From Microcaldota archaeon (GTDB taxonomy: Archaea; Micrarchaeota; Micrarchaeia; Micrarchaeales; CABMGC01), in contig JAJZJQ010000011.1 in the NCBI GenBank assembly GCA_021851065.1, forward strand, positions 1 to 43,589: DNA of 43,589 bases. The letters run 5' to 3'. The position numbers and the translations under genes are program-made. The notes under the pieces were generated by a model. It did not search any database, had not been told where the DNA came from, and saw only the letters and a program-made list of their open reading frames with translations. Positions 1-43,589 of this stretch are shown in pieces. Every line of letters starts with the position of its first letter. Position 1 is the stretch's first letter.

Positions 1-146
1 TATGCATTGCACTGGTTTGGTATTACCCCTGAAGGGGAGTTGGAAAGGAAGAAGAGGACGCCGATTGCTATTGCAGCAAGGGCAAGGGCAAAACCGTAAT
101 TGCTAAGCAGCTCAAGAGAGGTCTGCAATTTTAACTTTTTTGTCAT
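1..146 (-). CDS. Class III signal-peptide (pilin-like) protein, 5' part only
   Basis: Reading the minus strand from an ATG at 146 (an alternative in-frame ATG lies at 152) gives 48 residues that run off the left edge. The N-terminus is a short basic segment, then LQTSLELLSNYG, then a roughly 20-residue hydrophobic stretch. This is the QxSxE layout of archaeal class III signal peptides, which are cut by a prepilin peptidase and found in type IV pilin-like surface proteins. The protein should be exported and assembled in, or anchored at, the membrane; its mature domain is outside the window. The promoter is shared with the divergent rsmA upstream region (147-203). The motif is clear, the function of the missing part is unknown. 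Confidence 0.6.
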   Translation of the reverse strand, partial: MTKKLKLQTSLELLSNYGFALALAAIAIGVLFFLSNSPSGVIPNQCNA

Positions 147-203
147 GTGCATCCAACGATACCAATATATCTAATTTAGCTAAGATATTAAAACAGATAT
201 GGC

Positions 204-989
204 ATGGACGCAGCTGGAAATGTAAGGAGCAACAGGAGGCTTGGGCAGGTATTTTTGATAAATGAGGGCGTAGCTTACGCAGAGGCGGCGCATGCGCATG
301 GCAAAGTAGTGATAGAAATTGGGCCTGGCCCCGGGATGCTAACGCAGTTCCTCTGCCAGAATGCCAAGAAGGTAATTGCCGTGGAGAAGGATCTTAGGCT
401 CTATACCATACTTAAGCACGAGATGCACGAGGATAACCTTGTACTAATAAACAAGGACTTTCTTGATGCGACAGATAGGGAATTGGAGCTTGAGAATGCA
501 GATATTTTGATATCCAACATACCATACAATCTCTCCAGCAGTGTGATAGGCTGGCTTGCAGAAAAGCGCATGCAGGCCGTACTATGCCTGCAAAAGGAGT
601 TCGTGGACCACATGCTCGCCAGACCAAACACCAAAGACTATTCCAAGCTCAGCGTCATTACATCGCTGCTCTTTAGAGTCACAAGGATAATGCATGTGTC
701 AAGAGGCAGCTTTAGGCCCATACCTAAAGTCGATTCGGAGGTCGTATACATAAAGCCGCTTGGAGCCAGCATAACTGACCGCCAGCTTTATCTTATTGGG
801 CTTATCATGCAGCACAAGAAAAAGACCTTGAGGAATGCAATAATCGATTCCCACAGCGGACTTGGGATAGACAAAGATAGATGCGGGGAGCTTGCCGCAA
901 GGCTTGATGGGAATGAGAGAAGGGTGTTCAAGATGGACCCGCAGGAGATACTTGAAGCATCCAGGAAGCTTGAGAAACTGCTAGAATGA
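204..989 (+). CDS. rsmA: 16S rRNA adenine dimethyltransferase (KsgA/Dim1)
   Basis: 261 aa, normal family length. It methylates two adjacent adenines in the 3'-terminal hairpin of 16S rRNA during small-subunit maturation, using S-adenosylmethionine. Visible: N-terminal LGQVFL, SAM motif I EIGPGPGML (residues 38-46), acidic motif II around VEKD, and catalytic NIPYN at 105-109 where RsmA usually has N-[LIV]-P-Y-N. The start follows an AT-rich element (about 161-175) at a spacing that leaves a very short leader. The 3' end overlaps the convergent hydrolase gene by 9 bp, so both stop codons lie inside the other gene. Function is secure. Confidence 0.93.
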   Translation: MDAAGNVRSNRRLGQVFLINEGVAYAEAAHAHGKVVIEIGPGPGMLTQFLCQNAKKVIAVEKDLRLYTILKHEMHEDNLVLINKDFLDATDRELELENADILISNIPYNLSSSVIGWLAEKRMQAVLCLQKEFVDHMLARPNTKDYSKLSVITSLLFRVTRIMHVSRGSFRPIPKVDSEVVYIKPLGASITDRQLYLIGLIMQHKKKTLRNAIIDSHSGLGIDKDRCGELAARLDGNERRVFKMDPQEILEASRKLEKLLE

Positions 990-1646
990 GTACCTTGGCT
1001 CATCGGTCTCGTCCAGTATGATCCCGTTCTTTACGCCCTTTAGGAACCTCTCCTCTGCATTCTTAGAGCCTTCTTTGCCAAGGAGCCTCCTGTAGTGCAT
1101 GGGGGCCACCTTCTCTGCCCTGATTGCGGCGGAGGCTTTTATCGCTTCATCCACATCCATAACGTATGTGCCTCCCATTGGCAGGAGCGCAAGACCTGTT
1201 ACTATTTTCGACATCTCGCCGATTAGGTCAGTATCCCCCGCATGGTATATCTTGGTGCCGTTTATATCAAGCACATAGCCAACCCATCCGCTTTCCTTTG
1301 GATGGTAGTGCACCCTGTTCTCTACCACGTTATAGGCTGGGACAGTGTCGAACTCCACGCCTTCGTGGGAGTAGTGCTTGTTGGGCTCTACCCCAGTAAC
1401 GCTTCCTGCAGGTATCTTCCCCACGCTGTCCATAGGGACGAAGACCTTTGTGCGGTTATCTGCTATGAGTTTTATGTCAGCCTCGCTGAGATGGTCACTA
1501 TGCGGGTGCGTTATGAGTATAACATCAGCGTGCTCCCTGGTGCCCCTTATGTCGAAAGGATCTATGTAGACGTTCTTTGCGTTTAGCTTGAGAAGGAAGC
1601 TTGCATGTCCTGTCCATTTAAGCATGCTCAAGTCCATAGTGATCAT
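981..1646 (-). CDS. Metallo-beta-lactamase-fold hydrolase, UPF0173 type
   Basis: 221 aa from ATG 1646; in-frame ATGs at 1637 and 1625 are alternatives, and MLKWTGHASFLL from 1625 looks like the family's usual N-terminus. The zinc-binding HPHSDH motif (about residues 47-52) and later GDTD and MHYR segments identify the MBL fold. The UPF0173 family has no settled substrate, so a metal-dependent hydrolase is as far as the sequence goes. A TATA-like AGATAAAAACC on the minus strand at about 1666-1676 would start transcription close to 1646, favouring the long, leaderless form. It converges on and overlaps rsmA. Confidence 0.85.
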   Translation of the reverse strand: MITMDLSMLKWTGHASFLLKLNAKNVYIDPFDIRGTREHADVILITHPHSDHLSEADIKLIADNRTKVFVPMDSVGKIPAGSVTGVEPNKHYSHEGVEFDTVPAYNVVENRVHYHPKESGWVGYVLDINGTKIYHAGDTDLIGEMSKIVTGLALLPMGGTYVMDVDEAIKASAAIRAEKVAPMHYRRLLGKEGSKNAEERFLKGVKNGIILDETDEPRYSF

Positions 1647-1716
1647 TGCTATATGCCAGCACAGGTTTTTATCTGTTGCTGAACGGTGCGGACTTGACTT
1701 ATAGAGGATGGCAACT

Positions 1717-1725
1717 GTAATAAAT
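1717..1725 (+). promoter_or_regulatory. TATA box of prs (leaderless)
   Basis: GTAATAAAT lies about 25 nt before the ATG at 1746. There is no Shine-Dalgarno sequence before that ATG, so the mRNA is probably leaderless. Confidence 0.5.
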
Positions 1726-1745
1726 CTTGCTTACAATCTCATATC

Positions 1746-2645
1746 ATGTTCATTCTTGGAGGGTCAGCAAGCAATGGTCTTGACGCCTCAGTTGCAAGGC
1801 TGCTGAACGCAAAATTCGGTAGGGTGTCGGTGACAAACTTCCCAGACGGAGAGATGAAGGTGCGCATGCCCGATGGGTATGATGGAGGGGATGTGGTCAT
1901 AGTTCAGTCGACTTATCCGCCGCAGGACAGGAATCTCTTCGAGCTCATACTGATGGCGGACTATTTCCGGGAGGTTGAACGGTCCATAACTGCCGTTGTG
2001 CCGTATCTGGGATATGCCAGGCAGGACAAGAGCTTCATAGCCGGCGAGGCAGTGAGCATTAATACTGTGCTTAACATGATGGCAAAGGCCGGAGTTAAGA
2101 ACCTGATCACAGTGAACCCGCATAAGATAGACTCGCTGAAGCATTTTGACGGAGGAGTGGCTGTGGTAAATGCAGTGCATTCGCTCACGGGACTTGTAAA
2201 GACGGAGCTGAAAAAACCATTAGTCATGGCGCCAGACATAGGGGGTCTTGAGCTTGCAAAAAAAGCGGCTTCTGAAATCGGATGTGAATATACATACATA
2301 GAGAAGAAAAGGGATAACTCAGGCAATGTTAGCATAGTAAAGACCCATGGCGGGGACTTCGAAGGCAAGGATGTGGTCATATTTGATGATATAATAAGCA
2401 CAGGCGGCACAATAGACCTTGCAGCTCGTTTTGCATATGGAGAGGGAGCGAAGACAGTGTCTGCGGCTGCGGTACATCTGGTAATGGCCCAAGGGGCTCA
2501 CGAGAGGATGGCCAAGGCCAAGGTCACAAGGATATTCGGCACGAACACAATACCGTGTGCTGGAGCCCAGGTAATAGACATCTCTGCAGAGATTGCCAGC
2601 AGCGTGGAGGAACTTCTTAAAGGCCTGCATCAGGGCAAGCTGTAG
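1746..2645 (+). CDS. prs: Ribose-phosphate pyrophosphokinase (PRPP synthase)
   Basis: 299 aa. Transfers pyrophosphate from ATP to ribose 5-phosphate, giving PRPP for purine, pyrimidine, histidine and NAD synthesis. Visible: FPDGEMKVR near residue 32, the substrate/ATP loop PYLGYARQDK (86-95) and the PRPP-binding loop IFDDIISTGGTI (212-223). Length fits the short archaeal class that is not allosterically controlled by ADP in the bacterial way (family knowledge). It starts on the ATG at a leaderless promoter. Its stop lies in a hairpin shared with the convergent gltX end. Confidence 0.93.
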   Translation: MFILGGSASNGLDASVARLLNAKFGRVSVTNFPDGEMKVRMPDGYDGGDVVIVQSTYPPQDRNLFELILMADYFREVERSITAVVPYLGYARQDKSFIAGEAVSINTVLNMMAKAGVKNLITVNPHKIDSLKHFDGGVAVVNAVHSLTGLVKTELKKPLVMAPDIGGLELAKKAASEIGCEYTYIEKKRDNSGNVSIVKTHGGDFEGKDVVIFDDIISTGGTIDLAARFAYGEGAKTVSAAAVHLVMAQGAHERMAKAKVTRIFGTNTIPCAGAQVIDISAEIASSVEELLKGLHQGKL

Positions 2646-2666
2646 CTGGCGCGCTAATGCGCAGCT
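2644..2666. terminator. Hairpin between convergent prs and gltX ends
   Basis: AGCT(G)GCGC at 2644-2652 pairs with GCGCAGCT at 2659-2666 across a 6-nt loop, with one bulged G. It covers the stop regions of both genes. There is no long T tract, so a terminator role is only suggested by position. Confidence 0.35.
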
Positions 2667-4128
2667 AAAGCGAGTAGAAGCCCATGCCAGTGGCATCGTA
2701 TAGATTGAACAGCCCAATGCCCTTTAGCTTTATTATGCTGCCTTCCTTGAGCTGCTTTGCGCTTTCTTCCACGTATACTGTGCGCAGGGTCAGGCTGTTA
2801 TCATTGAATTCCTCGCCGTTCATCAGGTCCCCTATCAACATAAGCTTGCACTCGGTGTAGCCTGGAGCAGGACTGTATGAATAGCGCAGTGGAAGCGCCT
2901 GCGGCTCCACAAGCTTCCTGTTGCAGCCAAGCAACTTGCCAATTTCCACAACGCTTTCGGAAGTGCCCATCCCTGAGCTGAGCGAGAATTCCCTGATGGC
3001 ACTTGGCCTAACGCCCCTCTTCCTCAGCCCGCTTATGGTTACCAGCCTGGGATCGTCCCATCCTTCGACCTTGCCTTCCTGTATGAGCTGCCTTATCTTC
3101 CTCTTTGCGGTAAGGTTGTTTGTTATCTTTAGCCTTGATATGCTTGTTATCCGAGGTTTGCGAAGTCCAAGTGAGTCCAGTACTGCAAAATAAAGCTCGT
3201 CGCGCATCTCGTACTCTTTGCTCCTTATGACATCAGTTACGCCATTGAGCGAGTCCACTATCGGAGTGCAGAAGTCATAGGTGGGCCACACGATGAAACG
3301 CCTGGCCTGCCTGTAATGCTCAGCCCTCTTTATCCTGAAAAGGGTGGGATCACGCAGCGTGGTGTTGGCTGCAGACATGTCCGCATTGAACCTCAAGATG
3401 GCTTCATTGTCGCCAAAATCGCCATCAAGCATCTTCTTCCACAGCCTGGAGTTCGTATTGGGATCCTGTGCCTTGTGTATGCAGCCTTTACCGGCCGCCC
3501 TATCGCTGCTTATGCTGTCAGGACTGCAGGAGCATACGTATGCCTTTGCTGCGCTTATCGCCTTTGACGCGTATTCATAAAGCACCGGTATGCTATCGCT
3601 TGCATAGTATTCTCCATCAAATTTTATGCCAAGCCAAAGGAAATCCTTCTTGAATGCGTCTACAAATTCCTGCCTTTCCTTGTCTGGATTGGTGTCGTCG
3701 AAATAAAGCATGAGCTTGCCGCTGTACGCCTTGCGCAGCTCGTCTTCTATGAACAGGGGTTTTGCGTGCCCCACATGCATGTAACCGGCAGGCTCAGGAG
3801 GGAATCGTGTGGTGAAATTTCCGCTTGATGCGCCGTTTATTGAGAAGTTGTGCCTTGAAGACGCCTCTGCCTTCCTTGCATCTGCTTCCCTGAATTCTTC
3901 TGCATATACCCTGTACTGCTTCTCGAGCTCCTCCTTCCCAAGGGAATTGACTTCGCCTACTACTTTCTTTACCATTAATGCGAGCGCCCTGACTTCGGGC
4001 TTTGGGAGGGGAAGTTCCTGCATGGACTTGCTTAGGACAGGACCTTCCATGGCCCTGCCGTATTCCATGGCATTCCTTACGGCATGCTTTCGCACTATGG
4101 CTTCAACGTCAGTTTCCCCTGGCATCAT
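2665..4128 (-). CDS. gltX: Glutamyl-tRNA synthetase, archaeal type, short C-terminus
   Basis: 487 aa. Charges tRNA-Glu, and in archaea lacking GlnRS usually also tRNA-Gln, which GatDE then amidates. Visible: an archaeal N-terminal helical region (about 1-100), the class I signature with HVGH at 118-121 in TRFPPEPAGYMHVGHAK, a KMSKS equivalent near LKITNNLTAKR, and the start of a beta-barrel anticodon-binding domain. Archaeal homologues are usually about 550 aa; this one stops after VYVEES...LFNLYDATG, so roughly the last 60-80 residues of the barrel are missing. No second frame downstream supplies them. The ATG overlaps the TGA of the upstream surface-protein gene by 4 bp. Confidence 0.92.
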   Translation of the reverse strand: MMPGETDVEAIVRKHAVRNAMEYGRAMEGPVLSKSMQELPLPKPEVRALALMVKKVVGEVNSLGKEELEKQYRVYAEEFREADARKAEASSRHNFSINGASSGNFTTRFPPEPAGYMHVGHAKPLFIEDELRKAYSGKLMLYFDDTNPDKERQEFVDAFKKDFLWLGIKFDGEYYASDSIPVLYEYASKAISAAKAYVCSCSPDSISSDRAAGKGCIHKAQDPNTNSRLWKKMLDGDFGDNEAILRFNADMSAANTTLRDPTLFRIKRAEHYRQARRFIVWPTYDFCTPIVDSLNGVTDVIRSKEYEMRDELYFAVLDSLGLRKPRITSISRLKITNNLTAKRKIRQLIQEGKVEGWDDPRLVTISGLRKRGVRPSAIREFSLSSGMGTSESVVEIGKLLGCNRKLVEPQALPLRYSYSPAPGYTECKLMLIGDLMNGEEFNDNSLTLRTVYVEESAKQLKEGSIIKLKGIGLFNLYDATGMGFYSL

Positions 4129-4970
4129 TTAGACCCGCTAACCTGCACGCTATTGGCAGGAGCCAGCGCATTTGATGCAGCTGAAGGCGTAGCCGTATTG
4201 GAACCTGCGGCAGCGGAGGAGTTATTCGATGGGGTGGCACTGGAGCCGGATGAATTTGATGGTATGGAGTTCGAGCTGGGCGCATTGGCGGGAATGGTGC
4301 CTGGAATCGTTGTATTTGATGGCAGTGTTGTAGTGGTCTTTGCAGTGGTTGTTGATGTTGTAGCTACGCCGATTGGCAGTATGCTCAGCGGCCCGTATAT
4401 GCTGCCGTTCTGGGTGAGCAGCATCGACACCTTTACGCTAAGCTTTGTGCCTATGGTCTTGTTGATCGCAGTGAAGACGGACTGGTTGGCGTACTTATGC
4501 GGCACTGGCACCTGAAGCCCCTGGCTGCCTACAGTAACGTTGATAAGTGGCGGCAGGCTGAGGAATGCCACCGCATAGCCCTTTATGCATTCTGATGCGT
4601 TGGGGCCTACTTTGCCGGTTATAAATGAATATATGCCGTAAGCGCTCATGTTCTGCGCGGCCACCGAGATGTTCTTGCCTGTGGCAAAGAAGTCTAGCAC
4701 TGAGCTGTTGCTCTCAAGAGCAGTTAGGTTTGAGGTCACTATCCCGATGGTGCGGTTCTCCAGGGCGGCATTGCTGCAGGAGACATTCAGGTACAGAGGG
4801 CTGCCGTAGCCGGATATGGCAACCACAGCAAGGCCCTGGGCATATGCAGTGCCAGGTATAGTAGTTGTAGCCGACTGGGTGTTGTAGTTGGTGAGCGAGA
4901 CATAGGAACTTATGAATATGATGCCAACGAAAAGAGCTAACGCAAGCTCAGTAAGCCTTTTTTTATCCAT
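4125..4970 (-). CDS. Membrane-anchored Ser/Thr/Asn-rich surface protein
   Basis: 281 aa, family not recognised. Residues about 8-28 form one hydrophobic segment that could be a signal anchor; the rest should lie outside. Residues about 40-200 look like a compact domain with several N-x-S/T sequons. The last 80 or so residues are a low-complexity S/T/N/P/A tail, which in archaea suggests a glycosylated stalk. There is no C-terminal membrane anchor. It is the first gene of a two-gene unit and its stop overlaps the gltX start (ATGA), so the two should be co-transcribed, although no functional link is evident. Confidence 0.65.
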   Translation of the reverse strand: MDKKRLTELALALFVGIIFISSYVSLTNYNTQSATTTIPGTAYAQGLAVVAISGYGSPLYLNVSCSNAALENRTIGIVTSNLTALESNSSVLDFFATGKNISVAAQNMSAYGIYSFITGKVGPNASECIKGYAVAFLSLPPLINVTVGSQGLQVPVPHKYANQSVFTAINKTIGTKLSVKVSMLLTQNGSIYGPLSILPIGVATTSTTTAKTTTTLPSNTTIPGTIPANAPSSNSIPSNSSGSSATPSNNSSAAAGSNTATPSAASNALAPANSVQVSGSK

Positions 4971-5033
4971 GCAATCAGAAGGTTTTTAACGATTAATAAA
5001 TAAATAGCTACGCATATATGTCTAAGTGATACC

Positions 5034-5714
5034 ATGAGCTTTAACGATGGGGATTTCGTAAGGATAGACTACACTGCAAGGCGGGCTTCTGACAATACGC
5101 TTGCATACACTACCTCTGAGAAGGTTGCCAGGGCAGAAGACAGGTACAACGGTGAGCGCAGGTACGGCCCGCAGCTAATAGTCCTTGGGCAGCACAATGC
5201 CGTGAAGGGAGTTGAGGAAGCCGTAAAGGCCATGAATGTCGGTGAGAGCAAGAAGGTGGAGGTGCAGCCCAGCGAAGGATTCGGGGAAAGGGACGAGAGC
5301 AAGGTTAATGTGATGCATCTGGCAGACTTCAAGAAGAGGGACATGTATCCGGAACCCGGGATGCAGGTAGACATAGACGGCAGCATAGCAACGGTAAGGA
5401 GCGTAAGCTCCGGGAGGGTTGTGGTAGACATGAACCACCCGCTAGCCGGGGAGAAGCTTGTTTATGATATAACCGTGGTAAGCAGGCTGGAACTGGATCA
5501 GGACAAGGTCAAGGCGCTTGCAGAGCATTACTCCCTAAAGCCTGACTTCGTGTCAGTCTCTGAAGGCAGGGCCAGGCTGGTATTTGGTGAGAAAGTAGAT
5601 AAGAATACGGACTACCTTATAAACAAGGCGGCTCTTGCAGAAGCTGTACTGCAATATATGCCAAAGGTCAGCAAGATAGTGTTTGAGGAAGAATATGCAA
5701 GAAAGGAAGCATGA
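5034..5714 (+). CDS. FKBP-type peptidyl-prolyl cis-trans isomerase (SlyD-like, long archaeal form)
   Basis: 226 aa. A folding helper that isomerises X-Pro bonds and acts as a chaperone. Visible: GDFVRIDYTAR at the N-terminus, the FKBP core with VKGVEEAVKAMNVGE and PSEGFGERD, an inserted flap domain from about residue 95 to 135, then the returning NHPLAGEKLVYDI strand. The last 70 residues are the extra C-terminal domain seen in long archaeal FKBPs. The start has an AAGTGAT ribosome-binding site 4-6 nt upstream. It is divergent from the surface-protein/gltX unit and converges on spt4. Confidence 0.9.
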   Translation: MSFNDGDFVRIDYTARRASDNTLAYTTSEKVARAEDRYNGERRYGPQLIVLGQHNAVKGVEEAVKAMNVGESKKVEVQPSEGFGERDESKVNVMHLADFKKRDMYPEPGMQVDIDGSIATVRSVSSGRVVVDMNHPLAGEKLVYDITVVSRLELDQDKVKALAEHYSLKPDFVSVSEGRARLVFGEKVDKNTDYLINKAALAEAVLQYMPKVSKIVFEEEYARKEA

Positions 5715-5735
5715 GCAGCGTAGGCGGCAACGGGC

Positions 5736-5924
5736 TTAGTCGTTTATGTTTATGGCGTATGTTCCGTTAACCTTTATGCCCAGCTTCCTGGCTACTTCTG
5801 ATTTCTCGACATTGAGCACCATCACGTGGCCGCTCCACTTGGTTGTAAGATTTGACGAACCGCATAGTGGGCAGATGTTGCCCTGTGCTATTATTAGCTT
5901 GCAGGTCCTGCATGCAGATTCCAT
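5736..5924 (-). CDS. spt4: Transcription elongation factor Spt4 / RNA polymerase subunit E''
   Basis: 62 aa, normal for archaeal Spt4. With Spt5 it clamps RNA polymerase on DNA and supports processive elongation. Visible: a four-cysteine zinc site (C5xxC8 and C18xxC21, the latter in CPLCGS) followed by WSGHVMVLN, the conserved Spt5-contacting part. It lies 22 nt downstream of rpo7 on the same strand, the standard archaeal rpoE1-rpoE2 arrangement, so the two form one operon. Confidence 0.9.
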   Translation of the reverse strand: MESACRTCKLIIAQGNICPLCGSSNLTTKWSGHVMVLNVEKSEVARKLGIKVNGTYAININD

Positions 5925-5946
5925 TGTTTCACCATTTCAACAAGCG

Positions 5947-6546
5947 CTATTTCTTTGAGCGGCCTCTTCTGCCCCTTGGCCCCCCTCTGCCACGCTCCAT
6001 CCTTTCCCTCTTTGGGAGGTTGACCCATTCAGGCTTCCCAAGGCCGTCAGGCCTCATCGTAAGCGCGATCTTTGCGTCCTTTATGCCGCCCTTCATGCTT
6101 ATCGAGGAAACCTTTGCGTAGACCATGTCGCCTTTCTTTAGACTCTTCCCCGTGTTCCTCGATACAAAAGCGCTGTTCTTCTTGTCGTATGTTATGAAAT
6201 CACTCGTTATCTGCGACAGATGAACAAGGCCATCTATAGGACCAAGCCTTACGAAGCAGCCAAAATCTGCGAGTTCAGACACCTCGCCAACCACTATCTC
6301 ATCTATGCCAAGGCTGAACACCAGGGCATCGAACTTTACCTGATGGTGCGTGGAAGGATCTCCAGGCATTATGAAACCGTCGCTTATGTCGCTTACATTG
6401 AACACGGTTATGATTATGCCTAGGGACTTGTCCAGCGTACGCTCATACTTAGTGCGCAGAACTTCGAGAGCCGTCTTGGTTATGTCCTGCCCGAAGTAAC
6501 TTGGCGATATGCTTATCGTATCCTCTATTGAGTGAACATAGTACAA
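5947..6546 (-). CDS. rpo7: DNA-directed RNA polymerase subunit Rpo7 (E')
   Basis: 199 aa. Forms the polymerase stalk with Rpo4 and contacts emerging RNA. Visible: N-terminal RNP-like domain beginning MYYVHSIEDTISISP and an S1/OB domain from about 82 to 165 (GEVSELADFGCFVRLGPIDGLVHLSQI). The last 25 residues are a basic RG-rich tail. The start is a TTG at 6546 with GGTG eight nucleotides upstream; the family's usual MYY start supports this choice. The promoter TATA is at 6575-6588. Confidence 0.92.
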   Translation of the reverse strand: MYYVHSIEDTISISPSYFGQDITKTALEVLRTKYERTLDKSLGIIITVFNVSDISDGFIMPGDPSTHHQVKFDALVFSLGIDEIVVGEVSELADFGCFVRLGPIDGLVHLSQITSDFITYDKKNSAFVSRNTGKSLKKGDMVYAKVSSISMKGGIKDAKIALTMRPDGLGKPEWVNLPKRERMERGRGGPRGRRGRSKK

Positions 6547-6574
6547 GCTAATGCACCAGTAGAATATTAGTAAG

Positions 6575-6588
6575 GAATATTTATAAAG
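6575..6588 (-). promoter_or_regulatory. TATA box of rpo7-spt4 operon
   Basis: The minus strand reads CTTTATAAATATTC here, about 35 nt before the TTG start, which leaves a short leader with a GGTG ribosome-binding site. Confidence 0.5.
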
Positions 6589-6679
6589 GAAGTTTTATTA
6601 GTGTTTGCCCTGGAACCTTTTCTCGCTTATTCATGCAAATGCGCATGATGCACCGCTTTATTAGAGTATATGCAGGACA

Positions 6680-6958
6680 ATAGATAGGGCAAGCATAAGG
6701 CATCTTGAAGCTGAGATAGAGGAAATAAAACGCAGGAATGCAAAGGTGGAGGCAGACAAAGCCTGGGAAAGAAGCTATTCCAGGAGGATTCTGCTTGTGG
6801 TTTTTACATATCTTGCGATCGGTATCTACCTTAGCGCCATAGATATACCAAATGCATGGCTCAACGCGATAGTGCCTTCGGTTGGATTCATGCTGTCAAC
6901 ACTTACCATCCCAATCTTCAAAGATTACTGGCTTATGCACATATACAAGAAGCTATAG
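6680..6958 (+). CDS. Small protein: N-terminal coiled coil plus two membrane helices; start unclear
   Basis: The safe start is GTG 6746 (70 aa: two hydrophobic segments, then a basic C-terminus). The same frame stays open upstream and encodes IRHLEAEIEEIKRRNAKVEA, a heptad-like acidic/basic coiled coil joining smoothly to ADKAWERSYSRR; homologues I recall begin with such a segment. No ATG, GTG or TTG exists in that frame between the stop at 6662 and 6746. The only nearby ATG (6670) is one frame off and hits a stop after five codons. The gene may start at ATA 6680, at GTG 6746, or carry a one-base frameshift. Function unknown. Confidence 0.55.
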   Translation: MDRASIRHLEAEIEEIKRRNAKVEADKAWERSYSRRILLVVFTYLAIGIYLSAIDIPNAWLNAIVPSVGFMLSTLTIPIFKDYWLMHIYKKL

Positions 6959-7014
6959 TAGGTTGTGGAGCTGTGGCGGAGTTAAAACCGAAACCGAACC
7001 GAAACATTTCATTG

Positions 7015-7024
7015 CATATAAATA
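7015..7024 (+). promoter_or_regulatory. TATA box upstream of the DUF4382 gene pair
   Basis: CATATAAATA at 7015-7024 lies about 35-43 nt before the ATG at 7058, leaving a short leader with GGCGAG before the start. Confidence 0.45.
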
Positions 7025-7057
7025 GCTTCTAAGCAGCTAGATAGTCCAGGCGAGTAG

Positions 7058-8344
7058 ATGGTTAATAGGAATTTTGGTGCGAAGACAGTAATCTTGATTG
7101 CGGCAATTGCAGTCATAGCAGCGGCAGCAGTTTGGTCAGTATCGCAAGCTGGCCTAGGCAATAGTAAGAGCCAGGGTAAGGTGCCGATAAGCCTTACTGA
7201 TCCGCCGCGTGTGCCAAGCGGCACCACTGCGCTTACAATATCGTATTCCGGTGTGCAGGTGCATTATGTTGGCAATAATGGTACTTCTGGATGGATGTCT
7301 GCCCAGGGGAATGGCACACTTGACCTTATGTCGCTTATAAACGTCAGCCAGACTATAGCCATGCTCAACGCCACTCTTGCCGCCAATACGGTTGTGGATA
7401 AGATCAGGTTCAACATCACGTCTGCGAATATAACGATAAACGGCACTACAAGCAAAGTGTTTGTACCGCAGGGCCAGGTAGTCGCAAACGTCTCTAAGAC
7501 AGCCATAAACGGATCCAGCGAGTTCCTATTGGATCTGAGCCCCACGGTGGTAGTGATATACACAAACAGCTCGGCGATATTCGTGTTCGTTCCTTCGCTA
7601 AGGGCAGTAGTGGTTCCAAGGTCCGGCAGTGGGATAGGCATGCGAACCTACCTTTCGCAGCATGAGAAGACCGACCTAGGCATGGAAGCGCCCAGCATAT
7701 CAATAACCAACGTTTCCCTTTCCTCGTATGCAAATACGATGAGTCTCTCTGTTACCGTTAAGAACGACGGCAACAAGACTGCGGACCTAACGCATGTGTT
7801 CCTATATGGCAGGCAGGCAATCATATACATGAAGCCATTGGAAGGCACCCATGCGCCTGAGAAAAGCAGACAGGGGCGCGGGTTTGATGCTTTAGGCGAT
7901 GGCACGGGAACAAATGTAAGTGCGCAGGTCTCGTCTGCAGTAAAAGGCCTGGGGTTGAATGCTACAGATCATGCCGATGGCAACGTAGGGATTGGAAATG
8001 GAGATTACCACGCATACCAGGTAAACCTGTCCTCAAATTCCAGCGGCTTGGCAAAGATCGCTCCGATATTCAGGACCTTGAACTTCATGGTTGAGCCAAA
8101 CGGCTCGCTGCAGCTGCCTTTTGTTAACCCATGCAGCAATGATACGTGCATAGAAAGCGAGGCTGGAGCAGTCAATGGCTCGGGATACATGCTTGGCTCT
8201 GGGCAGTCGGTCACGCTGCTATTCAGCGGGAACGTGATTTATGGAGGCAGTTCTATGGAAGGCGCCGTGCTGCCGGGCAACTACGTGGTTGATGTTGTTG
8301 GCGAGCAGGGGGCTCGGGCAAGGGCCAATGTCACTGACGCGTGA
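7058..8344 (+). CDS. Membrane-anchored surface protein with DUF4382-like domain
   Basis: 428 aa. Residues about 10-30 are a single hydrophobic anchor; the rest is N-x-S/T rich and should be outside. The part from about 42 to 190 (VPISLTDPPRVPSGTTALTI ... VDKIRFNITSANITINGTT ... FLLDLSPTVVVIY) resembles DUF4382, a beta-sandwich family in secreted and lipoproteins without known function. The C-terminal half looks like a further beta-rich domain ending PGNYVVDVVGEQG. It is a paralogue of the following gene, from which it is separated by 10 nt, so the pair forms one transcription unit. Confidence 0.7.
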   Translation: MVNRNFGAKTVILIAAIAVIAAAAVWSVSQAGLGNSKSQGKVPISLTDPPRVPSGTTALTISYSGVQVHYVGNNGTSGWMSAQGNGTLDLMSLINVSQTIAMLNATLAANTVVDKIRFNITSANITINGTTSKVFVPQGQVVANVSKTAINGSSEFLLDLSPTVVVIYTNSSAIFVFVPSLRAVVVPRSGSGIGMRTYLSQHEKTDLGMEAPSISITNVSLSSYANTMSLSVTVKNDGNKTADLTHVFLYGRQAIIYMKPLEGTHAPEKSRQGRGFDALGDGTGTNVSAQVSSAVKGLGLNATDHADGNVGIGNGDYHAYQVNLSSNSSGLAKIAPIFRTLNFMVEPNGSLQLPFVNPCSNDTCIESEAGAVNGSGYMLGSGQSVTLLFSGNVIYGGSSMEGAVLPGNYVVDVVGEQGARARANVTDA

Positions 8345-8354
8345 GGGAAACCTG

Positions 8355-10088
8355 ATGGGAAAGACGTTCGACACTAAGAGGAAGATACTTGGAATGCTTA
8401 GGTCAGGACCAAAGACGCCATCGGAGATATGGAGGGAGCTGGGCCTGGCGCCCTCCACCGTAAGCCAGCACCTCAAGGAACTGCGCGACATGGGCGAGAT
8501 AGAGGAAGGCTATGATGAACACCTCAGGAATATCAAGTATTACAGGCTCGTTGGAGGCGGCAGCGCGCCTGTCCTGGATGCCAGGTCAAGGGCATTTATA
8601 CTGCTAGGCAGCATAGCAGCAGTGGCTGTTATAAGCACGGTACTGTTCTATGCGTATACAGGCAGGCATGGACAGGGGCCCCCCCAGACAGTAGCATACG
8701 TTGGAAACGGCCTAGCCGGAAGCATGCATTATAGGCAAGTCCAGTTCTCGCTCACCGACCCTGCGCAGGTGCCGAATGGAACCACCTCGCTGCTTGTAGC
8801 GTATACAAGCCTGAAGGCATACCTGAACAGCAGCCTGCAGAATAACGTAATAGAGCTAAACTCAACGGGCACAGTTAATCTCATGGGGCTGGTCAACGCA
8901 AGCAAGCTGCTTGGAAGCGCGAATGTGCCTTCGAACACAGCAATAAAGGCAGTCAGCTTCGTCATAGCAAATGCTACGATAAGCATAGACAATTCGACAT
9001 ACCCAATTGTCCTGGCAAACAGGACAGTTGATGTGGCAGTAGGTGGGGAAGCGAGGAAAGGCAACGCCACGGTGCTGCTTGATATGTCCCCGGTAGTCAC
9101 AGCAGTGTACGGCAAGGGGCTCATACATTTCGTTATGGTCCCATCGATAAGCGCTCTTGAGATAGGCGAGCTTGTATACAGCGGAAAGAGCGAGCCAGTA
9201 GGATCAAACTCTGTGCCCTATGGGGTGCAGGAGCTTAATTCAACTTTCAGGAAGGATCTAGCAGCAAATGCCACTGTGCTGAAGGCGTCGAATGTATTGG
9301 TGGCGGCCAGCGGCAGTCGCACATCAGTAGAGTTAACAGTCATGGATGACTCATCAAGGCCGGTCACACTGACACAGGTCATTGTAAGTGGTAATGAAAG
9401 CCTCTATGCGTATCTTAACATTTCACAGAATTCGCGCAGCGCGGGGACCTACCTGCCGGTAAGCGCTGGCGGGACTGCCCAGGATGCATCTGGTGCGTTG
9501 TTGGGAAATCCGTATTCGGCCGGCGGCACTAGTGGCAAAATTGGGAGCGGCAATTTGACTGGTGGAGATTCGGCTGCAGTAAGCGGCGGATTCGGGGCAG
9601 TTGATGCAGTAACAGTAGTTCCCGCACATGAGCATGTCCTGATATTCAACCAGACTACGCTTTCTGACTTTATTGGCAGTATAGGCACGGCAGGAAAGAC
9701 AGAAAATGCCTCGTATTTCGACAGCAGGGTTAGGAATGACAGCGCCATAGGGAGCATTTCCAGACTGAATCTGAACAACAGCGAGGTCGGCAGCCTTATA
9801 TCGAGGGCAACTGCCGACTGGTCTGACTGGTCTGGGCAGCAGAGATTCCATAGCATAAACTTTCTTGTTTCTGGAAACGGCACCCTCGAGCTCCCTGAAT
9901 CAGAATCGAGTTTCGTATCGCCGGGATACACGATCGGCCCTGGGCAGTCGGTAAACCTAAAGTACAATGGCAGCATATCGCTGGACAGCGGCAATATAAC
10001 AGTATCGCTGGTTCCGGGGCAGGTGTACTTGGTGTATGTGGCAGGCAATGGGAATGCGCATGCACAAGCAGTAGCAAATGCCATATAG
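8355..10088 (+). CDS. Winged-helix / transmembrane / DUF4382-like sensor-regulator
   Basis: 577 aa from ATG 8355, chosen because GAGGGA lies just upstream and it follows the previous stop. Residues 1-68 form a winged helix (KRKILGMLRSGPKTPSEIWR, then ELGLAPSTVSQHLKELRDMG, then a wing with NIKYYRL), as in ArsR/MarR-type regulators. Residues about 80-102 are one membrane helix. The remaining 470 residues are extracytoplasmic and start with QVQFSLTDPAQVPNGTTSLL, clearly paralogous to the preceding protein, followed by extra beta-rich sequence. The order implies a one-component membrane regulator: outside sensor, inside DNA-binding. Ligand and targets are unknown; its own operon is an obvious target. 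Confidence 0.7.
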   Translation: MGKTFDTKRKILGMLRSGPKTPSEIWRELGLAPSTVSQHLKELRDMGEIEEGYDEHLRNIKYYRLVGGGSAPVLDARSRAFILLGSIAAVAVISTVLFYAYTGRHGQGPPQTVAYVGNGLAGSMHYRQVQFSLTDPAQVPNGTTSLLVAYTSLKAYLNSSLQNNVIELNSTGTVNLMGLVNASKLLGSANVPSNTAIKAVSFVIANATISIDNSTYPIVLANRTVDVAVGGEARKGNATVLLDMSPVVTAVYGKGLIHFVMVPSISALEIGELVYSGKSEPVGSNSVPYGVQELNSTFRKDLAANATVLKASNVLVAASGSRTSVELTVMDDSSRPVTLTQVIVSGNESLYAYLNISQNSRSAGTYLPVSAGGTAQDASGALLGNPYSAGGTSGKIGSGNLTGGDSAAVSGGFGAVDAVTVVPAHEHVLIFNQTTLSDFIGSIGTAGKTENASYFDSRVRNDSAIGSISRLNLNNSEVGSLISRATADWSDWSGQQRFHSINFLVSGNGTLELPESESSFVSPGYTIGPGQSVNLKYNGSISLDSGNITVSLVPGQVYLVYVAGNGNAHAQAVANAI

Positions 10089-10095
10089 GTGAGAT

Positions 10096-10458
10096 TCACC
10101 TGAATTCTCCGCTGCGTGATATTGTGTAGACAGCCGAGCCGCTGTTCCTAAGTGCCCTGCGCAGTTTAGTGTCATTGGTGCACACGGATCCATAGCGCTT
10201 TGAGCTTGCAATTATCCACCTGTCAACATAGCCACTATCCTTGTCCACATTGATCCCGTAGTTCTTGATAAGGTCAAGCGCCAGGCGCGCATAGGCCCTG
10301 CTTCTGCCCCCGCCCTGTGCCTTTGCCTTGAGTTCGCGTATTACACCTTCTGACACTACCGGAGCAAGGCCAAGTTGCAGTTTGACTCTCCTGAATATGT
10401 CTACCCTGTTTGAGAAAGCGAACAAGATGGAGCTTGTATCGACGATTATGCCGTCCAT
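10096..10458 (-). CDS. PIN-domain protein (putative ribonuclease)
   Basis: 120 aa from ATG 10458; the frame stays open further upstream, but that part reads into the divergent gene. PIN acidic residues are all present: D7 (IIVDTS), E37, D79 (YVDRWI) and D96 (CTNDTKLR). These coordinate Mg2+ in PIN ribonucleases, including VapC toxins and the rRNA-processing Fcf1/Nob1 group. There is no adjacent antitoxin-like gene, so a housekeeping RNA-processing role is more likely than a toxin. A TTAATAGATT box around 10487 places transcription start at the ATG. It converges on the sensor-regulator gene, 7 nt away. Confidence 0.75.
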   Translation of the reverse strand: MDGIIVDTSSILFAFSNRVDIFRRVKLQLGLAPVVSEGVIRELKAKAQGGGRSRAYARLALDLIKNYGINVDKDSGYVDRWIIASSKRYGSVCTNDTKLRRALRNSGSAVYTISRSGEFR

Positions 10459-10465
10459 GCAACAA

Positions 10466-10475
10466 CATTTATATG
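10466..10475 (+). promoter_or_regulatory. TATA box of the CoA-binding protein/iscU operon
   Basis: CATTTATATG about 45 nt before ATG 10516; expected transcript start near 10497, with GGTGGG before the ATG acting as ribosome-binding site. Confidence 0.45.
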
Positions 10476-10515
10476 TGAATAGTAATCTATTAAGTGTTTG
10501 CGCCTGGTGGGCCAC

Positions 10516-10917
10516 ATGGAAGACATAGGAGACATACTTACAAGATACAGGTCGATAACGGTGGTTGGATGCTCCAGGGATGAGACAAAATACAGCTACA
10601 GAGTGGCGAAATTCATGCAGGATGCAGGATATACCATAATACCTATCAATCCGTTTGCCAGCGAGTTGCTTGGGGAGAAGGTTTACAGGGACATAGCCTC
10701 GCTGCCGCAACCCCCTGAAATAGTAGACGTATTTAGGCCTGCTGCTGAAGGGCTTGAGATAACGATTCAGGCAGTGGCTAGTGGGGCGAGAGCAGTGTGG
10801 CTACAGGAAGGGATAGTGAATGACGATGCAAGGAAATATGCACAGAAGCATGGAGTGGCATTCGTGCAGAACAGATGCATAATGAAGGAGTACGTGAGGC
10901 TTAACGGTGAGATATGA
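10516..10917 (+). CDS. CoA-binding domain protein (YccU-like)
   Basis: 133 aa from ATG 10516, preceded by GGTGGG; a TTG at 10498 would add six residues. It is a single Rossmann-type CoA-binding domain: ITVVGCSRDETKYSYRVAKF near the N-terminus, GYTIIPINPFASELLGEKVY, VDVFRPA, and ARAVWLQEGIVND. Such stand-alone domains are common in archaea and bacteria; their physiological role is unsettled. The TGA overlaps the iscU ATG by 4 bp (ATGA), so they are co-translated. Confidence 0.85.
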   Translation: MEDIGDILTRYRSITVVGCSRDETKYSYRVAKFMQDAGYTIIPINPFASELLGEKVYRDIASLPQPPEIVDVFRPAAEGLEITIQAVASGARAVWLQEGIVNDDARKYAQKHGVAFVQNRCIMKEYVRLNGEI

Positions 10918-11321
10918 TGGATCTTGACATGTATGCTGAAGAGCTCATATACAACTATGAACACCCCAAGAACAAAGGCTCGCTTGACAAGCCTAGCGCA
11001 CAGATGCATGAAGAGAACATATCATGCGGGGACAGGATAACAGTATTTCTAAGGATAGACGCGGGAAAGGTGAGCGACATAAAATTTGATGGAAGCGGAT
11101 GCGTAATATCCATGGGCGCATCAAGCCTGCTTACTGAGGCGTTGAAGGGCAAAAGCCTAGGGGACATAGAAGCATTTGACAAAAAAAAGCTGCTGGATTT
11201 AATAAGCGTGGATCCTGGCCCTGTAAGGATGCACTGCGCTACGCTCTCGCTTAGAGCAGTAAAGAAGGCCATTGCAGGCTATGAAGGCAAGCCTGTTGAC
11301 ACAGCCACAAAGGAGCTGTAG
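10914..11321 (+). CDS. iscU: IscU/SufU-type Fe-S cluster scaffold protein
   Basis: 135 aa. Assembles Fe-S clusters on three conserved cysteines: C38 (ISCGDR), C63 (GSGCVIS) and C108 (MHCATLS). The aspartate after the first Cys-Gly, typical of IscU/SufU, is present. No cysteine desulfurase is in the window, so sulfur must come from elsewhere in the genome. It starts at ATG 10914 or 10917 and is translationally coupled to the CoA-binding gene. Its stop directly abuts the stop of the convergent PGI/PMI gene. Confidence 0.88.
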   Translation: MMDLDMYAEELIYNYEHPKNKGSLDKPSAQMHEENISCGDRITVFLRIDAGKVSDIKFDGSGCVISMGASSLLTEALKGKSLGDIEAFDKKKLLDLISVDPGPVRMHCATLSLRAVKKAIAGYEGKPVDTATKEL

Positions 11322-12242
11322 TCAGGCGATATTTTTCTTCAGCTGCTCTATTAGAGACACGTCGGTAGGGTCCACCCCGCGAAGCCTGCCGAGGTGGTAA
11401 GATACATAGTCACCGTAATGCAAAAGGTAAAACATCCGCTCTATGTCACTGCTGCCCTTTGGTTTTATCGTTGCGAATCTTGAGCCGGTTATGCTTTGCG
11501 TAACATCTATCCTTTTGGTTATGCGCTCAAGACCGGATTCGAACGCCATGAAGTAGAACTTGTCCTTCAGGTACGTCTGTGCAATGGCCATGGTATCGTT
11601 GTGATTGAGCTCTGGGAAGCTGTTTGAGTATCCCAGTACCTTGGAATTCTCGTTGAACTGGGTCTTCCACCGGTATGCGACCCCTTTGTATGGGTGAGAC
11701 CCGTATATTACCGGTATGGCGCTTCGCTCGTAGATGGCCTTTGCATGCGCTAGGCATTTGGCATTGTCTGCATCTAGATCAGCGAGGAACTTGTATGCCC
11801 CATCCGCTTCCAGTTCTGTGAACAGGCCGAAGCCCGCCAGTATTGGTATAAGCATATATCCGCTAGCTGAACGCGGCTGCATGTCGGTACGCGGTATGGC
11901 TATGTGCTGCGTTCCTATCCCTTGGAGCTTGCCTCCTGCGCTTATTGTCACAACATGCGCTTTTTTTCTTATGGCTTGGTTTGTTGCACTCAGGGTCTCT
12001 TCGGTGTTGCCAGAGTAGCTTATGGCTATGAACAAAGTTGATTCTGACACAAAATCCGGGGCGCGGTAGTCATTGGCCCATGTAACAGGCAACTTAGAAT
12101 AGAATTCCTGAAATATCATGGCAGCTATTCCAGAACCGCCCATGCCTGCTATTACTATGTTACTGATTCCTCGCGGTACCTCAACCTTCTCCTTGAATTT
12201 CATCTGTTCCTTAAGGAATCTTAGTTCCTCTATAAATTCCAT
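11322..12242 (-). CDS. Bifunctional phosphoglucose/phosphomannose isomerase
   Basis: 306 aa, right for the archaeal PGI/PMI family. Interconverts glucose 6-P or mannose 6-P with fructose 6-P. Visible: SIS-domain glycine loop AGMGGSGIAAM, phosphate-binding SYSGNTEETL (75-84), and ELNHNDTMA, matching the family's E-x-NHN segment with the catalytic region. The ATG follows the upstream gene's TGA with no gap, so it is co-transcribed with the thioredoxin/NHL gene. Mannose 6-P would feed glycosylation; the nucleotidyltransferase at 22.2 kb fits the same theme. Confidence 0.88.
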   Translation of the reverse strand: MEFIEELRFLKEQMKFKEKVEVPRGISNIVIAGMGGSGIAAMIFQEFYSKLPVTWANDYRAPDFVSESTLFIAISYSGNTEETLSATNQAIRKKAHVVTISAGGKLQGIGTQHIAIPRTDMQPRSASGYMLIPILAGFGLFTELEADGAYKFLADLDADNAKCLAHAKAIYERSAIPVIYGSHPYKGVAYRWKTQFNENSKVLGYSNSFPELNHNDTMAIAQTYLKDKFYFMAFESGLERITKRIDVTQSITGSRFATIKPKGSSDIERMFYLLHYGDYVSYHLGRLRGVDPTDVSLIEQLKKNIA

Positions 12243-13760
12243 TCATACACCTTCGTTTAATTTTAAAGTATTAAGCAGCATCCCTTTTAGGCTGAATGTC
12301 CTTATCAGATGATTGTTGGTATCAACAATGTATAATACGTTTTCGTTTATCTTGACATCATTTGGCTCGAAAAGACCAAGCGTATCGCACTTTGGATCAT
12401 CTATTTTACACATGGCCTTCTTGCCCTTTCCAGATATGACAGTTTCTGACTCCTTCTTCTTCAGGTTTATTGCCTTTATCGAGCTGTTGTAGGTATCTGC
12501 AATATACAGAGTGCTTTCGCTTGCGCAAAGACCTAGTGGATGCTGCAGGAGAGTATCAGGGAGGCTTCCTGACTTGTCGCCGAAGGTAAAAAGCCCCTTG
12601 CCTACAAGCGTGCCCACATATCCGTCTTTTATTGAAACAGACCGTATAGAGGACGTTTCGCTGTCGGCCACATACAGCTCTTGTCCCTGAAGCCATAGTC
12701 CGCTGGGCTGGGCAAACTCCGCTTCCTGAAGCTCCCCATCAGTTATGTCCTCTCTGCCATTCCCCGCAAACGGCTCGATTAGTTCGTCGTCGATACCGTA
12801 CCGCCATATCTGATGCAGTCCTGCCATGGCTATAAACAGTGATTTGCCGTCGGATGCTATGTCCCATGGAGAGTTAAGGGCTGCTTCTTTGGCTTCGTGA
12901 ACTGAGCCGTAGCCGATGTAGAATCCCTTCTCACCGGTGCCTGCCAGGGTATGCACAGTCTGCTCGCTTACATCAATTATCCTTATCGCATGGTTCTCCG
13001 TATCGGCTACGTATATTGAGTTGCCGCGCCACAGTACGCCCTGTGGCCTGTAGAACCGGGCTTGTGAGAAGCTGCCGTCGGACATGCCGATTCCTGCGCC
13101 TCCTGCGCGGCTTAGTATCTTTCCAGTTGCAGAGTCTATTATAAGCACCCTGTTATGGTTTGAATCGCTTATGGCAAACATGGAGCCATCTGCGCAAAAA
13201 GACAGCTTGCCAGGATATGAAAGGGTAGCCGCCCTGGGCTTGATGAGCTTTGAGCGGATTGCGGGGGGCTTTGAACCCAGGCTGCCCATCTCCTTTGACT
13301 TCGCAAGAGAATCTGCAACCAGGCCATCAAGCTGCTCAAAGGTAAGTTCGCCGCCAATCTTGTAGTCTACGTCTCCTCTTGCACTTATTATGACGATGGT
13401 GGGCCATGCGCTTATGCCATATTGTCTCCACAGCTTCATGCCTCCGTCAACCATGACAGGATGGCCTATCCCGTATCTTGATATTGCCTCCCTGATGTTG
13501 TTCGGATCTGCCTCGTTCTCGTACTTTGCCGAATGTATGCCTATCACGGCCACGGGCAGGCTCTTGTATTTCTCCTCTATTTTTGCAAGAACAGGAAGCA
13601 TGTGCATGCAGTTTATGCAGCAGTATGTCCAGAAATCAAGCACTACCACGCTCCCGGCTAGTTTGCTGAGGGATAGTGGCGACCCCACATTAAGCCATGT
13701 AGCCCCTTCTGGGAATTGGGGTGCTTTTCTTGTTATAAGACCCATTATACCTGTTGGCAT
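12243..13760 (-). CDS. Thioredoxin-fold protein with NHL beta-propeller (NHLRC2-like)
   Basis: 505 aa from ATG 13760, chosen for GGGTGAG eight nucleotides upstream; a GTG at 13772 is possible. Residues about 10-160 are a TlpA/thioredoxin-like domain with LDFWTYCCINCMHMLP: C47, C48 and C51, the CCxxC site of the NHLRC2 group. From about 195 to the end, repeated units (NHRVLIIDSATGKILS, ADTENHAIRIIDV, ADSETSSIRSVSI, ADTYNSSIKAINL, VDTNNHLIRTF) are NHL blades, enough for a five- or six-bladed propeller. There is no signal peptide, so it should be cytosolic. It heads a two-gene unit with PGI/PMI. The redox substrate is unknown. Confidence 0.85.
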   Translation of the reverse strand: MPTGIMGLITRKAPQFPEGATWLNVGSPLSLSKLAGSVVVLDFWTYCCINCMHMLPVLAKIEEKYKSLPVAVIGIHSAKYENEADPNNIREAISRYGIGHPVMVDGGMKLWRQYGISAWPTIVIISARGDVDYKIGGELTFEQLDGLVADSLAKSKEMGSLGSKPPAIRSKLIKPRAATLSYPGKLSFCADGSMFAISDSNHNRVLIIDSATGKILSRAGGAGIGMSDGSFSQARFYRPQGVLWRGNSIYVADTENHAIRIIDVSEQTVHTLAGTGEKGFYIGYGSVHEAKEAALNSPWDIASDGKSLFIAMAGLHQIWRYGIDDELIEPFAGNGREDITDGELQEAEFAQPSGLWLQGQELYVADSETSSIRSVSIKDGYVGTLVGKGLFTFGDKSGSLPDTLLQHPLGLCASESTLYIADTYNSSIKAINLKKKESETVISGKGKKAMCKIDDPKCDTLGLFEPNDVKINENVLYIVDTNNHLIRTFSLKGMLLNTLKLNEGV

Positions 13761-13813
13761 GAACGTACTCACCCATAAATGCTAATAAAGGATGGCATCC
13801 GGTTCGGAGCATG

Positions 13814-14908
13814 CTAGGCTGGCTGCTGCTGCGTAACGCAGTGTATGGCCCCGAAACCATAAACAAGGCTCCTGCAGTCTATCCCTATCACTTCCCTAGT
13901 TTTGAATAGTCTTTTTAGTACCCCAAGCGCCTCGTCGTCGTTAGCATCCCTGAATGTAGGAACAAGAACAGCGCCGTTTGCCACATAGAAGTTGGTATAT
14001 GATGCCGGCAGCCTCTGGCCTTCGTAAACAACAGCCTTTGGCATAGGGATCTTTACTATATCGATCTTGCTGCCTGCCTGATCCGTTGCATTCTCAAGGA
14101 TCCTGAAGTTCTCTTCAAGGGCAGCGTGGTTTGAATCACTTTCGTCCTCCTCGTATGCGCAAACAACTGTGTCCTTGCTTACGAACCTGGCCAGATCGTC
14201 CACATGGCCGTCAGTGTCATCGCCTTCAAGCCCGTTCCCCAACCACACAACATGCGTCGCGCCAAGATAGTCCCTGAGGTATGATTCTATTCTGCCCCTG
14301 TCCATGGATGGATTCCTGTTCCTGTTCAACAGGCACTGCTCTGTGGTAAGGCATGTGCCAAGCCCGTTAACGTCTATCGATCCGCCCTCCAGAACCATTG
14401 GCACATCGAACTTTGGCAATCCCTGAAGCGGCATGCTTTTTGGCACCGTACAGTCTTGCTTTAGGTCATCGTATTTTCCACCCCATGCATTGAATTCCCA
14501 GTGGGTGTAGGCGATATTTCCGGTCTTGCAGTTCTTAACGAATATGGGGCCGTAGTCCCTGAACCACACATCGCTTGTCCTTATCCTGTGCAGCCTTACG
14601 TTGTTTGAATTTATGCCCCTTGACTCGATGATCGATTCAATCCTCTTTGCTGCGAGCTCATCGTCCACTAGCAGGTTTACGGTTTCGCCCTTGGCAAGGG
14701 CGGTTATGATGCCAAGGTACGATTCCTCCACTTCGGGAAGTATCTCCTTGGGAAACGAGTAGGGATTCTTCGGCCAGGATATCCATGTAGCGCTATGCCT
14801 CTCCCATTCCGCTGGCATAACATATCCGGATTCCAGTGGAGTTGCATCGATGGGCACAGTCACACCGCAGTCAGTCAATGAATCTCGAAGCGATGCTGCC
14901 GTATGCAT
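13814..14908 (-). CDS. aguA: Agmatine deiminase
   Basis: 364 aa from ATG 14908. Hydrolyses agmatine to N-carbamoylputrescine and ammonia. Visible: MPAEWERHSATWISWP, DVWFRDYGP, WEFNAWGGKYDD, LEGGSIDVNG, GDDTDGHVDDLARF and the catalytic cysteine C357 in GAIHCVTQQQP. ATG 14908 makes a 38-bp overlap with aguB; GTG 14863 or 14857 would remove it and begin closer to the family's usual N-terminus, so the start is uncertain. It follows aguB on the same strand, completing the two-step route to putrescine. Function is secure. Confidence 0.93.
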   Translation of the reverse strand: MHTAASLRDSLTDCGVTVPIDATPLESGYVMPAEWERHSATWISWPKNPYSFPKEILPEVEESYLGIITALAKGETVNLLVDDELAAKRIESIIESRGINSNNVRLHRIRTSDVWFRDYGPIFVKNCKTGNIAYTHWEFNAWGGKYDDLKQDCTVPKSMPLQGLPKFDVPMVLEGGSIDVNGLGTCLTTEQCLLNRNRNPSMDRGRIESYLRDYLGATHVVWLGNGLEGDDTDGHVDDLARFVSKDTVVCAYEEDESDSNHAALEENFRILENATDQAGSKIDIVKIPMPKAVVYEGQRLPASYTNFYVANGAVLVPTFRDANDDEALGVLKRLFKTREVIGIDCRSLVYGFGAIHCVTQQQPA

Positions 14909-15746
14909 CTATTCTCCTATCCCTTAGAAAGGGCCACCCGTGCCTGGTCTGCTCTATCATTCCAAGATCCAGATTGGCAACGAGTATCTCTTCCTTGTCC
15001 GGGCTGGCCTTGGCCAGAACCTCCCCAAATGGACCTGAGATGAATGACGAACCCCAGAAGTTTATGTGGTCCTCTTTGCCAACTCGGTTAACAGCTGCAA
15101 CGAATACGCCATTTGCTATTCCATGGGAGCGCTGGATTGTCTCCCATGCAGACTGCATCTTTACGGCTTCATCCTTCTCATCGTCAAACCATCCTATCGC
15201 GCTTGGATAGAAAAGTACCTGCGCTCCGAGCAGTGATGTCAGCCGTGCAGCTTCGGGATACCACTGGTCCCAGCATATAAGTATGCCAAGCTTGCTTTGC
15301 GCGGCCTCGTAGACCTTGAATCCCAGGTCCCCAGGGGCAAAGTAGAATTTTTCGTAATAATGCGGGTCGTCAGGAATGTGCATCTTGCGGTATGTGCCTA
15401 CGATACTGCCGCCAGAGTCTATCACAACAGCAGAGTTGTGGTAAAGGCCTTTGGTGCGTTTCTCGAATATTCCGCCAATTATAGCTGCATTCGATTTCTT
15501 TGCCGCTGTTGAGAGTGCTGCAGTAGTATCTCCAGGTATGGTCTCGGCAAGGCTGAACTTGCTGTGGTCCTCCTCCTGGCAGAAATACCTTGACCTGAAG
15601 AGCTCTGGGAGGCACACAACATCGGCGCCTCTTGAAGCTGCCTCCCCTATTCTTCTTATGGCCTTGTCCAGATTAGACCTGGGGTCGTCGGCCATTGACA
15701 TCTGTATCAGGGCCACTGTAAGCGTATCCTTCTCCTTGCTCGTCAT
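14871..15746 (-). CDS. aguB: N-carbamoylputrescine amidase
   Basis: 291 aa nitrilase-superfamily enzyme. Converts N-carbamoylputrescine to putrescine, CO2 and ammonia. The Glu-Lys-Cys triad is visible: E48 (LPELF), K121 (YRKMHIPDD) and C158 (LICWDQWYPEAAR). The start has GGATGGTGG directly upstream. TATA-like elements on the minus strand near 15774-15783 and 15792-15807 serve the aguB-aguA operon. Putrescine in archaea feeds longer polyamines that bind nucleic acids. Where agmatine comes from is not shown in this window. Confidence 0.93.
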   Translation of the reverse strand: MTSKEKDTLTVALIQMSMADDPRSNLDKAIRRIGEAASRGADVVCLPELFRSRYFCQEEDHSKFSLAETIPGDTTAALSTAAKKSNAAIIGGIFEKRTKGLYHNSAVVIDSGGSIVGTYRKMHIPDDPHYYEKFYFAPGDLGFKVYEAAQSKLGILICWDQWYPEAARLTSLLGAQVLFYPSAIGWFDDEKDEAVKMQSAWETIQRSHGIANGVFVAAVNRVGKEDHINFWGSSFISGPFGEVLAKASPDKEEILVANLDLGMIEQTRHGWPFLRDRRIDAYGSIASRFID

Positions 15747-15823
15747 GCCACCATCCGGATCCGTAGTTTACTTAGTATATCTTGCTGTCGGTATTATTTA
15801 TAGTTTCTGGATATGGGTTTTGG

Positions 15824-16582
15824 CTACAGCATCCTGCTGCGGATTATGCGGTCCAGCTTCCTTGCCAGGGATTCTCTTCGGTCCTTGAATCTCACCATTT
15901 TGAGCTCCTTGTTTGATACCTTTACCGAGAACCTGTTGCCTGGAACAAGCTGGCCTATTTTCTGCCCATCGTAGACGAGCACGCCGCCGTACTTGACTAT
16001 CTCTATTTCTACAGGCCTTGAGGCATCCACCACAATTGGATTCCGGTATGGTCCATCTACATTCAGGAAAGTAAGGCACATTGCATTAGGCATTAGTATT
16101 ATAGGGCCGCCTGCAGACTTGTTGTATGCAGTGGAGCCTATGGACCCGGTTATGAGCATGCCGTCGCCGCTCATGACGTATGGGTATATCTCGCTCCTTC
16201 CGGCACCGTTGGTATAGTATATCTTGAAGCTTACCTCCCTTAGTACGTTGTGGAGGAGGGCCTCGTTTATGGCATAGTATTTCCTGCCCTTGTATGAAAG
16301 CTCCATTTTGTTCTCTACGGTTTCCACGCTGAACCTTCGGGCCTTGAGGTTCTGCACTACGAACCCGATATCATCAAGGCACAGGTCAGCATAGTAGCCT
16401 ATGCTACCTGCATCCCCGCTCCTTATAGGCAGTATCGGGCCATCGAATTCCTTTGCAGCCTTGACGAAGGTGCCGTCTCCGCCTACTGCCAGGCATATGT
16501 CGCCTTTGCTAGACACCTCAAAATGCTCATATAAGGGTTTTAGCTGCGGGTAGTTCCTGCTTGCAACTATCTTAACTTTCAT
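15824..16582 (-). CDS. nadK: NAD kinase
   Basis: 252 aa from ATG 16582, chosen because AAGTGAT lies just upstream and the preceding gene stops at 16587; longer starts would run into that gene. Phosphorylates NAD to NADP. Visible: GGDGTF at 34-39, the NE motif in INEALLHNV, and the substrate loop GSIGSTAYNKSAGGP. It is the last gene of the pyruvate-dehydrogenase operon, 4 nt after E3, an arrangement that ties NADP supply to a major NADH-generating complex. Confidence 0.92.
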   Translation of the reverse strand: MKVKIVASRNYPQLKPLYEHFEVSSKGDICLAVGGDGTFVKAAKEFDGPILPIRSGDAGSIGYYADLCLDDIGFVVQNLKARRFSVETVENKMELSYKGRKYYAINEALLHNVLREVSFKIYYTNGAGRSEIYPYVMSGDGMLITGSIGSTAYNKSAGGPIILMPNAMCLTFLNVDGPYRNPIVVDASRPVEIEIVKYGGVLVYDGQKIGQLVPGNRFSVKVSNKELKMVRFKDRRESLARKLDRIIRSRML

Positions 16583-16586
16583 AGCA

Positions 16587-17957
16587 TCACTTCTTTGCGC
16601 CACCATAGTAGAAGTGGACTGGCCTGCCAAGTGCCGCGCAGCATGCCTCCTGCATCAGCTCGGAGAAGGTAGGGTGAGGATGTATCGTGTCTGCAATGTC
16701 CTCGAGGGTAGCGCCCATTTCTATCGCAAGAGCTGCTTCGGAAATCATGGCATTTGCATCGGTTGACACTATCTCCACACCCTTCACTATCTCGTTGCCA
16801 TCGTATGCTATCTTTATGAAGCCGCTTGTTCTGTCCAGGGCTATGGCCCTGCCTAGCGCAGTAAGCGGGAACTTCGTTGTAGTTATGCCATCTCCTGACA
16901 TCTTTCCTGCCAGTGCGATCTCAGGATCAGAGAATATGACTGCTGGAATTACTTTGTTGTCGAATTGATAACTCTTTCCTGCGGCGACTTCGCCTGCTAC
17001 CTCGCCCTGCCGTATTGCCTTGTGTGCAAGCATGGGCTCGCCGATCACGTCGCCTATGGCGAGAATGCCGGGATCATCAGTCTGCAACGATTGGTTTACT
17101 TTGACGAAACCCTTCCCGTCCAGCTGGACCCTCGTGTTGCCAAGGCCAAGGCCTTTCGTATATGGCTCAAGTCCCATCGCACTGACTATCACATCTGCGT
17201 CGATCTGCTCCCCGTTGCTCAGTTTTATGCTGCCCGAGTCGTGCGATACAGGCACTGCGGCACTGTGAATTGCAATGCCAAGTTCCTGCATTCTCTTCTT
17301 GACCAGAGCAGTTGCTTCTGGATCAAACCTTGATAATACCTCAGAGCGAGCAACTACATCGACCTTGGTGCCAAGCTTGGCATACAGCGTGCCTATTTCC
17401 ACAGATACATAACCTGCGCCAAGTATAGCCATGCTCTTTGGTATTGATTGCAGCATCAGCGCAGCTTTGTAGTCGATCACATTGCCTGAGAACTCGAAAC
17501 CTGGCAGCGTCTTTGGCTCTGATCCCGTTGCTATTATTGCCTTCTTGAAGTCCAGTTCCTCGCCGTTGGTCAGCTGCAGTTTGCTTGAGGATATGAAAGT
17601 TGCCTCGCCTTTTATCACCTCGACGCCGTTGGATTTGCACAGATAGTCTACACCCTGCTCTAGCTTCTTTGATACTGACATGCGCCAGTCGTACATTCTT
17701 GCCGCATCTATGCTTGCTCCTTGGCATTTTATGCCCATATTCTCAGAATGGGACAGGTCGTAGAAAAGGTCTGCTATGTGTATCAGGGTCTTTGACGGTA
17801 TGCAAGCGTAGTTGAGGCAGTGGCCGCCCATCTTGTTCTTCTCCACGACAGCAGTATTCAGGCCAAGCTGTGATGCCCTTATCGCAGCAACGTATCCGCC
17901 AACTCCCCCGCCTATCACTGCGAGGTCTACCTGTTCAGGTATGGATCCCATTACCAT
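16587..17957 (-). CDS. lpdA: Dihydrolipoamide dehydrogenase (E3)
   Basis: 456 aa from ATG 17957; ATG 17951 is also possible, and longer starts run into the E2 gene. Re-oxidises the dihydrolipoyl group of E2 using FAD and NAD. Visible: FAD-binding VIGGGVGGYVAAIRASQLG, redox disulfide C47/C52 in GGHCLNYACIPSKTL, NAD-binding ILGAGYVSVEIG, the second FAD contact AIGDVI, and the C-terminal HPHPTFSELMQEA with the catalytic His-Glu pair. It follows E2 by 4 nt. Confidence 0.93.
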   Translation of the reverse strand: MVMGSIPEQVDLAVIGGGVGGYVAAIRASQLGLNTAVVEKNKMGGHCLNYACIPSKTLIHIADLFYDLSHSENMGIKCQGASIDAARMYDWRMSVSKKLEQGVDYLCKSNGVEVIKGEATFISSSKLQLTNGEELDFKKAIIATGSEPKTLPGFEFSGNVIDYKAALMLQSIPKSMAILGAGYVSVEIGTLYAKLGTKVDVVARSEVLSRFDPEATALVKKRMQELGIAIHSAAVPVSHDSGSIKLSNGEQIDADVIVSAMGLEPYTKGLGLGNTRVQLDGKGFVKVNQSLQTDDPGILAIGDVIGEPMLAHKAIRQGEVAGEVAAGKSYQFDNKVIPAVIFSDPEIALAGKMSGDGITTTKFPLTALGRAIALDRTSGFIKIAYDGNEIVKGVEIVSTDANAMISEAALAIEMGATLEDIADTIHPHPTFSELMQEACCAALGRPVHFYYGGAKK

Positions 17958-17961
17958 ATTT

Positions 17962-19335
17962 TCACAGCATTTCGAGGAAGTCAGGATCCTCGATATAAGT
18001 CTTGACTGCGTTTGCGAATTTTGCTGCCTCTGCACCGTCGAATATCCTGTGATCGAAAGAGAGCGATATGGGGAGCACCTTTCCTACAACTATCTTTCCA
18101 TCCTGCACTACAGGTTCATCACGTATTAGATGCACACCGAGTATCGCTGCCTCCGGGTAATTTATCATTGGTACAGAGAAATAGCCTCCGCCAAGGCTGC
18201 CTATGTTGGTGATTGTGAACGTGCTGTCGCGCATCTCGTCTATGGCTATTGTGCCGCCTAGTATCTTGTCATGCAGCTGCTGTATGTCCTTTGCTAGATC
18301 TATTATGCCCTTTTTGTCTGCATCTTTTATGACTATAACCTTGAGGCCATCCTTCGCCTCTGCAGCAAGGCCTATGTTGTAGTACTTCTTGACTATCAGC
18401 TCCTGCCTGTCGTGATCGTAGCTTGCATTAACTGTAGGGCTCTGCTTTAGCGCCTGCACAACGGCCTTGATTATGAACGGCAGGAACGTGAGCTTGACCC
18501 CCATCTTTGCAGCGTTACCCTTCTCGCGGGTCGTTATATCCCACAGTTTTGTGGCGTTTATCTTGTCCATATGGACTGCACGGGGTATAGACCAGGAGAG
18601 CTCCATATTCCTTGCTATGGCCTTCCTTGTCTGCGATAACGGCACCCGCTCTATATCGTGCCCGTGCTGTTCTTCAAGCACCTCTGAGAATTTTGGCACT
18701 GGCTTTCTCTGCATGCTGCCCTTCATCATCGCGCTCTTTAGATCGTTTTCAAGTACCCTTCCGCCAGGGCCTGTGCCTATGATCTTGGAAATGTCGATGT
18801 TGTTATCGTATGCCATCTTCCTCACATAAGGAGTTGCTATTATCTCCTTTTGCTGTGGCTTTGGAGCTGGAGAAGGCGAAGGCAGGGGTTTTTCGTCACC
18901 GGCTGCACTCTGCAGCTTGTCAAGATTTATCACTGGTGGAGTTGCCTGCAGCATCATGTCGCTTAGAGACGTGCCAGGTTTCGCCCTCATGGCTGCGTCC
19001 CTTGGCGTGGCAGGGGCAGTAAGCTTGGATGGCGGCAGGGGAGCTTCTGCGGCATTAGGCTGCGGTTGCATAGGTGGCGAGGGAGACGGCTGCTTCGTGT
19101 CGCCAGGAGTAATGATTGTAGCTATAAGATCGCCCACCTTTATCTCCGAGTTCTCCCTGGCAGCCAATTTGATTGTCCCTGAAGCCGGAGCAGGTATGTT
19201 GACCACGGCCTTGTCAGTTTCTATCTGTGCTATTGTCTGGTCCTCCTTTACAGCATCGCCGTCCTTGACAAGCCACTTTTGGAAATGGCCTTCTGTTATC
19301 CCTTCCCCTACGTCTACAAATCTTAGTTCTTTCAT
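17962..19335 (-). CDS. Dihydrolipoamide acyltransferase (E2)
   Basis: 457 aa, core of a 2-oxoacid dehydrogenase complex. One N-terminal lipoyl domain (about 1-78; lipoylated lysine K42 in IETDKAVV), a long P/A/S-rich linker, a peripheral-subunit-binding domain (IATPYVRKMAYDNNIDISK, about 167-203), and a catalytic domain with SLSFDHRIFDGAEA (H429, D433). Only one lipoyl domain is present. Gap to E1beta is 5 nt. Whether the substrate is pyruvate or branched-chain 2-oxoacids cannot be settled from E2. No lipoate ligase or synthase is in the window. Confidence 0.93.
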   Translation of the reverse strand: MKELRFVDVGEGITEGHFQKWLVKDGDAVKEDQTIAQIETDKAVVNIPAPASGTIKLAARENSEIKVGDLIATIITPGDTKQPSPSPPMQPQPNAAEAPLPPSKLTAPATPRDAAMRAKPGTSLSDMMLQATPPVINLDKLQSAAGDEKPLPSPSPAPKPQQKEIIATPYVRKMAYDNNIDISKIIGTGPGGRVLENDLKSAMMKGSMQRKPVPKFSEVLEEQHGHDIERVPLSQTRKAIARNMELSWSIPRAVHMDKINATKLWDITTREKGNAAKMGVKLTFLPFIIKAVVQALKQSPTVNASYDHDRQELIVKKYYNIGLAAEAKDGLKVIVIKDADKKGIIDLAKDIQQLHDKILGGTIAIDEMRDSTFTITNIGSLGGGYFSVPMINYPEAAILGVHLIRDEPVVQDGKIVVGKVLPISLSFDHRIFDGAEAAKFANAVKTYIEDPDFLEML

Positions 19336-19340
19336 GGCAT

Positions 19341-20312
19341 TCAGTCCTGCACCGCCATTATATGGTCTATGGCTTGAGATACCTTCAGTTCGTTTGGTAT
19401 GTAGTACTTCTCATATCCAGGCATAGGATATGGGAAGCTTGGAGATGCCACCCTCATTACTGGAGCCTTGAGCTCGAAGATTGCATTTTCAGCTATCCTT
19501 GCGGCTATCTCTGCGCCTACACCAAAGCTCATGGAAGCCTCGTGGACTATTATCACTCTGCCGGTCTTCCTTGCGCTTGCGAGTATCGCTTCCTCGTCCA
19601 GCGGATTTATTGTCCTAAGGTCGAGTACATCTGCACTGACCTTCTTTTTTGCTACAACATCCTTTACAAGAGGGGCCATGGTGCCGTAGGTGATTATACT
19701 AAGGTCGCTGCCCTCGCTAAGCAGCTTGGCCTTGCCTATCGGCACCTCATACATATCATCAGGTATATCTTCCTTGAAGAGCCGGTATAGCTTGGTAGGC
19801 TCCAGAAATACCACAGGGTCGTTCATCCTTAGAGCCTTGATCATTAGCCCCTTTGCATCATATGGAGTCGACGGCTCCACAACTATTAACCCACCTATAT
19901 GGGAATAGTAAGCTTCAGGGCTGTCTGAATGGTGCTCAAGGGTTCTCACACCCCCGCTAACAGGCGTGCGCACAACCATTGGCACCGGATATATGGATCT
20001 TGTCCTGCTTCGGTACCTGGAAGCGTGGTTTATTAGCTGGCTAAAGCCAAGGAACATGAAACCTGCGAACTGAACTTCCGGTACAGGATGCATACCTGCA
20101 AGGGCCATGCCTATCGACGCACCAAGTATGCCGGATTCTGCCAGCGGGGTGTCCATAACCCTGCTTTCGCCAAACTTCGCCTGCAGCCCTTCGGTAACCC
20201 GAAATACGCCGCCGTCCTTGCCTATATCTTCGCCAAGCAGCACTATCCTGTCGTTCTCCTTCATGGAGAGTTCAAGCGCATTGTTTATGGCAGTAACCAT
20301 GTTTGCCTTCAT
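19341..20312 (-). CDS. pdhB: 2-oxoacid dehydrogenase E1 component, beta subunit
   Basis: 323 aa, usual length. With E1alpha it forms the thiamin-diphosphate decarboxylase of the complex. Visible: MVTAINNALELSMKENDRIVLLGEDIG, AESGILGASIGMALAGMHPVPEVQFAGF, and DLRTINPLDEEAIL near the transketolase C-terminal domain. The ATG overlaps the E1alpha TGA by 4 bp, so translation is coupled. The substrate is called as pyruvate by analogy with related archaeal operons; branched-chain substrates are possible. Confidence 0.92.
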   Translation of the reverse strand: MKANMVTAINNALELSMKENDRIVLLGEDIGKDGGVFRVTEGLQAKFGESRVMDTPLAESGILGASIGMALAGMHPVPEVQFAGFMFLGFSQLINHASRYRSRTRSIYPVPMVVRTPVSGGVRTLEHHSDSPEAYYSHIGGLIVVEPSTPYDAKGLMIKALRMNDPVVFLEPTKLYRLFKEDIPDDMYEVPIGKAKLLSEGSDLSIITYGTMAPLVKDVVAKKKVSADVLDLRTINPLDEEAILASARKTGRVIIVHEASMSFGVGAEIAARIAENAIFELKAPVMRVASPSFPYPMPGYEKYYIPNELKVSQAIDHIMAVQD

Positions 20313-21400
20313 TTCGAATCGCCTTGCCAGAACCCTGCTTTCAGCGCATCGTCAAGTTCATGCTGCAGCACCTGCGGCATGTAGCTGTAGACGTTGCTAA
20401 ACATGCTCTTTGGATCTGGCACGAACTTTTCTGCCTTATCCACTGCATCATCTATAAACTTTGACTGCTCTTCCTCCAGCGCCTTCTGTTTGGCATCGTC
20501 CCACAGCCCCTTCTTCTCCAGATAGAGCCTGACACGAAGTATCGGATCCTTTTTCTTCCATGCTTCTACCTCTGCATCGCTCCTGTACTTTGTAGGGTCG
20601 TCTGCGGTGGTGTGCATGCTCATTCTGTAAGTAACGCACTCTATGACTTGCGGCCCGTAAGCGGAAGATTCTATCGCATCCTTTGTGGCCTTATACACGG
20701 CCAGAACGTCGTTGCCGTCCACCTGCATTCCGGGCACTCCGGCTGCCATTGCCTTCTGCGCCAGCGTCTTGGCAGCTGTCTGGTCCCTGCGCGGCACTGA
20801 TATTGCCCATTGGTTATTCTCTATTATTGTGACCAGCGGAGCCTTCCACACGCCTGCGAAATTGAGAGCCTCGTAGAAATCGCCTTCGGATGTGCCGCCG
20901 TCCCCTACGTAGACGACTACAGCTGCCCCGGTTTTGAGATACTTTTGAGCCATGGCCATCCCTGCGCCATGAGGCATCTGGGTAGACACAGGCACGATTA
21001 TAGGAAGTGCGCCGAATTCGCGCGGCAGAGAGCTTCCTTCCTCGTATCCCCTCCAGTACAGAAAGAGGGCTTCTGGAGGCGTGCCGCGGGCAAGATATAC
21101 CCCATGCTGCCTGAAATTTGGAACGAAGATGTCCTTTTGGCGCATGGCCAGTGCGCTGCCTATCTGAGTAGCCTCCTCGCCCACAAGCGGAGCGTATGTT
21201 GCTGCACGGCCCTGCCTTTGCAGGCTCAGCGTCTTTGCATCCGCTGCCCTTGCCAGGACCATGTACTTGTACATGTCCAGTATCCTGCTGTCGCTAAGAT
21301 CTTTTGGCATTAGGGACTGGTCGGCATTTCCCTTCTCGTCCATTATCTGGAGGTACTCTATCTTTCCCTCGAAAGCATCAGCCATCAAAGAGATCGCCAT
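20309..21400 (-). CDS. pdhA: 2-oxoacid dehydrogenase E1 component, alpha subunit
   Basis: 363 aa. The thiamin-diphosphate motif runs from GDGGTSEGDFYEAL to IIENNQWAIS, and VGEEATQIGSALAM and YRMSMHTTADDPTKYR are typical of PDH/BCKDH alpha subunits; the last contains the conserved loop around the complex's phosphorylation-loop histidine. First gene of the operon: a TATA-like GTAATAAATT (minus strand, 21421-21430) lies about 25 nt before ATG 21400, so the mRNA is probably leaderless. ATG 21385 is an alternative start. Confidence 0.92.
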   Translation of the reverse strand: MAISLMADAFEGKIEYLQIMDEKGNADQSLMPKDLSDSRILDMYKYMVLARAADAKTLSLQRQGRAATYAPLVGEEATQIGSALAMRQKDIFVPNFRQHGVYLARGTPPEALFLYWRGYEEGSSLPREFGALPIIVPVSTQMPHGAGMAMAQKYLKTGAAVVVYVGDGGTSEGDFYEALNFAGVWKAPLVTIIENNQWAISVPRRDQTAAKTLAQKAMAAGVPGMQVDGNDVLAVYKATKDAIESSAYGPQVIECVTYRMSMHTTADDPTKYRSDAEVEAWKKKDPILRVRLYLEKKGLWDDAKQKALEEEQSKFIDDAVDKAEKFVPDPKSMFSNVYSYMPQVLQHELDDALKAGFWQGDSK

Positions 21401-21420
21401 TAGTTACATACCATGAATAG

Positions 21421-21430
21421 AATTTATTAC
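21421..21430 (-). promoter_or_regulatory. TATA box of the E1alpha-E1beta-E2-E3-nadK operon
   Basis: GTAATAAATT on the minus strand, 20-30 nt upstream of ATG 21400; no Shine-Dalgarno is seen before that ATG. Confidence 0.5.
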
Positions 21431-21463
21431 TTTGTGCAATTGTTGTGTAACGGCATGCAGGCC

Positions 21464-22153
21464 TCATACAGTTATTATCCCGGCATCGGTTGCAAGGCTT
21501 ACAAGATCGCGCCTGTGCATTGTTTCTTTCCTGGATTTCAAACCGTGCCCGATGAGGACATCATCGAGGCATGTCACGCTTACCTTTGATCCTGAAAGGT
21601 TAGCGCCCCTGAACTCCGCGCCTCTGGCTTTGACTGAGATCAGAATTGCTCCCTTGAGGTCTGCGCCGCGCAGATACGCATTCTCAAGATTTGCTCCGGT
21701 GAAATCGCAGCCTTTCAGATATGCGCCCCACAGGTAGGTGTCAGACAGATCGGCAAGTTTAGCCGATGCATAGCCCAGATATGCGCCGCTCATGTTTGCG
21801 CCCTTTGCCTTAGTTTTTGACATTGCTGCGTATGCTAGATTCGCGCTGCCCAGATTTGCAGTCTGAAGATCGGCACCGCTGAGGTTTGAATAACCCAAAT
21901 TTGACCCCCCAAGGTTTGCTGCGCGTAGGTACGACATTGAAAGATTGGCCTCCGAAAGGTCTGCGCCGCCAAGGTTCGAGGCCTTGAGATTTGTACCGGA
22001 TAGGTTGAGTCTTGACAGGTTTGCTCCGCCAAGGTTTGCTGCTGAAAGATCCATGTTTATTGACTTAAGGTCATGTCTGAGCTTCTTCTCCGAAGAAGTT
22101 GGAAACATATATATACTATCTCTTAGACCTTCTATAACAGTACTTCTTTGCAT
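21464..22153 (-). CDS. Pentapeptide-repeat protein
   Basis: 229 aa. From about residue 35 to 185 there are some 30 tandem A(D/N)LXX-type units (for example ANLGGANLSRLNLSGTNLKA), which fold as a right-handed quadrilateral beta helix. Such proteins can mimic DNA or serve as scaffolds; no partner is indicated. The N-terminus (MQRSTVIEGLRDSIYMFPTS) and the last 45 residues are non-repetitive; the C-terminal HRRDLVSLATDAGI could be a small helical domain. ATG 22153 is about 27 nt after a TATA box (22177-22186), favouring a leaderless start. It is divergent from the nucleotidyltransferase and shares that TATA region. Confidence 0.88.
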   Translation of the reverse strand: MQRSTVIEGLRDSIYMFPTSSEKKLRHDLKSINMDLSAANLGGANLSRLNLSGTNLKASNLGGADLSEANLSMSYLRAANLGGSNLGYSNLSGADLQTANLGSANLAYAAMSKTKAKGANMSGAYLGYASAKLADLSDTYLWGAYLKGCDFTGANLENAYLRGADLKGAILISVKARGAEFRGANLSGSKVSVTCLDDVLIGHGLKSRKETMHRRDLVSLATDAGIITV

Positions 22154-22176
22154 GGTTTAAGTTTGCTTGCTTAGAG

Positions 22177-22186
22177 CTTAAATAAG
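22177..22186. promoter_or_regulatory. Shared divergent TATA region
   Basis: CTTAAATAAG reads as a TATA box in both directions (minus strand CTTATTTAAG). It is placed for leaderless transcription of the pentapeptide gene and for a start near 22207 of the nucleotidyltransferase mRNA, which favours TTG 22213 as its start codon. Confidence 0.45.
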
Positions 22187-22212
22187 CGCGTGCGGTGGGG
22201 GAGAGTGATTTA

Positions 22213-22977
22213 TTGGATGCATTGATACTATGTGGGGGTTTTGCAACCAGGCTTGAGCCAATAACTTTGTTTGTGCCAAAACCGCTGCTTCCAATAGGCG
22301 GTAAGCCCATACTCGATCACATAATAGAAAACGTGGAGAGGCAGGGCATTGGCAGGATAGTGCTTTCAACAAACCGCAAATTCGGGGACCAGTTTGAGTA
22401 CTGGATAGGGAACTGGAAGGCAAGCGGTCTTGATGGCAAGATAAGCCTAATAACAGAGCCCACCATGCATGATGGAGAGAAGTTTGGCGCAATAAAGGGC
22501 ATAAACTATGCCATAGAAAGAGCAGGGTTCGCTGATGATCTTCTTGTCATAGCTGGCGACAATTACTTCTCTTTCGACCTTGGCAGGTTAATAGGCGCGT
22601 ACAGGAAGACCGGAAAGCCCACAATAGCCGTACATAACATAAAATCAGTAGAGGGTGCTACGCGCTTTGGAGTTGTGGAGATGGATGGGGACATAGTGAA
22701 GGGCTTTGAAGAGAAGCCGCAGCACCCTAAATCGACTTACATAAGCACAGGCATATACGCGCTGCCTAAGGAGACACTTGGAAGGTTCAGCGAGTATGTA
22801 AGTGATGGTAACAATCCCGATGCACCTGGCTACTTCCTGCAGTGGCTCATAAAGAAGGAGAAGATATACGGAGTTGTGTATAACGAGGACTGGCATGACA
22901 TAGGCACTGTTGATACATACAGGGAGGTCTTCGAGAAGCACCTGCACATGGGCCTTGGGAGTAGTTCGGACGAATAG
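22213..22977 (+). CDS. Sugar-phosphate nucleotidyltransferase (glucose-1-P type)
   Basis: 254 aa from TTG 22213; GTG 22195 would add six residues but lies before the expected transcript start. Forms an NDP-sugar from a sugar 1-phosphate and NTP. Visible: nucleotide-binding LILCGGFATRLEPIT with following KPLLPIGGKPI, the metal site AGDNYF, FEEKP, and WHDIGTVDTY at the C-terminus. RmlA/GalU-like enzymes vary in base and sugar, so the exact product (dTDP-, UDP- or GDP-linked) is open. It probably serves glycan or S-layer glycosylation, in keeping with the N-x-S/T-rich surface proteins in the window. Confidence 0.88.
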   Translation: MDALILCGGFATRLEPITLFVPKPLLPIGGKPILDHIIENVERQGIGRIVLSTNRKFGDQFEYWIGNWKASGLDGKISLITEPTMHDGEKFGAIKGINYAIERAGFADDLLVIAGDNYFSFDLGRLIGAYRKTGKPTIAVHNIKSVEGATRFGVVEMDGDIVKGFEEKPQHPKSTYISTGIYALPKETLGRFSEYVSDGNNPDAPGYFLQWLIKKEKIYGVVYNEDWHDIGTVDTYREVFEKHLHMGLGSSSDE

Positions 22978-23095
22978 CTGCAGCAATAATACGAATCAAT
23001 TAGATAACCACAGGCACTTATCAGCCATTTCTGCAATAGCCCTTGATCCTAGAACCCTAATAACATAAGGCATATTAGTTGCCGAAAGGAACAAT

Positions 23096-23160
23096 GGCTG
23101 CCAATAAGCAGCCCTGTCCTTTGCTGGCCTTAATCCATCCCCGTTGGATCCGCAAAGGAC
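23096..23160. other. Candidate structured RNA element: two successive stem-loops
   Basis: GGCTGC (23096-23101) pairs with GCAGCC (23108-23113) over a CAATAA loop. Immediately after, GTCCTTTGC (23116-23124) pairs perfectly with GCAAAGGAC (23152-23160), enclosing ATCCA (23133-23137)/TGGAT (23145-23149) with loop TCCCCGT. No gene of normal quality occupies 22978-23441. A symmetrical TTTATATA at 23193-23200 could drive transcription on the minus strand through both hairpins. It may be a small RNA, a cis-regulatory leader or a terminator region. Confidence 0.4.
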
Positions 23161-23228
23161 CCAACAAAACCCAATCCCTGGCTCTGTATTCCTTTATATA
23201 GAATGGGGTATTTAAGTCTTGCTATTAG

Positions 23229-23247
23229 TATTACGGATAACGTAATA
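23229..23247. repeat. Inverted repeat TATTACG-N5-CGTAATA
   Basis: Perfect 7-bp arms (23229-23235 and 23241-23247) around GATAA in the AT-rich intergenic stretch before the small peptide gene; a possible protein-binding site. Its half-site TTACG resembles the 13-bp palindrome found 60 bp further on. Confidence 0.4.
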
Positions 23248-23300
23248 TTGGTGTTGTGACGGTTATTTCCTCGACAACTTAGTTATATTGGCAGTTTTGT

Positions 23301-23313
23301 TACGAATATAGTA
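23301..23313. promoter_or_regulatory. Palindromic operator copy 1 (12/13 match)
   Basis: TACGAATATAGTA differs at one base from the 13-bp consensus TACGAATATCGTA, which is perfect at 27943 and 28013. It lies about 70 bp upstream of the TATA box at 23384. Confidence 0.5.
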
Positions 23314-23383
23314 AAATAGGAGCGGTGCTTTTATTCTCTTTGGCGGATTTCGGTATATCGTCGGATTTATTGTAGAGAAGATA

Positions 23384-23391
23384 TTTATATG
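23384..23391 (+). promoter_or_regulatory. TATA box before the 47-aa peptide gene
   Basis: TTTATATG; transcript start is expected near 23414, followed by GAGGTGG (23430-23436) as a strong ribosome-binding site for TTG 23442. Confidence 0.45.
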
Positions 23392-23441
23392 ACTTAGTTA
23401 TAACATATTGTCATTAATAGAGTTAATGTGAGGTGGGAACA

Positions 23442-23585
23442 TTGGCATTTGCCCTGGCAAGTGGTGGAGAGGCTAACAGAGGTCGCGAGTCTAGTCTTCA
23501 GCAGCTAAGAGATGATTTGAAAACGGCTAGTAGGAACGCCTATAGAGACCTGCCTAGCAGGGTAGATCTGCGCAGCTATAGATAA
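23442..23585 (+). CDS. Small peptide, 47 aa, unknown
   Basis: Starts at TTG 23442, with GAGGTGG five nucleotides upstream and a TATA box at an appropriate distance, so expression signals are better than chance. The peptide is hydrophilic: MAFALASGGEANRGRE, a helical SLQQLRDDLKTASR, then NAYRDLPSRVDLRSYR. There is no membrane segment, cysteine or recognisable domain. It precedes a 272-aa unknown gene on the same strand by 82 nt, though that gene has its own TATA box. Its YRDLPS near the C-terminus loosely resembles YSELPS in the small protein at 33.1 kb. It could be a leader, precursor or carrier peptide; that is speculation. Confidence 0.45.
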   Translation: MAFALASGGEANRGRESSLQQLRDDLKTASRNAYRDLPSRVDLRSYR

Positions 23586-23670
23586 AGCACTGGACTTGAT
23601 TCTTGATAGAGAAGGTGTTTATATGGGGCTGTGCAACAATGTTTGATTACGGCTATTTGAGTGGTGGATG

Positions 23671-24486
23671 ATGTCAGTTGCAGTATCTAGCAGGAGTAAT
23701 GAGGATCATGGTAAGCACACCATGTTGAAGAGCGTAGCTAGGGGGTTAAGTAGGATAAAAGTTGATGCATTGCATAGCATGAGGGATGGAGGAATGGGAG
23801 CATTTAGGAGAGCCAGGCGCGCTGTTGGACTTGGAAGAGTCAAGAAAACTGGAGAGGCAGACAGCGAAGGAATTAAAGGGAGGCTTGACTTTCGTGAGAT
23901 TGGACTAAGGGAGATGCGTGCCAGAGGAGTTGAAGATACCATCATGATACTTCAAAGCCTGATAGACCCAGGACTTATAGAAAATAGCGAAAGATACATC
24001 AGAAGCTTGAGTGGGAGAGAAAACTTAGAGGCCAGACATGCATATGTAGAAGGAGCAATAATGGCTTTGGCCCCAGACAGTATTCTTGGTTATATAGACA
24101 GGGAAGCTCTTACAGAAGAAAGGAGTAATGCAATAATCAGATTTGCGGCAAGAATAGCAGCGTCAACGGCTGCTGAACTTGAGGGCTTTCTTGACTCTGA
24201 TGGGAAGATACGCGTAGGAGGTAGGGAAACAGGACTTGGGATTTTGAATGTTGACAGGATGCGCAACTATGCTGTAAGAGAGTATACGTTGGTTCGCGAT
24301 AGAAAGGCAGCTGAAGGCTTGTGCAATTCTACAGAAATCTTGTATAAAAAGATGGGATATCCTTTCTCAGGTAGTCTGGTAGTCAGAGACATGAAACGCG
24401 CTATGGAAGAAATCGAAGCAGAGATGGAATCAGTTAGAAGGATTGCAGACGAGTCAAATCTGCACGGCAACATAAGAGATAATTAA
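23671..24486 (+). CDS. Unknown helical protein, about 271 aa
   Basis: Starts at ATG 23671 (or the adjacent ATG 23668), with GGTGG just upstream and a TATA-like TTTATATG at 23618. I do not recognise the family. The first 60 residues are basic (KHTMLKSVARGLSRIKVDAL, RRARRAVGLGRVKK), suggesting nucleic-acid or membrane-surface contact. The remainder is almost entirely helical and charged, ending in a heptad-like segment (MKRAMEEIEAEMESVRRIA). No signal peptide, membrane span, cysteine cluster or catalytic motif is evident. It sits between the 47-aa peptide and an M20 amidohydrolase on the same strand, inside the region marked by the shared palindrome. Confidence 0.6.
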   Translation: MSVAVSSRSNEDHGKHTMLKSVARGLSRIKVDALHSMRDGGMGAFRRARRAVGLGRVKKTGEADSEGIKGRLDFREIGLREMRARGVEDTIMILQSLIDPGLIENSERYIRSLSGRENLEARHAYVEGAIMALAPDSILGYIDREALTEERSNAIIRFAARIAASTAAELEGFLDSDGKIRVGGRETGLGILNVDRMRNYAVREYTLVRDRKAAEGLCNSTEILYKKMGYPFSGSLVVRDMKRAMEEIEAEMESVRRIADESNLHGNIRDN

Positions 24487-24522
24487 ACATTTGCGAATTA
24501 AGAATAGCCTTATGTCCCTTTG

Positions 24523-24595
24523 AAGATATACCCTGAATTTGTATGCCTGTTTCAAGATGGCCATACTTATTTCCCAATTAACTTCGGTATATCTT
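24523..24595. other. Nested inverted repeats (candidate RNA structure)
   Basis: AAGATATACC (24523-24532) is perfectly complementary to GGTATATCTT (24586-24595). Between them, GTATGCC (from 24541) pairs with GGCCATAC, flanked by further imperfect pairing (GAATTT/ATTTC). This fills most of the 173-nt gap before the M20 gene. Candidate leader structure, terminator of the upstream gene, or operator. Confidence 0.4.
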
Positions 24596-24642
24596 TGCAT
24601 TTCCTTTCACCCCATCTTTGAGAAGGTGGATTTTCACGCTAT

Positions 24643-24651
24643 GAATTTATA
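24643..24651 (+). promoter_or_regulatory. TATA box of the plus-strand M20 gene
   Basis: ATTTATAAG at 24643-24651 predicts transcription from about 24672, downstream of the first possible start (TTG 24660). This favours TTG 24684, which is preceded by GTGGA. Confidence 0.45.
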
Positions 24652-24683
24652 AGTTTAATTTGGATATTGTAGATAGTGGAAAC

Positions 24684-25793
24684 TTGAAGAAGGATGTGGT
24701 AAAACTTGCCCTTGATATGGTTGGCATAGGTTCTGATACACACGCTGAAGGAGAAAAAGGTGTTGCTGAGTACATACATGAATACTTGCAAGGAATTGGG
24801 ATCGGATCGGAGCTAATAGAATTCAAGCCAGGACGCTTTAATGTGTCTGCCAGAATTGGCAGTGGAGAGGGGCTTATGCTTAATGGGCACATGGATACTG
24901 TACCTATTGGTGATTCAAAGCTATGGAAATACTCGCCTTATGGGCACATTGCAAACGGCAGATTATATGGCAGGGGTGCATCTGACATGAAAGGCGGCCT
25001 TGCAGCCATTCTCGCGTCCCTAAACAACGTTGATTTAAGGCATCCGGAAAGATCCCTGCTCCTCACATTCGTTGCAGATGAAGAAGTAGGTTCGGATGGT
25101 TCGATGTGGCTACTGGATAACAGAAAAGAGCTCTTCGAGGGAGTTAGATACGGCATAATATCCGAAGCCACAGACTTGGACATACAAGTGTCACAGAAGG
25201 GAATCCTTTCTTTCTATCTGAATATCAGAGGGAAGGGTGCGCATGCATCGGCTCCATGGCTGGGAAAGAATGCGATACTTGATGCAGTGAAGGCAATAAA
25301 GGCGCTGGAGATTATTGAGTCCAAGAAGAGAATCAGTGACCCGCTGCTTGGTAGATGCACGATTAACATAGGCAGGATAACCGGCGGGACAGCAACCAAT
25401 GTTGTGCCGGATAGCTGCCGTGTAGGAGTAGACGTACGGCTGCCTCCGGGCGAGAACAATGGTGAATTTGTTGGGGCAGTAAGGAAGGCTCTTGGAAAGT
25501 TGGGCATAGACCATAGTATTGAAATAACAGTGGACAGAGACCCTTATAGAGTAAATGGGAGGTCTCCGCTAATCGGATTTATGAAGTCGGTTGCCAAGTC
25601 GAATCTTATAGGGGGGAGAGGATACACAGAATCGAAGCTCTACAATGAACGAATAAATATGGATTGCGTGGTAGTTGGACCAGGAGTGAAAGATGCCATA
25701 CATAAACCCGATGAATTTGTACCCCTGTCAAACCTTGCAAGGTCAGAGAGAATATTCTCAAACGTTATGGATAGATGGTGCAACAATTCCTGA
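24684..25793 (+). CDS. M20-family amidohydrolase (ArgE/DapE/carboxypeptidase G2-like), copy 1
   Basis: 369 aa from TTG 24684 (377 aa from TTG 24660). Two-zinc enzyme cleaving an amide bond next to a carboxylate; members deacylate N-acyl amino acids or cut dipeptides. Metal and catalytic motifs are complete: NGHMDTVP, GRGASDMKGG, ADEEVGS, SEATD and the C-terminal DAIHKPDE. The lid domain between about 180 and 290 is present (GAHASAPWLGKNA). It converges on the GNAT-like gene with abutting stop codons. Substrate cannot be assigned. The region holds three M20 genes of different subtypes, suggesting a pathway with protected amino acids. Confidence 0.88.
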   Translation: MKKDVVKLALDMVGIGSDTHAEGEKGVAEYIHEYLQGIGIGSELIEFKPGRFNVSARIGSGEGLMLNGHMDTVPIGDSKLWKYSPYGHIANGRLYGRGASDMKGGLAAILASLNNVDLRHPERSLLLTFVADEEVGSDGSMWLLDNRKELFEGVRYGIISEATDLDIQVSQKGILSFYLNIRGKGAHASAPWLGKNAILDAVKAIKALEIIESKKRISDPLLGRCTINIGRITGGTATNVVPDSCRVGVDVRLPPGENNGEFVGAVRKALGKLGIDHSIEITVDRDPYRVNGRSPLIGFMKSVAKSNLIGGRGYTESKLYNERINMDCVVVGPGVKDAIHKPDEFVPLSNLARSERIFSNVMDRWCNNS

Positions 25794-26648
25794 TTAGGCG
25801 TAAGCGCTAGGCTGGTTGTCGTAGTATCCATTACCGCGCAGTAGTTCCCTGAAGCTGCTACCGATATCATTGTAGCGAAATAGGCCTATAGCGTTCCTGA
25901 TTCCGTTTTCTGCAGCAGAAACTGCATATTCACCTAATGAGAACAATACAGCACTTGACGTTTGCCCTTTCCGCCTATCCATCAGGCTTGCTTCAACGCC
26001 ATCGATTACTGCAGTCACTGTGCGATTGGTATAGTCTAATCTCACCATCGAAGCGCTGTTTGATGGTGACGGCTCTGCTTCCGCAGGGCATCCCCGCAGC
26101 CTTATTATATCGCGTGATCGATCTTGCGGATCGCAGCTGCATAGAAGAGCCGATAGCGCGGGGGTGGATGCATGGAAATTCTGGATTGTTGTAACATTAA
26201 ATCCGAGCCACTCGGGCAATTGCCTAAACGACATAAGATATCCTATGGTAACTGTAGCTCCAACTATCAGCATGTTTCCTTGCAGCAGTGGCTCTTTATA
26301 ATCTTGGAGAAGCCGGTTCTGGAGACCGGGATACAGACTTCGGCCCCTGAATTCAGGTAGCATTATGGCGCTCCCTAGTTCCATTATCTTTGGGACCCCA
26401 TAGGCGGATAGATTAACACCAATGTTTGCCATTGTCTTGGAACTTGGTCTTTCTGTAAGTTTTAGAAAACCAACTGCAACGCCATCCGCAAGCAAGACGG
26501 CTGCCCGACCATCTTCATATGCAGTATAGAAATCGCCTATGCAGATATGCCTCATAGTGCTATCTTTATTTACATAGTTCCAAAGCGGCTGCAGATTTGG
26601 AGTTGCTGGTCGATCAGCTGTAGTAACGCACCTTATTTTCTGGGTCAT
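25794..26648 (-). CDS. GNAT-like acyltransferase, copy 1
   Basis: 284 aa. The middle (AVGFLKLTERPS ... IMELGSAIMLPEFRGRSLYPGLQNRLLQDY, about residues 58-120) matches the GNAT beta4/motif A pattern, where the R-G-R-x-[LI]-Y loop binds the pyrophosphate of acyl-CoA. The N-terminus (about 25-55) is compatible with the first GNAT strand and helices. The C-terminal 120 residues are not typical and may be a second degenerate GNAT half. It follows the GCS2-like gene by 26 nt, so they form one operon under the shared palindrome. Donor and acceptor are unknown. The C-terminus ends NQPSAYA. Confidence 0.55.
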   Translation of the reverse strand: MTQKIRCVTTADRPATPNLQPLWNYVNKDSTMRHICIGDFYTAYEDGRAAVLLADGVAVGFLKLTERPSSKTMANIGVNLSAYGVPKIMELGSAIMLPEFRGRSLYPGLQNRLLQDYKEPLLQGNMLIVGATVTIGYLMSFRQLPEWLGFNVTTIQNFHASTPALSALLCSCDPQDRSRDIIRLRGCPAEAEPSPSNSASMVRLDYTNRTVTAVIDGVEASLMDRRKGQTSSAVLFSLGEYAVSAAENGIRNAIGLFRYNDIGSSFRELLRGNGYYDNQPSAYA

Positions 26649-26674
26649 GAATTCTGCCTATTTCCCTAGTCTAG

Positions 26675-27886
26675 TTATGGCGATGGTCTTAGACTTCTAG
26701 CCAGAGTGTTTACCATCTCAGTTGAGTGGGTAATGTGACCTTCTCTGACCATTGTTGCAAGATGCTGCGAGTAGCTTCCATGTTCCAGTAGTGCCCCCAT
26801 CTCCGCAGAGTATTGATGAATAGTATGTCGATCATAACCGCCTGATATGAGGGCGCTCTCTGCGTGAATCCATAATTCTGCCGCCATGGTGCGCAGATCA
26901 CTTCCGCTTATCCTGGTATTGAGCCCGCTTTTAGATGCCAATATCATATCCCTGAAGTCAGTATCCTGAAGCCGGGGCAGGGAATCTGCGCCGTATTTTT
27001 CAATGTGATATGCAAGCCCGATTACAAACGCGTTTAGCGTCTGCATGCCTATTATCGTGGTTGGTAAATCAGGAGATCTCACCTCCAGAACAAAAGAGGT
27101 CCCATAGCCGGCAAGGTCAGGGCGCGGACGCACATGCCAGAATATTTGATGCGGGGCGAGCAAGTCGAAAGTGCTGTGACCGCTGGAACTTAGAATACTG
27201 TAATTGGCATCCATTGTACCTCTACTAAGATTTAACTTGACCTGATCGGATATTATCTTTCTGTGATCCTCATAATGATCCGTGGACTCCAGCCTAGGCA
27301 CTTCTATAGTGCTGCGAGGGTATCTTGCCAGGCCTTCCTCATATTTTCCCATTCTTCTGCTCTCAAGGCCTGAGTCATTGAATCCGGAGCTGTTGTTCGA
27401 CGATTCGAACCGTGAGCTGGCAGTAAGCGCTACCAGAACAGGACCAATATCCCTGAAGAAATTGTGAAGCTCTATGCCTAGTCTGTCGCTCGTTACACCA
27501 AGTACAATCTGCTGGCTGGATATGTCCATAAAGGATCTAGCGAATTGCTGCGATAGCAAGGTAGTCCTGTAAATAGTGGGCTGCAGATCCGAAGTGTCAG
27601 ACAGTACTGAAGAGCCGCCATAAGTTACGCCGCCAAGCGAATTGACTAACGATGTCAGTGCAGGTACATAAGTCATGAGTCGCTGGTTGAGTTCGCTAAG
27701 ATCTTTTGCAAACGATACCCTAAGTTCAACAACATCACGAGGATTTACTTCGCTGGCAAGGTTCAGGGGAGGCCAGGTAATGCGCGGCGCAAGGGCGACT
27801 ACGCGATCTGCAGAGATACCCCTAAGGTTTATCTCAAGTTCATTACTAACAATTGCTACTTTTCGTTGCGCCAGGGCGTTAGGCAT
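26675..27886 (-). CDS. GCS2-like carboxylate-amine ligase (divergent)
   Basis: 403 aa. Several parts line up with the GCS2 family (glutamine-synthetase fold, ATP-dependent glutamate-cysteine or other carboxylate-amine ligases): SNELEINL near the start, NPRDVVELRVSFAKDLSELN, RLGIELHNFFRDIGPVLVALTASSRFES, and WHVRPRPDLAGYGTSFVLEVRSPDLPTT, which mirrors the W-x-[IV]-R-P ... G-T-x-E-[IV]-R-x-x-D segment. The histidines before the LGV strand in classic members are replaced by QQ, so substrate use may differ. First gene of an operon; operator 27943-27955 and TATA 27918-27930 lie directly upstream. Assignment rests on remembered family patterns only. Confidence 0.55.
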   Translation of the reverse strand: MPNALAQRKVAIVSNELEINLRGISADRVVALAPRITWPPLNLASEVNPRDVVELRVSFAKDLSELNQRLMTYVPALTSLVNSLGGVTYGGSSVLSDTSDLQPTIYRTTLLSQQFARSFMDISSQQIVLGVTSDRLGIELHNFFRDIGPVLVALTASSRFESSNNSSGFNDSGLESRRMGKYEEGLARYPRSTIEVPRLESTDHYEDHRKIISDQVKLNLSRGTMDANYSILSSSGHSTFDLLAPHQIFWHVRPRPDLAGYGTSFVLEVRSPDLPTTIIGMQTLNAFVIGLAYHIEKYGADSLPRLQDTDFRDMILASKSGLNTRISGSDLRTMAAELWIHAESALISGGYDRHTIHQYSAEMGALLEHGSYSQHLATMVREGHITHSTEMVNTLARSLRPSP

Positions 27887-27917
27887 GATAATCTGCGAAC
27901 TATGTCATACCTGATAC

Positions 27918-27930
27918 CATATTTAAATAC
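27918..27930 (-). promoter_or_regulatory. TATA box of the GCS2-like/GNAT-like operon
   Basis: The minus strand reads GTATTTAAATATG; predicted transcript start is near 27898, 12 nt before ATG 27886. Confidence 0.55.
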
Positions 27931-27942
27931 TTGTGTGGGCGA

Positions 27943-27955
27943 TACGAATATCGTA
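27943..27955. promoter_or_regulatory. Palindromic operator copy 2 (perfect)
   Basis: TACGAATATCGTA, extended to a perfect 15-bp ATACGA-ATA-TCGTAT at 27942-27956. It ends 12 nt upstream of the TATA box of the GCS2-like operon. Confidence 0.65.
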
Positions 27956-28012
27956 TAGTCTGTTAATCGCCTAGAATTAGGCTCTTTCCAAGTTACTTCT
28001 TCAAGGCATATA

Positions 28013-28025
28013 TACGAATATCGTA
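28013..28025. promoter_or_regulatory. Palindromic operator copy 3 (perfect)
   Basis: A second perfect copy of the same 15-bp palindrome (28012-28026), exactly 70 bp from copy 2 and touching the stop codon of the upstream M20 gene. Confidence 0.65.
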
Positions 28026-28026
28026 T

Positions 28027-29196
28027 TTACAACTGCTCTATGAAGGTTTTGAAGAGCGTGGTAACTTCATTAAGGCTCTTATGTGAGACCCATTCGTTTG
28101 CCGAATGGTCGTTGCCGCCGTTGGGCCCTATTACTACGATGGGCTTATTCAGGTTCGCAAATACGTTTTCATCAGCAACAGATAGACCGTAGTTTATTTT
28201 TACACTGCCATTAATGCCCCTAATGATTGCCATCATTTTTTTTACCACATGGCTTGCAGTTGTAGTGTCGTAGGATTCAAGATATGGTGTTTTACGTTTC
28301 TTTACATACACTTTGACGGAAGTTGCCTTGTTAAGTACACCGCGCCTTTGCAATAGCCTTATGTAGGCTTCTACGCGCTTGCGCATCTGGTCTATTGTGC
28401 TTGGGGGAACAAGGTGTATGTCAATTTCGAGGTAAGCTGTTTCCGGTACAGACAGGCTTGTGGAACTACTGCTTAGTTCCCTAACAAACAAGCTTTCTCC
28501 AGACATCCTTGGATGTTTTCTTAATCTTAATTTTCCAATGTTTAAGGTAATCTTTGCTGCCTCGTTTATGGCGCTTACTCCGCTCAGGGGGTGTGAGCCA
28601 TGCGTTGACTTTCCCTTTATTTCGAGAGCGATTACGCATCTTCCTCTTCTGCCAAGAGTTATTACGCCTATGCCCCCTTGTACCCCATCCTGCACTCCAG
28701 CCTCTGGCACAACTATAGCTTTGACGTCCGAGAACCAAGATTTATGGTTTTGCACCATGTGCCATGCGCCTTCTGATATGTTTTCCTCGTCTACGCCAAA
28801 GGCGATCTTTATCTTTTTCTTAGATTGGCGCTTTGCGTTTTCAAGTATCGCAGTGATGCCTCCCTTCATGTCGTGAACCCCAAGCCCGTATATTTTATCG
28901 TTTTCTGACTTTATGCGCAGAGGATTAGACCCCCATATGCCGTAGATAGGAACAGTGTCCATATGGCCATAGAAAAGAAGCGCGTCCTTGCCTTTTCCAC
29001 GCTCGGCCAGTATATTGAACCTGTTCTTCCCTATGTAATCCCTCTTGGTTGAGAACCCATAAGAATGCAGCTTTTTCTCAAGATATATTGCGAGTTTCCC
29101 TTCGTTTGGAAATATTGAATTTATGCTTACCAGTTTCCCAAGAACTTCTTTTTCGCCCATATTGACCCCAATAGTATTGTCGTTCCCAGACATCAT
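28027..29196 (-). CDS. M20-family amidohydrolase (DapE/LysK-like), copy 2
   Basis: 389 aa from ATG 29196, which overlaps the TGA of the decarboxylase-like gene by 4 bp; ATG 29160 is an alternative. Motifs: YGHMDTVP, GLGVHDMKGG, VDEENISEGA, PEAGVQ and NDHSANEWV, so both metal sites are intact. DEEN instead of DEEVGS and the HSANEW ending are reminiscent of LysK/DapE-like deacylases (family knowledge; substrate not proven). Last gene of the operon GNAT-like / PepT-like / decarboxylase / M20. Direct coupling to the decarboxylase gene suggests it supplies or consumes that enzyme's substrate. Confidence 0.85.
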   Translation of the reverse strand: MMSGNDNTIGVNMGEKEVLGKLVSINSIFPNEGKLAIYLEKKLHSYGFSTKRDYIGKNRFNILAERGKGKDALLFYGHMDTVPIYGIWGSNPLRIKSENDKIYGLGVHDMKGGITAILENAKRQSKKKIKIAFGVDEENISEGAWHMVQNHKSWFSDVKAIVVPEAGVQDGVQGGIGVITLGRRGRCVIALEIKGKSTHGSHPLSGVSAINEAAKITLNIGKLRLRKHPRMSGESLFVRELSSSSTSLSVPETAYLEIDIHLVPPSTIDQMRKRVEAYIRLLQRRGVLNKATSVKVYVKKRKTPYLESYDTTTASHVVKKMMAIIRGINGSVKINYGLSVADENVFANLNKPIVVIGPNGGNDHSANEWVSHKSLNEVTTLFKTFIEQL

Positions 29197-30470
29197 ATCA
29201 CGGTTGTGCTCAGGAGGTCTTTGGTTGTCTCCCTCCTGCGTATGAGCACAGTATTGCCGTCGCTTTTCACCATAACTTCGGCAGGCCTTGGCCTGCCATT
29301 GTACTGGCTGCTCATCCCATAAACATACGCACCGGAATTTGCTACTGATATGATGTCCCCTGCAGATACACGAGGAAGCATCCTGTTGCGTGCAATGGCA
29401 TCGGTATTCTCGCACACCTCGCCTACCACATCTGCAGTTATGGATGCCTTTGCGCCTGGTTTTGTTATCACAGATATGTCGTGGTATGCGCCATAGAGTG
29501 CAGGCCGCAGAAGAAGATTCATGCCGATATCGGTGCCTATGAACATCTTCTCGTATTCCTTTATGTAATTTACAGTGCCCAGAAGCACAGTTGTGTCTGC
29601 TACTATATACCTGCCTGGCTCCATCATGAGCTGCAGGCCGCCAAGACCGTATTTCTCTGATTTCTCCTTGAACTCCCTGGAGACTAGTTCTGCAGTCTTT
29701 TGTATGTCAAGCGGCTTCTCCTCGGGTTTGTATGGCACCCCGAATCCCCCGCCTATGTCTATGAATTCAGGAGTTATGCCGAGCTTGGACTTGAGCGCCC
29801 CGGCAGAATCAAGTATCTTCGACGTTATTATCGCAAAATATTCGGCGTCGAGGACATTGGAGCCACACATCATGTGCATGCCAAAGCGCTTAACTCCGCT
29901 GTCTTTGGCAGCCTTGTATGCCTCGAGTATGTGGGAGGTAGGTATGCCAAACTTTGATTCCGGACCCGATAGCGTTATGCCCGGGAACTCGCCTTTGCCA
30001 AAACCAGGATTTAGCCTAAACGACACGCAGTCAGGCACGCCGATATCAGACAGCATCCTGAACTGGCCTATGTCATCGAAATTTATCACAAGCCCGGCAT
30101 TAAGCGCAAACTCTAGCTCTGACCTTGATGCATAGTTGGGCGAGAACATTATCCTGTTTCGATCAACACCAGCGCCAAGAGCAATCTCTATCTCTGGAAC
30201 AGATGAGGCATCCATGCCTGCCCCAAGCCCTGAAAGTGTTCTTATAATGGCAGGGTTTGAATTTGCCTTTATTGCATACTTTATCGCAATATTGCCGTAG
30301 TTCTTCTTGAATGCGCTTTCAAGCCTTTGGTAATTATCTATGAGCCTATTCTCGGACATGACAAGCAGAGGGGTGCCATATTCTTTTGCAAGGTTAGCCA
30401 ATATTGTAGAATCGATGCCATTTGCACCATGTGAAACTTCGATATCTGGATTGTTTTTATTTTCAGGCAT
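29193..30470 (-). CDS. Diaminopimelate-decarboxylase-like PLP enzyme (fold type III)
   Basis: 425 aa from ATG 30470 (TTG 30506 is also open). Visible: PLP lysine K68 in YAIKANSNP, the phosphate-binding GGGFGVPY, EPGRYIVAD, catalytic cysteine C353 in GEVCENTDA, and AYVYGMSSQYNGRPRPAEV near the C-terminus. LysA enzymes normally read CESGD at the cysteine and have a HIGSQ segment; here these are CENTD and MCGSN. The substrate might therefore be meso-diaminopimelate or a related amino acid such as ornithine, arginine or carboxynorspermidine. The flanking M20 genes on both sides support an amino-acid biosynthetic or salvage role. Confidence 0.85.
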   Translation of the reverse strand: MPENKNNPDIEVSHGANGIDSTILANLAKEYGTPLLVMSENRLIDNYQRLESAFKKNYGNIAIKYAIKANSNPAIIRTLSGLGAGMDASSVPEIEIALGAGVDRNRIMFSPNYASRSELEFALNAGLVINFDDIGQFRMLSDIGVPDCVSFRLNPGFGKGEFPGITLSGPESKFGIPTSHILEAYKAAKDSGVKRFGMHMMCGSNVLDAEYFAIITSKILDSAGALKSKLGITPEFIDIGGGFGVPYKPEEKPLDIQKTAELVSREFKEKSEKYGLGGLQLMMEPGRYIVADTTVLLGTVNYIKEYEKMFIGTDIGMNLLLRPALYGAYHDISVITKPGAKASITADVVGEVCENTDAIARNRMLPRVSAGDIISVANSGAYVYGMSSQYNGRPRPAEVMVKSDGNTVLIRRRETTKDLLSTTVI

Positions 30471-30514
30471 ATAACACACTTGTTTTATAGCAGATAAACT
30501 ATTCAAACCTGTGG

Positions 30515-31621
30515 TCAGGCAGATAGCCTTGCCAGCTCCACCATCATGCTCTTTGTGGCAGCAAGGTCCGATACCTTAAGCACCTCTGAAGTCGAATGGG
30601 GCAGCTTGCCACCATGGCACATCACAAGCGGTCTGTAGCCTTTTGCAGCAAGTATGTTGGCTTCGAAGGTGGCCATCCTGCTGCTTATGCTGAATTTCAG
30701 CCCGAGGTTTTTTGCTGCGGAGCGCGCGATCTTAACCACGCTGCTGTCCGGATTAACTTCGAATGTTGGTGCTCCGTCATCAGTTATCATCCTTATCCGA
30801 TACCTGCACCCGGTGGCCTTGCAGGCCCTCTTTGCAGCAGCATCAACCTCGTTTATAGCAGATCGTATGGTTTTCTCGTCAAATGCCCTTGCGCCGCAGC
30901 TAAGCGTTGCGCTGCCAGGCACTATGTTCCTCTTCCTGCCCCCGCTTATCATTCCTATGTTTAGTATGCTGCTATGGCTGCGCCTGCCCAGCTTCAGCGA
31001 CGTAATTATCAGGCCTGCTGCCTTGACTGCATTTGCGCCCTTTTCAGGATTCAGCGCTGCATGAGCCTCCTTGCCGATTATTTCAACATCAAAGAGCCTG
31101 CTACCAAGCGCCTTGTGGATGAAGCCGCCGACATCGCCTTCTGAATCTAGCACGAACACAAGATCGCCATTGTTGCCTTTTGGTAGATAGCCAACCCCCA
31201 TGGTTCCCTGCTCCTCTCTTGTGGAGAATATGCCTGTGACAGTAGGCCTTTTGCTCATCTGTACTATCTCCCCCAAGGCGCATATCAGTGGGGCTACACC
31301 TGCCTTGTTATCTGCCCCGAGTATGGTGCTCCCATCGCTCCTTATGACTCCGCCGCGCACCGTAGGCTTGATGCGCCTGTCGCCAACTTCTACAGTATCC
31401 ATGTGCGCTATGAACGTGAGCCTGCGTTTCCCCCCGGGTATGGTCGCAATTACGTTGCCGCTGTTGCTGTTGGTGAACGCCTTGCTGCCGTCCTGCTTTG
31501 CAGTTACTCCCCTTCTGGAAAGCTCATGCATTATGAGCTTGGCCACATCTGCTTCCTGGCCGCTTGGCGATGGAGTTGAGACAAGCCTGCAGAACAACTC
31601 TTGCAACTCTTTTCGCGTCAA
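30515..31621 (-). CDS. M20-family peptidase, PepT-like, copy 3
   Basis: 368 aa from TTG 31621. Aminotripeptidase-type M20 enzyme: TFIAHMDTVEVG, GADNKAGVAPLI, STREEQGTMG, LDSEGDVG, a lid domain with GKEAHAALNPEKGANAV, and HGGKLPHSTSE at the end. Family members release the N-terminal residue from tripeptides or related small peptides. It follows the GNAT-like gene by 12 nt and precedes the decarboxylase-like gene, in the same operon. No signal peptide, so it is cytosolic. Confidence 0.85.
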   Translation of the reverse strand: MTRKELQELFCRLVSTPSPSGQEADVAKLIMHELSRRGVTAKQDGSKAFTNSNSGNVIATIPGGKRRLTFIAHMDTVEVGDRRIKPTVRGGVIRSDGSTILGADNKAGVAPLICALGEIVQMSKRPTVTGIFSTREEQGTMGVGYLPKGNNGDLVFVLDSEGDVGGFIHKALGSRLFDVEIIGKEAHAALNPEKGANAVKAAGLIITSLKLGRRSHSSILNIGMISGGRKRNIVPGSATLSCGARAFDEKTIRSAINEVDAAAKRACKATGCRYRIRMITDDGAPTFEVNPDSSVVKIARSAAKNLGLKFSISSRMATFEANILAAKGYRPLVMCHGGKLPHSTSEVLKVSDLAATKSMMVELARLSA

Positions 31622-31633
31622 GTTATAACCTTG

Positions 31634-32527
31634 TTAAGTAGTTCGTCTTGCTATTGCTGCACTGCGTTCAAGAGAAGACTGCGCATGATTATCTCCGTAA
31701 TTGGCACTTGAAGCCAGAAGAGGGTGCTCTTGGCGCAGCATTGTGTACTCAGACAGGCGTGAGGCAGCGCTTGGGGTGCGATTGAATGCAGCCATTGCAC
31801 CGAAACCATGCGGCATTATCCAGCCATCCCTAATCAGCCTGCTGCGTATCTCGCCGGGTGTAAGCCTTGATAGCATCTTCCACGCTACAGGCCACTCTTC
31901 AGGGTGGCGCTTTGTTGCATCGCGGCGCATACTGCTGTGGAACTTGTCTACAGTGTCAGTAGGTACTTTGGTAACCACAGTGGATCCGGCCTCGGTTGAG
32001 CGCATAAACATCTGTTCTTCGAAAAGGAACCGGAGGTCGTGTAGCAGGTTGCTGCCGCCTGAACCTGGACCCTTGTGTACATACACCCTGGTATCATCTG
32101 CGCGATTATCCTCGCCTAGCATTCTGGCTTTTTCCAGAGCCATCATAGTAAGAGCAGTGTAGATTCCTGCGCCATTTAAGCTTACAAGCTGCGTACGCAG
32201 CTCTGCTCCGGCAAGTTTCTGCCCGTGAGCCGTTTCTATACCTAGGTAGTCTACAGCGGTGTGGCCGATTATACTTGCGCCCTGCCTTGCGATCAGCGAA
32301 CATCCTGAATCTATCCAGCTACGCAGTGTTTCCTCGCTAACATCAACTACCCCATGCGATGGCCTGTTATTTATGAATCGATGTAGATCCGGTAAATCTG
32401 ATACGGCTGCTGCATGGATTGTGATTTTGCCTCCGGTGCCTATCTGTATACCTTCCTTGTACAACAGGGAGGCGCACGCATTGCTATTGAATCCATTAGG
32501 CTTAGCGATATGCATATTGGATAGCAT
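31634..32527 (-). CDS. GNAT-like acyltransferase, copy 2
   Basis: 297 aa from ATG 32527 (ATG 32515 also possible). Residues about 33-150 fit a GNAT fold: KITIHAAAVSDLPDLHRFIN as first strand/helix, CSLIARQGASIIGHTAVDYLG as strands 2-4, then AELRTQLVSLNGAGIYTALTMMALEKAR in the motif A position and SNLLHDLRFLFEE like the motif B region. The acyl-CoA loop is less canonical than in the copy at 25.8 kb. The last 100 residues are unassigned. First gene of the four-gene operon; the same palindrome-12 nt-TATA layout as the GCS2-like operon lies upstream. Confidence 0.5.
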   Translation of the reverse strand: MLSNMHIAKPNGFNSNACASLLYKEGIQIGTGGKITIHAAAVSDLPDLHRFINNRPSHGVVDVSEETLRSWIDSGCSLIARQGASIIGHTAVDYLGIETAHGQKLAGAELRTQLVSLNGAGIYTALTMMALEKARMLGEDNRADDTRVYVHKGPGSGGSNLLHDLRFLFEEQMFMRSTEAGSTVVTKVPTDTVDKFHSSMRRDATKRHPEEWPVAWKMLSRLTPGEIRSRLIRDGWIMPHGFGAMAAFNRTPSAASRLSEYTMLRQEHPLLASSANYGDNHAQSSLERSAAIARRTT

Positions 32528-32564
32528 CTTAGACTAACCCCATATAAGCAATTTGCTAAAATCA

Positions 32565-32577
32565 GATATATAAATAC
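32565..32577 (-). promoter_or_regulatory. TATA box of the GNAT-like/M20/decarboxylase operon
   Basis: The minus strand reads GTATTTATATATC, closely matching the TATA box of the GCS2-like operon. Predicted transcript start is near 32544, 17 nt before ATG 32527. Confidence 0.55.
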
Positions 32578-32589
32578 TGGTAGTAGATT

Positions 32590-32602
32590 TACGAATATCG
32601 GA
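32590..32602. promoter_or_regulatory. Palindromic operator copy 4 (12/13 match)
   Basis: TACGAATATCGGA, one mismatch to the consensus, ends 12 nt upstream of the TATA box at 32565-32577, the same spacing as copy 2. It lies just behind the stop codon of the Lrp-type regulator gene. Confidence 0.6.
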
Positions 32603-32607
32603 GGAAG

Positions 32608-33003
32608 TCACTTCAGCACTAGGCTCGTAGATGTATCTGTAACCCCGTCCAGAGCCCTTATCTTCTCTACCATGATGTTGACTTCCTCTATAGATTCGGC
32701 TTCTACAAAACATATGATGTCAAAGTTGCCGGATATTTCATAGGTGTGGTATACGCCAAGGGCCCTTATAGCATCCGATACCTTTGTGGTAGATACTGCT
32801 CTTGACGTAGCAACCATCACAACACCCTTCACTTCGTCTTTCGATTCTATGGTAAAGCGCCTTATGACTCCCTCTCTGAGAAGCTTGGCTACCCTTGCCC
32901 TTATCGCACCCTCAGTAAGATCCAATCTCTTCCCAAGATCCACAAAGGACATCCTAGAATCTGCCTTGAGCATCCGCAGTATCTGCGAGTCGGTCTGGTC
33001 CAT
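32608..33003 (-). CDS. Lrp/AsnC-family transcription regulator
   Basis: 131 aa from ATG 33003; a TATA-like TTAAAATATC (minus strand, about 33025-33034) fits a leaderless start there, whereas ATG 33045 would add 14 atypical residues. Residues 1-50 are the helix-turn-helix domain (MDQTDSQILRMLKADSRMSF, LTEGAIRARVAKLLREGVIR); 60-131 are the RAM/ligand-binding ferredoxin-like domain (YHTYEISGNFDIICFVEAES). Lrp proteins respond to amino acids and bind palindromic sites upstream of TATA boxes. It neighbours four amino-acid-type genes and an operator, so it is the prime candidate for controlling the 23-33 kb regulon, probably with autoregulation through 33062-33077. Confidence 0.9.
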   Translation of the reverse strand: MDQTDSQILRMLKADSRMSFVDLGKRLDLTEGAIRARVAKLLREGVIRRFTIESKDEVKGVVMVATSRAVSTTKVSDAIRALGVYHTYEISGNFDIICFVEAESIEEVNIMVEKIRALDGVTDTSTSLVLK

Positions 33004-33061
33004 AAGTGAATCTTGAACAATAGATATTTTAAGATGATGGCACATAGGAGTATCTGACCAT

Positions 33062-33077
33062 CTATCAATTTTGATAG
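33062..33077. promoter_or_regulatory. Palindrome upstream of the Lrp gene
   Basis: CTATCAATTTTGATAG: perfect 7-bp arms with a TT centre, 59 bp upstream of the regulator's start. It is a likely autoregulatory site; its sequence differs from the TACGAATATCGTA operators. Confidence 0.45.
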
Positions 33078-33100
33078 CGATATACTAAACTGTGATTTAT

Positions 33101-33364
33101 ATGAGGTTAGCTGTATTAAGGAGATTTAGGCCGACGGCAACAGGAAAGGAAGCGGACATTGCTCAGGTCCAAAGGCCTGTGCAATCTGAAGCAGCGAAGA
33201 ATGCTGGAGAGCTGCAACCAGGCGTGCCTGCCAAGAGGATGGGTGAAGAGAGCGCGGCAGTGTACAGGCTTGGGCAACCAGAACTGGGCTATTCTGAGCT
33301 ACCATCAGCATACGCAGCAGCCCGTCCAGATAAGAAGCTTGGCAACTTAGGGCCATTAGTATAA
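33101..33364 (+). CDS. Possible small basic protein, 87 aa, unknown
   Basis: From ATG 33101 (GTG 33092 is three codons earlier). Composition is protein-like: charged and P/A/Q-rich, with no membrane span or cysteine (GKEADIAQVQRPVQSEAAKN, RLGQPELGYSELPSAYAAAR). It is divergent from the Lrp gene across the palindrome at 33062. Expression signals are ambiguous: the nearest TATA-like TTTATATG (33096-33103) overlaps the start codon, and no clear ribosome-binding site is seen. No family recognised. Its C-terminal LPSAYA echoes the QPSAYA end of the GNAT-like protein at 25.8 kb, perhaps by chance. Confidence 0.35.
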   Translation: MRLAVLRRFRPTATGKEADIAQVQRPVQSEAAKNAGELQPGVPAKRMGEESAAVYRLGQPELGYSELPSAYAAARPDKKLGNLGPLV

Positions 33365-33380
33365 ACAGGCTCAGCAAAAC

Positions 33381-33438
33381 AGGTAAAAGAAAAAGAACCG
33401 GATTTTTATTTCCTTGTTGTAGCCTGCCTTTGGCAGGC
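33381..33438. terminator. Hairpin and T-rich tracts between convergent genes
   Basis: GCCTGCC-TTT-GGCAGGC (33422-33438) is a perfect 7-bp stem right after the helicase stop on the minus strand. It is followed on that strand by TTCTTTTTCTTTTAC (complement of 33383-33397); the plus strand has ATTTTTATTT at 33402-33411. It can stop transcription from both sides. Confidence 0.55.
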
Positions 33439-33442
33439 AGTA

Positions 33443-34756
33443 TTAATATCTCTTAGGGCCCCAGCCGCGCCTCATGCGCATCCCATGGTCGAAATGTCTG
33501 CCACCACCGTCCCTATTACCGCCATCGCGCTCGCCTCTTCTGCCGCCATGGAACGGTCGCCCGCCGCCTTCGCGTCCCCTGAACCCCCCGTGCCTTCTGT
33601 CTCTGTTTAGATACTTTCTTAGGTCAACGCGAGGCATCTTCGACCTGTCTATCTGCAGCTGCTGCATCTCTATGTTTGCAGTCCTCTTTATCACTTCTAT
33701 AAGATATTGCTGCGGAGCGGAAAACATGGTGAATGCTCTTCCTTCTTTGTCCATTCTTGCCGAACGCCCTACCCTGTGCACATACACGCTAGGGTCTTCA
33801 GGAGCATCGAAGTTTATAACATCAGTTACGTCTTTTATATCAAGGCCCCTGGCTGCGATGTTTGTAGATATCATGAATCGCGTGCCCGACTTGAAACTGC
33901 CAAGAGACCTCTCCCTCATGGACTGCGTAAGACCCCCATGCATCATTATGGCATCTATGCCCTCTCCCTTTAGCACCCTATGAAGCAGCTCTGCGCTGCG
34001 CTGTGTGGTGGTGAATATTATGGCCTTTTTTGGATCGTACTGCCGTATGTACCCTATCAGCGTATCGAACTTGGCAGCGCCGGTGGATATAGCATAGAAG
34101 TGCGTTATCCCAAGCGCTGTAACTTCCTCCTCGGCGCCCACAGTTATCCTCACCTTGCCATCATCCATGTAGTTGTCGGCTATAGTAGCTATCTTGTGCG
34201 GCATTGTTGCCGAGAACATCATCGTCTGCCTCTCCCTGGGAGTATGACTTAGTATGTATTCCACGTCCTCTATGAAACCCATGTCCAGCATGGTATCTGC
34301 TTCGTCAAGAACTACGAATTTTACACCGCGCAGGTCAAGCACCCCGCGGTCTATAAGATCTATTAGCCGCCCTGGAGTGCCTACTACGAGACTCGCACCG
34401 CGCCTTATCTCGCTTATCTGGACATTTATTGATGCGCCACCATACACTGTGACTGTGCGAAAACCTAGGGGTGAGCCTATCCTGGAGGCTACGCCTGATA
34501 CTTGGATGGCTAGCTCTCTTGTAGGCACTATGACTATGGCGCTTATTCCCCTATGACCCTTCTCAAGCATCTGTAGTATTGGTATCGTGAATGCGCCTGT
34601 CTTTCCTGTCCCAGTCTTAGCCCTGACTACCACATCCTTGCCATCTAGCACTATGGGAATGGACTCTGCCTGCACCTCGGTAGGGCTTATGAAGCCTATT
34701 CTTCTAAGAGCTTCTACGAGCTCTGGTTTAAGGTTCATCTGGCTGAATTCAGGCAT
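33443..34756 (-). CDS. DEAD-box RNA helicase with RGG tail
   Basis: 437 aa from ATG 34756 (ATG 34771 is also open). Unwinds RNA duplexes using ATP; archaeal versions often act in ribosome assembly, RNA decay or cold adaptation. Visible in order: Q motif around FISPTEVQAESIP, Walker A AKTGTGKT, PTRELA, TPGR, DEAD in VLDEADTM, SAT in MMFSATMP, ARGLDI and HRVGRSAR. The last 50 residues are an R/G-rich tail (FRGREGGGRPFHGGRRGERD), typical of RNA binding. Upstream, a TATA-like GCGTATATAATAGG (minus strand, 34876-34889) implies an 85-100 nt leader, unusual in this mostly leaderless genome. Confidence 0.92.
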   Translation of the reverse strand: MPEFSQMNLKPELVEALRRIGFISPTEVQAESIPIVLDGKDVVVRAKTGTGKTGAFTIPILQMLEKGHRGISAIVIVPTRELAIQVSGVASRIGSPLGFRTVTVYGGASINVQISEIRRGASLVVGTPGRLIDLIDRGVLDLRGVKFVVLDEADTMLDMGFIEDVEYILSHTPRERQTMMFSATMPHKIATIADNYMDDGKVRITVGAEEEVTALGITHFYAISTGAAKFDTLIGYIRQYDPKKAIIFTTTQRSAELLHRVLKGEGIDAIMMHGGLTQSMRERSLGSFKSGTRFMISTNIAARGLDIKDVTDVINFDAPEDPSVYVHRVGRSARMDKEGRAFTMFSAPQQYLIEVIKRTANIEMQQLQIDRSKMPRVDLRKYLNRDRRHGGFRGREGGGRPFHGGRRGERDGGNRDGGGRHFDHGMRMRRGWGPKRY

Positions 34757-34792
34757 ACGTACACCGTACATACATAGTTAGATCGCTTTGTC

Positions 34793-34945
34793 TAGAGGAC
34801 CAACAGCAAGAATAAGATCCATAAGGCCTCTTTTTTGCATCGATCCACACTGCTTTAACTAGAAGTGTATATGTACCTATTATATACGCAAACCCTTATA
34901 AACTAGAGGGTATGGCCATTATCCCTGGCATAGAGGACCAAAAGC
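34793..34945. repeat. Direct repeat TAGAGGACCAA(C/A)AGC flanking the helicase leader
   Basis: Two 15-bp copies at 34793-34807 and 34931-34945 (14 of 15 identical) lie 138 bp apart in the 230-bp gap between the helicase and the next gene. Both are followed by related AATA-AG text. Between them are GTATAT...ATATAC and a TATA at about 34911-34916. May be duplicated promoter DNA. Confidence 0.35.
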
Positions 34946-35013
34946 CATTGGAATAGATAAGGTTCATAAATCTTTAGGCATTATGTAAAAATGGAAAGGA
35001 GATGGGTATATCT

Positions 35014-35418
35014 ATGGCTAGACAATCTTCAAGTCGAGCAGCAAGGAATAAATGGGGCGTATTTGCGCTGGTATTTATCGGCAGCCTCATATATCTTGTG
35101 ACTACTTTCGTGGGAGTCACTGGACAACAGCATCTGTCATTTGCAAACAACGCATGGGTAGGGGCAACACTATGGCTGCCGCTCCTGTATGCAGTCGCTG
35201 TGGTAAGTTCAATAGGCCTGCTATTCGCAAGCTTTGGCCACCTGATACATCATGACAGGGCAATGTATGAGCTACGTGCCAGGATCCCTATGGCCGCAAG
35301 CATACTTGGTGGATCTACGCTCTTTGCGCTGACAGCAGGCAGCTGGGGCTGGTTCATAGCAGTTGTGATAGGCTTCGTGATCTCGTTTGTCGGAGGCACG
35401 ATAGCATACATAGAATGA
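35014..35418 (+). CDS. Multispanning membrane protein, 134 aa, unknown
   Basis: Starts at ATG 35014, with GGAGATGGG upstream; ATG 35002 would leave no room for a ribosome-binding site. After a basic N-terminus (ARQSSSRAARNK) there are four hydrophobic segments (about 14-34, 45-68, 88-105 and 108-130), the middle pair separated by a short loop with GHLIHHDRAMYELRAR. No conserved family is recognised. It is followed by a hairpin (35422-35440) and then another membrane-protein gene on the same strand. Confidence 0.65.
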   Translation: MARQSSSRAARNKWGVFALVFIGSLIYLVTTFVGVTGQQHLSFANNAWVGATLWLPLLYAVAVVSSIGLLFASFGHLIHHDRAMYELRARIPMAASILGGSTLFALTAGSWGWFIAVVIGFVISFVGGTIAYIE

Positions 35419-35421
35419 TGG

Positions 35422-35440
35422 TAAGGGGCATGTCCCCTTA
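35422..35440 (+). terminator. Stem-loop after the membrane-protein gene
   Basis: TAAGGGG (35422-35428) pairs with CCCCTTA (35434-35440) across CATGT, 4 nt after the stop codon. No T tract follows, so it could equally be a 3'-end stabilising structure. Confidence 0.4.
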
Positions 35441-35551
35441 TCAGGCAACCTCTGTCGGGGCTGCATGCTCGCTTTGATGATATGGCTTGCCTGCGCCTTG
35501 CCAGGTATGGGATTTTAAGCTTTCGGTATTCTAATCCTCATAGGGATTTAA

Positions 35552-36244
35552 GTGGGATTGATCAAGGATCTGAGGTCTGGACTGGATGTTATGGTCCGGC
35601 CAGGAGAATACACGAAGAAAACCATGGAGATAGGAGCGGCATATGGCTGGTATTATAGGGTGACCCTAATACCTTTGATAGCCTTGATTGCCGTTGCACT
35701 GATATTCGTGTCGGCGTTCGAGCTGTCTACGGTAACAGCTGTGTTTGGATCAGTTGGAGGCGCATTGCTAGGACTTGGATATGTTGCCGCTATAGTGCTG
35801 CCAATACTGTTCATGTGGGTGCTTATACCCGTAAGCATCTTCATAAGCGCAGGGCTGTATCATATAATAGGGACATGGCTGGGGCAGCTTAAGGGTGACT
35901 TTGGCAGGACGCTTAGCGCTGTTGTGTATAGCAAGATGCCTACAGCGATCTTCGCGTCCGCACTGATTGTCCTTCCTGCTGCAGTGGTGCTGTATCTGGT
36001 ACTAACAGCGTGGGAGCTCATAGTGCTTCTTACTGCGCTCTCAAACCAGCAGAAGGTTAAGTGGACGGTGGCACTTGGTGTTGTACTTATAACAGTAATA
36101 GTGGTATATGCAGTGCTGGGAATCATATTCTCGGTATTTGCAGTAGCTGTAAGCGGGACTACAAACGCCCTTGTAAATGCAGTGATACCGCATCTGCTCG
36201 GAAACAACGGATACACTACGCCACTCACATACCCTGTGAGCTGA
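35552..36244 (+). CDS. Yip1-like multispanning membrane protein
   Basis: 230 aa from GTG 35552; TTG 35558 is an alternative. An N-terminal amphipathic LIKDLRSGLDVMVRPGEYTK precedes five or six hydrophobic segments (about 33-55, 62-100, 125-150, 158-180 and 185-205). The motif PGEYTKKTMEIG, then the loop SAGLYHIIGTWLGQLKGDFGRTLSAVVYSKMP, and TALSNQQKVKW resemble archaeal Yip1-domain proteins, which have no established function in archaea. It probably shares a promoter region with, or follows, the 35.0-kb membrane gene. The T-rich stretch after it looks like a terminator. Confidence 0.7.
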   Translation: MGLIKDLRSGLDVMVRPGEYTKKTMEIGAAYGWYYRVTLIPLIALIAVALIFVSAFELSTVTAVFGSVGGALLGLGYVAAIVLPILFMWVLIPVSIFISAGLYHIIGTWLGQLKGDFGRTLSAVVYSKMPTAIFASALIVLPAAVVLYLVLTAWELIVLLTALSNQQKVKWTVALGVVLITVIVVYAVLGIIFSVFAVAVSGTTNALVNAVIPHLLGNNGYTTPLTYPVS

Positions 36245-36253
36245 CAGCAGAGC

Positions 36254-36281
36254 TTGCTTTTCCTATTCTTTTTCTTTTTCA
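36254..36281 (+). terminator. Poly-T terminator
   Basis: CTTTTCCTATTCTTTTTCTTTTTCATT directly after the Yip1-like gene (stop at 36244) has the oligo-T runs of archaeal intrinsic terminators; no stem is needed. The remaining 36282-36483 holds nothing I can support. Confidence 0.55.
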
Positions 36282-36483
36282 TTCATTTCGCAATAACCGA
36301 AGCATTGCCTAAGGCTGATCGAAGAAAGGCATTATGGCGTGATGATATTGCCGGCAGGCATATCATGGCGATTCACCATAGGCACAAGAGATGGGTCAGC
36401 AGCTAGTCTGGCATGAATGGAGGAGGCATTCGCATATGCTTGCGCATATTCCACTGGGGCAAGGTAGATACAGGCAGGATGGC

Positions 36484-37233
36484 TCATAATGAAATGTCGG
36501 CCATTATTGGCAGATGGTCGGATAGCTTGCTGCGCAGCACTTTGAATCTTTTGCAGGTCTTGCCTTTGGGCAGGAAGATATTGTCGATCCTGTATTTCAG
36601 CCTGTTCTCCGTCCAGCCAGGCAGGCTGAATGGATGCACAGTCCATGTTGGCGCATCGCCCCCTATGCGGGTCATGCAGCCTTCTATGATACCTATTTCC
36701 TTGTTTGAAGGAAGGGAGTTGAAATCCCCTGTGAGCACTGTGTATCCGCCCAGCCCACGGATGATGCTTGCTATCTTCCTTGCCTGGGCCATCCTAGTGG
36801 GTGTACTTTTGAAACCCCTTGAATACTGAAGGTGTGTCGTTAGAAAATTGATGCTGCCTGATTCTGCTTTGATCTTTGCCGCAACAAGTATTCTTTGCTC
36901 TTTTTCGTAGGCGGATTTCGCTTTGACCACAGTAGAGTTAAGCGCGTACGATCTTGATGCAAGTATGGGAAATCTCGATATTATAGCGTTGCCCTGGACT
37001 ATCGGGAGCCTTGGTCTTATGTCAGTCGATTTGAAGAAAACGTAGTTGTATCCGAGTTCTTTTGCTATGCTCTTGGCAATGTCCAGCGTTCTGTTGCCAC
37101 CATAATATAACGCAGCTTCCTGTATCCCTATTATGTCGATCTTATTGCGTTTTATTAGCTTTGCCATGCCCATGTAGTCGCGCTTGCCGAATATCCAGAT
37201 ATTCCAGGACGCTATTCTTGTAGTGTTTGCCAT
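36484..37233 (-). CDS. Endonuclease/exonuclease/phosphatase-family protein
   Basis: 249 aa from ATG 37233, chosen for AGGGTGA four nucleotides upstream. Mg2+-dependent phosphodiesterase fold. Visible: ASWNIW, IIGIQEAA (the catalytic Glu), LTTHLQYS, LTGDFNSLPSN, YRIDNIF and KLSDHLPIMADI (the catalytic Asp-His pair). Members cut nucleic acids, lipids or nucleotides; there is no AP-endonuclease-specific signature and no signal peptide, so a cytosolic nuclease or phosphodiesterase is the safe call. The LamG pilin-like gene lies 147 nt upstream on the same strand. Confidence 0.85.
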   Translation of the reverse strand: MANTTRIASWNIWIFGKRDYMGMAKLIKRNKIDIIGIQEAALYYGGNRTLDIAKSIAKELGYNYVFFKSTDIRPRLPIVQGNAIISRFPILASRSYALNSTVVKAKSAYEKEQRILVAAKIKAESGSINFLTTHLQYSRGFKSTPTRMAQARKIASIIRGLGGYTVLTGDFNSLPSNKEIGIIEGCMTRIGGDAPTWTVHPFSLPGWTENRLKYRIDNIFLPKGKTCKRFKVLRSKLSDHLPIMADISL

Positions 37234-37380
37234 AGTTTCACCCTGGCGCAAGTAGGTACGCCGCCATTATCACTGTATCAAGCGCAGGCATATAATATAC
37301 AACGGCGCGCCAAGCCCTAGCAACAGGTTTGAATGCGGCAGGGATGTAAGCAGCATATATCCGATGCGCAAGCATATGCG

Positions 37381-38340
37381 CTATGGGTAGCTGTAAGTAT
37401 ATGTCCATCCGCTTGTGTAGTAAGGTTGCGTGCCGCCCACCACATATGCATTGTTGTCGTTGCCAGAATAATCGTTGAGGTTCCCGTTCAGCGGCCACCA
37501 TCCAACCAGGTTTGATAGGTCTATGGGATCCCCACCTATGCCCTCAGTGTAAAGGGCGCTTATGCTGTTTGAGGATAGGGCGGTGTTGTATACCTGCACA
37601 TTGGACATGTATCCATGCCATGGTGCTTCCCCTTGTATCCCTCCAAGCAGGATCAGGCGGGAAGGAGACGGCATGTTGTCCCAGCTGCCTTGCAGAGCTA
37701 GCGGACCAGTCCATGAGGCAAGCTCAGCGCCAGTGGTTCCATCGTAGAGCGTTACCGTGTCGCCGTTGTACACGAATGCAATAAAAGACATCTGGTTTTC
37801 GTACAGATTCCTAAGCTGGCATTGGTAGAGTATATTTACGAACTGTGGTGAGTACGGATTAGGCTGCGAGTAATCCGCGTTGAGGCAGAAAGGATTGCTA
37901 GAGGAAGTCCCTAACCCCAAGGATACCCCCGGATAAGTGAACTGGGAATCCATGCTCGAATAGGAAAACATGTCGGGAGAAATTGGCGGAGAAAAAGCCA
38001 TCCATAGCGTTACCGTAATGCTGTTTTGGCCTGCTGAAGTTAGGTCGCCTGTGTAATTTAGATAGTTTACTTGGAGTTGTGATCCTGTCTGGTATCCATT
38101 TATGACGTACTGTGGGATGTAGTTCTGGCAGACCCCGACCAATTTTATGCCATAGGTTGTACCTGGCCCGTGTGGCCGCACTACAGTGCATGAACCAGGC
38201 TGTGTGCGGGGTGCCCAATTCGCAGGATTGAATGCGCCAAGGTATAACAAGCCTGCAAGTATCATGACAATTATTACTATGGCCCAGCTATATGTCATCA
38301 GGTACTCCATCGCAGGCTGGGACTTCAGCCGGGATCCCAT
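37381..38340 (-). CDS. Pilin-like surface protein with LamG/concanavalin-like domain
   Basis: 319 aa from ATG 38340. MGSRLKSQPAMEYLMTYSWA followed by a hydrophobic stretch (IVIIVMILAGLLYLGAF) is a textbook class III signal peptide (QxxxEY). The mature part starts with a small N-terminal module (to about 90), then a LamG-type jelly roll (about 95-300): ITVTLWMAFSPP, FVYNGDTVTLYDGTTGAE, LILLGGIQGEAPWHGYMSNV, VQVYNTALSSNSISALYTEG and LVGWWPLNGNLNDYSGNDN. Such domains bind carbohydrates. Likely a pilus-tip or surface adhesin. TATA-like TTTTTAAGCC (minus strand, 38361-38370) is spaced for a leaderless start. Confidence 0.8.
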   Translation of the reverse strand: MGSRLKSQPAMEYLMTYSWAIVIIVMILAGLLYLGAFNPANWAPRTQPGSCTVVRPHGPGTTYGIKLVGVCQNYIPQYVINGYQTGSQLQVNYLNYTGDLTSAGQNSITVTLWMAFSPPISPDMFSYSSMDSQFTYPGVSLGLGTSSSNPFCLNADYSQPNPYSPQFVNILYQCQLRNLYENQMSFIAFVYNGDTVTLYDGTTGAELASWTGPLALQGSWDNMPSPSRLILLGGIQGEAPWHGYMSNVQVYNTALSSNSISALYTEGIGGDPIDLSNLVGWWPLNGNLNDYSGNDNNAYVVGGTQPYYTSGWTYTYSYP

Positions 38341-38415
38341 AAAGAGTAGTAGCCGATAAAGGCTTAAAAACACGCCAGTGGAAGGTGCCTTAGGGCTTTG
38401 GCTGCAGGCATGCTT

Positions 38416-38537
38416 TGGCGGGGGGGAGATTTGAACACCCGATCTCTAGATTTCTTAGCAATCATCGCACGAATGCTCATCACTCATAAAGCTTAGCATA
38501 TGAGTCTAGCGCTCTAACCAGGCTGAGCTACCCCGCC
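38416..38537 (-). tRNA. tRNA-Met (CAT) with 47-nt intron
   Basis: Acceptor GGCGGGG (38537-38531) pairs with CCCCGCC (38423-38417); the D arm is GCTCAGCCTGGTTAGAGC, the anticodon stem CTAGA/TCTAG with loop CTCATA-A, and the T loop TTCAAAT. The T stem has one T-T mismatch. An intron (38452-38498) interrupts after position 37, the canonical archaeal site for splicing endonuclease, and both intron ends carry TGCTAAG. The general sequence fits elongator tRNA-Met; a tRNA-Ile2 (agmatidine-modified CAT) cannot be fully excluded. CCA is not encoded. Confidence 0.88.
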
Positions 38538-38590
38538 GGCATATGTATTGCCAGTGTCTTATTTTTATTACTTTGCGCGCAGCTATTGGG

Positions 38591-39487
38591 CTACAGGATC
38601 GCAAGGGAGAGGGCTCCTACAACCATTATTGCGAATCCAGCAAGCTGAGGCGCGGTTAGCCGGTCTTTGTATATGAAGAATCCTGCAATCGAAGCCGCTA
38701 TAGGAGATAGAGCAGTGAGGGCGCTGCCTATGGCAAGAGCATTGCTGGCTGTGACATATGCGAATATGAAGTCGCCGCTGGCATCAACTATTGCTATTAT
38801 GGATACAAAGGCTACTATTATGCCAAGTTCTCTGCGCCTGCGCCCGGAGAATGCACTGTGCATGTACTTCATGACCTTGCCTTTATTGGCTGCGAAATAG
38901 GCAATGGCAATTGCAGAGCCGGTTATTCTGGATACTAGCACCGGCATTGAGAATGTGCTGCCAGATGCATGCACAGAATACGTTATGAGCACCCAGTATA
39001 AGGCCCATGAGAGCATTGCAAAGCATGCAGGTATGAGTTTTTTGTTTATGCTAAGCCCCTCCACAGTGACTACAAGTACAGCCCCTGCAAATATGATCAT
39101 CATGCTGACTGCCTGGATCATGTTCACAGACTCTCCTAGCGCAAATATGCCGAAAAGCACAAGGATTGCAGGTTGAAGTTCCCCCAGAGCAACAGTGTTT
39201 GTAAGCTGCTCTGTCTCAAGCGTCTTGTACAAGAGCAGGAAGCCCAGGGTGAGGAATATGCCAGCTAACGCAGCAATGACAATGGAGTATATAGGTATGG
39301 CATGCACGCCTACCACAGCTATGCCTATCGCCATAGGCAACATTCCAAGCGGCAGCACTATGGCAGACATCGTGATGAACCCAAGGCTGACGCTTACCTT
39401 CTTCGACAATATGTTCGATACAAGCCATAAGGCAGTGGCACTGAAGGCTGCTATTATGGGAAGGTCTGACAAGATAGTCACTTTCAT
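38591..39487 (-). CDS. EamA/DMT-family membrane transporter
   Basis: 298 aa with ten hydrophobic segments in two EamA repeats (about 1-140 and 150-298). The first ends GELQPAILVLFGIFALGESV and the second SALTALSPIAASIAGFFIYKDRLT, the typical paired EamA ends. The family exports or imports small metabolites such as amino acids, nucleotide sugars or drugs; the substrate is unknown. It lies between the tRNA-Met and tRNA-His genes. Confidence 0.85.
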   Translation of the reverse strand: MKVTILSDLPIIAAFSATALWLVSNILSKKVSVSLGFITMSAIVLPLGMLPMAIGIAVVGVHAIPIYSIVIAALAGIFLTLGFLLLYKTLETEQLTNTVALGELQPAILVLFGIFALGESVNMIQAVSMMIIFAGAVLVVTVEGLSINKKLIPACFAMLSWALYWVLITYSVHASGSTFSMPVLVSRITGSAIAIAYFAANKGKVMKYMHSAFSGRRRRELGIIVAFVSIIAIVDASGDFIFAYVTASNALAIGSALTALSPIAASIAGFFIYKDRLTAPQLAGFAIMVVGALSLAIL

Positions 39488-39520
39488 GCATTGGTGGCAG
39501 CCCTATAGTTGGGCGAAAGA

Positions 39521-39530
39521 CTATAATAAG
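39521..39530 (+). promoter_or_regulatory. TATA box of tRNA-His
   Basis: CTATAATAAG lies 26-35 nt upstream of the mature 5' end at 39556. Confidence 0.4.
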
Positions 39531-39555
39531 ACATCATCCATAATGGTTTATAGGT

Positions 39556-39629
39556 GGCCTTGGTAGTGTAACGGCTCGCATAGGAGGCTGTGGACCTCCA
39601 GGACCGGGTCCGACTCCCGGCCGAGGCCT
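39556..39629 (+). tRNA. tRNA-His (GTG)
   Basis: Acceptor GGCCTTG (39556-39562) pairs with CGAGGCC (39622-39628); the anticodon stem GGAGG/CCTCC holds loop CTGTGGA, giving anticodon GTG; the T arm is CCGGG-TCCGACT-CCCGG. No intron. Archaeal tRNA-His normally carries G at -1 opposite C73; here the gene has T at 39555 (-1) and T at 39629 (73). The T loop begins TCC rather than TTC. The integrase gene starts 66 nt downstream, so the 3' half is a probable attachment site. Confidence 0.85.
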
Positions 39630-39663
39630 ACGGGTAAGAAGTCCGCTTTGCCCTCCAACCGTG

Positions 39664-39673
39664 CTTTAAATAC
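39664..39673 (+). promoter_or_regulatory. TATA box of the integrase gene
   Basis: CTTTAAATAC; transcription is predicted to start at about 39695, directly at ATG 39696 (leaderless). Confidence 0.5.
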
Positions 39674-39695
39674 TCCGTCGGAGCCACTTCTGAGC

Positions 39696-40895
39696 ATGGC
39701 AGGAGTGCATTATCTTGACAGGGCTCCGGTATTGCTGAGGCAGCAGGTAGCCCTGGCCCATAAGCAGCTCAGCGGCGCAAACCTCAAGTATGCCCTGGAC
39801 TTCGCTGACTGGCTCAAGGCCAACGGCCGCAAAGACCTAACCATTGCACGGCGCATAAGGGAAGTGCGCTGGATACTGAAGAACCTCAGGGCCGATGCAA
39901 GGAGCGCGGAGAAGAAGGACGTTGAGGCCCTGGTGCTGAAGATCGCGAACAATGGCATGGCACAGTCCAGCAGGGAGAAGCTGAAGATAACCACGAAGCT
40001 GTTCTTCAAGTACCTCAGCGGCGGCGATGACGTGCCTGCACTGGCAAAGTGGATAAGGCCCAAGACAGTCGATAATACAAAGACCGTAGAGGATATGCTG
40101 AACGACCAGGAAGTCGAGGAGCTGCTGAGGGCATGCAGGACTCCGAGGGACAAGGCGGTTATCAGCATACTTGCAACGTTCGGCTGCCGCGTAGGCGAGC
40201 TGCTTAATCTCAAGTACAAAGACCTCAGCATGGCAGACGATAAGGGAGTCTACTGGATCAGCTTCAACGGCAAGACAGGCCTGCGAAGGGTGCCATACAC
40301 GAACAGGAGCCTATGCTATCCCTATCTCATAGAATACCTGGACACGTACAAACCGGCTAACCCTGAGGCCCCGCTGTTCACTACGAAGGATGGGAGGCCG
40401 CTAGATTACACGCACATACGCAAGCAGCTGCGCAACCTCAAGAAGTGGACTGGCATAAGGAAGAGGCTGCACAGCCACGTATTCCGCTTTGTAGTCGCTA
40501 GCGCGATGGTGAATAAGGGCATGCCGGAGGCGCTGATTAAGAGATACATGGGATGGTCTGCAACCTCTAAGGAGCTGGGCCGCACGTACGCTAAGCTCAG
40601 CGACCAGAACCTCGCATCGGCGATACTGAGCATGTCCGGCATAGCAAAGGAGGAGATAAAGGCTGAGAAGAGAGAATCCGTCAGGGTGTGCCAGGCATGC
40701 GGCGCGGTGAATCCGATAAGCAGCTCATTCTGTAGCAAGTGCAGGAAGGTGCTTGATGCAGGATCGCCGCTGGGCCGCATGCAGGAGATGGATGATCTGC
40801 ATAGGCAGATTACGCGGCTCACAAAGATAGTGGACGGCCTTTACAACGCGCTGCCGGAGAAAGACCGCAGGGAGATAGAGCGTGTAGAATCGTGA
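39696..40895 (+). CDS. int: Tyrosine recombinase/integrase with C-terminal zinc ribbon
   Basis: 399 aa from ATG 39696, placed by the leaderless promoter. An N-terminal SAM-like core-binding domain (about 15-115) precedes the catalytic domain: R165 in GCRVGELLNL, a lysine in the FNGKTGLRRVPY hairpin, H261-V-F-R264, W in MGWSATSKELGRTY and nucleophile Y298. After it, CQACG...CSKC (about 332-352) is a zinc ribbon, then a helical tail (LHRQITRLTKIVDGLYNALP). All catalytic residues are intact, so it should be active. XerA-like archaeal resolvases are shorter and lack the ribbon. Its position next to tRNA-His suggests integration into that gene. Its codon use is mixed AGG/CGC, less foreign than the genes further right. 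Confidence 0.9.
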   Translation: MAGVHYLDRAPVLLRQQVALAHKQLSGANLKYALDFADWLKANGRKDLTIARRIREVRWILKNLRADARSAEKKDVEALVLKIANNGMAQSSREKLKITTKLFFKYLSGGDDVPALAKWIRPKTVDNTKTVEDMLNDQEVEELLRACRTPRDKAVISILATFGCRVGELLNLKYKDLSMADDKGVYWISFNGKTGLRRVPYTNRSLCYPYLIEYLDTYKPANPEAPLFTTKDGRPLDYTHIRKQLRNLKKWTGIRKRLHSHVFRFVVASAMVNKGMPEALIKRYMGWSATSKELGRTYAKLSDQNLASAILSMSGIAKEEIKAEKRESVRVCQACGAVNPISSSFCSKCRKVLDAGSPLGRMQEMDDLHRQITRLTKIVDGLYNALPEKDRREIERVES

Positions 40896-40900
40896 GAAGT

Positions 40901-41692
40901 CTAACCGAACAACATCTCCCTTAAAAACTTATACTCGATTTCAGTTAGACATATAATATCGTTCACAGGGCGCACCTGGTGATGAGGTTCTAATGCTTTC
41001 CTAAGCGATTTCTCATCAGTAATCTTATCCTTAAAAGAAAGTTTATCGAGGAGGTCATTAGTCAGATGGTAAAAAGACAGGTTCTTTGTGTTGAAGTTCT
41101 GATAGGGATTTGCATTTATCTCTTTAAGCAGCTTCGCGCGGTTACTATTCCAGCTTGTTGATATGTTAGGAGCTACATAATAGAGGAAGTCAGCATTCTC
41201 GTAAACCGATGGCCTATACTGGAATATACCCTTGGCGACCAAGAACTCTTCGACTACCTTCGCAAAGAACTCGTAGTTTGGTATTAATTTGATCTTGGAT
41301 GGAGAGAGTGGCGAGAATCCTGTGCTCTTAATTTCTTTGTTTACTTTGTCAAACGCGGAATTTAACTCCTGTATCAGCTTTATGTGATTAAATCCTCTAG
41401 CATTTGAGTTGACCAGGTCAATCAATGTTTTGCCTCTTGGTCTTCTCATCATTGATACACCAAAGTATAATCCCACGTTATAATTCATATTAAGTGCTAT
41501 CTCTGCTGTAAATTCTTTTCTGATATGACCTATAGATAATGGATTCTCAGACGCTCCGACGATGCCGACGATTACACTTTCTACATCTAGAAGCCCACTA
41601 ATGAAACTCTGAGCGTCTTCTTGAAGTTGCGCTGCTATCTTAAGTGACTCCTCGGGCAGCTTCTGGATGTTGTTGTCAGCAGTCTGTGTCAT
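40901..41692 (-). CDS. Unknown protein, 263 aa, element-borne
   Basis: Starts at ATG 41692, 24-32 nt after the TATA at 41716-41724 (leaderless). It is clearly more AT-rich and richer in N, K, F and I than neighbouring genes, suggesting separate ancestry. No signal peptide or membrane span. The N-terminal half (ESVIVGIVGASENPLSIGHI, then IALNMNYNVGLYFGVSMMRR) might be a small alpha/beta domain; the rest is helical and charged. No motif recognised. It converges on the integrase with a 5-bp gap and is divergent from the RHH-like gene, sharing a promoter and an inverted repeat. Confidence 0.65.
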   Translation of the reverse strand: MTQTADNNIQKLPEESLKIAAQLQEDAQSFISGLLDVESVIVGIVGASENPLSIGHIRKEFTAEIALNMNYNVGLYFGVSMMRRPRGKTLIDLVNSNARGFNHIKLIQELNSAFDKVNKEIKSTGFSPLSPSKIKLIPNYEFFAKVVEEFLVAKGIFQYRPSVYENADFLYYVAPNISTSWNSNRAKLLKEINANPYQNFNTKNLSFYHLTNDLLDKLSFKDKITDEKSLRKALEPHHQVRPVNDIICLTEIEYKFLREMLFG

Positions 41693-41712
41693 AAATCGAT
41701 AGGTGGAGCCGA

Positions 41713-41743
41713 TAGGTATTTAAAAGTATGTAACCAATACCTA
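41713..41743. promoter_or_regulatory. Bidirectional promoter with 8-bp inverted repeat
   Basis: TAGGTATT (41713-41720) and AATACCTA (41736-41743) flank a TATA usable both ways (TATTTAAAAG). CGATAGGT also occurs directly repeated at 41697-41704 and 41710-41717. This looks like an operator controlling both divergent units, likely bound by the RHH-like or AbrB-like product. Confidence 0.5.
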
Positions 41744-41764
41744 CTATCACCGACTGGTGCCAAC

Positions 41765-41905
41765 ATGAAGATGTGCTATAAAACCACTATAAAGGTGGAT
41801 GCAAAAACCAAGGCTGCCGCTGCGAACTTGCGCGCTGCGGGGTATTCCGTCAGCGCATTGTTCCGTACTTTTCTAATCGCCAAGGCTAAAGAGCTGAGAT
41901 CATGA
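41765..41905 (+). CDS. Small ribbon-helix-helix-like protein, 46 aa
   Basis: ATG 41765 with GGTG six nucleotides upstream. The peptide YKTTIKVDAKTKAAAANLRA, then AGYSVSALFRTFLIAKAKEL has the order of a RHH/CopG DNA-binding unit: a short basic strand, helix, turn with G-Y/S-V-S, second helix. Dimers of such proteins bind inverted repeats like the one at 41713-41743. Its TGA overlaps the next ATG (ATGA), so it is translationally coupled. Confidence 0.55.
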   Translation: MKMCYKTTIKVDAKTKAAAANLRAAGYSVSALFRTFLIAKAKELRS

Positions 41906-42033
41906 CCGACGATCAACTGAGTAAGATTGAAAAGTGGCTGCGGCAGCAAGAGAATGAGGGCCGGCCTGCGAGGGCCGGCCAGGGGTTTGCGCGTGCTCCC
42001 CTCAGAGATGATGATAATGAACAACACTCGTGA
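41902..42033 (+). CDS. Small hydrophilic peptide, 43 aa, unknown
   Basis: Starts in the ATGA overlap with the RHH-like gene and ends inside the AbrB-like gene. Sequence begins MTDDQLSKIEKWLRQQENEG, followed by an R/G/A-rich and acidic end. Its middle is encoded by the duplicated GGGCCGGCC hairpin (41958-41980). The overlaps on both sides support translation; no function is suggested. Confidence 0.4.
   Translation: MTDDQLSKIEKWLRQQENEGRPARAGQGFARAPLRDDDNEQHS
41958..41980. repeat. GC-rich hairpin of two GGGCCGGCC copies
   Basis: GGGCCGGCC at 41958-41966 and 41972-41980 with 5 nt between. The 8-bp core GGCCGGCC is itself palindromic, so the copies are both direct and inverted repeats. It stands out in otherwise moderate-GC DNA. 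Confidence 0.5.
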
Positions 42034-42325
42034 ACTTTTTAAACTTCGGCTCGACAACTTCAGCCCGACCTTCGAGGTCGTGCGCGTGACTAAGCACCAC
42101 GGCGGTCTCAGCATGCACCTGCCGCGCGCCGTTGCCGAACTACTTCAGGCTGACAGGGACACTCGCCTTCTTGCGTATGCCGACGGCCGAATGCTCATTT
42201 TAATTCACGACAGTGACCTGGAAGCTGCGTTTCACTCACAGATTCTCGCAGCAAGGCAGGCATACGCGCGGCTCAAGGAAGATGTTAAACTACAAGGTGA
42301 CTACCATGACCGAGAACTCGAATAG
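42017..42325 (+). CDS. AbrB/SpoVT-like small protein, 102 aa
   Basis: From ATG 42017; ATGs at 42008 and 42011 are in frame. VVRVTKHHGGLSMHLPRAVA, then ELLQADRDTRLLAYADGRML-ILI follows the AbrB/MazE swapped-hairpin pattern (polar turn, LPRAVAEL helix, then closing strands). The remaining C-terminal 35 residues are a charged helix. Probably a DNA-binding regulator of element functions, or an antitoxin-like protein without a visible toxin. It overlaps the preceding peptide by 17 bp and the ATPase gene by 20 bp. Confidence 0.55.
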   Translation: MNNTRELFKLRLDNFSPTFEVVRVTKHHGGLSMHLPRAVAELLQADRDTRLLAYADGRMLILIHDSDLEAAFHSQILAARQAYARLKEDVKLQGDYHDRELE

Positions 42326-43589
42326 TCTTAATCCGTCTACATGGACGGATACCGAACTAGCAAACGCGATCACGCTGCTGATTGATGAAAAGTCCAGGCG
42401 TGAGCCGAAAGCGACCACTCAGTCGGAGTCGGGTTTTTCTTTTGATACTTTGGCCGATGTCGGGCTTGTCAATTATACGTATCGCTTTAACGATGGCGAC
42501 CACTGGGAGCTCGTGAACATAGAAGGCCCGCCTGCGACTGTCTTTGTGGATTGGACAGCAAAAGAGGTGTTAGAGCTCCCAGTTAACGAAAAAAACCAAA
42601 AGGTAATCGCCAATCTGCGGCTGCTTATGAAGGGCATCCGCAACTTTATGACTTTCGAGAGAAACCACAGCAACATGCCTTCTTACTCCGACCTCTTCGG
42701 CAATGTGCTCGCATATCTAAAGAGTCAGTTCTACCTCCCTACATCAACCGACTATTACGTTGCAGCCGGTTACGATGCGCTGACATGGTTTGTCGAAGCC
42801 GTTGATGTGCTGGGCTATATCCGCATTTACGCACCGACAGGTTCTGGCAAGAGTTTCTGCATGGACGCGAACATGGATTTGACCTACCATGCGGCAACAG
42901 GCGTCACACTCACCGAGGCCGCAATTGCGCGACTGGCCGAGTACCACGGGGCGACCATAGGCATCGATGAAGCCAAGATTCGCGCCGGGAATAGTGAAGA
43001 TGAGAGAGGCATGTGGGATTTGATCCGCTCCCGCAACAAGCGAGGTACGCCTCATATTATGGCCGATAAAGATTCAGTGAGCGGGCTTGTGGTGCAGCAG
43101 GTATTTGGCCCCACATTCATAGCCGGCAACAAGCCTATCCCTTACGATGTTGAGAATAGGTCTGTGCGCCTGGACATAACCAAGAACGCGGCCTTCAGAG
43201 TTACCAAGAGCGACCCTGCTCCGCTTGTGCGTCAGCTAAGCCGTCTGCGCCAGGCAGTGCATACTCAGGTTCTCATAGAGAAGATGCACAGCGGAATCGA
43301 TGTCGTGCATGCAGCGCTTCTTGACATGGGATTTGAGAATCGCTTTGCGGACACAGTTGCTCCGATAGTCTACTTCGTGCCGAAAGCTCAGCACATGGAA
43401 CTGGTTGAGGCCCTGCGCGATAAGCAACTTGATAGATACAATGATGATTTGTCAGGGGATGAAGCTGAAATCTATCGCATTATCGCAACATTCGTTGGGG
43501 GGCAGAAGCTCTTGCAGCCGGTACTCGTATCAATCAGAGATGTGGTTGATCGGTTCGCAGCGACTAAGGGCTATGCGCTGGCATCAATG
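42306..43589 (+). CDS. P-loop ATPase, probable replication helicase/primase-type, 3' end missing
   Basis: 428 codons from ATG 42306 run open to the right edge. The first 170 residues are unassigned. Then come Walker A APTGSGKS (176-183), a Walker B-like strand GATIGIDEAK (about 215-224), an arginine-rich loop IRSRNKRGTPH that could be an arginine finger or sensor, and GPTFIAGNKPIPYDVENRSV, the segment in which phage/plasmid replicative ATPases describe failed or edge substrates. This order resembles helicase modules of archaeal plasmids and viruses, often fused to primases. The enzyme class is therefore inferred; the P-loop is certain. Codon use (CGN arginines) is unlike the chromosome. Confidence 0.7.
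   Translation, partial: MTENSNSLNPSTWTDTELANAITLLIDEKSRREPKATTQSESGFSFDTLADVGLVNYTYRFNDGDHWELVNIEGPPATVFVDWTAKEVLELPVNEKNQKVIANLRLLMKGIRNFMTFERNHSNMPSYSDLFGNVLAYLKSQFYLPTSTDYYVAAGYDALTWFVEAVDVLGYIRIYAPTGSGKSFCMDANMDLTYHAATGVTLTEAAIARLAEYHGATIGIDEAKIRAGNSEDERGMWDLIRSRNKRGTPHIMADKDSVSGLVVQQVFGPTFIAGNKPIPYDVENRSVRLDITKNAAFRVTKSDPAPLVRQLSRLRQAVHTQVLIEKMHSGIDVVHAALLDMGFENRFADTVAPIVYFVPKAQHMELVEALRDKQLDRYNDDLSGDEAEIYRIIATFVGGQKLLQPVLVSIRDVVDRFAATKGYALASM

Follow-up and report, generated by a model that had tools for sequence, protein, structure and literature searches.

A 13-bp palindrome very probably marks the promoters of a lysine-related, LysM-like Lrp regulon in Micrarchaeota

Archaeal regulators of the Lrp family bind inverted repeats of 13-17 bp as dimers, and a dimer held at a constrained position just upstream of the BRE activates transcription by contacting TBP, as described for Ptr2, LysM, and Ss-LrpB (PMC2995911). 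LysM of Sulfolobus is a lysine-responsive Lrp-family activator of lysWXJK. The site bound by Ptr2 has the core ACGA-N3-TCGT, like the operator described below. Ptr2 of Methanocaldococcus jannaschii further resembles the system described here in its activator-type placement, in the two regularly spaced sites at its targets, and in a regulator ORF that overlaps the control region of its target (PMC2995911), but Ptr2 acts on electron-transport genes and is not expected to have an amino-acid effector. FL11 (PH1519) of Pyrococcus responds to lysine, binds 13-bp palindromes, forms an octamer with lysine, and is described as a repressor (PMC2995911). It counts lysJKYZ among its targets and is global in scope, with about 200 units predicted, whereas we found a handful of sites. 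Archaeal Lrp sites usually lie two or three helical turns apart, in contrast to about seven turns for the paired sites here. The literature searched contained no description of a transcription factor regulon in Micrarchaeota. LysM-like control is already known; judged by that literature, three things appear new: the operator, the DAP pathway as a target in DPANN archaea, and the survival of the control where core genes have been lost.

The palindrome was rare in the genome and its best copies were clustered. We analyzed a window of 43,589 nucleotides (contig JAJZJQ010000011.1) from a 1.13-Mb genome of Candidatus Micrarchaeota. An earlier note on this DNA had listed four copies of TACGAATATCGTA, and all four were found: perfect copies at 27943-27955 and 28013-28025, which extend to the 15-mer ATACGAATATCGTAT at 27942-27956 and 28012-28026, and one-mismatch copies at 23301-23313 and 32590-32602. 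The list had overlooked a fifth site, TACGGATAACGTA at 23232-23244, which has two mismatches and lies 69 bp from 23301. The genome-wide scan proposed in that note showed that the 13-mer is not common. There were two perfect copies in the entire genome, both within 27943-28025, compared to 0.01-0.04 expected per genome from Markov models of order 1-3. There were four one-mismatch copies (0.6-1.4 expected from the same models), two in the window and two outside of it, at C10:18584 and C25:7830; the latter two had no TATA layout and were taken as chance matches. The reversed pattern gave six matches with up to one mismatch in the same genome, as many as the real pattern, so the raw number of near matches proves nothing and we dropped it as evidence. 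What counts is the pair of perfect copies, together with the clustering of sites, their layout relative to the TATA boxes, and their conservation.

Three promoters in the window, all on the minus strand, had the same layout. The operator TACGAWWTTCGTA was followed after exactly 15 nt by a TATA box of the TTTAWATA type, and this composite, with up to one mismatch, occurred only three times in the genome, each time in this cluster. The one-mismatch operator at 32590-32602, 15 nt upstream of TTTATATA in the BRE/TATA region GTATTTATATATC (32565-32577), precedes the acylA-pepT-lysA-dapE1 operon. The perfect operator at 27943-27955 (TACGATATTCGTA), 15 nt upstream of TTTAAATA in the BRE/TATA region GTATTTAAATATG (27918-27930), precedes gcs2-acylB, and its perfect distal operator at 28013-28025 is 70 bp away and follows the dapE1 stop codon after 1 bp. 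The operator at 23232-23244, which reads TACGTTATCCGTA on the minus strand and has CTTAAATA 15 nt downstream, precedes a predicted minus-strand transcript. The one-mismatch site at 23301-23313 is the outer partner of 23232, 69 bp away, making a second pair, so that two of the three units have an outer site. Two distances claimed earlier were correct: the 12 nt between the operators and GTATTTAAATATG or GTATTTATATATC, and the 5 bp between the stop codon of the Lrp gene (32608-32610) and the copy at 32590. Sites near the ends of compactly arranged genes could partly reflect gene order.

The adjacent regulator belongs to the Lrp/AsnC family and is closest to LysM. The gene (32608-33003, minus strand, from the ATG common to its orthologs; the longest ORF extends to 33045) encodes an N-terminal AsnC-type winged HTH (PF13404, 48.3 bits) and a C-terminal RAM (AsnC_trans_reg) domain (PF01037, 40.9 bits), the two domains by which we assigned the family, both above the gathering cut-offs. 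LysM was the best NCBIfam model, ahead by about 80 bits, and with this equivalog (NF040947) the regulator scored 131.5 bits, short of the cut-off of 180; a Bathyarchaeota relative scored 173.3 bits. Because LysM was the best model and the score was below the cut-off, we describe the regulator as probably working like LysM and do not file it as LysM. The nearest solved structures were those of FL11 (PH1519; 4e-23).

The operator and its promoter geometry were conserved in relatives, and the sites tracked the regulator. Orthologs of the Lrp gene were present in 17 of 60 genomes, including that of the window. A perfect site was found in 11 of these 17 genomes versus 1 of the 43 without an ortholog (Fisher p = 4e-7, uncorrected for phylogeny), and three genomes of the same genus that have no ortholog (G001, G002, and G010) had no perfect site. 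The comparison with relatives that the earlier note had called for showed the 13-mer kept at equivalent promoters with equal spacing. We aligned 21 promoters, taken from Micrarchaeota and from a single Aenigmatarchaeota locus, and nearly all had 15 nt between operator and TATA box; the spacing was 16 nt in G033, the TATA box was slightly further down in L104, and the TATA-like stretch of the dapA promoter in G032 was ATATATAT. Of the 11 promoters with paired operators, 10 had them 68-70 bp apart and one, in G009, had them 59 bp apart, one helical turn less. These properties (a 13-bp palindrome, an AT-rich centre, and pairs at 68-70 or 59 bp) match those of archaeal Lrp operators, taken as inverted repeats of 13-17 bp with an AT-rich centre and with several sites on one helical face. 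The outer site of a pair directly followed lrp in several relatives. Among loci left out of matrix building, the density of strong sites at up to 200 bp from lrp was about 30 times that found elsewhere, with small counts (6 versus 2 sites). There were also a few lrp orthologs with no nearby site, in G034 and at several distant loci.

The target genes in relatives indicate that the regulon is probably a diaminopimelate/lysine regulon of the LysM-like Lrp. At one locus (L092), lrp and a pair of sites are followed by dapA-dapB-lysC-asd-dapL-lysA. There, dapA, dapB, and dapL (DAPAT) scored above the NCBIfam equivalog cut-offs and lysC above that of the aspartate kinase subfamily; asd was assigned by Pfam, and lysA, cut by the contig end, from position and sequence only. 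On contigs other than that carrying lrp, G032 had perfect sites before dapA and before dapL-lysA, and G034 had a one-mismatch site upstream of dapA-dapB-lysC. In further genera, sites preceded dapL-lysA and dapA-dapB-lysC-asd-lrp, with dapL-lysA or dapA as the target in G191, G089, and G203, and in G004 a perfect site preceded dapF. On Bathyarchaeota and Thermoplasmata MAG contigs a LysM-like lrp adjoins DAP operons, with TACGATAATCGTA between the two in the Thermoplasmata MAG. With sites before dapA, dapL-lysA, the lysA operon, and dapF in several genomes, the regulator would, judged by sequence, control genes for lysine acquisition. The regulon resembles that of Sulfolobus LysM in having lysine genes as targets, but these are genes of the DAP pathway of bacteria and archaea (dapA, dapB, dapL, dapF, and lysA) and not of the LysW (aminoadipate) pathway. 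The proposal of a hidden regulon gained support from the rarity of the 13-mer, the conserved promoters and spacing, and the co-occurrence with the Lrp ortholog. The assignment to Lrp was likewise favored by this co-occurrence and by the form of the operator. On the evidence of these sequences, the palindrome very probably marks promoters controlled by a LysM-like Lrp in Micrarchaeota, and a conserved, lysine-related Lrp regulon appears to be real. From sequence one can read off a defined operator, the fixed geometry of the promoters, and a candidate for the regulator.

We believe, with a probability of about 0.83, that the LysM-like Lrp encoded by the adjacent gene uses TACGAWWTTCGTA as its operator to control lysine genes of the DAP route, most likely as an activator that recruits TBP/TFB when lysine is scarce. 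An Lrp dimer at the proximal site would sit at a fixed distance just upstream of the BRE/TATA and would most likely recruit TBP/TFB under lysine scarcity; the fixed 15-nt geometry fits placement of an activator upstream of the BRE. A second dimer or higher oligomer would occupy the outer site, some seven helical turns further upstream, and bind cooperatively on the same face, as the near-constant helical phase of that site suggests, perhaps with looping or wrapping of the DNA. The complex would be weakened or rearranged when lysine or DAP binds to the RAM domain. Lysine as the effector is suggested by the nature of the targets and by analogy with LysM and FL11.

The main rival keeps the same regulator and operators and has them repress, a reading that we consider unlikely but one to be taken seriously. 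A lysine-bound octamer would wrap the pair of sites, and a TACGAA half-site beside the BRE would let it block TBP/TFB. An extra ATACGAA half-site is in fact common between operator and TATA box, beside the BRE, in promoters of relatives, and FL11 provides a precedent. However, the half-site is absent from the three promoters in the window, and a conserved site upstream of the BRE at one fixed distance is typical of an archaeal Lrp activator. It is improbable that some other protein binds the palindrome and that the Lrp gene merely lies nearby. The sites in G032 and G034 that lie off the lrp contig show that linkage is not absolute, but the sites track the lrp ortholog across 60 genomes, the lrp-less genomes of the genus have no perfect sites, and in both length and form a 13-bp inverted repeat is what an Lrp site looks like. 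Chance, or a repeat element with no regulatory role, is hardly credible: the reversed pattern does match as often in this genome at up to one mismatch, but the distance to the TATA box and the phasing of the pairs are fixed across genera while the promoter flanks are not conserved, and the genome-unique composites, the promoter alignment, and the sites in further genera make it very unlikely.

The sites in the window precede two protein-coding units that are presumed to be controlled by the LysM-like Lrp. In the first operon (all genes on the minus strand), acylA (31634-32527) had no Pfam match, and a distant homolog of it at L097 scored as a GNAT acetyltransferase. It is followed by pepT (30515-31621), encoding a PepT-like M20 peptidase; by lysA (29193-30506), encoding diaminopimelate decarboxylase (TIGR01048, 376 bits versus a cut-off of 298); and by dapE1 (28027-29163), encoding an M20 deacylase in which the GHMDTV, DMKGG, and DEEN motifs are invariant or nearly so. 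Most close relatives with the regulator keep dapE1 among its targets. The gcs2-like gene (26675-27886, minus strand) matched GCS2-type carboxylate-amine ligases weakly and below the curated cut-offs of YbdK/GCS2 (27 bits versus 176 for TIGR02050 and 19.5 versus 21 for PF04107). We found no homologs of it among the relatives' loci, and a single-sequence fold prediction was uninformative (pLDDT 32). It had no detectable homology to the gene in the same slot at L097, and homology of gcs2 or acylA to the GNAT gene of relatives was unsupported. acylB (25794-26648, minus strand) has a weak GNAT-like motif and aligned weakly with the relatives' conserved acyltransferase. Convergent with the regulon, on the plus strand, is a gene for an M20 deacylase of the ArgE/DapE family (24660-25793; TIGR01910, above the cut-off).

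The lineage of the window seems to have lost the usual genes for de novo lysine synthesis while the operator stayed. Among the 12 genomes of the genus, none had dapB above the cut-off, dapF was found in G004 alone, and a DAP-type dapA, judged by strength of match, was not found; the PF00701 matches in four of them scored 103-195 bits versus 294-324 for those linked to DAP genes. The genome of the window (G000, 87.5% complete) retains lysA and aspartokinase, and dapA, dapB, and dapF were not found in it. LysX, which we used to assess the LysW (aminoadipate) pathway, never scored above its cut-off; this genome gave only weak matches to it. The assemblies of the genus are 76-93% complete, and the same genes were missing throughout. 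In contrast to the DAP pathway, the conserved targets in the genus are genes for a GNAT acyltransferase and an M20 deacylase, in some cases together with lysA. The GNAT-domain protein has an AlphaFold pLDDT of 88 and a GNAT fold over part of the chain, and the M20 deacylase has conserved metal-site motifs. G003, G007, G008, and G009 had no full lysA match and kept the paired operators.

These findings suggest that the genus obtains lysine by salvage or by an undescribed route. One possibility, which we hold tentatively and at somewhat less than even odds, is that the regulon outlived the pathway. A LysM-like operator would then drive an undescribed lysine route (salvage of DAP or lysine, or a new acyl-protected pathway) made up of the GNAT acyltransferase, M20 deacylases, the GCS2-like ligase, and lysA, without dapA, dapB, and LysX, and might also drive a small structured RNA. 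The uncharacterized GNAT, M20, and GCS2-like enzymes become testable as lysine-supply genes, and the locus hints at how a regulatory system can survive in a genome-reduced archaeon as the biosynthetic genes beneath it are lost.

The promoter at 23232 is predicted to produce a short RNA. The transcript, on the minus strand, would span about 22980-23190, an extent that we infer, and would be convergent with the NTP-transferase (nucleotidyltransferase) gene at 22195-22977. A search of the window against Rfam returned one tRNA above the gathering thresholds, so the RNA at 23.0-23.2 kb matches no known family at that threshold. The predicted RNA was strongly structured (z = -4.1). The sibling genome G004 shares a promoter of the 23232 type, followed by the GGGATTGGGTT..GTTGGGTC motif and then a hairpin, and among the 60 genomes the GGGATTGGGTT motif was present only in G000 and G004.

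The gene layout most like that of the window was found in Micrarchaeota YP3.bin93 (locus L097, 8732-16393), where acylA-pepT-lysA is followed by a hypothetical gene of 450 codons, after which come the GNAT gene and a pair of M20 genes. Relatedness of this 450-aa gene product to that of the window's gcs2-like gene was not detectable. The GNAT-domain protein (L090:9815-10924 in one relative's locus, and its relatives), an assignment that excludes the N-terminal ~190 residues, is fast-evolving. The M20 gene, which adjoins the GNAT gene or stands nearby in these loci, was far better conserved (43-56% identity, compared to about 19-47% for the GNAT protein relative to its first member).

Folding stability relative to shuffled sequences marked 22980-23190 (minus strand) as a candidate operator-driven structured RNA (z = -4.1), with none of 200 shuffles equally stable. 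A nucleotidyltransferase gene is convergent with it. The sibling genome G004 shares the promoter and the GGGATTGGGTT..GTTGGGTC motif, followed by a hairpin that differs in sequence.

In six genomes, a weakly matching lysA/carboxynorspermidine-decarboxylase-like gene lies within a few kb of aspartokinase (G001:C18, G004:C26, G006:C4, G007:C22, G009:C6, and G035:C31, given as genome:contig), and the aspartokinase there may therefore function in polyamine rather than lysine synthesis.

Elsewhere in the window, a tRNA match at 38416-38537 (minus strand) spans 122 bases, a length that suggests an intron. The open reading frame at 21464-22153 (minus strand), with repeated five-residue A(N/D)LGG-like units, likely encodes a pentapeptide-repeat protein; pyruvate/branched-chain dehydrogenase E1-like genes adjoin it.
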